Source: Alphaproteobacteria bacterium (GTDB lineage: Bacteria > Pseudomonadota > Alphaproteobacteria > Sphingomonadales > Sphingomonadaceae). From it: a DNA stretch of 32,614 nt. The notes under the pieces were generated by a model. It was not told where the DNA came from. It did not search any database and saw nothing but the letters and a program-made list of their open reading frames with translations. Shown here piece after piece: positions 1 through 32,614 of the stretch. The stretch covers positions 1 through 32,614 of the forward strand of contig JAUIJI010000020.1 of assembly GCA_030431435.1 (NCBI GenBank), read 5' to 3'. Position numbers and translations under genes: made by a program. Position 1 is the stretch's first letter; each line of letters begins with the position of its first letter.

Positions 1-392
1 GTGTCCACGCCGGAAACCGGCCCGCCCGCGCCGCGCGCAATGGGGGCCACGTCCTCGTCAAACCATGTCAGGCCCATGGCGGTTGCGTCTTCAGCAGTCA
101 GCGCCACCACGCTGGCGCCGGTATCTACCAGCATGCGGTAATCGTAGCCGTCCACGGTGACATTGGCGTAGAAATGCCCGTCGAACTCGCGCTCGAGCAC
201 GACTTCCTCGCCCCATCCGGAAACGACCTCGCGCGGCTCGTTATTGGCGACGCGGTTCAACTGGATATCCGGTGTCTGCGCTGCATCGGCGGCAGGCACA
301 TCGGATTCATCGCCCGTCGGCATCATCAGCCCGATAGCGCCGCCAGCGAGCAAGATCGCGGCAAGGGGAATCCTCATATCCATGACGGGCAT
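1..392 (-). CDS. Retropepsin-like aspartic protease, C-terminus beyond window
   Basis: The reading frame starts near 392 and runs off the left edge, giving about 130 codons. The first ~25 residues are hydrophobic and look like a signal or membrane anchor. About 85-95 residues in comes YRMLVDTGASVVALT, the active-site DTGA(S/T) signature of single-domain retropepsin-like proteases (clan AA, TIGR02281-type), which are usually membrane-tethered in Alphaproteobacteria. Such enzymes dimerise to build one active site; their substrates are generally unknown. It follows the thioredoxin-like lipoprotein on the same strand after about 20 bp, so it is probably the last gene of the ispG operon. ATG codons at 392, 383 and 377 are all in frame, and no strong ribosome binding site separates them. 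The family call is secure; exact start and full length are not. Confidence 0.85.
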   Translation of the reverse strand, partial: MPVMDMRIPLAAILLAGGAIGLMMPTGDESDVPAADAAQTPDIQLNRVANNEPREVVSGWGEEVVLEREFDGHFYANVTVDGYDYRMLVDTGASVVALTAEDATAMGLTWFDEDVAPIARGAGGPVSGVD

Positions 393-411
393 GAGTTTAC
401 GCGACTGCTGG

Positions 412-954
412 TTACCGCGGGGTAAAGCCCTCAAGCCACGCGAAAATCTCGTCCTCGCTGCGCATGGAGGCGTTGCGCCAGCCGCGTGCGTCCTCGGGCG
501 AGTTGAGCAGCTTTCCATTGGCGTTGATCACCAGCATGGTGGGCGTGCCGGTGATGTCGGAAACGCCATACTCTGCCGCGAGCTCCAGATTGCGGCCTTC
601 GCCCGTTTGCGGAACGCCTGCATCGATATGGACGACCATGAAATATTCGTCCGTCAAAGCGCGGAAACGCGAGGTTTCGAGCCAACCGGCAAGAGCGCGG
701 CTGTCGTGGCACCAGTTGGCCCCGAAGATCGCCAGCACATGGAAAGGCGGGCCTTCACCGGAAGCATCCTGTGCAGCCGCTGCGGCGAGCGCCAGTTCCA
801 GCGCGCTGCGGGCATCCATGCTCGCGTCATAGGGTGTTGCTTCGGGATAATCGCCCGAATGCGCATGGCTGTGCGCGGGTCCTCCCGATGTGGCGCAGGC
901 GGCAAGTGCCGGGATGGCGAGCAGCAGCAGCGCCGCGCGCCAAAACCCGCTCAC
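412..954 (-). CDS. Thioredoxin-fold lipoprotein with a CxxS motif
   Basis: A 180-residue protein with a lipoprotein signal: hydrophobic residues 7-17, then LAAC with Cys20 as the likely lipidation site, then a His-rich linker. The thioredoxin-like domain covers roughly 48-178. Its active-site position reads NWCHDS (Cys82, Ser85), so the second redox cysteine is a serine, and a cis-Pro-like TGTPTMLVI segment follows. A CxxS site normally cannot do dithiol oxidation; it suggests a monothiol, isomerase-like or chaperone role outside the inner membrane. The GTG start at 954 overlaps the ispG TGA stop in a 4-bp GTGA junction, so translation is probably coupled to ispG. Substrate and partner are unknown. 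Confidence 0.85.
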
Positions 955-2090
955 TCGGCTGCCTCGGTAGCGTTGCCGGCATCGCTCATGCCGTCCTCGA
1001 TCTCGGCGGCCTTCTTTTCCACCAGCGAGACGATGTGTTCGATCATGTCGTTGTCCTGCACGTGGTGGTCCGTCACCCCGGACAGATAGACCATGTGCTT
1101 GCCCGCGCCGCCGCCGGTAATCCCGATATCGGTCTCGCGCGCTTCGCCGGGGCCATTGACCACGCAGCCGAGCACGGAGAGAGAGATCGGCGTCTTGATG
1201 TGCTGCAGGCGGTCTTCCAGCACCTGCACCGTGCGGATCACGTCAAAGCCCTGCCGTGCGCAGCTGGGGCAGGAGACGACGCGCACTCCGCGCGTGCGCA
1301 GGCCGAGCGCCTTGAGCATCTCGAAGCCGACGCGCACTTCCTGTTCGGGTTCGGCAGAGAGCGAAACGCGGATCGTGTCTCCAATGCCCGCCCACAGCAG
1401 GTTGCCGAGGCCGATGGAGCTCTTGACGGTGCCGCCGATCAACCCGCCTGCTTCGGTAATGCCGAGGTGCAGCGGGCAGTCCACCGCGTCTGCCAACTCC
1501 ATGTAAGCGGCCACCGCAAGGAACACGTCCGATGCCTTTACCGCCACCTTGTATTCGTGGAAATCATGGTCCTGCAGCAGCTTGATGTGATCAAGCGCGC
1601 TTTCGACGAGTGCTTCCGGGCAAGGCTCGCCATACTTCTCCAGCAGGTCCTTTTCGAGGCTGCCCGCGTTCACGCCGATGCGGATCGCGCAGCCATTGGC
1701 CTTCGCCGCGCGGACAACTTCGGCGACGCGATCTGACGAGCCGATATTGCCGGGGTTGATGCGCAGGCAGGCCGCGCCCTTGTCCGCCGCTTCCAGCGCG
1801 CGTTTGTAGTGGAAGTGGATATCCGCCACGACGGGGATGTTCGAAGCGCGGGTGATCTTGTCGAAATTCTCGGTCGATTCAGCCGTGGGGCAGGATACGC
1901 GGATAATGTCCGCGCCCGCATCTTCGCAGCGGCGGATCTGGTCGATCGTCGCGGCCACGTCTTCCGTGGGGGTGTTGGTCATGGTCTGCACCGTGATCGG
2001 CGCGTCGCCGCCAACGGGAACATTGCCGACCATGATCTGGCGGGATTTGCGGCGATCGATATCGCGCCACGGGCGTATGGATGATGACAT
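951..2090 (-). CDS. ispG: 4-Hydroxy-3-methylbut-2-enyl diphosphate synthase (GcpE)
   Basis: IspG converts methylerythritol cyclodiphosphate to HMBPP, the penultimate step of the non-mevalonate isoprenoid pathway, in the cytoplasm. The 379-residue protein has the TIM-barrel start [20 protein letters not shown] and the C-terminal cluster-binding region: CPSC (Cys274, Cys277) and GCVVNGPGE (Cys309, Glu316). These three cysteines and the glutamate bind the [4Fe-4S] cluster in this family. The frame stays open upstream to 2876, but that part lies antisense to the next gene; ATG 2090 gives the normal IspG N-terminus. It is the first gene of an operon with the thioredoxin-like lipoprotein. A promoter ends so close to the start that the mRNA may be leaderless. 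Confidence 0.97.
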
Positions 2091-2098
2091 AAGGCACG

Positions 2099-2126
2099 AT
2101 ATAGGCGTGCCAGCATGAAGGAGCAA
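2099..2126 (-). promoter_or_regulatory. ispG promoter with overlapping inverted repeat
   Basis: Read on the minus strand: -35 TTGCTC (2126-2121), 16-bp spacer, -10 CTATAT (2104-2099). Transcription would start near 2092, only 1-3 nt before the ispG ATG at 2090. A perfect 6-bp inverted repeat, GGCACG (2093-2098) and CGTGCC (2106-2111) with 7 bp between, straddles the -10 box and may be an operator. It is seen by eye only. Confidence 0.6.
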
Positions 2127-2162
2127 TGACAGGACTTGGTCTTGGTGGCATGGTGGTGCGCG

Positions 2163-3194
2163 ATGGATGATTTCGAGGACGATCCCGAGACCGCCGGGGA
2201 AGGCGCCGCCGATTGCGGTCCGGCAAACCCGCTGCTGTTTGGCCGCGTGCTGGACGGGCAGGGCGCGGGCCGACCGCTGGATTGGGACGAGGCGCGGCGC
2301 TGGCAACCCGAACGCGATGGCGAAGTGATGTGGGTGCATCTGTGCCGCGACCAGCCGGGCGTGGCAGAATGGCTCATCGAGCTGGGGATACCCGAACCCA
2401 CCCGCGAACTGCTGACCAGCGACCGCACCCGCCCGCGCGCCTTTCGCGAAGGCGATACGCTGGTGGCTACCCTGCGCGGGATCAACTTCAACGCCGGTGC
2501 CGAGCCTGAGGACATGCTCTCGATGCAGATGTGGTGCGATGGCAAGCGCCTGCTCACCTTGCGCCGCCACCCCTTGCAGACACCGCGGCACGTCCTGCGC
2601 ATGATCGACCGGCGCGAGGCGGGCCCCAATGATTGCGGCGCGCTGATTACCGAGATCACCGAGGCGATGATCACCCGCATGAACCGCTCCATCGTCGACA
2701 TGAACGACCACATCGACGCGCTGGAAGAACGCGACATGGAAGATGACGCGGAAGAGATGCTGGACAAGATCGCCACCATTCGCCGCAATTGCCTCGGCCT
2801 CAAGCGCCATATGGGGCCGATGCACGAAGCGCTGGAAGCGATCAGCCGCTACGCTCCGCCATGGTTCGAGGATCATGACCGGCGCGAGATTGCCGAAAGT
2901 ATCGACCGGCTGCGGCGCTATCTCGAAGACCTCGACATCAGCAAGGAAAGCGCCGTGGTGCTGATGGACGATATTCGCGGCCGCTCGATCGCCCGCAATG
3001 AACAGGCCACATACATGCTCACCATCGTGGCGGGGATTTTCCTGCCGCTGGGGTTCCTTACCGGCCTTCTGGGCATCAATGTCGGCGGGGTGCCGGGCAT
3101 GGACGACCCGATGGCATTCTGGGAGGTGGTCGGGCTGTGTTCGGTGATCTTCGGTGCCCTTCTGTTCCTTTTCTGGCGCTGGAAGTGGCTGTGA
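2163..3194 (+). CDS. CorA-superfamily transporter, ZntB-like
   Basis: A 343-residue protein with a long soluble N-terminal domain, helices rich in charged residues around 170-270, and two C-terminal membrane segments (about 280-302 and 318-340). The pore-loop signature after the first helix reads GINVGGVPG rather than the GMN of Mg2+-transporting CorA. GIN is typical of ZntB, which moves Zn2+ (proton-coupled uptake has been shown for the E. coli protein). It should form an inner-membrane pentamer. The frame extends upstream to a TTG at 2136, but ATG 2163 gives the better N-terminus; the only strong SD (AAGGAG, 2118-2123) lies 40 bp upstream and fits another frame. The antiporter gene follows after 25 bp. 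Ion specificity is inferred. Confidence 0.88.
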
Positions 3195-3219
3195 CGATTT
3201 TTGCGAAGGAACAAGGCTG

Positions 3220-5004
3220 ATGGAAGCTCACAGCGCCGGCGCTTTCCTGCATGATGCGGCAATCCTGCTCGGTTTTGCGCTGCTGTTCGTGCTGCTGTTC
3301 CGCCAGCTCGGGCTGGGCGCGACACTGGGATATCTGGTCGCAGGTGCTGTTGTGGGCCCGCAGGTGCTGGGTCTGGCGGGCGACGCCGAAAGCATGATCG
3401 GCATTGCCGAACTGGGCATTGTGTTGCTGCTGTTCGTCGTAGGCCTGGAACTGAACCCCGCGCGGCTCTGGCGCATGCGATCGGAGATCTTCGGGCTGGG
3501 GCTGGTGCAGGTGGTGCTGTGCGGGCTGGTCATCTTCGCCACCGTGCTGGCGTTGCTCGGCTATCCGCTGGAAGCGGCGCTGGCGATAGGCTTGCCGTTG
3601 GGCCTTTCCTCCACCGCGCAGGTGCTGCCCATGCTACAATCGGGCGGGCGACTGAGGACCCCGTTTGGCGAGCGCGCCTTTGCCATCCTGCTGTTCCAGG
3701 ACCTGTCGATCATCCCGCTGATCACCATCGTCGCCGCGCTGGGCAATACCGGTACGGAAGAGGGCGGCATGCCCGGCTGGCAACTCGCCTTGCTGACCGT
3801 GGCGGTGCTGGTCGGACTGGTAGCGGCAGGGCGCTTCATCATCCGCCCGCTGTTCCGCCTGATCGGCGGTCTGGGCGAGCGCGAGATGTTCGTGGTGGCG
3901 GGTCTCTTCACAGTGGGCGCATCGGCGCTGGTGATGGAAATGGCCGGTCTTTCCACGGCGCTCGGCGCATTCATCGCCGGCGTCATGCTGGCGGACACGC
4001 CATACCGGCACGAGCTGGAGGCTGATATCGAACCTTTCCGTTCAATCCTCCTGGGCCTGTTCTTCCTTGCCGTGGGCATGATGCTTGACCTGGGCGCGAT
4101 TGCCGAACAGCCCTTCTTCGTGATCGGCATGGCGATGCTGTTGATCACCCTCAAGACAGCGATCATCACCGGCCTTGGCATGCTGTTCAAGATGCGCTGG
4201 CGACGCGCACTGGCGCTGGGCCTGCTCTTGAGCCAGGGCGGTGAATTCGGCTTCGTGCTCTATACTCAGGCGCAGCTGGCGGGCGTGATCGACAGCGAGC
4301 TGGCGAGCCTGTTCGGCGCGATCATCACCCTTTCGATGATCGCCACCCCGTTCCTGATGAAGGCCACCACGCGCATCAGGCGGGAGCCTGAGACCAAGAG
4401 TTCCGAAAGCCGCCAGACACCGGAGAACGACAACGCGAATGCCATCGTGGTCGGTTATGGCCGGTTCGGCCAGACTGTGGCGCAAACGCTGATGTCCGGG
4501 GGTGTTTCGGTCACGCTGGTCGACAACAAGGTCAAGCAGATCGACCTGTCGAGCGAATTCGGCGTGAAGGTCTATTATGGCGACGGTACGAGGATCGATA
4601 TCCTGCGGCAGGCCGGGGCAGCGGATGCGCAGCTGATCATGTTCTGCATTTCCGACAAGCATGTCGAACCCGACCTGATCCAGTCAATCACCGCCGCCTT
4701 TCCCAATGCTGCCCTCTATGTGCGCACATATGACCGGCTCAACGTGATGCGGCTGCACGGCAATGGCGAAGCTTTCCTGATGCGCGAGATGTTCGAATCC
4801 GCGCTGCGCATGGCGCTCATGGCGCTGGAAGAGGTGGGGCTGAGCCAAGAGGAGCTGGACCATGCCGAAGACACCTATCGCCAGAGCGACTGGAAGCGGC
4901 TGGAACGCCAACTCGAAGAAGGCGACATGCATGCAGCGCCCGAGCACATGGTGACAGAGCCCCGCGAACGCGGGCCACGCCAGAACAGGCAGGATTCCGA
5001 TTAG
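3220..5004 (+). CDS. CPA2 cation:proton antiporter with RCK domain (Kef type)
   Basis: A 594-residue inner-membrane protein. Residues ~10-385 form the multi-helix Na+/H+-exchanger (CPA2) domain, including the [12 protein letters not shown] and FQDLSIIPL segments typical of Kef-like transporters. Residues ~405-525 are a TrkA-N/RCK domain with the Rossmann motif [13 protein letters not shown], followed by a charged tail. Family members exchange K+ for H+ and are gated by nucleotide or glutathione adducts on the RCK domain; no separate KefF/KefG-type subunit lies nearby. ATG 3220 has AAGGA at 3206-3210 with 9-nt spacing; the upstream part of the open frame overlaps zntB and is ignored. It is probably cotranscribed with the ZntB-like gene. 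Confidence 0.92.
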
Positions 5005-5028
5005 CAGGCCGGCATTTGAGCCCGCCTG
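5005..5028. terminator. Hairpin between convergent genes
   Basis: Between the antiporter stop (5002-5004) and the stop of the convergent EAL gene (5033-5035) lies an inverted repeat with arms CAGGCCGGC and GCCCGCCTG (one mismatch) and a 6-nt loop. It has no T-tract on either side, so it may be a weak or factor-assisted bidirectional terminator. Confidence 0.4.
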
Positions 5029-5032
5029 AAGA

Positions 5033-6361
5033 TTACCCTTCGGCTGCGCGCAGTTCGGGCTGGTCGCTCTCGCCGGGATCGCCGCGGGTTTCATCGCCGC
5101 GATCGGGTTCGTCGTCGTCATCGCGTACGCCAAGCATGTGCTGCTGCGCTGCCACAACCGGAAGCGGGCGGGCGAAGAAATAGCCCTGGCCGTAATCGAC
5201 ACCCAAGGCGGCCATGGCGGCGCGCTCATCAGCGGTCTCGATACCTTCGGCCACGACCTTGCAGCCGATATCGCGTGACAGCTGCACCAGCGCGCCGGTC
5301 AAGGCGCGGCGGGCCGGATCGCGATGGATATCGCGGGTCAGGGCCATGTCCATTTTCAGGATGTCGGGCTTCAGGTCGACGATATGGCGCAGGCCGGAAT
5401 ATCCGGTGCCGACATCATCGATGGCGATGCGCACCTTGCCCTTCAGCTCGGCGAGCGCCTCCGCCAGTTGGCCATAGTCTCCCACCTGCTGGTGTTCGGT
5501 TACTTCCACCACCAGCTTGGTGCAATCCGCACTTTCCAGTTCCCGCGCCAGTGCGCCGCTGAGAATCGTCGAAGGCGAGACATTGACGGCAGCATAGGCG
5601 CCATCGGGTACGTGGTTCAGCGTTTCCAGCGCATTGCGCACGGCCGCCATTTCGAGTTCTACGCCGAGGCCCACTTTCTCCGCATCCTCGAACCATGCAT
5701 CCGGTCCGCGCTGCTTGGTGTTGGGGAAGCGCGCCAGGCATTCGACGCCCACCGGTTCGCCGGATGCCAGCGAATGGATCGGCTGGTGGAAAATGGTGAT
5801 GGCATGGCCATCCAGCATCTCTTCGATGCGGGCGCGGGCTGCAGCCAGCTCCATCTCGGATTCCATGCTCGCTTCGATGCGTTCGGCGGCAAGCCCTGCA
5901 AAGGCGCGGACCACGTTGAGGTCACGCTGGCCGAGTGTGCGGTCTGGCTGGCGGCCCAGGGCACAGAAACTGCCCCAGACCTTGCCGTCAGAGAGGCGCA
6001 GCGGGACATTGAGGTGGCAGCCAACCGGCAGGAAGTCCGTGATGGCCAATTGTGCCGTGAAGGGATGATCGGCGGGATCCTGGATCAGCTCCGGCAATCG
6101 CCCTTCAAGGATATGCCAGCAGTAGGAATCCTCGACAGGCTCCTGAAACCCTGCGCCCATGGGTAGATCAAGATCCGTGTGAACATGGGTCAGCTCGCGA
6201 AGACCTCCGGCGATGTAGCGCGAGACGAAGGCGATCTCGAGCCCGAGGTGGCCGCGTACCGCGGCAAGCACCCTCTCGATGCTCTGGTCATGCAGGAGTT
6301 CGTCGGCCAACGGGGCGGACGAAAGGCCTTCTGCAGGAAGCTGGAATGCAAGGTCTGCCAT
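5033..6361 (-). CDS. GAF-EAL cyclic-di-GMP phosphodiesterase
   Basis: A 442-residue cytoplasmic protein with no membrane segment. Residues ~25-165 look like a GAF sensor domain and ~180-405 are an EAL domain; there is no GGDEF domain. Key phosphodiesterase positions are kept: ECL (Glu207) for EAL, NVSP (Asn260), EVTE (Glu286, Glu289), DDVGTGYSGL (Asp315, Asp316) for DDFGTG, LKMD (Lys336), AEGIET (Glu372) and GQGYFFARP. It should therefore hydrolyse c-di-GMP to pGpG, with the GAF domain sensing an unknown ligand. The C-terminal ~30 residues are acidic and low in complexity. It is the last of three minus-strand genes after the channel and the GNAT gene. No clear SD precedes ATG 6361. Confidence 0.9.
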   Translation of the reverse strand: MADLAFQLPAEGLSSAPLADELLHDQSIERVLAAVRGHLGLEIAFVSRYIAGGLRELTHVHTDLDLPMGAGFQEPVEDSYCWHILEGRLPELIQDPADHPFTAQLAITDFLPVGCHLNVPLRLSDGKVWGSFCALGRQPDRTLGQRDLNVVRAFAGLAAERIEASMESEMELAAARARIEEMLDGHAITIFHQPIHSLASGEPVGVECLARFPNTKQRGPDAWFEDAEKVGLGVELEMAAVRNALETLNHVPDGAYAAVNVSPSTILSGALARELESADCTKLVVEVTEHQQVGDYGQLAEALAELKGKVRIAIDDVGTGYSGLRHIVDLKPDILKMDMALTRDIHRDPARRALTGALVQLSRDIGCKVVAEGIETADERAAMAALGVDYGQGYFFARPLPVVAAQQHMLGVRDDDDEPDRGDETRGDPGESDQPELRAAEG

Positions 6362-6445
6362 GCGGCGAAAGTTCCCAAGTGTTTGTTCACATGGATACTG
6401 CCGAAAATTTCCTAAGCGGCCATTAACCGAGCCGCCTGACGGGCT

Positions 6446-6964
6446 TTAGAGGCGCAGTTCGTAAAGGAATTCGTCATCCCTGTGCTCGCCCACCCAGAAG
6501 TCGATATCGGCGATGTGGCGAAAGCCGTATCGCTGATAAAACCGCTGGGCACCAAAGTTCTCGCTGAAAACAGAGAGCGTCAGCGCGTCGCTCTGCCATT
6601 CGCGGGCCTTGTCTATGGCCCAGTCCATCAACGCCGCGCCATAGCCCTTGCCGGTGGTGGCCGGCAGGCAATAGAGCTGGCTGACCAAGGCGGGGTTTGC
6701 CGGGCGCGGATCGGGATGCTCGTCAAAGGTCGAACTGCGCACCAGCAGGCAATAGGCCGCGATTGCACCTTCGGTCTCCACCAGTTGGACCGCCACATCC
6801 GGCCGCTCGATCGCCTTGCGATAGACTTCCTCTGTCCGCCACTCGTCAAAGAACGCCTGCAGGTCCTCCGGCTTGTAGAGATGACCGAAGGCGGCATCGA
6901 AGGCGGCTCGCGCGAAGGGTGCGAGTTTTGCAGCATCAGAAACGGAAGCGGGGCGCAGAACCAT
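6446..6964 (-). CDS. GNAT-family N-acetyltransferase
   Basis: A 172-residue single-domain protein. The acetyl-CoA pyrophosphate-binding loop is TGKGYGAALM, and motif B is SENFGAQRFYQRYGF followed by the usual final strands. Family members transfer an acetyl group from acetyl-CoA to an amine; nothing in the sequence identifies the acceptor. ATG 6964 opens a normal GNAT N-terminus (VLRPAS...), whereas the longer frame upstream runs into the channel gene. It sits 68 bp after the channel gene and 84 bp before the EAL gene on the same strand, so a loose operon is possible. Confidence 0.88.
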   Translation of the reverse strand: MVLRPASVSDAAKLAPFARAAFDAAFGHLYKPEDLQAFFDEWRTEEVYRKAIERPDVAVQLVETEGAIAAYCLLVRSSTFDEHPDPRPANPALVSQLYCLPATTGKGYGAALMDWAIDKAREWQSDALTLSVFSENFGAQRFYQRYGFRHIADIDFWVGEHRDDEFLYELRL

Positions 6965-7032
6965 GATCCTGCGCCCCGTATCCTGTTTGCGGCCAGACAG
7001 CAAAGAGCCGGCGTGCCGAGAAAGTCCCGCGC

Positions 7033-8181
7033 TTACTTGCGGTCCCATTCCTCCAGCTTGCGAGCGGCCCATTCGCGGCCACCCAGCCCGAAGGCCAGAG
7101 CACCTGCCACGGCAGCACCGATCACCAGCGCGCTGAAGGCGGTCTCGGTGATGATATCACCCACGCCGGTATAGCTGAGGCCCATGAAAGTGAAGATGAT
7201 GATGGTTGCCCAGCGCACGATGGCACCCGGCGTCCCTTCGATCAGCTTGGCCAGCATATTGGCGATCAGGAAGCCTGCCCCGATCACCACCGCGCCGAAG
7301 ACCACACGGCCGCCCAGTTCCAGCACCTCGTTGAGGATTGCCGTTAACTCGGGGAAGCCGAGCATGCGCGTTGCGGCGATGGCGAAGAAGAGGATGATGG
7401 CGATCTGCACCACCCGGGCAATGATGCCTGATGCGCTCTTGTCTTCGCCCAGCAGGCCGGTTGCCGCCAGCGAGCGATCGACGCCCAGACCCACCAGCAG
7501 CTCGGTCAGTATGCCGACAACAAACTTGCTGATAATGTAGCCAAGGCCAAGCAGGACAGCGGCAGCGATGATGCGCGGGATCGCGGCCATCACCATGTCC
7601 AGCATATCGGTTGCCGGACCCGAGATCGAGGCGACATTGAGAACGCCAAGCGCGCCTATGGCAACAGGGATGGCGATGAAGACATAGGCGATCGTGCCCA
7701 GCGTCTTGCTGATCGCAGTGCTGCCGGTCACCTCTTCAACCTCGCCCTTGCTGGCCATGTTGGCGAAGCGATCCACATTCAGTGTCTGCGCCGTGGTGAC
7801 GACAAGGTCCCGCACGATACCGGCGATCAGGAAGCCGACATAGGCGAGAATGCCTGCACCGATCAGGTTGGGCAGAAAGTCCATGATATTGACCAGCAGG
7901 TCATTGATCGGTCCGGCCACGGTATTGAGGTCCAGCACCTGGAGTATGCCCAGCAAGCCGAACAGCCAGATGATCAGGGACACGATCTTGCTGAGCGAGG
8001 TGCCCACGCTTTCGCCAGTGCCTGATGCGCGCTGCAGGAAACCGATCTTGTCTATCAGCTGGGCAAAGGCCCATTTTGCGGCCTTGGCCAGAAGCCAGGT
8101 GGCGACAAGGATGACCAGTGCCAGCCCGACCTTTTCGGCGATCTCCATCGCCAAATCCGGATTGAATTCATAGCGCCCCAT
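7033..8181 (-). CDS. TM_helix-repeat membrane protein, mechanosensitive-channel type
   Basis: A 382-residue inner-membrane protein, almost entirely hydrophobic, with a short charged C-terminus. It has at least three related segments in which an amphipathic lead-in precedes a Gly-rich helix: around residues 95-126 (FLPNLIGAGILAYVG), ~205-240 (IPRIIAAAVLLGLGY) and ~300-330 (GGRVVFGAVVIGAG). This is the conserved TM_helix repeat of CmpX-like proteins, which are related to small-conductance mechanosensitive channels. The MscS beta domain itself is not evident. ATG 8181 has AGGAG nine bases upstream. A role in osmotic or envelope stress is inferred from the family. Confidence 0.82.
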   Translation of the reverse strand: MGRYEFNPDLAMEIAEKVGLALVILVATWLLAKAAKWAFAQLIDKIGFLQRASGTGESVGTSLSKIVSLIIWLFGLLGILQVLDLNTVAGPINDLLVNIMDFLPNLIGAGILAYVGFLIAGIVRDLVVTTAQTLNVDRFANMASKGEVEEVTGSTAISKTLGTIAYVFIAIPVAIGALGVLNVASISGPATDMLDMVMAAIPRIIAAAVLLGLGYIISKFVVGILTELLVGLGVDRSLAATGLLGEDKSASGIIARVVQIAIILFFAIAATRMLGFPELTAILNEVLELGGRVVFGAVVIGAGFLIANMLAKLIEGTPGAIVRWATIIIFTFMGLSYTGVGDIITETAFSALVIGAAVAGALAFGLGGREWAARKLEEWDRK

Positions 8182-8334
8182 TTGCCCATTCTCCTGTTTT
8201 CGTGTCGCGTTCGAGCTGCACGAGCAAGCACCGCTCGCCACAGTTTTGGTAAACAACAGCTTACAGAGATCTGCGCGGAATTAAACCGGCGCGGCAAAAT
8301 CTACGCCATTACGGTGTGCAAACGGCCTGTAACT

Positions 8335-9225
8335 TCAGGAATATTTATCCGCCTTGCGCACGCCGAAACGCATATTGCGTTCCAGATGCGCGCGTAGTGC
8401 GGCGTAGAAGGCTTCGAGGAATTCCCGTTCATGCCCGCTGCCCGGCTGCCAGCCGATCTTGCGGCAAATGGCGAGCATCACTTCGCGCATGGCTTCGGGA
8501 TTGTCTTGCCTGAGCACGCCTTCGAGCACTTGCAATTCGTGTTCGCCATAGACCTCGAGTTCCGCCTCTCCGAAACGGTATTCCTCGCTCCTGTCAGGGG
8601 CGGTGGACATGGCCTCTTCCAGCTTCACCTTTTGCGCTTCGACAACCCATGTGCCGGCGACAAGGTCTCCAGCGCGCAGATTGTCCCTGTTGAATACCGG
8701 AAAGAACAGGAAGATCATCAGCCAGACAAAGGCCGCCATGCCCATTACGCCTTCGGTATAGCCGCTGCCCAGCAGGAAGAAGGTGGGCACAAACAGCTCT
8801 ATGTCGCGCATCAGGTTGCGGGCGATCACCGCCTCCGCCGTCAGCCTGCCGCCGTTGCGCGCGGCCACGCGAATGCCCAGTGCGCGCTTGCCCGGTGTCG
8901 CGCCTTTTGGCCCCAGTTCGAAGAACAGGAAATAGCCATAGCGGGCGAGGAAGAAGAGCATGATGATCATCACCACCAGGAACTCTCCGGCGGGGCCCAA
9001 CTCGTCACCTGTGCTGGCATCAAGCATGCCGAAACCGGCGAGGGCCAGTGCCAGGAAGATCGCGAAGGCCCCGAAGAAGATGATCAGCAGGTCGAGGATA
9101 ACGGCTCCGGCGCGGGCGCCGCGGCTGGCGATGGTCAGCGGCAGGGCGAGGCCTTCGGGCGTTACCAGTTCGCGCTGGCGCTTTTTCTGCCCGAGCTGGA
9201 TCCGCGAGGCGACGGTGGTGCTCAT
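8335..9225 (-). CDS. RDD-family membrane protein
   Basis: A 296-residue protein whose region ~30-200 is an RDD domain: an Arg in the first helix segment (SRGARAGAVILD), KGATPGKRALGIRV in the middle and DNLRAGDLVAGTWVV at its end, with about four membrane segments. A ~85-residue charged cytosolic tail follows and is longer than in minimal RDD proteins. RDD proteins are mostly uncharacterised; some act in ion or solute transport. The gene is last in the six-gene MoxR operon. Its ATG at 9225 overlaps the TGA of the SpoIIM-like gene (ATGA, 9222-9225). The frame is open for ~200 codons upstream, but that part is antiparallel shadow within the SpoIIM-like gene. Confidence 0.88.
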   Translation of the reverse strand: MSTTVASRIQLGQKKRQRELVTPEGLALPLTIASRGARAGAVILDLLIIFFGAFAIFLALALAGFGMLDASTGDELGPAGEFLVVMIIMLFFLARYGYFLFFELGPKGATPGKRALGIRVAARNGGRLTAEAVIARNLMRDIELFVPTFFLLGSGYTEGVMGMAAFVWLMIFLFFPVFNRDNLRAGDLVAGTWVVEAQKVKLEEAMSTAPDRSEEYRFGEAELEVYGEHELQVLEGVLRQDNPEAMREVMLAICRKIGWQPGSGHEREFLEAFYAALRAHLERNMRFGVRKADKYS

Positions 9226-10283
9226 GATCGGGCCTCGCCGACATGGTCGCGCGGACGGGGGGCGAAGGCGAAATAGGTGATCCAGAAGAATAGCATGGCC
9301 CCGCCGATGGCAAAGCGCCCTGCGGTTGTGGGAACCAGCTGGCGGGCATAGCCTTCGAGCAGTCCGGCGATCACCAGCATGATCACACAGCCTGCCATGA
9401 CCTGCGCCGCGCGCCTGCCAGCGGATGCGGCTGCGGCCAGCACGCTCTGCTTGCCGGGGAAGGCCATCGAACGGCCGATATGCATCCCCGCCGCGCCGGA
9501 CAGCAGGATGGCGAAAAGCTCCGTCGTGCCGTGGACAGACAGCCACCCGGCAAAGTCCACGCCCAGCCCGGCATCGGCAAACAGCCACAGCATCGCGCCC
9601 AGCAGCGCCATGTTGTAAACCAGCAGCAGCAGCGTGGGCACGCCGAAGCAAAAGCCCAGCGCAAAGGCCAGGATGCAAACGCCGGTATTGTTCGAGAAGA
9701 GATAGGCAGCAAAGACCGTTAGCCCCTCTGCGTCTTCGGTGCCTTTCAAAGTCTCGGCCAGTTCTTCGGCAGATGCGCCGGGTTGCCGGCCCCCTGCCAT
9801 GCCGGGTGACACCAGCGAGAAGTACCACTCGCGATCATTGGCGACGAGGATCCAGCCAACGGCGGTTCCCGCGACCATCACGAACAGGGCAATGCAGATA
9901 TCCAGCCAGATATCGCGCACAGATGCGCTCCACCCGCCGAGCAGGAAATGCCGCAGCCACGCGAACAGGCCGGTGCGCGGGCCATAGACCTGGAACCACG
10001 CGCGCCGCACCAGCGAATCCAGATAGGCAAGCGTTGCCGCATCGAGCGATGTCTCGCGCGCCACGGCGAGGCTGGATGCAGCCTTGCGATAGAGTACCGG
10101 CAGTTCGAGCAGGTCGTCGTCGTCAATGCGGCCCGGGCGGTTCTTCTCCAGCGCCTCGACGATCTGCTCAAGCCGCTGCCAGTCCACCTCGCGCTGCAGG
10201 CGGAAGCGGTCCGAGCGCAAGGTTGCCGCGGTAATCGCAGCGGGCGGATTGATCTCATTGTGGCCGAAGAGGTTGAGTGCCAT
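9222..10283 (-). CDS. SpoIIM-like (DUF95) membrane protein
   Basis: A 353-residue protein with a ~110-residue soluble N-terminus (coiled-coil-like around 20-60) and about six C-terminal membrane helices. SNNTGVCILAFALGF followed by LSVHGTTELFAILLSGAAG is the conserved core of the stage II sporulation protein M/DUF95 family, whose HGxxE motif resembles that of some membrane metallo-enzymes and ABC-2 components. In non-sporulating bacteria it is consistently found next to RDD, DUF58 and MoxR genes, as here. Start at ATG 10283, only 2 bp after the DUF58 stop. The biochemical role is unknown. Confidence 0.88.
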   Translation of the reverse strand: MALNLFGHNEINPPAAITAATLRSDRFRLQREVDWQRLEQIVEALEKNRPGRIDDDDLLELPVLYRKAASSLAVARETSLDAATLAYLDSLVRRAWFQVYGPRTGLFAWLRHFLLGGWSASVRDIWLDICIALFVMVAGTAVGWILVANDREWYFSLVSPGMAGGRQPGASAEELAETLKGTEDAEGLTVFAAYLFSNNTGVCILAFALGFCFGVPTLLLLVYNMALLGAMLWLFADAGLGVDFAGWLSVHGTTELFAILLSGAAGMHIGRSMAFPGKQSVLAAAASAGRRAAQVMAGCVIMLVIAGLLEGYARQLVPTTAGRFAIGGAMLFFWITYFAFAPRPRDHVGEARS

Positions 10284-10285
10284 GA

Positions 10286-11629
10286 TTACCCGACCGCCTC
10301 CATCCGCTTGGCTTCAAGATAGCGGTCTATCAGGCGGCAGCCGATCGTATCATGCGGCGCCTCGATCACGTCGACGCCCATCTGCCGCAGGCGTTGCAGC
10401 ACGATGGCGCGCTGGTGAGCGAGCGAGGCGGCAGAAACGGCAGTGGCGATATCCGAAAGCGTCTCCGGCTCTTGCGCCGCGAGCGCATCGAGCTCGGTAT
10501 CGACCATGGTCACGAAGATCACCAGGTGATGACGCACCAGCCGCGAAACGCTTTCCACCATCAGTTCGGCGGAGGTGGTATCGGTGAAATCGGAAAACAG
10601 CACGATCAGGCTGCGGCGTTGCAGCTTGGCTGTCAGCGTCGCCAGCGCCAGCGTGAAATTCGGCTCCTTCGGCACATAGTCGAGCTCTGCAGCAGCGGTC
10701 TGCAAGCGGTGGAAGGCGCGTGTATCGGTGACGAAGGGCGTGATCAGGCTGGGCGTGTCGGCAAAGCCGAAGAAGGACACGCGGTCGCCGCCCTTCAGCG
10801 CCACATAGCTGGCGGTGAGCGCGGCTGTGACCGCGCGGTCGATGCGCGGCAAGCCGTCGACCGGCTCGCACATGGATTGCCCGCAATCGAAAGCGAATAT
10901 GATCTGGTTGTCGCGTTCGGCCTCGTTCTCACGCGCGTAAAGCGCCGTATGGCGGGCCGATGCCTTCCAGTCGATCCGGCGGCGGTCCATGCCCGGCTCG
11001 TATTCGGACAGTGCTTCGAACTGCGTGCCTTCGCCGCGAATGCGCCGCGCGATCAGGCCGAACTGGGCATCGCGCAGGAAGGCCTGCAAGGTGGGCGAAC
11101 GCGTTGGCGACAAATCAGGCCATACGCGCAGCTCGTCCTCCAGCGGACGGTACACCTGCCGCACGCCCAGCCCCAGCGGGCCGCTCCAGCGCATCCACAC
11201 GCCATGCATTTCGCCGATCCCGCGCCGCACCGGCGTGATTTCGCCCGTGCCAGAGAAGACCGGCTCACTTCCGCTGGCAGACAGCGTGAAATGGGCAATT
11301 CCACTTTCACCCAGCCGCGGATCGAAGCCGAGCGCCACTTCCGGCGCGCGGGCATTAGCATGCCGGTCAATGTCAGCCAGCACCTTGATCCGGGCGGGCT
11401 GGCCAACCTCGGCATCGCTCGGCACCAGCACCTGCATGTCGCGCAGCGGACCCGCCAGCCACCCATCGACCAGCATCACCAGCAGCAGCGCCAGCGCGGC
11501 CGCAGGCGCGACCACCCAGGCTGACGGCGCAGTGGCTGCAATCACCACCGCAGCAGGCGCCAGCAAGCCAAGGATGACCAGTATCCACGCCGATGGGACA
11601 ATGGGGAAGGCGGGCAGATTGAGTTTCAC
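10286..11629 (-). CDS. DUF58 protein with von Willebrand A-like domain
   Basis: A 447-residue protein with two membrane helices near the N-terminus (about 10-55), a beta-rich region (~75-190), and the DUF58 core with YEPGMDRRRIDWKASAR around residue 205. A vWA-like domain follows: FAFDCGQSM is the MIDAS-type strand and loop, with DxGxS in place of DxSxS, and FSDFTDTTSAE lies further on. Family members partner the MoxR ATPase encoded next to them, by analogy with MoxR-vWA metal-insertion or chaperone pairs. GTG 11629 is chosen because it gives the family N-terminus (VKLNLPAFP). The GGGAGGGGG before it belongs to the hairpin element at 11639-11720, so the repeat appears to provide the ribosome binding site. 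Confidence 0.9.
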   Translation of the reverse strand: MKLNLPAFPIVPSAWILVILGLLAPAAVVIAATAPSAWVVAPAAALALLLVMLVDGWLAGPLRDMQVLVPSDAEVGQPARIKVLADIDRHANARAPEVALGFDPRLGESGIAHFTLSASGSEPVFSGTGEITPVRRGIGEMHGVWMRWSGPLGLGVRQVYRPLEDELRVWPDLSPTRSPTLQAFLRDAQFGLIARRIRGEGTQFEALSEYEPGMDRRRIDWKASARHTALYARENEAERDNQIIFAFDCGQSMCEPVDGLPRIDRAVTAALTASYVALKGGDRVSFFGFADTPSLITPFVTDTRAFHRLQTAAAELDYVPKEPNFTLALATLTAKLQRRSLIVLFSDFTDTTSAELMVESVSRLVRHHLVIFVTMVDTELDALAAQEPETLSDIATAVSAASLAHQRAIVLQRLRQMGVDVIEAPHDTIGCRLIDRYLEAKRMEAVG

Positions 11630-11638
11630 GAAGCTTGC

Positions 11639-11720
11639 CCCCTCCCGCTTGCGGGAGGGGCAGCACCGGCGAAAGCCTGCGCGAAGGCCCACCCCCGACC
11701 CCTCCTGCAAGCGGGAGGGG
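11639..11720. repeat. REP-like composite palindromic element A
   Basis: Two GC-rich hairpins flank a 38-bp core. The left hairpin (11639-11660) is perfect: arms CCCCTCCCGC and GCGGGAGGGG around TT. The right one (11699-11720) is the same palindrome around AA with one C-to-T change. The core contains AAGGCCCACCCCCGA; GGCCCACCCC recurs in the element at 31464-31584. It fills the only sizeable gap (11630-11738) of the MoxR operon, between the moxR-like and DUF58 genes. Confidence 0.8.
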
Positions 11721-11738
11721 GGAATGTCGCGCAACGCG

Positions 11739-12701
11739 TCAACGCGGCGCCTCGGTCTGTTCGACCAGATCTGCTACCAGTTCCTCGATCTGCTTGCCCT
11801 CGATTTCGGCAGCTGGCGAGAGCAGCAGGCGGTGGCGCAGACTTGCGGTGGCGAGCGCCTTCACATCGTCAGGGATGACATAGCCGCGCCCGTGCAGCGC
11901 GGCGCGGGCGCGGGCGGAATTGGCCAGCAACACGGCCGCGCGCGGCGAGGCTCCGCTGGCGAGTTCGGGGCTTTCGCGCGTCGCGCGCACGAGGTTGACA
12001 GTGTAATCGATGATTTCCTTCGCCAAAGTCACCGTGCCGACGGCTTCCTGTGCGGCAGTGATCCTTGCCTGATCTGCCACCTGCACGATGCCGAAATCGT
12101 CAAGGCGCGGCGGGCCTGACATGTTGCCGAAACGCTCGACAATGCGCGCTTCTTCCTCGGCACTGGGATAAGGCACCAGAAGCTTGAATGAAAAACGGTC
12201 CAGCTGCGCTTCGGGCAGCGGATAGACACCCTGGTTCTCGATCGGGTTCTGCGTGGCGACAACCATGAAGTGATCACCCAGCGAGTGGGTTTCGCCATCC
12301 AGCGTCACGCGGCGTTCCTGCATGGCTTCGAGCAGGGCAGCCTGTGTCTTTGGCGGTGTGCGGTTGATCTCGTCTGCCAGCAGCAATTCGCAGAAGATCG
12401 GCCCGCGCGTCAGGGTGAACTGGCTGGTCTGGAAGTTGAACAAGTTGGAGCCAAGGATATCGCCCGGCAGCAGGTCCGGCGTGAACTGGATACGCCCGAA
12501 ATCAAGACCAGTCGCGCGGCTGAAGCACTGGGCAAGGAAGGTCTTCGCCGTGCCGGGCGGGCCTTCGAGCAGCACGTGCCCGCGTGAGATCAGCGCGATC
12601 AGCAGGTGCTCGACAGTCTCGTCCTGTCCCACGATGGCCTTGCCCACCTCGTCGCGGATCGACTGCGCCAGCGCGCGCGTCTCGTCCAGTGTCATGCTCA
12701 T
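11739..12701 (-). CDS. MoxR-family AAA+ ATPase
   Basis: A 320-residue cytoplasmic AAA+ protein. Walker A is GPPGTAKT, Walker B is LLADEIN (with the [17 protein letters not shown] continuation diagnostic of MoxR), sensor 1 is ATQNP, and the lid domain follows from ~220. MoxR ATPases act as chaperones that remodel or metallate partner proteins, usually the adjacent DUF58/vWA protein. Its ATG at 12701 overlaps the TGA of the DUF4350 gene (ATGA, 12698-12701); a second ATG at 12695 is possible. Genes around it encode only membrane or envelope proteins, so its target is likely at the membrane. Confidence 0.95.
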
Positions 12702-13999
12702 CGCTTCAGCATCCTTTCGATAGCTTTCAATGCGCTTGCCGCGCGTATCATCTCTGCCGGTCCGCGTGCATTGCGCAGCGCGTGGGCCTTTTCGGAAAAT
12801 GTCGGACCTGCGATTCCCTGCCGTGCCAGCGCGGCATCAATCGCCGCCTCGCGTGTCTCGGGATCGAGAGTGCGGATATTCTGCGTTTCGGCAATGCGCC
12901 CGGCAATCACGCTGGCGTATGGCGCGCCGAGCAGGTGCCAACGCCGCGCGCGCTCGATCAGCGCCGCGCCATTGCGCGCCAGTTGGGTCTTGCCGAGGAC
13001 ATGGACTTGCTCTTCCGCCACAGGCGGGCCGAAACGGCGGAACGCACGCCAGCCGATCACGAGGAAGACCAACAACAGGCACAGGGTCGCGGCCAGGAAG
13101 GGCGGGCGGAAGGCCAGCGTCAGCAGGTTCTCCGCAGAGCCAAGGCCGGGCAAGGTCATGTCGAACACGATGGAGTAATCATACCCTTCCATCGTTGCAT
13201 CGATCAGGCTGATGGCAGCCTGTGCCCGCGTCCTGTCAGACAGGCCATAGTTGTTCATCAGGTCCGGCTCGGCAACGATCACCAGCGGATACAAGCCTTC
13301 ATCCTGGCCGTATTCTTCGTCCTCAGAAAAGCGCACGCCTGCCGCATCCGCGAGGTAGGGGTGATAGCCGTTGCGGTTCCAGTATCCCGCCAGCAGGTCA
13401 CCCTCGCTATCCGAGATAATCGGAAACAGCTGCCTTTCGGGCAGGTCGGTAATAGCCTGGATGAAATCCTCATCGGGCAGGTCGCCTGAATATCCCAGCC
13501 CGCTCCAGCCCCGCGTCTTGCCTTGCGACAATTGCATCGGCTCGAAATCCTCGACTTGCTCGAACCAGAACGGAGTGAATCCCCGCCCCAGCTGCACCCA
13601 GTCGGACGGGTTTTCGCCAGCAACCTGATCGGGCAAAGGCGCGCTGTACCATTTGGGCAGGATCACCAGCGTCGGGCCGATATAGCGCCGCAATTCCATC
13701 AATTCGTCAAGCTCGGCCGGGTCTGTGTTGAGGCTGGGCGTGAGGACAAGCAGGACCTCATTCTCGCGCACCAGCCTGTCACGCGCGACATCGACCGAGT
13801 AACCGCGCAGTTCGAGCAGTTCGGCCAACGCCGAAAAACCATCGAGGGCGTTCGAATTGACATGTGCTGTCCCGGCCCGCTCGCGCTCACCTGTCCAGCC
13901 GGCGCCGATGGCATAGAGGAACAGCAGGAAGGCGCCGGAGCCCACGAGCAGCACCAGCACCAGCTTGCCGACACTGAACGGGTTGCTCCTGCGGCTCAC
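12698..13999 (-). CDS. DUF4350 membrane protein
   Basis: A 433-residue protein with one membrane helix at ~11-33, a large domain (~40-295) that should lie outside the cytoplasm, a second helix (~300-320), and a cytoplasmic tail. The domain resembles DUF4350, a GATase-like fold: [24 protein letters not shown] matches its start, and the repeated hydrophobic strands (VLLVLTP, PTLVILP) fit. Function is unknown; the family travels with MoxR, DUF58 and DUF4129. The start is GTG at 13999, overlapping the DUF4129 TGA in a GTGA junction. Confidence 0.85.
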
Positions 14000-14640
14000 G
14001 TGCGGGCCTCGCGATACCCAAGGGCGAACTCCGAATAGGCTCTGCGAGCGGCTTGCCAGTCGTCCGCCGAAAGGCTGGTGAGCGCGAACAGGCTGCGCTC
14101 GACCCGTTCGGCAATCGTGCCAAAGGCCTTGCGGGCGCTTTCCGGCAGCGCAGGCAGGACGGAAATCTCACGCGCCGTGCTGGATGGTTCGATAAGGTCT
14201 GGTCGGATCTCGGCGATCTGGCCGACAGAGCGCATCAGCAACAGGTGCGTTGCCTCGTCATAGCGGCCTTCGCCCGCCAGCCGGTCGGCTTCTTCCAGCA
14301 GTTCGAGCGCCTTGGCTTCTTCGGGGACCCAGGCTGTTTCCTCGATTGTGCGCTTGCGGCTGCCGAAGCGGGTGGGGTCGATTATCCGATAGATGGCATA
14401 GATGATCAATCCCGCGCCGATCGCCACCAGCACCCAGAAGATTATCGGCCAGGCCGCACCGAAAACTGTCGCCACCGGTTCGAGGATGTCGCCGAGGAAG
14501 TCGAACAGGCTTTCCAGCCAGTCCGGCGTTTCGGGCGGGGTTGCATCGGGAAGGTCGATCGGCTGGAACTGGATATCACCGTCGGAACGCAGCGCGTCCC
14601 AATCGTCGGCAAAATCGCTATCCCCCGCTAACCTCGTCAC
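13996..14640 (-). CDS. DUF4129 membrane protein
   Basis: A protein of about 214 residues with a single membrane helix (WPIIFWVLVAIGAGLIIYAI, about 70-90) and a C-terminal DUF4129-type helical domain (~115-205: EEADRLAGEGRYDEATHLLL). In other MoxR clusters this family sometimes occurs fused to transglutaminase domains; no such domain is present here. It is the first gene of the six-gene operon. GTG 14640 gives the most plausible N-terminus, although the frame continues to a TTG at 14676. No convincing SD is visible at either. The divergent halogenase starts 73 bp away. Confidence 0.82.
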   Translation of the reverse strand: MTRLAGDSDFADDWDALRSDGDIQFQPIDLPDATPPETPDWLESLFDFLGDILEPVATVFGAAWPIIFWVLVAIGAGLIIYAIYRIIDPTRFGSRKRTIEETAWVPEEAKALELLEEADRLAGEGRYDEATHLLLMRSVGQIAEIRPDLIEPSSTAREISVLPALPESARKAFGTIAERVERSLFALTSLSADDWQAARRAYSEFALGYREART

Positions 14641-14713
14641 AATTTGCTTGGTGGCACGGCTTTGCCGGTGAAGCAACGACTTCGCATTGCGTCAGCGCGA
14701 TTGTGGTTCCAAT

Positions 14714-16291
14714 ATGCCCCGCATGACGCACTACAATTCGGGCGAATATTTGCCGCAGGTCCCGACTGAAGAACGGGTTCGCAAGGTCCTGGTGGTCGGC
14801 GGCGGATCGTCGGGCTGGATGGCCGCGACAATGCTCGCCACGGCCTTGTCGAAAGAGATTTCGGTGGAGCTGGTGGAAAGCGATGCCATCGGCATCGTGG
14901 GCGTGGGCGAGGCCACGATCCCGCCGATTCAGCAGTTCAACCGCTTTGTGAAGCTGGACGAGGCCGCCTTCATGGCGAGCACGCAGGGCACCTTCAAACT
15001 CGGCATCGAGTTCCACAACTGGGGCCGCGTGGGAGACAGGTACCTTCACCAGTTCGGCGCGGTCGGTCGCGAGATCGACCAGCTCGTGAAGCTGCATCAC
15101 TGGTGGGCGCTTGGCCGGCTGGCTGGCAGCGAAGACTATCCCCAATACCAGGACCTGTTCGTTGCCCGCGCCGCTGCGCGCGAGGATCGCTTCCGGCCGT
15201 CGGGGCCGCCGAGAAACGCGCTGCCCAACCGCTATACCCATGCCTATCATTTCGACGCGCATCTCTACGCGGCGCATCTGCGCAAAATCGCGGAATCGCG
15301 CGGGGCGAAGCGCCACGAGGGGCGCGTTGTCGATGTCGAAAAGGACGGTGAAACCGGCTTTGTCACCGCGGTTGTCATGGAAGACGGGCGCAGGCTGGAG
15401 GCGGACTTCTTCGTCGATTGCTCGGGCTTCCGCAGCCTGCTGCTGGGTGGCGCGCTGGAAGAGCCTTTCGAGGACTGGAGCAAATATATCCCCTCGGACC
15501 GCGCGCTGGCTGTGCCCAGCAAGCGGCCTGAAGGAGATATCCGCCCCTATACACAGGGCATCGCGCATCCCGTGGGCTGGCAATGGCGCATCCCGTTGCA
15601 GCATCGCACAGGCAACGGCCACGTCTTTGCCAGCGCCTTCTCCTCGGAAAGCGAGGCCGAGGAGCGGCTGCTGGCAAATCTGGAAGGCGAGGCGCTCGAT
15701 ACGCCGCGACTGATCAAGTTCACCACCGGGCGGCGCAAGCGCACATGGGTGAAGAACGTGGTTGCGCTCGGCCTGTCATCGGGTTTCCTCGAACCGCTCG
15801 AATCGACGTCGATCCACTTCGTGCAATCCTCGCTGGAGCGGCTGCTCGACTATTTCCCGACGCGGGCGATGGATGCCTCCCTGCTCGAGGCCTACAACAT
15901 GCGCACCGAGCAGGAATGGACCGATGTGCGCGATTTCATCGTGGCGCATTACCATTTGAGCGAGCGCGATGATTCGGAATTCTGGCGCTACACCCGCAAC
16001 ATGGACGTTCCGGACAGCCTGAAGCACATTATCGAATTGTGGCGCGCGCGCGGCATCCTCGACATTTCGGGCGGGCATCTGTTCCAGCTGGGCAGCTGGT
16101 CATCGGTGCTGATCGGCCAGCGGGTGATGCCGGGCGGGGTGCATGCCCTGGCAGACCGGGCGGACCCTGCCTATGCCGCTGCCGAGGTGCGCAAGATCAT
16201 GGCCGAATGCCGCGCGGCAGCCTCGCAGATGCCGAAGCACACCGACTTCATCGAGAGTTATTGCAAGGCCGTAGCGCCGGAAATGGCCTGA
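14714..16291 (+). CDS. Flavin-dependent (tryptophan-type) halogenase
   Basis: A 525-residue FADH2-dependent halogenase family protein. The FAD-binding GxGxxG is VVGGGSSGWMAA (~27-38). GVGEATIP follows at ~63-70, and the lysine of GTFKLGIEF (Lys95) matches the catalytic Lys79 of PrnA. WQWRIP (289-294) is the WxWxIP family signature. FLEPLEST (358-365) contains the Glu-Ser pair equivalent to PrnA Glu346/Ser347. The enzyme should therefore make HOCl or HOBr at the flavin and direct it to a substrate. No partner flavin reductase, TonB receptor or biosynthetic genes are adjacent, so the substrate is unknown. ATG 14714 and ATG 14723 are both possible starts. It converges on pheA with a 6-bp gap. 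Confidence 0.93.
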   Translation: MPRMTHYNSGEYLPQVPTEERVRKVLVVGGGSSGWMAATMLATALSKEISVELVESDAIGIVGVGEATIPPIQQFNRFVKLDEAAFMASTQGTFKLGIEFHNWGRVGDRYLHQFGAVGREIDQLVKLHHWWALGRLAGSEDYPQYQDLFVARAAAREDRFRPSGPPRNALPNRYTHAYHFDAHLYAAHLRKIAESRGAKRHEGRVVDVEKDGETGFVTAVVMEDGRRLEADFFVDCSGFRSLLLGGALEEPFEDWSKYIPSDRALAVPSKRPEGDIRPYTQGIAHPVGWQWRIPLQHRTGNGHVFASAFSSESEAEERLLANLEGEALDTPRLIKFTTGRRKRTWVKNVVALGLSSGFLEPLESTSIHFVQSSLERLLDYFPTRAMDASLLEAYNMRTEQEWTDVRDFIVAHYHLSERDDSEFWRYTRNMDVPDSLKHIIELWRARGILDISGGHLFQLGSWSSVLIGQRVMPGGVHALADRADPAYAAAEVRKIMAECRAAASQMPKHTDFIESYCKAVAPEMA

Positions 16292-16297
16292 ACAACC

Positions 16298-17206
16298 TCA
16301 GCCGCGCTGGCGACCTGACCGGTAGCTGCCAAGCATGCGCACTTCCTTCGCCTGGAACGCGAGTTCTTCCAACGCGCGATCAACCGCAGGATCTCCGGGC
16401 GCGCCGACGATATCGGCATAGAACATTGTGGCGTGGAAACTCGCTCCCTTCTGGTAGCTTTCCAGCTTGGTCATGTTGACGCCATTGGTCGCAAAGCACC
16501 CCAGCGCCTTGTAGAGCGCTGCGGGCACGTTGTTCACTTCGAAGACGAAGGTGGTCATCGCGTCCTCGCCCGCGAGGGAAGCCGGGTCGAGCGCCGAAGG
16601 TGCCAGCACGACGAATCGGGTCGTGTTGTCCTCCGTGTCTTCCACGCGGTTCTCGACAATGGTGAGACCATAGAGGTCTGCCGCGATGGCAGGCGCGATG
16701 GCGGCGATGGCCGGATCGCCCAGTTCCTTCACATGCGCGGCTGCACCGGCCGTGTCGGCATGGCTCAGCGGAACGATGTTGCGATCTGCCAAGAACTTGC
16801 GCGACTGCCCCAGTGCATGCGCGTGGCTATATGCCGCCTCGAACGGGCCAAGCCGGCCATCTTCACGAGGCACCGCCATCAGCGAATGGTGAATCGGCAT
16901 GAAGTATTCGCCGACGATCGAAAGGCCGCTTTCCGGCAGCAGGAAGTGGATGTCCGCCACGCGGCCGGCCTGTGAATTCTCAATGGGAATCATCGCGCAG
17001 CCGGCGTCACCCTTCTTTACCGCCTCGATCGCCTCGGCAAAGCTGAAGCAGGGCAGCGGTAGGCAATCGGGCGCATATTCCATCGCCGCGCGATGCGAGT
17101 TGGCGCCCGGCGCACCCTGGAAAGCCACGGCAATCGCGGGATTCGCGGCAGCGGCGGCGTGCATTTTCTCGACCAGTTCGAGGGCGGGAGTTGGGAAGCT
17201 GTGCAT
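16298..17206 (-). CDS. pheA: Prephenate dehydratase
   Basis: A monofunctional, 302-residue enzyme that converts prephenate to phenylpyruvate for phenylalanine synthesis. The catalytic domain (~25-205) includes FQGAPGANSH, IPIENS and the essential TRF motif (Thr196-Phe198, in EDNTTRFVVL). An ACT regulatory domain follows (~215-295). Its phenylalanine-binding positions read PAALY and ESYQ where the well-studied enzymes have GALV and ESRP, so feedback sensitivity may differ. ATG 17206 gives the best N-terminus; a promoter lies directly upstream and implies a very short leader. It is divergent from the cytochrome c gene. Confidence 0.95.
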   Translation of the reverse strand: MHSFPTPALELVEKMHAAAAANPAIAVAFQGAPGANSHRAAMEYAPDCLPLPCFSFAEAIEAVKKGDAGCAMIPIENSQAGRVADIHFLLPESGLSIVGEYFMPIHHSLMAVPREDGRLGPFEAAYSHAHALGQSRKFLADRNIVPLSHADTAGAAAHVKELGDPAIAAIAPAIAADLYGLTIVENRVEDTEDNTTRFVVLAPSALDPASLAGEDAMTTFVFEVNNVPAALYKALGCFATNGVNMTKLESYQKGASFHATMFYADIVGAPGDPAVDRALEELAFQAKEVRMLGSYRSGRQRG

Positions 17207-17217
17207 GGTGGAAAGCC

Positions 17218-17245
17218 GCCTAGAACCCACTTCGCCTGCAAACAA
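17218..17245 (-). promoter_or_regulatory. pheA promoter
   Basis: Minus strand: -35 TTGTTT (17245-17240), 16-bp spacer, -10 CTAGGC (17223-17218). The predicted start of transcription (about 17211) is only ~5 nt from the pheA ATG, suggesting a leaderless or nearly leaderless mRNA. The spacing and CTAG core match the other promoters found here. Confidence 0.5.
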
Positions 17246-17259
17246 GCCACTATCGGCAC

Positions 17260-17287
17260 TTGCGCCAAACGCGATGCGACACTAGAG
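17260..17287 (+). promoter_or_regulatory. Cytochrome c gene promoter
   Basis: -35 TTGCGC (17260-17265), 16-bp spacer, -10 CTAGAG (17282-17287), same geometry as the tRNA-Gln promoter. Transcription would start near 17294, leaving a ~33-nt leader that includes a small CCTG-CAAA-CAGG hairpin. Confidence 0.55.
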
Positions 17288-17326
17288 CGCCCTGCAAACA
17301 GGCTCACTCTGGCAGATGAATCATCC

Positions 17327-17959
17327 ATGACTGACCGTCTTAATACCATTTTCGGCTGGCTGCTTTTTGCCGGCGTCGTTGCTCTCATGCTCCGTTTCGT
17401 GATGGGCTTTGTCATGCCCGATGCGGAACGGCCGGAACAACTCGGCTACGTCATCGAAGGCGTGGACACCGGCGACGGTGCGGCGCAGGGTCCGGCACTT
17501 GCCACCCTGCTCGCCATGGGCGATGCGGCTGCGGGTGCCAATTCCTTCGCCAAGTGCGTGGCTTGCCACACGATCGAAGCTGGCGGAGCCGAAGGCATCG
17601 GCCCGAACCTGCACGGCGTGCTGGGCACTGCCATTGCCACCCATGCTCCGGGCTTCGCCTATTCCAGCGCGCTGGCCGATCATGGCGGTGAGTGGAATTA
17701 CGAGAACATGGACGCATGGCTTGCCAGCCCGCGTGCTTTCGCCAATGGCACCAAGATGAGCTTTGCCGGCCTGTCCGATCCTCAGGAACGCGCCAATGTG
17801 ATCCTGTATATGCTGGAGAACGGCGGCGGCCCGCCTTTGCCCGAACCGCCGGCTGAAGAGCCTGTTGCTGAAGAAGGCGCAACCGGTGAAGCCGCTGTCG
17901 AGGAAGTGACCGACGAAGGTGTCGATGCCGATTCGATGGAAGCAGCCGACGCAGGCTGA
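17327..17959 (+). CDS. Membrane-anchored class I cytochrome c
   Basis: A 210-residue protein with an uncleaved N-terminal anchor (helix ~8-30) and a periplasmic cytochrome c domain (~62-165). CVACH (77-81) is the haem attachment site, GIGPNLHGV follows, and Met144 in TKMSFAG is the likely sixth ligand. This resembles the membrane-bound cytochromes (CycM type) that carry electrons from the bc1 complex to terminal oxidases in Alphaproteobacteria. The last ~45 residues are an unusual Pro/Glu/Ala-rich acidic tail, which may be a flexible or partner-docking segment. A strong terminator lies directly downstream. Confidence 0.93.
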   Translation: MTDRLNTIFGWLLFAGVVALMLRFVMGFVMPDAERPEQLGYVIEGVDTGDGAAQGPALATLLAMGDAAAGANSFAKCVACHTIEAGGAEGIGPNLHGVLGTAIATHAPGFAYSSALADHGGEWNYENMDAWLASPRAFANGTKMSFAGLSDPQERANVILYMLENGGGPPLPEPPAEEPVAEEGATGEAAVEEVTDEGVDADSMEAADAG

Positions 17960-17989
17960 TCGCTTCAATCACATCGCTTGCATGAATTG

Positions 17990-18014
17990 GGCCGGGGTCA
18001 TTCCCGGCCTTTTT
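17990..18014 (+). terminator. Rho-independent terminator after the cytochrome c gene
   Basis: Perfect 7-bp stem GGCCGGG (17990-17996) and CCCGGCC (18003-18009) with a 6-nt loop, followed by TTTTT. It lies between the cytochrome c stop and the stop of the convergent rlmE. Confidence 0.9.
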
Positions 18015-18018
18015 CGTA

Positions 18019-18687
18019 TCAGCTTTCGCGACCCTTGAAGCCCTGTGCGATCACATACCACTCGGAAGATCCCTTGCGGCTTGCCGGCGGCTTGGCGTGC
18101 TTGACCGACTTGAAGTGCTTCTTGAGCAGGTCGAGCAGGTCCTTGTCGGTTCCGCCAGCCAGCACCTTGGCGATGAAGGCCCCGCCTTCCTCCAGTGTTT
18201 CACAGGCGAACCAGGCGGCCGCCTCGACGAGCGCCATGGTCCGCAGATGGTCGGTTTGCTTGTGGCCGACAGTGTTCGCCGCCATGTCCGACATCACGAG
18301 GTCCGGCGGGCCGTCCAGCGCGTCTTCAAGCATTTGCGGCGCGGCATCGTCCATGAAATCCATCTGGAAGATCGTCACACCCTCGATCGGTTCGGTCTCC
18401 AGCAGATCGATGCCGACAACGCCCGCTCTTGGCGCCCGTTTGCGCACGACCTGTGACCAGCCGCCCGGCGTGATGCCCAGATCCACGACGCGCTTTGCCC
18501 CGCGCACCAGGCTGAAGCGATCGTCCAGCTCGATCAGCTTGTAGGCCGCGCGGCTGCGATAGCCATCGGCCTTCGCCTGTTTCACGTAAGGGTCGTTCAA
18601 CTGCCGCTCCAGCCAGCGCTGCGAACTCGCCTTGCGTTTTTTCGCGGTCTTCAACCGGCGATCCGGTTCCTTGCCTGCGCGGGTCAT
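18019..18687 (-). CDS. rlmE: 23S rRNA (uridine-2'-O)-methyltransferase RlmE (FtsJ/RrmJ)
   Basis: RlmE methylates the 2'-O of U2552 in the 23S rRNA A-loop during late 50S assembly. The 222-residue protein has RWLERQLNDPYVKQAKADGY and the SAM-binding VVDLGITPGGWSQ (the family usually has DLGAAPGGWSQ). The catalytic K-D-K-E tetrad is complete: Lys50 (SRAAYKL), Asp134 (MSDMA), Lys174 (FIAKVL) and Glu209 (SSEWYVIAQGF). ATG 18687 gives a basic N-terminal tail typical of sphingomonad homologues. The frame extends further upstream, but that part looks non-coding and overlaps the ppx end. It follows ppx on the same strand after ~130 bp. Confidence 0.95.
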   Translation of the reverse strand: MTRAGKEPDRRLKTAKKRKASSQRWLERQLNDPYVKQAKADGYRSRAAYKLIELDDRFSLVRGAKRVVDLGITPGGWSQVVRKRAPRAGVVGIDLLETEPIEGVTIFQMDFMDDAAPQMLEDALDGPPDLVMSDMAANTVGHKQTDHLRTMALVEAAAWFACETLEEGGAFIAKVLAGGTDKDLLDLLKKHFKSVKHAKPPASRKGSSEWYVIAQGFKGRES

Positions 18688-18817
18688 TTTGAGTGAGCAC
18701 GCGCATCCGCGCGCGCCTCCTCGACGCTGATCCCTTCGTCGTGCGGACTGCGGGGCATCTGCGGGCGGGCGGTCGCCCTTTGGTTCGACCCTTGGTCGAA
18801 CTTGGCGCATGTCGGCT

Positions 18818-20005
18818 TCACTTTCCGCCTCCGTTTGGCCGCAAGGCGTGCTGCTTTTCGATGCCTTCGGCATCGGCACTCATCATCGAACGCAGGATGC
18901 CCTCGCGAATGCCGCGGTCTGCCACGCCAAGCCGCGGGGCAGGCCAGATGTCGAGGATCGCCTCAAGAATTGCGCAGCCTGCCACCACCAGGTCTGCCCG
19001 TTCCTGGCCGATGCAGGGCAATTGCCGGCGTTGTTCTGGCGACATGGCGGACAGCTGGCCGGAAATCGCGCGCATCGAACTGGCAGGCACGATCAGCCCG
19101 TCCACCGCGCGCCTGTCATACTGCGGCAGGTCCAGGTGGAGGCTGGCGAGCGTGGTCACCGTCCCGCTGGTGCCGAGCAGCCGCAGGTCCGGCGTGCGCT
19201 TGTGATCGATGCGCTTGGCGAAACCGGCAAAGCTCTCGGATACCAGCCGCTTCATTTCGGCATAGCGGGCAAGGCGGCCTGCCTCGTCCTCGGCTTCCTC
19301 GCCAACGGTCTCGGTCAGCGAGACGACGCCCCAGGGCACGCTCTGCCAGTCAAGGATATGCGGCACGGGCGCGCCTGTCTCGATCAGCACAAGCTCGGTC
19401 GATCCACCGCCAATATCGAAGATCACGGCCGGGCCGATCCCGTCTTCCAGCAGGATATGGCATCCCAGCACGGCAAGGCGCGCCTCTTCCTCGGCGCTGA
19501 TGATGTCGAGCACGATGCCGGTTTCCTTGCGCACACGCTCGATAAAGGCCTCGCCGTTCTCGGCACGGCGACAGGCTTCGGTGGCAACCGAGCGGGCAAG
19601 GTGGACGTTGCGCTTTTTCAGCTTGTCCGAACATATCTTCAGCGCGCCGACTGCGCGGTCCATCGCCTGCTGCGACAGGCGGCCGGTCTGCGCCAGCCCT
19701 TCGCCCAGCCGCACAACGCGGCTGAAGGCATCGATCACCACGAAGTTCTCGTCAGAGGGCTTGGCGATCAGCAAGCGGCAATTGTTGGTGCCAAGGTCAA
19801 TCGCGGCATAGGCCTGACGATAGTTGTTGTGCGGAGGGCGACGCCATGCGGTTCCGTTTCCGGCTGACGCGCCGTTATTGGCTTTTGTGCTGGTGCCGGA
19901 TTCCGGGCGCCTTTTGGTCGGCTTCCTGTCAGGGCGGCGATTGCGCCTGCCCTTTCGATCACCGGCCTTTGTGCTGCGGCCGTCCGGCGGAGAGATGTCC
20001 GCCAT
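18818..20005 (-). CDS. ppx: Ppx/GppA-family exopolyphosphatase
   Basis: A 395-residue ASKHA-fold phosphatase that removes terminal phosphate from polyphosphate and/or converts pppGpp to ppGpp. Motifs in order: AIDLGTNNCRLLI (phosphate 1), SVATEACRRAENG, IISAEEEARLAVLG, FDIGGGSTEL (phosphate 2) and LGTSGTVTTLA. It lacks the C-terminal HD domain of the long E. coli Ppx/GppA and so is the short type. Residues 1-65 form a strongly basic, low-complexity extension (many Arg/Lys) that could bind polyanions such as polyphosphate or RNA. ATG 20005 is the start; a -35/-10 pair lies 56-83 bp upstream. rlmE follows. Confidence 0.92.
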   Translation of the reverse strand: MADISPPDGRSTKAGDRKGRRNRRPDRKPTKRRPESGTSTKANNGASAGNGTAWRRPPHNNYRQAYAAIDLGTNNCRLLIAKPSDENFVVIDAFSRVVRLGEGLAQTGRLSQQAMDRAVGALKICSDKLKKRNVHLARSVATEACRRAENGEAFIERVRKETGIVLDIISAEEEARLAVLGCHILLEDGIGPAVIFDIGGGSTELVLIETGAPVPHILDWQSVPWGVVSLTETVGEEAEDEAGRLARYAEMKRLVSESFAGFAKRIDHKRTPDLRLLGTSGTVTTLASLHLDLPQYDRRAVDGLIVPASSMRAISGQLSAMSPEQRRQLPCIGQERADLVVAGCAILEAILDIWPAPRLGVADRGIREGILRSMMSADAEGIEKQHALRPNGGGK

Positions 20006-20060
20006 CTTCTGTAAAACTCACTACTTCCAATACCCGCCACATGAGCGGAACCTGACATCA

Positions 20061-20088
20061 GGCTAGCCGATGGGCCGGTTTGTAGCAA
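20061..20088 (-). promoter_or_regulatory. ppx promoter
   Basis: Minus strand: -35 TTGCTA (20088-20083), 16-bp spacer, -10 CTAGCC (20066-20061), preceded by G as in alphaproteobacterial GCTA-type -10 boxes. The predicted leader to the ppx ATG is about 50 nt. Confidence 0.5.
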
Positions 20089-20099
20089 GGATGCTGCGC

Positions 20100-20903
20100 T
20101 TACCCTTCGCCGCGCGTTGCCGGACTGCGCGCCGGGGCAAGCAGGGCGGGGAGCAGTTCGACGTCGCGCTTGGCAAGCGGATCGTCCACCCCGATTGTGA
20201 TGTCTGCCTGCGCCACATCGTCACGATATGTGCCGTGCAAATGATCCCAGATGGCGATGCCGCTGGACCAGTTGCTGTCCATCTCGGACAGGTCCTGGCT
20301 GTGGTGGATGCCGTGCATCTTAGGTGTCGTTGTGATGCGGCTGAGGGCCTTGTCCCACCCCTTGGGCAGCCTTGTGTTCGAATGGTGGAACAGCACGGAC
20401 ATGACGAAGAAGAGCTGCCAGCCTGCCAGCATGCGCGGGCTCACGCCAGACACGCGCACCTGCACCAGCCGCCATGGCAGGGAAACGAGCATATCGAGGA
20501 AATGGAAACGCACGGCGGTGCTCATGTCCATGTCCGGATCGACATGGTGCACGCGGTGGAAACGCCACAGGAACGGCACTTTGTGCGTGGCAATGTGCCA
20601 GAGGTAGAAGCCGTAATCCATCGCGAGGAAGGCCGCCGCCTTGCCGATCAATCCGCCGCCCAGCCAGTGCTGGATGCCGCGCTTTTCACTGGCGTTGCGC
20701 CGGGCGATGGCCTGTGTGGTGGGGGCCTCGCTCGCCATGATCATCGCCTGGCAGCTGGCCCCCATGGCAAGGTTGCGCAATGTTCGCGGGATCACCTCGT
20801 GCTTCTGTCTGCGCAGCGGGCGTTTGCGTTCCGCAAGCGCAATCGCGCCCACCGCACCAAGGGTGACGGCAAGGCCTGCCAGCTTGAGGAATCGCGACGC
20901 CAT
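20100..20903 (-). CDS. Sterol desaturase/fatty acid hydroxylase-family protein
   Basis: A 267-residue integral membrane di-iron oxygenase. Histidine boxes of the family are present: WHIATHK with FHRVHHVD, then FHHSN, then MHGIHHS. Hydrophobic helices lie at the N-terminus, ~95-115 and ~150-170. Family members hydroxylate or desaturate lipids, sterols or carotenoids; the substrate cannot be read from sequence. ATG 20903 is preferred over a TTG at 20930. It is divergent from the TIGR04282 transferase gene with ~55 bp between, so it may belong to the neighbouring arsenic-related cluster, but nothing proves it. Confidence 0.88.
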   Translation of the reverse strand: MASRFLKLAGLAVTLGAVGAIALAERKRPLRRQKHEVIPRTLRNLAMGASCQAMIMASEAPTTQAIARRNASEKRGIQHWLGGGLIGKAAAFLAMDYGFYLWHIATHKVPFLWRFHRVHHVDPDMDMSTAVRFHFLDMLVSLPWRLVQVRVSGVSPRMLAGWQLFFVMSVLFHHSNTRLPKGWDKALSRITTTPKMHGIHHSQDLSEMDSNWSSGIAIWDHLHGTYRDDVAQADITIGVDDPLAKRDVELLPALLAPARSPATRGEG

Positions 20904-20958
20904 AGCGGCCCGATCATGGGGGTTCGCCAAAGGCCCGTCCAGCGTATAGGAAATGGCG

Positions 20959-21546
20959 ATGACCCAAGCCCGCCAGCCAAAGATTGCCCTGTTCGCCCGC
21001 TATCCCACGCCGGGACAGGCCAAGACGCGGCTGATCCCGGCGCTGGGAGAGGAAGGCGCGGCGCAGCTTCACCGCAAGCTAGTGGAGCGTACCATCGCCA
21101 CCATCCGCGAGGCTGGCGTTCCCTTTGCCGTCTGGTTCACCGGAGCCTCGCGAGAGGGTTTTGCCGCGTGGCTGGGGGATGATGTCGAACTGTTCGAGCA
21201 GGGCGAGGGAGACCTGGGCGAGCGCCTCGCGCGCGTGCCTGCACCTGCCATCCTGCTCGGTGCCGATTTGCCGGACTTGCCTGCGCTGTATCTGCGGCAG
21301 GCAGTCAGCGGCCTTGCTGCCAGCCACACGGTGATCGGCCCGGCCTTCGATGGCGGATATTACCTGCTCGGCTTCAACAAGCCGGTGCCCTTCGTGTTCA
21401 GCGATATGCCCTGGGGCGAGAACACGGTGATGGAAGAAACGCTCGCCCGCCTTGCCGATCACGAGCTTTCCACGCTGATGCTCAAGCCGCTGGGCGATTG
21501 CGATAGGCCCGAGGATCTCGTCCATTTCCCCGGCCTTGTCCCGTGA
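20959..21546 (+). CDS. TIGR04282-family glycosyltransferase (DUF2064), arsenosugar-associated
   Basis: A 195-residue GT-A-like protein. The nucleotide-binding start IALFARYPTPGQAKTRL, the GADLPDLP acidic motif and GPAFDGGYYLLG are diagnostic of TIGR04282/DUF2064, first named rSAM/selenodomain-associated transferase 1 and now annotated as an arsenosugar biosynthesis glycosyltransferase. AGGA (20948-20951) lies 7 nt before ATG 20959, which is why that start is preferred over ATG 20953. Its TGA overlaps the ATG of the next gene (TGATG). The two transferases are nearly always neighbours. The exact sugar donor and acceptor are not established. Confidence 0.92.
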   Translation: MTQARQPKIALFARYPTPGQAKTRLIPALGEEGAAQLHRKLVERTIATIREAGVPFAVWFTGASREGFAAWLGDDVELFEQGEGDLGERLARVPAPAILLGADLPDLPALYLRQAVSGLAASHTVIGPAFDGGYYLLGFNKPVPFVFSDMPWGENTVMEETLARLADHELSTLMLKPLGDCDRPEDLVHFPGLVP

Positions 21547-22268
21547 TGTGCATTTCCATCGTCATTCCCATGCTCAATGAGGAGGCTGCGCTGCCACGGC
21601 TTTCAGAGGTACTGGGTGCGCTCGATCCGAAACCGCATGAGGTGCTGTGCGTCGACGGCGGCAGCACCGATCGCAGCATGGAAATGGCTCGCGACTTTGG
21701 CTGGCGCATGGTGGAAAGCCCGCGCGGGCGAGGGGTGCAGATCAACACCGGGGTCGAAGTCGCGACCGGCGACTATGTGCTGGTCCTGCACGCAGACACT
21801 TACCCGCCCATCGATGCCATGCAGGTGATTGCAGAAACGCTGGCGGACCCGAAGATTGCGCTCGCCAGCTTCACGCCGGTTATCAAGGGGCCGGAGAAGA
21901 CCCGCTGGGGCACCACGGCGCACAATTGGGCCAAGACCTGGTACGCGCCCTTGCTGTTCCGTCCGCATTTGTTCGCGCGCGGCGTGCGCCTGCTGTTCGG
22001 CGATCACGGCATGTTCTTCCGCCGCGACCAGTTCCTGGCAGTCGGCGGTTGCGACCCTTCAGCGCGAGTGATGGAGGAGGCAGATATCTGCGTGAAACTG
22101 GCTGAGCTCGGGCGGGTGAAGCTGGTGCCGCGCCGCATCGAAACCAGTGACCGGCGCATTGCCGAATGGGGCGCGCTCAAGGCCAACTGGATTTACCTGA
22201 AAGTCGGTTTCCTGTGGGCTATGGGTGTGCGGCAGCGGCTTGAGCGGCTGTATCCTGACGTTCGTTAG
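21546..22268 (+). CDS. TIGR04283-family GT2 glycosyltransferase, arsenosugar-associated
   Basis: A 240-residue family 2 glycosyltransferase. The N-terminus SIVIPMLNEEAALPRL, the strand ending EVLCVDGGSTD and the LHADTYPP DxD-like site are standard, and GRGVQINTG plus GDHGMFFRRDQF are typical of TIGR04283 (formerly rSAM/selenodomain-associated transferase 2). It overlaps its TIGR04282 partner by one base. A GTG at 21543 is an alternative start. Its last 50 bp overlap the 3' end of the convergent SDR gene. With the ArsM-type gene nearby, a role in attaching sugar to a methylated arsenic compound is the best reading. Confidence 0.92.
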   Translation: MCISIVIPMLNEEAALPRLSEVLGALDPKPHEVLCVDGGSTDRSMEMARDFGWRMVESPRGRGVQINTGVEVATGDYVLVLHADTYPPIDAMQVIAETLADPKIALASFTPVIKGPEKTRWGTTAHNWAKTWYAPLLFRPHLFARGVRLLFGDHGMFFRRDQFLAVGGCDPSARVMEEADICVKLAELGRVKLVPRRIETSDRRIAEWGALKANWIYLKVGFLWAMGVRQRLERLYPDVR

Positions 22269-23268
22269 GAGCTGCGGGAAGGTATCCGGCAGAAATGCCG
22301 TAAGCAATCAGCCGGTCGAGCCATGCATCATCAGTGGGCGCGCATTCCAGACCGGTCAACGCACGGAACTTCGCATCGTCAAAGCGCGGGTTGCGGGTGA
22401 AATAGCTCCCGAAAGTCGCCACCATGCGGCTCCCCACGCGCAGTTCGATGGCGCTGAGCGCTGCGGGATCGTATTCGCTTGGGCGGACGACCAGCGGGTC
22501 AGGGAAATGCGCCACCCGCGCCACGCCATGCGCCAGCGCGGCAGAGGGAAGCGGGCTGGCGGCCGTCAGGTGATAGTATCCGCCATCACCTTCATCCATC
22601 CGCTCGGCAATGCGGGCGATGCCTTCTGCCACATGGTTGATGGGCACAAGGTCCAGCGTCGAGGCCGGATCGGCGGGAAAGGTGCTCACCTTGCCGCGCG
22701 CCATCAGGCGGAAGACGTTGCACAATGAAGGGAAGTCGCGGATCTGCCCGGTCTGCGAATGGCCCAGTGTGATCGAGGGGCGGGCAATGGCGAAGGGCAA
22801 TCCGCTTGCCGCCACCAGCGCCTCGCCGCGCGCCTTGCTTGCCTCGTAATTGTTCGCGAATTGCGTGCCTGCCGGCACCGGGCCTTCCGCAATCACGCCT
22901 TCGGCAATCCCGCAGACATAGGCGGTGCTGACATGCAGGAAGCGTGCGCCTGCCGCCTTGGCAAAGTCCAGCGCATTGGCGGTGCCCAGCACATTGTCGC
23001 GCTCAAGCTCCTCCTCCGGCGCGTCGAAGGTGAGCGAGGCAGCGCAGTGGATGACAAGGTCGATGTCATGCTCCGCCGGGGCGAGCCCCATCAGCGGCAA
23101 GGTGACATCGCCCGGGACAATGCGCGCCACCGGCACATCCGCGCCATCATTGCCGCGCACCTCTCGCGTCCGACGCACCATCGCAGTCACTGCATGTCCG
23201 CTCGCCACCAGGCGCGCGCAGACCTCGCCGCCGATCAGCCCGGCGGAGCCTGTGACCAGTATGTTCAA
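22219..23268 (-). CDS. NAD(P)-dependent SDR/thioester-reductase-like protein
   Basis: A 349-residue extended SDR. Rossmann motif LVTGSAGLIGG (4-14), STAYVCG (catalytic Ser/Thr near 114-115) and YEASK (Tyr141, Lys145) are all present, with IHCAASLTF and RPSITLG typical of the NAD-binding-4 or acyl-reductase-like branch. The substrate is unknown; in this context it might process a nucleotide sugar or a polyketone-like intermediate. The start is TTG 23268, which gives NILVTG directly and overlaps the ArsM TGA in a TTGA junction; a tandem TTG precedes it. It is thus likely coupled to the methyltransferase. Its 3' end runs 50 bp into the convergent glycosyltransferase gene. Confidence 0.87.
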   Translation of the reverse strand: MNILVTGSAGLIGGEVCARLVASGHAVTAMVRRTREVRGNDGADVPVARIVPGDVTLPLMGLAPAEHDIDLVIHCAASLTFDAPEEELERDNVLGTANALDFAKAAGARFLHVSTAYVCGIAEGVIAEGPVPAGTQFANNYEASKARGEALVAASGLPFAIARPSITLGHSQTGQIRDFPSLCNVFRLMARGKVSTFPADPASTLDLVPINHVAEGIARIAERMDEGDGGYYHLTAASPLPSAALAHGVARVAHFPDPLVVRPSEYDPAALSAIELRVGSRMVATFGSYFTRNPRFDDAKFRALTGLECAPTDDAWLDRLIAYGISAGYLPAAPNERQDTAAQAAAAHP

Positions 23269-24317
23269 CAACAGGGTGCCGCTTCGCTCTTGGCCGGGTT
23301 GGCATCACTCTGGCCGAAAGGAACAGCCGTGCCGCAACCGGGGAAGACGCCGTAATGCATGTCAAAATTGCCGATGAAGTCGAAATGCGGTGCAAAGCGC
23401 GTTTCGGCCAGCATCAGCCATGAATTGCCGCAAACCGGGAAAATCCGCCCGCGTTCAATGGCGTGGTGATCGTCGAGGTGGAACATCTGCTCCTCGCCCG
23501 GCACGGTGCCCTTGTAGACCACCGCCTGACCATAATCCTCGCATTGTGGCTCCAGCCCCGCCAGCTTGAACAGGCGATAGGTGGCAGAGACGAAGGAGAT
23601 GCCTTCCAGCTTCTTCGCCACCTCGGCATCGTTGATGCCCAGCGGGCGGTCCGTGACGAGGCGGGGGTCCGCAAAACCGGCGCGCTTCGCCAGCATGTCG
23701 AAATCGCCCCAATAGAGCGCGCCGGACAGGCACTCGCCGTGCAGCACGGGATCGTTGAGCAGATGCGCAGGCACGCGCCGATCGGCATAGACATCGGAGA
23801 AATAGAGCTCTCCGCCCGGTTTCAGCAGGCGGTGCGCGGCGCGGAACACCGCCTCCTTGTCAGCCACAAGGTTGATCACGCAGTTGGAGACGATCACGTC
23901 GAAGCTCTCGGGCTCAAGGCCCAAATCGTCGAGTTTCTCGATATCGCCTTCGACGAAGCGGACATTGCGGTAGCCGAAGCGCTCGGCATGCCAATCGAGG
24001 TGCTCATTCGCGATCGCAAGCTGCTCGGGTGTGGCATCGACGCCGGTCACACTGCCATTCGCGCCAACCATCTGCGCCAGCAAATAGGCATCCTGCCCAG
24101 CGCCGGAACCCAGATCGAGCACGTTGCAGCCCTCAACCGCCTGCGGGACGACGAGGCCGCAGCCGTAATAGCGCGCCTTCACCTCCGGATGGACATTGGC
24201 GAGCGCGTCGAGAATTGCGGCGGCGGGTGCTTCGAGCGTACAGCAGGCGTCTGTGCGCAAATCCGCGCTGCCGCCCAGCACCTTGCCGTAATAATCCTGC
24301 GAATTTTCCAGATTCAT
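23265..24317 (-). CDS. arsM: ArsM-type arsenite S-adenosylmethionine methyltransferase
   Basis: A 350-residue class I methyltransferase. SAM site: VLDLGSGAGQD (~66-76), GVDATPEQL and FVEGDIEKL. The cysteines used by ArsM enzymes to bind As(III) have counterparts here: DACCT (Cys25-26), YYGCGLV (Cys53), SNCVINL (Cys146) and GECLSGAL (Cys196). The C-terminal region (Cys259, Cys296, Cys328) and the final Cys349-Cys350 pair add more thiols. It should methylate arsenite stepwise to MMA and DMA, the usual entry to arsenosugars. ATG 24317 has AAGGGA ~12 nt upstream. It is divergent from the flavoprotein gene and coupled to the SDR. The family call is strong; activity is inferred. Confidence 0.9.
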   Translation of the reverse strand: MNLENSQDYYGKVLGGSADLRTDACCTLEAPAAAILDALANVHPEVKARYYGCGLVVPQAVEGCNVLDLGSGAGQDAYLLAQMVGANGSVTGVDATPEQLAIANEHLDWHAERFGYRNVRFVEGDIEKLDDLGLEPESFDVIVSNCVINLVADKEAVFRAAHRLLKPGGELYFSDVYADRRVPAHLLNDPVLHGECLSGALYWGDFDMLAKRAGFADPRLVTDRPLGINDAEVAKKLEGISFVSATYRLFKLAGLEPQCEDYGQAVVYKGTVPGEEQMFHLDDHHAIERGRIFPVCGNSWLMLAETRFAPHFDFIGNFDMHYGVFPGCGTAVPFGQSDANPAKSEAAPCC

Positions 24318-24405
24318 GAAACCAGCCGTCCCTTGTGTGCGAATGTTTGCAGCATAGACAGGAACACTGTCGCTTCGCACGGCTTTTCGGTTACCTTGGG
24401 GTCCA
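24318..24405. promoter_or_regulatory. Divergent promoter region with nested inverted repeats
   Basis: This 88-bp gap separates the arsM start from the flavoprotein start. It contains a perfect dyad GACAG-N5-CTGTC (24357-24371) lying within a wider inverted pair, GTGCGAA (24337-24343) and TTCGCAC (24374-24380). Such symmetry suggests an operator shared by both genes. No clear TTG-N16-CTA promoter is visible, and no regulator gene is adjacent. Confidence 0.4.
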
Positions 24406-25821
24406 ATGGATTATTCGCATGACGTGATTGTGATTGGCGGCGGGGCCGCTGGCCTGACGGCGGCGGGCGGCTGCGCGCTGTTCGGGCTGCAGGTGGCGCT
24501 GATCGAAAAAGGCGCGATGGGCGGCGAATGCCTCAACAATGGCTGCGTGCCGTCCAAGGCGATCATTTCCTCAGCCCGCCGTGCGGCAGAAGCGCGCGAG
24601 GAGAAGCGGCTGGGTGTGCAACTCGCCGCGCCGCAAGTCGACTGGATGGGCGTGCACAAGCACATCCACGATGCCATCGCCGCGATTGCTCCGCATGATT
24701 CGCAGGAACGATTCGAGGCCATGGGCTGCGAGGTTCTGCGCGACCATGCGACGATTTTGGATCGCAACACGGTGGAAGTCGCAGGCCGCAAGCTTACCGC
24801 GCCGCGCATCGTGATCGCCACCGGTTCCGAGCCTTTCGTCCCGCCGATCGAGGGCATCGGCGATGTGCCTTACCTCACCAACGAAAACCTGTTCGAACTG
24901 ACCGAGCAGCCTGAACACCTGCTGATCGTGGGGGGCGGGGTGATCGGCATGGAAATGGGGCAGAGCTTCCGCAGGTTGGGCAGCGAAGTCACCATCCTCA
25001 ACCCCGGCCCGCTTATGGGGCGCGATGATCCCGATTCCGTCGCGCTGGTGAAAGCGCGCATGGAGCAGGAGGGCGTGCGCTTTGTAACCGGCAAGGCGGT
25101 GAAGGCAGGTGGTAGCATCGGAGCGATCACGCTGGAGACCGATAGCGGTGAGCGGCTTACCGGCTCGCACCTGCTTCTCGCAGTCGGGCGAAAGGCGCGC
25201 GTATCGGGTTATGGACTGGAGAACACCGGCATCAAGCTGGGACGCAATGGCATCAAGGTCGACGCACGCCGTCGCACGTCGGTGAAGAACATCTATGCCA
25301 TCGGCGATTGCCGCGAAGGCCCGCGGCTGACGCATGTTTCTGGCTATGAAGGTTCCAACGTCGCGCTCGAAATCGCCACCGGTTTGCCGACCAAGGTCGA
25401 TTGGCGCGCGCTGCCATGGTGCACCTACACCTCGCCCGAAGTCGCGCAGATCGGCATGACCGAGGCCGAAGCGCGCGAGGCGCATGGCGATGCCATCACG
25501 ATCCAGCACGAAGGCTTTGACCACAATGACCGCGCCGTTGCCGAAGGCGCGGCGGCAGGCCATATGAAGCTGGTGATGAAGGGCAAGAAAGTGCTCGGCG
25601 CCAGCGTGGTGGGCGAGAATGCGGGAGACCTGCTGCTGCCGATCAGCCAGATGATCACCGGCAAGGCTTCCAGTTTCGCGCTCGGCAGTGCCATCATCGC
25701 CTATCCCACCCGTTCGGAAATCACCAAGGCGCTGGCTTTCAAGGCGTGGGAGCCAACCGTGTTCGGCTCTCTACCGAAAAGTTATGCCCGTCTGGTGGCG
25801 AAGTTGCGTAGGCTCTTCTGA
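24406..25821 (+). CDS. Class I pyridine nucleotide-disulfide oxidoreductase (mercuric reductase-like)
   Basis: A 471-residue flavoprotein of the lipoamide dehydrogenase/mercuric reductase family. FAD motif VIVIGGGAAGLTAA (7-20), redox disulfide GGECLNNGCVPSK (Cys42, Cys47), NAD(P) motif LLIVGGGVIGMEMG and second FAD motif YAIGDC are all present. It lacks the N-terminal metal-binding domain and C-terminal Cys pair of MerA, and the usual His-Pro-Thr..Glu motif reads AYPTRSE (Tyr near 433), so the proton-relay His is absent. It is therefore neither a standard lipoamide dehydrogenase nor MerA. Position between arsM and a radical SAM gene suggests reduction of an arsenical or sulfur intermediate. 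Its TGA overlaps the next ATG by one base. Confidence 0.9.
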   Translation: MDYSHDVIVIGGGAAGLTAAGGCALFGLQVALIEKGAMGGECLNNGCVPSKAIISSARRAAEAREEKRLGVQLAAPQVDWMGVHKHIHDAIAAIAPHDSQERFEAMGCEVLRDHATILDRNTVEVAGRKLTAPRIVIATGSEPFVPPIEGIGDVPYLTNENLFELTEQPEHLLIVGGGVIGMEMGQSFRRLGSEVTILNPGPLMGRDDPDSVALVKARMEQEGVRFVTGKAVKAGGSIGAITLETDSGERLTGSHLLLAVGRKARVSGYGLENTGIKLGRNGIKVDARRRTSVKNIYAIGDCREGPRLTHVSGYEGSNVALEIATGLPTKVDWRALPWCTYTSPEVAQIGMTEAEAREAHGDAITIQHEGFDHNDRAVAEGAAAGHMKLVMKGKKVLGASVVGENAGDLLLPISQMITGKASSFALGSAIIAYPTRSEITKALAFKAWEPTVFGSLPKSYARLVAKLRRLF

Positions 25822-26816
25822 TGGCAACACGCAGCAAAAGCCGCAACGCGCCCGCGGGGCCATCGCCTTTCGCGATTGCAGACAAGCAGCCGCTGAAACG
25901 GGGAAAGTTCGCTGATCCGGATGTGACTGCAGATGGCTCGCAGCGGGCCACGGTGGCGCTCGACCATCTCGACACGCTGTGGCTCAACACCGGCACGCTG
26001 TGCAACCTGGCTTGCGCCAGCTGCTATATCGAAAGCTCGCCTACCAATGATGCGCTGGTCTATCTGACGGCAGAGGAAGCGGCGCGCTTCTATGACGAGA
26101 TCGCCGCGTCAGGACGCACAGTGCGCGAGATTGGCTTCACCGGCGGCGAGCCGTTCATGAACCCGCATTTCCTCGCCATGCTGGAGGATGCGCTGGAGCG
26201 CGGCCACGAGGCACTGGTGCTGACCAATGCGATGAAGCCGATGCGCCGCCATGAAGAGGCGCTGCTGGCGCTGAAGGAACGCTTCGGCGGCAAGCTGACG
26301 CTGCGCGTTTCCATCGATCACCACACGCCGCAAGTGCACGAAGGCGAGCGCGGGCCAAACAGCTGGCAACCGATGATCGATGGTTTGCAGTGGCTCTCGG
26401 CAGAGGGCTTTTCCATCGCCGCAGCAGGCCGCTCGCTGGCGGGCGAGGACATGGCTGCGGCGCGCACTGCCTATGCCGCGCTGTTTGGCCGTGAAGGCAT
26501 CGCCATCGACGCGGGCGACCCGGCGCGGCTGGTGCTGTTCCCGGAAATGGACGAGAGCGCCGACGCGCCCGAGATCACCACCGCCTGCTGGGGGATACTC
26601 GGCAAATCGCCAGCCGATGTGATGTGTTCGAACAGCCGCATGGTCGTCCACCGCAAGGGAGAGGAGCACGCGCGCGTCGTCGCCTGCACCCTGTTGCCCT
26701 ATGCCGATGGCTTTGACCTGGGTGAAACGCTGGCCGAAGCGGACCGCGAAGTCTCCCTCAACCATCCGCATTGCGCGCGCTTCTGCGTGCTTGGCGGGGC
26801 GAGCTGTTCGGCCTGA
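25821..26816 (+). CDS. Radical SAM protein with C-terminal cysteine-rich domain
   Basis: A 331-residue radical SAM enzyme. The [4Fe-4S]-SAM motif is CNLACASC (Cys61, Cys65, Cys68), followed by FTGGEPFMNP (GGE at 108-110). Past the barrel there are six further cysteines (256, 269, 289, 318, 322, 329); the last three, in HCARFC and SC, resemble a SPASM/twitch-type auxiliary cluster site. Canonical ArsS, which adds 5'-deoxyadenosyl to dimethylarsenite, has CNLxCxHCH and a different C-terminus, so this is a different subfamily. It is coupled to the flavoprotein (TGATG), which could be its reductant. The reaction is unknown; an arsenosugar role is inferred from neighbours only. Confidence 0.88.
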   Translation: MATRSKSRNAPAGPSPFAIADKQPLKRGKFADPDVTADGSQRATVALDHLDTLWLNTGTLCNLACASCYIESSPTNDALVYLTAEEAARFYDEIAASGRTVREIGFTGGEPFMNPHFLAMLEDALERGHEALVLTNAMKPMRRHEEALLALKERFGGKLTLRVSIDHHTPQVHEGERGPNSWQPMIDGLQWLSAEGFSIAAAGRSLAGEDMAAARTAYAALFGREGIAIDAGDPARLVLFPEMDESADAPEITTACWGILGKSPADVMCSNSRMVVHRKGEEHARVVACTLLPYADGFDLGETLAEADREVSLNHPHCARFCVLGGASCSA

Positions 26817-26853
26817 GCTGGATATTCTTCGCATTCCGTGCGTTAAGGCGCGC

Positions 26854-27267
26854 ATGGGTCCAAGAATTCTCGCCGCCGCCGCGCTGGTCGGCCTCGCACC
26901 ACCTGCTGCTGCACAGACTGCCATCGATGGCACCTATGTCGATTCGGGCGGCTTTGTCGAAATCACCGTCGAGCGTTGCGGCGCTGCCCGCTGCGGCACG
27001 ATCACCCGCATCATCCGCAACAAGCCGGGGGAGAGCAATCGCGACCGGCACAATGACGATCCCGCGCTGCGCAACCGGCCGATCCTCGGCATCACCCTGC
27101 TCAAGGATCTGCGCTGGGATGACGGTGCCTGGCGCGGCGAGGTCTACAATCCCGAAGACGGCGGAACCTACCGCACCGAGGTGCGCCCTGCCGCCAATGG
27201 CGCGCTGGAAGTGAAGGGTTGCGTCACCTTCATTTGCCGCACCCGCATCTGGCCCGCGGCCAATTGA
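26854..27267 (+). CDS. DUF2147 secreted protein
   Basis: A 137-residue protein with a signal peptide (~1-20, cleavage near PAAAQ) and a small beta-rich DUF2147 domain: DGTYVDSGGFVEITV, then ILGITLLKDL, DGAWRGEVYNPEDGGTY and a final VKGCVTFICRTRIW. It carries four cysteines in two pairs, consistent with periplasmic disulfides. Function is unknown for the family. ATG 26854 is preceded by AAGG with 7-nt spacing. It follows the radical SAM gene by 37 bp, so read-through is possible, but the family is not otherwise tied to arsenic genes. Confidence 0.87.
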   Translation: MGPRILAAAALVGLAPPAAAQTAIDGTYVDSGGFVEITVERCGAARCGTITRIIRNKPGESNRDRHNDDPALRNRPILGITLLKDLRWDDGAWRGEVYNPEDGGTYRTEVRPAANGALEVKGCVTFICRTRIWPAAN

Positions 27268-27289
27268 TCGAAAACCGCACGAGCGCCCC

Positions 27290-27317
27290 TTGACCGAATC
27301 CCGGACGCGGGCTAGTG
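27290..27317 (+). promoter_or_regulatory. tRNA-Gln promoter
   Basis: -35 TTGACC (27290-27295), 16-bp spacer, -10 CTAGTG (27312-27317), with transcription expected near 27324, about 7 nt before the mature tRNA. This is the best match in the window to the alphaproteobacterial TTGAC...GCTA housekeeping promoter. Confidence 0.7.
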
Positions 27318-27330
27318 GCGCGCGCTCTGC

Positions 27331-27404
27331 TGCCCCGTCGTCTAATGGTAAGACTACGGACTCTGACTCCGTCAATTGAGGTTCGAATCCTCACGGGGCA
27401 TCCA
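27331..27404 (+). tRNA. tRNA-Gln (anticodon CUG)
   Basis: A complete 74-nt cloverleaf. Acceptor arms TGCCCCG (27331-27337) and CGGGGCA (27394-27400) pair fully; discriminator T and CCA are encoded. The anticodon stem ACGGA/TCCGT holds loop CTCTGAC, so the anticodon is CUG and reads CAG. The T-loop is GTTCGAATC-like. It reads toward the DUF2339 gene, whose stop is 23 bp away. Confidence 0.97.
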
Positions 27405-27426
27405 GACTTTCCTGAAATTAGCAGCA

Positions 27427-30393
27427 TCAGGCATCCCGCTCACCGGGCAGGGCCTCGCCGTGTACGTCTGCCTTCAGCTGGCGGGTGTAGAACCAGCCGA
27501 TGCCGATGAGGCACAGCCCCAGAGCCAAGAAGGATGCGATGCGGGCGAGACCTTCGAGGCCAGCGGCGTCGAACAGGAACACCTTGCACACCGCGAGCAG
27601 CATCAGCACCAGCGAACCGATGCGCCAGCTGCGCTGCTTCTTCCATGCGCCCCAGCCAAGGAAAGCCAGCGCCAGCGCAATCGCGCCGATCGATCGGAGC
27701 AGGTCTTCCTGCTGGCTCATCGCGACTTCCGTGAGCATGCTGCCCGAGAAGCCGTGGCGCAGGGTTGAGAGCGCGAGCAAACCAAGCAGCACCATCACGA
27801 CGCCATCGAAGACGGGGCGCAATTGCTGGCGGAAGCCTGTCAGCTGGCCCGGCAAGGCTATCAGTGCCGCGATGGCGAGGCCGTAGGCAGGCAGCAACAG
27901 GTTCGCCAGTGGCATGCCGCCCACCGCCTGCTCGCTCCACAGCGGATTGTGCAGCAACAGCGTGAAGGTGCTGAAATGGGCGAGGGCGATCGTGGCCATG
28001 CCGATCCCGGCAGCGCGCTGCCATGCCCACTTCTGTGCGCTCACCAGCAGGGCGATGGCGGGTGCAGCGAACAGCGCCTGCCACACGGTGCGCTCGGCAA
28101 GGCCCAGCAGGGCGAACTGCTCGATATCCGTGATGCCGAACAGCTGCTTGTAGAGCATGTGGCCAAAGACCAATGCCAGCGCGCCGCCAATGGACCAGCC
28201 GACAGTGCGGCGATTGGCAAAGAAGCGCGGCGTCAGCATCAGCGATCCGATCCACGCGACGATCAGCGGTGGCAACTGCTGCGCGGCCATCTCAATCAAG
28301 TCAGGTTGGGGCGCAAACATCGGGTCTCCTGCAAGGGCAGCCGCGCCGCCGACCAGCCAGAAGCCCAGCGGAGGCAGAGCCCAGAGAAAGCCGATCACCA
28401 GCGTGAAGCCGTGTGCCGTTGTCCAGCGCATGTGCACGGCGAGCACCAGCGCAGAGAGCGCGACCACGGCGGGGATGCAGTCGCCCGGAACCAGTTGCGC
28501 CAGAGCACCATAGGCGAAGGGAACGGCGAACAACTGGGCAGCGCGTGCGCTGTGGCCATTGGCTTCCTTCCAGGCGATCGCCGCAAAGGGCAGGGAGACG
28601 GCCAGCCATCGCAGGGCATTGGCGAGGCTGGCGCCTTCCTCGCCGATCAGACGGGCATATTCGGCGAAGTCGGCCGTGGCGGCCAGAACCACGACGCCAG
28701 CCATGGCGATGACGCCCGGCAGGCTCCGGGCAGTCTCGCAATTGCGCCTGATCAGCAGCACGAAAACGGCGGCAAAGAGAGCGGCGATAACCAGCGGCGC
28801 GGCCCAATCCGGCGTTGCCAGCAAGCCGCTTGCGCCCAGCAAGGCGGAGACCGAAGCGAGCAGGCCGGTGGCCGGCAGATTGAAGCCGCTTCCCGTTGCT
28901 GCGGGCCATGCCTTGCGCAAGGCGATAGCAGGCGCAATGGCAAGCGCCACTGCGGCGGCGGCAAGCGCCATATGCGGTTTGCCGATCAGTGGCACCCACA
29001 GCTGCACGCACAGCGCGGCCAGCAGGGCTACAGGATAAAGCGCGAGCTGCGCCCAATCGACTGCGGACGCCTTGTCGCGCAACACATGCGCCAAGGGCGG
29101 CGCGATGAAGATCGCGGCCATGCTGGCAGACACGATGGCCAGCCAGTTGCTCGCCGGATCAGGCCAGGAGGCGATGAGGAAGGCGGAAAGGCCTGCAGAC
29201 ATCGCCCCCGCCTCGCGCAGGCGCTGGTTCTGCCAGCCGAGCACGGCAATCGCTGCGCCGAGCAAGCCATAGACGCCCCATGACAGGAGCGAATAGCCGC
29301 TCTGGTCCACCATCACCGCGATCTGCAGCGTGGCGATGGCGCATGCGGCCACCCGGCCCACACGGCCCAGCACGCCTTCGCCCATAAGTGCAGGCAGCAT
29401 GGTGCCGATCAGCACCAGATAGCCGCCAAGCGAGAGCACGCCAGCCTCGTCATGCGGGCCGGTGAACAGCATCAGCGCGCCCCAACCGAGGCCGCCGCCG
29501 AGGGCAGCAAGGCCCAGCCAGCTGCGCTCCTGCTTCTGGCCGGTGTAGACGAGCCCGCCCGTGACCAGCGCAAGGTATGTTGCGAGCAGCGGCAGGTTGG
29601 GATCATTGGCACCGGCGAGCGCAGGTGCGGCAAAACCGCCCAGCAGGCCGAGAACGGCGCTTGGCAATCCGAAGCGGAACGACAGCAGGATCGCCAGCCC
29701 GGTCACGCCAGCAAGCCCTGCAAAGGCCACGCCGCCGCCGATCAGGCCGTAATGCGATCCGGCGAGGTAGAAGCTGGCATAGAGCGTGGCGAGGCCCGCA
29801 CCGGCGAGAGCTTGGCGCACGCGCGGATCAGCAAGGCGCTGTTCGAAGCGGTGCGCCAGTTCGGCTGCGGCGACCAGCAATGTGCCGAAAGTGAAACCCA
29901 GCGCGACGCGGACATATTCGTTGAGCAAGCCGTTTTCGATCGACCAGCTGACCAGGAAGAAACCGGCAATGGCGAGCGTGATGCCACCCGCCCAGATCGG
30001 CAGGAGGCGGCCGAAGATATCCTCGAAATCGAAGGAGGGGCGCCAGCCGCGGCGGGCAGGAGCAGGCTCATCGTCCTGCTGTGGTGGAGGTGCGGGAGTG
30101 GAGGTGACCGGTTCGGCAGCGGCCTTGCGTGCGACTGCGGGGACAGCGGGCGGCGTTGGCTGCGGGCGTGGTTCCTCCGGCGGCGGAGCGGGCGCTGGTT
30201 GCGGCTTTTCCGAAACCTGTCGCTCCGGCGCTTGTGCGCTCGCCTCACGCTTGTCGGCATCAGCTTGCCAGCGGGCGTCCTGCAAATCGTCCAGCGCGTT
30301 GCGCAGATAGGCGGTTTGCCTTTCGAGGATGTCGACGCGGTTCCACAGCCAGGCGAGAACGCCGGCAAGGCCGAGCAGGATCAGAAGTTCCAT
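27427..30393 (-). CDS. Giant DUF2339 polytopic membrane protein
   Basis: A 988-residue protein. After an N-terminal membrane helix (~1-16) come a coiled-coil-like stretch (~18-50, LERQTAYLRNALDDLQDAR) and a Pro/Ala/Glu-rich linker (~60-115). From ~130 to the end it is almost continuous hydrophobic helices, about 25 or more. This is the DUF2339 architecture. The family has no well-established function; a transport or envelope role is commonly guessed. ATG 30393 is chosen because AAGGGA lies just upstream; a GTG at 30408 is in frame. It is transcribed away from the LOG gene, and the palindromic operator between them overlaps its -35 box. Confidence 0.92.
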   Translation of the reverse strand: MELLILLGLAGVLAWLWNRVDILERQTAYLRNALDDLQDARWQADADKREASAQAPERQVSEKPQPAPAPPPEEPRPQPTPPAVPAVARKAAAEPVTSTPAPPPQQDDEPAPARRGWRPSFDFEDIFGRLLPIWAGGITLAIAGFFLVSWSIENGLLNEYVRVALGFTFGTLLVAAAELAHRFEQRLADPRVRQALAGAGLATLYASFYLAGSHYGLIGGGVAFAGLAGVTGLAILLSFRFGLPSAVLGLLGGFAAPALAGANDPNLPLLATYLALVTGGLVYTGQKQERSWLGLAALGGGLGWGALMLFTGPHDEAGVLSLGGYLVLIGTMLPALMGEGVLGRVGRVAACAIATLQIAVMVDQSGYSLLSWGVYGLLGAAIAVLGWQNQRLREAGAMSAGLSAFLIASWPDPASNWLAIVSASMAAIFIAPPLAHVLRDKASAVDWAQLALYPVALLAALCVQLWVPLIGKPHMALAAAAVALAIAPAIALRKAWPAATGSGFNLPATGLLASVSALLGASGLLATPDWAAPLVIAALFAAVFVLLIRRNCETARSLPGVIAMAGVVVLAATADFAEYARLIGEEGASLANALRWLAVSLPFAAIAWKEANGHSARAAQLFAVPFAYGALAQLVPGDCIPAVVALSALVLAVHMRWTTAHGFTLVIGFLWALPPLGFWLVGGAAALAGDPMFAPQPDLIEMAAQQLPPLIVAWIGSLMLTPRFFANRRTVGWSIGGALALVFGHMLYKQLFGITDIEQFALLGLAERTVWQALFAAPAIALLVSAQKWAWQRAAGIGMATIALAHFSTFTLLLHNPLWSEQAVGGMPLANLLLPAYGLAIAALIALPGQLTGFRQQLRPVFDGVVMVLLGLLALSTLRHGFSGSMLTEVAMSQQEDLLRSIGAIALALAFLGWGAWKKQRSWRIGSLVLMLLAVCKVFLFDAAGLEGLARIASFLALGLCLIGIGWFYTRQLKADVHGEALPGERDA

Positions 30394-30426
30394 TGCACTT
30401 CCCTTCACGTGAATCGGATCGTGACT

Positions 30427-30454
30427 GCCTAGCGGCTAAATGAACATCGTTCAA
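30427..30454 (-). promoter_or_regulatory. DUF2339 gene promoter
   Basis: Minus strand: -35 TTGAAC (30454-30449), 16-bp spacer, -10 CTAGGC (30432-30427). The -35 box lies inside the palindrome at 30441-30453, so a protein bound there would block RNA polymerase. Confidence 0.5.
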
Positions 30455-30475
30455 TTAAAAAATGAACAGTGTATA
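30441..30475. promoter_or_regulatory. Tandem operator and LOG-gene promoter
   Basis: A perfect palindrome TGAAC-ATC-GTTCA (30441-30453) is followed 22 bp later (two helical turns) by a degenerate copy, TGAAC-AGT-GTATA (30463-30475). The spacing and symmetry are typical of a dimeric repressor such as a TetR-type protein. A plus-strand promoter, TTCAAT (30450-30455), N16, TATATT (30472-30477), overlaps both sites. The segment is strikingly AT-rich against its surroundings. No regulator gene is adjacent. Confidence 0.5.
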
Positions 30476-30502
30476 TTTTTGTCTCAGGTCATGTTCCCGA
30501 AA

Positions 30503-30555
30503 GGCTGCCTAGCCAATTCCCACGCATCGCCCTAAGGCAGCCCAAAGCAATTGGG
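30503..30555 (+). promoter_or_regulatory. Structured leader before the LOG-family gene
   Basis: The ~80-nt leader can form an 8-bp stem, GGCTGCCT (30503-30510) with AGGCAGCC (30535-30542). Alternatively CCCAA (30541-30545) pairs with TTGGG (30551-30555), which overlaps the Shine-Dalgarno GGGAGGA (30553-30559). The stems share bases 30541-30542, so they exclude each other. Only base pairing is seen; function is inferred. Confidence 0.3.
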
Positions 30556-30565
30556 AGGATCCACC

Positions 30566-31456
30566 TTGGACAAGCGCCGCGACGGTCGCGAACACGACCA
30601 TGATCTGGTCAACCGCAAGTTTTACCCCGCCGAAATGGAAGTCGGCTTTGCCGAATCCGATCCTTCGGACACGCCGCAAACCCGCCACCCGACTTACAAG
30701 CTGGCCTTCCGCGACACCGATTTCCTGCTGCGCGAGGAATTGCGCCCGGTGCGCTTCCAGCTCGAACTGCTCAAGCCGACCATGGTGCTGGACGAGGCGC
30801 GCGTGGGCTCCACGCTGGTGATGTATGGTTCCGCCCGCATCCCTGCGCCCGAACAGATCGACGATGTCTTCGCCAGGGCCGATACGCCTGAAAAAAAGAA
30901 GATCGCCGAAAAGCTGGCGGAAAAATCACGCTATTATGTCGAGGCGCACAAGCTGGCCAAGATGGCGACCGAAAAGTCGATCATCGAGGATGGCATGCGC
31001 CAGTTCGTGGTGTGTTCTGGCGGCGGCCCGTCGATCATGGAAGCGGCCAATCGCGGGGCGAGCGATGCTGGCGGCGAGAGCATCGGCCTCAACATCGTGC
31101 TGCCGCACGAGCAGGCGCCGAACGCCTATGTGACGCCCTATCTGTCGCTCAATTTCCATTATTTCGCGCTCAGGAAAATGCACTTCCTGATCCGCGCCCG
31201 CGCCGTGGCCGTGTTCCCCGGCGGGTTCGGCACCTGTGACGAGCTGTTCGAATTGCTCACGCTGATCCAGACCGGCAAGATGAAGCCGATCCCGATCCTG
31301 CTGTTCGGCAAGAATTTCTGGGACAACGTCATCAACTTCGATGCGCTGGTGGAGGAAGGCACGATCAATGCTGACGACCTCGACCTGTTCACCCGCTGCG
31401 AGACGGCGGATGAGGCGTGGCGGCACATCGCGGAATTTTACGAACTGAAGCGGTGA
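30566..31456 (+). CDS. LOG-family nucleotide monophosphate phosphoribohydrolase-like protein
   Basis: A 296-residue protein of the LOG/lysine-decarboxylase-like family. VCSGGGPSIMEAANRGA (~149-165) and PGGFGTCDELFE (218-229, catalytic Glu226) are the two signatures; family members cleave the N-glycosidic bond of nucleoside 5'-monophosphates, including cytokinin precursors. The ~80-residue N-terminal region, with an insertion at ~95-140, makes it longer than plant-type LOG (about 180-220) and closer to the larger bacterial subgroup. The TTG at 30566 is chosen because GGGAGGA (30553-30559) sits six bases upstream; the frame also has an earlier TTG at 30551, inside the SD. Confidence 0.9.
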   Translation: MDKRRDGREHDHDLVNRKFYPAEMEVGFAESDPSDTPQTRHPTYKLAFRDTDFLLREELRPVRFQLELLKPTMVLDEARVGSTLVMYGSARIPAPEQIDDVFARADTPEKKKIAEKLAEKSRYYVEAHKLAKMATEKSIIEDGMRQFVVCSGGGPSIMEAANRGASDAGGESIGLNIVLPHEQAPNAYVTPYLSLNFHYFALRKMHFLIRARAVAVFPGGFGTCDELFELLTLIQTGKMKPIPILLFGKNFWDNVINFDALVEEGTINADDLDLFTRCETADEAWRHIAEFYELKR

Positions 31457-31463
31457 CCTTCTG

Positions 31464-31584
31464 CTCCCATCCCGCCTGCGGGAGGGGTTGGGGCTGGGCA
31501 TGGGCCCGGGAGGGCCCACCCCGCTGCGACTAGGTTCGCCTTCGGCTCCCCAAGTCTCGCTGCCCCTCCCGCAAGCGGGAGGGG
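31464..31584. repeat. REP-like composite palindromic element B
   Basis: Three hairpins fill the gap between the LOG and thiD stop codons. The left (31470-31483) has stem TCCCGC/GCGGGA with flanking GGGG. The middle (31501-31518) has arms TGGGCCC and GGGCCCA. The right (31563-31584) is a perfect palindrome, arms CCCCTCCCGC and GCGGGAGGGG around AA, the same unit as in element A (11639-11720). GGCCCACCCC is also shared. It may act as a bidirectional terminator for the convergent genes. Confidence 0.8.
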
Positions 31585-31589
31585 AGAGT

Positions 31590-32438
31590 CTAGCGCGGCA
31601 GGTAAACCCCCATCGGGCCGTTGCCTGCGCCGAAACCCGGAGCGGCTTCCAGCGCCTTGCGGACGAACTGGCGCGCTTGATCCACGGCTTCATCGAGCGG
31701 CAGGCCGTGCCCCATCAGGGTGGCTATGGCGCTGGCGAGCGTGCAGCCGGTGCCGTGAGAGTGCTTGGTTTCGATACGAGGAGCACTCCAAGCTGTTTCG
31801 TTCCAGAAACCTTCTGCGCTCGATGTATATAGCGTGTCGATTATCAGATTATTCGTGCTCACTGGCACCGAGCCTTCGGAAATGAGCAACCCGCCTTTCC
31901 AGTGACCGCCCTTGGCCAGAACAGCGCTTTCGCCCTTGCTCTCAAGAAGTTTGCCGGCTGCATCAGACATATCAAGTTCGTTGTTGATCTTCATGCCAGC
32001 CAGGCGTTCCAGCTCAGGCACATTGGGCGTGGTCAACGTCGCCAGTTCCATCAGCCATTCGAACACTTCGATCGTCGCCTCATCCGCCAGCACACTGCCG
32101 CTGGTGGCGACCATCACGGGGTCGAAAATGATCGGGCAGGGCAGGTCTTCCAGCCGGTCTGCCACAACCTCGGCGATATCCGCGCTGCCGAGCATGCCGA
32201 TCTTCACCGCATCCACTCCGATATCGGACATGCAGGCATCCATCTGCGCGGCAACGAAATCGGGCGACAGCGTCTCTACGCTGGTCACGCCCTTACTGTT
32301 CTGCGCGGTCACGGCGGTTATCGCGGTCATGGCATAACCGCCGAGCATGGTGATGGCCTTGATATCCGCCTGAATGCCTGCGCCGCCGGAACTGTCCGAT
32401 CCGGCAATTGCCAGCACGCGGGGCGGGCGGTTGGTCAA
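31590..32438 (-). CDS. thiD: Hydroxymethylpyrimidine/phosphomethylpyrimidine kinase
   Basis: A 282-residue ribokinase-fold enzyme that phosphorylates HMP and HMP-P in thiamine pyrimidine synthesis. It starts [21 protein letters not shown], has VKIGMLGS and DPVMVATSG in the middle, and [15 protein letters not shown] as the anion hole with the catalytic Cys/Asp-type loop. The TTG start at 32438 overlaps the glmM TGA (TTGA junction), so it is translated behind glmM. No THI-box riboswitch is visible before it, as expected for an internal gene. Its stop abuts REP-like element B. Confidence 0.95.
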
Positions 32439-32614
32439 ACGGCGCTCTCCACCGCAGCGCAGATGTCGTCCACCAGGCGGTGGACCTTCGCCTCGTCATC
32501 GCCTTCTGCCATCACGCGGATCAGCGGCTCGGTGCCGGACTTGCGGATCACCAGCCTGCCCGATCCGGCAAGGTCGGCCTCCGCCGAAGCAATGACTTCC
32601 TTCACAGATGCGGC
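32435..32614 (-). CDS. glmM: Phosphoglucosamine mutase, C-terminal 59 codons
   Basis: Only the end of the gene lies in the window; its 5' part is beyond the right edge. The visible domain 4 contains [20 protein letters not shown], where RxSGTEP binds the substrate phosphate in alpha-D-phosphohexomutases, and the Ile-Arg-Val-Met ending is typical of GlmM. The enzyme interconverts glucosamine-6-P and glucosamine-1-P for UDP-GlcNAc and so for peptidoglycan and LPS. It is coupled to thiD by a 4-bp TTGA overlap. Confidence 0.93.

Follow-up and report, generated by a model that had tools for sequence, protein, structure and literature searches.

A candidate organoarsenical biosynthetic cluster in a member of the Sphingomonadaceae, with an unnamed radical SAM family apparently in the place of ArsS

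The window analysed here is a stretch of 32,614 nucleotides from an alphaproteobacterial genome assembly (Sphingomonadaceae; contig JAUIJI010000020.1). An earlier note on this DNA had placed six gene families within 6 kb of it, and all six open reading frames are intact at the positions it gave. On the plus strand, a TIGR04282 protein of the CofC-like nucleotidyltransferase type (20953-21546; 184.9 bits against a cut-off of 134) is followed by a TIGR04283-type family 2 glycosyltransferase (21543-22268; Glycos_transf_2), whose match to TIGR04283 is nearly full length and, at 173.3 bits, falls narrowly under the cut-off of 182. The minus strand carries an ArsM-type arsenite methyltransferase (23265-24317, with a longer alternative GTG start possible at 24380) and its downstream partner, an SDR of the thioester-reductase/NAD_binding_4 type (22219-23271; PF07993, 115 bits). 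An 88-base divergent promoter region (24318-24405), in which no strongly conserved motif was found across 35 aligned loci, separates ArsM from a FAD-dependent disulfide oxidoreductase on the plus strand (24406-25821; Pyr_redox_2 and dimerisation domains, redox motif GECLNNGC), followed on the same strand by a radical SAM enzyme whose family has no name and is here called A (25821-26816). The genes are coupled in three pairs, as the earlier note had described, by overlaps that read TGATG (21544-21548, between the TIGR04282 stop and TIGR04283), TTGA on the minus strand (23265-23268, SDR and ArsM) and TGATG (25819-25823, flavoprotein and radical SAM). The orientation ++ -- ++ implies three transcription units rather than one operon.

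Just outside this interval, a gene for an OlsE-like protein of the FA_hydroxylase family (20103-20930, minus strand; PF04116, 84 bits; 77.5 bits to the OlsE model against a cut-off of 475) diverges from the TIGR04282 gene; the earlier note had left it out. The same family neighbours the cluster in six other loci (L040, L041, L137, L152, L114 and L109) and adjoins TIGR04282 in G200 (L084), but it does not adjoin the cluster in L063, L064, L179 and L158; it is probably an accessory member. A Pfam scan (E ≤1e-8) of 20 further open reading frames of the window, three of which had no Pfam match at all, detected no ArsR, ArsC, ArsB or Acr3 family, in agreement with the earlier note, and a plain ars resistance operon was rejected on this ground.

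The family profile of the ArsM-type protein (A1) matched the ArsM crystal structures 5evj (423 bits) and 4fr0 (375 bits). Cysteines 24, 52, 145 and 195, numbered without the first methionine, are invariant in all eight sequences of A1 and, counted on the printed alignment, correspond to residues 44, 72, 174 and 224 of 4fr0; the protein therefore keeps the four conserved cysteines of CmArsM, which we take to be the catalytic ones. Its scores lie below the curated NCBIfam cut-offs (PRK11873, 169.5 against 263; AsSugarArsM, 94.1 against 400; the arsinothricin ArsM model, 141.6 against 500). Four conserved cysteines of ArsM are also mentioned in PMC8552651. For TIGR04282, the closest solved structure, and the sole one at E ≤0.01, is 3cgx, a putative nucleotide-diphospho-sugar transferase, and the protein is predicted to activate a sugar phosphate. 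The flavoprotein was considered as a mercuric reductase and rejected, given a MerA score of 309.8 against a cut-off of 454 and a sequence that lacks the vicinal cysteine tail, a hallmark of MerA.

The radical SAM protein has 331 residues and an AF2 model with a pLDDT of 93.1. In an alignment of 43 sequences of family A and a related family B (A4), a CX3CX2C motif and six further invariant cysteines give a total of nine. The protein is not ArsS: it scores 58.1 bits against the TIGR04167 cut-off of 300, over the core only, and gave no match to DUF3641, whereas the ArsS of L127 passes TIGR04167 and carries DUF3641. TIGR04167 also gave no match at E 1e-20 in genome G000. The best-scoring named family is that of Rv1681 (NF049973), to which it was likewise not assigned, since 91.6 bits is far under the cut-off of 380 and the match covers only residues 52-228, the core domain; relatives score similarly (L032, 107.6; L084, 94.2; L078, 90.5). 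To judge from profile comparison, ArsS and family A share a homologous radical SAM core (98.3% in hhalign over 175 columns). The main elements follow in the same order in both and the C-terminal cysteine patterns are similar, but this last likeness is only suggestive, because the C-terminal domain alone gives no significant profile match to ArsS (A, 1.7%; B, 12.6%); the full-length alignment carries the shared pattern through for family B and less well for A. The best reading is an arsenosugar-type cluster in which a radical SAM family without a name occupies the position of ArsS. The earlier note did not say that this enzyme is not ArsS, which we regard as the most interesting point of the locus. 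In searches limited to an open-licence library, we found no study of TIGR04282 or TIGR04283 function or of this radical SAM family.

The surroundings of ArsM were surveyed in the best-scoring 80 of at least 586 relatives, the proportions of which do not represent a random sample and many flanks of which end at contig boundaries; neighbourhoods were scored by profiles on all open reading frames because simple gene calling gave noisy results with pooled genomes. Beside ArsM, these 80 loci carry ArsS in 26 cases, family B in seven, family A in six and none of them in 41, and two kinds were never found together in the available flanks. TIGR04282 accompanies 30 of the 39 ArsM loci with a radical SAM gene and two of the 41 without, and the SDR is present in all six family A loci. 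The 26 ArsS loci also carry TIGR04282 (21), TIGR04283 (20) and the flavoprotein (22), so that the coupling of ArsM to both transferases and a radical SAM enzyme proposed in the earlier note recurs in ArsS-containing clusters elsewhere. These counts bear on a simpler proposal, that of arsenic methylation for detoxification, in which ArsM methylates, the flavoprotein gives the reductant and the transferases are bystanders. The four retained cysteines and the 41 loci without a radical SAM gene, many of which have short flanks, are consistent with it. The association of TIGR04282 with the radical SAM position argues against it, as does the lack of arsR, arsC, arsB and acr3 families among the scanned window genes, and we consider it improbable.

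The set is conserved in the genus, which by inference is that of Aurantiacibacter rhizosphaerae. ArsM, the radical SAM gene and TIGR04282 occur together in 34 of 37 genomes, including our own 90.5% complete draft and G024, in which ArsM is in two pieces, and this joint retention is in line with the functional unit suggested in the earlier note. The remaining three genomes have none of the three genes over threshold; G016 (99% complete) is a firm case of co-absence, and G004 and G028 are weak ones because no good Ppx orthologue was seen in these two drafts. TIGR04283, ArsM and the flavoprotein are together in all 30 short genus loci, our own included, and the SDR in 29 of them. Outside the genus, Citromicrobium, Blastomonas marina and an uncultured relative also have the cluster, there in other surroundings than usual; the retention of the full set in L114, L148 and L158, without the usual flanks, is a further point against bystander transferases. 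In another genus (G185), the corresponding site lacks the cluster and is closed up. One locus, L135, has no members of the set other than the flavoprotein, ArsM and the SDR, which would suit detoxification and also an ArsM-SDR pair that is separable from the other genes.

Another explanation is that family A, TIGR04282 and TIGR04283, possibly with the flavoprotein, make an arsenic-free compound and that an ArsM-SDR detoxification pair lies inside the cluster by chance. Radical SAM A or B co-occurs with both transferases in 69 of 241 alphaproteobacterial genomes, of which 22 have a detectable ArsM and 47 do not; a second ArsM model detected no more. In four of the 241 genomes (G000, G008, G159 and G200), ArsM and the radical SAM gene are no more than 10 kb apart, and true ArsS was found in two, G072 and G187, both without A or B. 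A tight run of TIGR04283, TIGR04282 and radical SAM genes without ArsM is present in L078. Among 35 loci in which the stretch examined has no ArsM, the flavoprotein is near family A in five (L083, L182, L187, L188 and L200), one of these five being among seven of the 35 that were chosen for closeness of radical SAM and TIGR04282; TIGR04283 is present in seven of the 35, a figure biased by that choice. The linkage of the transferases to arsenosugars advanced in the earlier note thus holds for their coupling to ArsM and the radical SAM gene but not for the transferases by themselves, as ArsM was detected in 25 of the 92 alphaproteobacterial genomes with TIGR04282 (among the 241); homologues without ArsM, which the note had named as counting against its reading, were to that extent found.

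Several observations nevertheless argue against this explanation. Three of three family B genes retrieved by radical SAM searches (G048, G057 and G159) are separated from ArsM and TIGR04282 by no more than a few kb. TIGR04282, ArsM and the radical SAM gene stand side by side on a single strand in G057, G048, L096 and L098 and are divergent neighbours in G159, and the same families accompany ArsS in the clusters surveyed above. On the radical SAM tree, linkage to ArsM moreover crops up in separate places (the Aurantiacibacter-Citromicrobium group, L158, G200 and family B), requiring at least four changes by parsimony, with the short loci L043 and L045 labelled ArsM-linked by hand from genome matches; repeated recruitment is not thereby proved, because the well-supported branches alone force only one change for the ArsM-linked A group, and seven of the ten family B entries had been found through ArsM. 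Genomes without ArsM could also take methylarsenicals from outside. We consider an arsenic-free product unlikely, though more credible than detoxification. The radical SAM-TIGR04282-TIGR04283 module may be older and not specific to arsenic, and ArsM may have been recruited to it, probably more than once.

We somewhat favour the reading of the block as an organoarsenical biosynthetic cluster, of arsenosugar or arsenolipid type. The nearest system is the ArsM-ArsS cluster (SsArsM/SsArsS of Synechocystis; the 26 loci among the best 80 of at least 586, mostly Proteobacteria), which has in common with the window a four-cysteine ArsM, TIGR04282, a TIGR04283-type protein, the flavoprotein and a single radical SAM gene, the product of which carries CX3CX2C and is rich in cysteine at its C-terminus. 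The window differs in that ArsS (TIGR04167, DUF3641) is replaced by another radical SAM family, in its additional SDR and FA_hydroxylase genes and in having no nucleoside phosphorylase in the cluster. According to PMC12159101, SAM-dependent enzymes form the C-As bonds in both bacterial arsenosugars and arsinothricin, and ArsS reportedly adenosylates arsenic on the route to oxo-arsenosugars; the review names two reactions of radical SAM enzymes, arsenosugar adenosylation and the 3-amino-3-carboxypropyl transfer of arsinothricin. It can be hypothesised that ArsM, given its homology and conserved cysteines, would yield methylated, probably dimethylated, As(III), to which the radical SAM enzyme, by its position and core homology, would add a SAM-derived group, most likely 5'-deoxyadenosyl. 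A further enzyme would then remove the adenine. An MTAP-type nucleoside phosphorylase is in the flank of seven of the 26 ArsS loci, inside the cluster in L096 (family B) and present in L079 (family A, without ArsM); the adenine-removing MTAP (TIGR01694) was not found in our 90.5% complete draft. TIGR04282 would turn the arsenoribose phosphate into a nucleotide sugar and TIGR04283 would pass the arsenoribose to an acceptor, as their families suggest. We speculate that the flavoprotein holds arsenic or thiols reduced and that the SDR and FA_hydroxylase tailor the sugar or lipid.

The arsQML arsinothricin cluster of Burkholderia gladioli is also comparable in having an ArsM and a radical SAM enzyme that makes a C-As bond, and ArsL, which likewise pairs with an ArsM and forms such a bond (PMC8552651), offers another model for the window enzyme. 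However, ArsL is described as having only three conserved cysteines and 428 residues, against nine invariant cysteines and 331 residues here, and arsQML is a two-step pathway within an ars operon that lacks both sugar-nucleotide and glycosyl transferases. A sugar product agrees better with the nucleotidyltransferase and glycosyltransferase beside the window enzyme, and an ArsL-like reaction appears very unlikely. More tentatively than for the organoarsenical reading itself, and at somewhat less than even confidence, we propose that A and B with TIGR04282 and TIGR04283 form a widespread alphaproteobacterial pathway that puts a SAM-derived ribosyl group on an acceptor. In some lineages this acceptor would be arsenic, whereas most would use something else or methylarsenic that is imported; ArsM would have been recruited, probably more than once, and the radical SAM enzymes carrying out the C-As chemistry would belong to neither the ArsS nor the ArsL family.

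A different radical enzyme where the C-As bond-forming ArsS is expected makes the chemistry worth testing. If correct, a further family in this position would widen the range of possible organoarsenical makers, with Aurantiacibacter and relatives as hosts of family A and Nitrosomonas and Alteromonadales as hosts of family B, and ArsS and A/B would allow the choice of substrate by radical SAM enzymes to be compared cleanly. The database label "arsenosugar biosynthesis glycosyltransferase" is by itself no evidence of arsenic metabolism, because the radical SAM-TIGR04282-TIGR04283 module sits in many genomes without detectable ArsM. Arsenosugar labels serve as annotation only in PMC8801600 and PMC13077682, and TIGR04167 appears in PMC13188914 and PMC9312934. 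What is established here is that these genes form a set and are conserved together, that the methyltransferase is homologous to ArsM and that no two of ArsS, A and B shared the available flanks of any of the best 80 of at least 586 ArsM loci.

The candidate organoarsenic cluster (20959-26816) lies on contig C147 of a draft genome of 2.90 Mb in 163 contigs, 90.5% complete. The six open reading frames proposed in the earlier note are all intact, the three gene overlaps it described were located exactly where it had placed them, and Pfam and NCBIfam together back its family assignment for each of the six proteins, with a TIGR04283 match slightly below the NCBIfam cut-off. The genes follow a ++ -- ++ strand order, TIGR04282-TIGR04283, ArsM-SDR (minus) and flavoprotein-radical SAM, and an 88-base gap separates the divergent ArsM and flavoprotein genes. 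No ArsR, ArsC, ArsB or Acr3 family was found by Pfam among 20 further open reading frames of the window, three of which are without any Pfam match. The ArsM-type protein scores below the NCBIfam cut-offs for ArsM; its identity rests instead on the family profile, which matches the ArsM crystal structures 5evj and 4fr0 across almost the full length, and on four cysteines invariant across the eight family sequences aligned.

An FA_hydroxylase gene (20103-20930), divergent from TIGR04282, is probably an accessory part of the cluster. It is a common neighbour at L040, L041, L137, L152, L114 and L109, and a relative adjoins TIGR04282 in the genome G200 (L084) or lies ~5 kb from the cluster (L148); it does not adjoin the cluster in L063, L064, L179 and L158. 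An AhpD-like peroxidase-related protein (TIGR01926; L084:9521-10093, minus strand) is encoded between the flavoprotein and FA_hydroxylase genes in G200. Elsewhere in the window, a tryptophan-halogenase-type flavoprotein gene (14687-16291, plus strand; 567 bits) adjoins a prephenate dehydratase gene, and L040 and L041 also have it on this side of the cluster; consecutive MoxR-type AAA ATPase, DUF58, DUF4350, SpoIIM and RDD genes occupy 8335-14000 (minus strand).

An ArsM-family scan of the named genomes provided the best 80 loci of 586 confirmed relatives, which were typed with profiles built from the collected sequences and scored within the available flank of each locus. The radical SAM slot holds ArsS at 26 of these 80 loci, family B at seven, family A (that of the window) at six and none at 41, and two of these kinds were never found at one locus within that flank. 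Of the six family A loci, one (L109) is truncated at the end of its contig and two (L137, L152) come from genomes already counted in the genus. Among the same best 80, TIGR04282 is present at 30/39 loci with a radical SAM gene versus 2/41 without; TIGR04282, TIGR04283 and the flavoprotein occur at 21, 20 and 22 of the 26 ArsS loci respectively, each at 6/6 A loci, and at only 3/7, 4/7 and 3/7 B loci. Compact arrangements are seen in several B clusters. In G057, one strand carries TIGR04282, TIGR04283, ArsM and radical SAM genes in succession, beside DUF547, VTT and flavoprotein genes, and the B clusters of G048, L096 and L098 resemble it. At L125, L130 and L157, ArsM and B are present and the transferases are absent from the available flank. 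An oxidoreductase/SelD-type fusion (e.g. L117:11090-13369) and a permease-like gene lie near ArsM at 13 and 10 of these 80 loci; in the one member of each that was scanned, the L117 fusion passes TIGR03169 and the L112 protein has a below-cut-off likeness to sulfate permeases. ArsM-like frames in G222, G224, G236, G138 and G295 contain one in-frame TGA each, and may be either selenoprotein fusions of ArsM, which NCBIfam lists by name, or broken genes.

Families A and B are homologous along almost their full length (hhalign 100%, 297 columns), their radical SAM cores are homologous to that of ArsS (98.3% for A, 96.9% for B), and all three have a CX3CX2C motif and a similarly spaced C-terminal cysteine pattern. 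The C-terminal parts of A and B alone gave no significant hhalign match to ArsS, and neither family passes the cut-off of any listed NCBIfam model. For both A (pLDDT 93.1) and ArsS (pLDDT 83.6), AF2 modelling puts the main elements in the same order, and the closest structural neighbours are of the same kind (BlsE, SkfB, SuiB, EpeE); such predicted likeness is to be expected of the superfamily and is not specific. Two sources (PMC12159101, PMC8552651) describe ArsS as adenosylating arsenic in oxo-arsenosugar synthesis and ArsL as reportedly transferring 3-amino-3-carboxypropyl. The window enzyme falls outside ArsS membership and seems unlike ArsL; it may work like ArsS.

As the best reading, we infer a pathway in which ArsM would first methylate arsenic, the radical SAM enzyme that takes the place of ArsS would then form the C-As bond, the CofC-like TIGR04282 protein (closest structure 3cgx) would subsequently activate the sugar and TIGR04283 would transfer it. 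The analysis itself demonstrates the gene layout, its conservation as a set and the mutual exclusion of radical SAM kinds, and all the chemistry of this pathway is inferred. Adenine removal, which would fall between C-As bond formation and sugar activation, is the weakest joint of this model. An MTAP-type phosphorylase is the obvious enzyme for it in other clusters, being found in 7/26 ArsS loci (among the best 80 of 586 ArsM relatives), in L096 and next to radical SAM A in L079; none was found in the window's 90.5% complete draft genome.

Genome counts speak against an arsenic-only reading. Among 241 alphaproteobacterial genomes drawn, 71 have radical SAM A/B, 92 TIGR04282, 93 TIGR04283 and 27 ArsM; the 23 genomes picked up by a second ArsM model are all among these 27. 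ArsS is above cut-off in two of the 241, and a third, weak TIGR04167 match (G220) coincides in part with the radical SAM A gene of that genome. TIGR04282 co-occurs in 69/71 radical SAM A/B genomes (Fisher p 2e-37, without phylogenetic correction), and radical SAM A/B, TIGR04282 and TIGR04283 occur together in 69/241, only 22 of these with ArsM. Radical SAM and ArsM nonetheless remain associated (both 22, radical SAM alone 49, ArsM alone 5; p 4e-9). By printed coordinates, radical SAM and TIGR04282 lie <6 kb apart in 11/69 genomes (G000, G008, G132, G138, G140, G159, G197, G200, G215, G228, G294), with ArsM nearby in four, elsewhere in one (G138) and undetected in six; of 35 radical SAM A loci that lack ArsM within the stretch examined, five have a flavoprotein relative nearby. 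These counts thus define a module of TIGR04282, TIGR04283 and radical SAM A/B, joined in some cases by the flavoprotein, that usually occurs without detectable ArsM. At loci lacking ArsM, radical SAM A is often part of a conserved run (L049, L050, L051, L054, L199 and others) with genes that we take to be O-succinylhomoserine-sulfhydrylase-like (10/35 loci) and GTP-cyclohydrolase-like (8/35).

A quick tree of 70 radical SAM proteins places ArsM linkage in the Aurantiacibacter-Citromicrobium group, at L158, in G200 and in family B, which requires a minimum of four changes. ArsM was thus likely recruited repeatedly, although this is not proved, because, with well-supported branches alone, just one change is forced for those A rows that are linked to ArsM, and 7/10 B rows originate from the ArsM-anchored scan. 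Repeated recruitment, if true, argues for a functional link and not for arsenic as the sole substrate.

The cluster is conserved as one block. ArsM, radical SAM and TIGR04282 are above threshold in 34/37 same-genus genomes, its own included (in G024 with the ArsM match split in two pieces), and none of them is in the other three; TIGR04283, ArsM and the flavoprotein occur together in 30/30 short genus loci, and the SDR in 29/30, again with its own. Since the ArsM/flavoprotein gap sequence is identical in L137 (Aurantiacibacter rhizosphaerae) and the same-genus locus L015, and L137 groups among same-genus rows of the radical SAM tree, the genus would be that of A. rhizosphaerae. A Ppx/GppA gene flanks the cluster on one side, and DUF2147 and lysine-decarboxylase-like genes on the other, with a DUF2339 gene between these two in the window. 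In G185 (L177), of another genus of the family, the lysine-decarboxylase-like gene follows ~300 bases after Ppx and the cluster is absent. Ppx is also present without the cluster in G070 (19 kb examined) and in the same-genus G016, in whose 20 kb examined the far-side flank was not seen either. The six genes occur without the usual flanks in Citromicrobium (L114), Blastomonas marina (L148) and an uncultured Sphingomonadaceae (L158). Of the whole set, Blastomonas sp. CACIA14H2 (L135) retains only the flavoprotein, ArsM and SDR genes within 21 kb, a natural minimal version.
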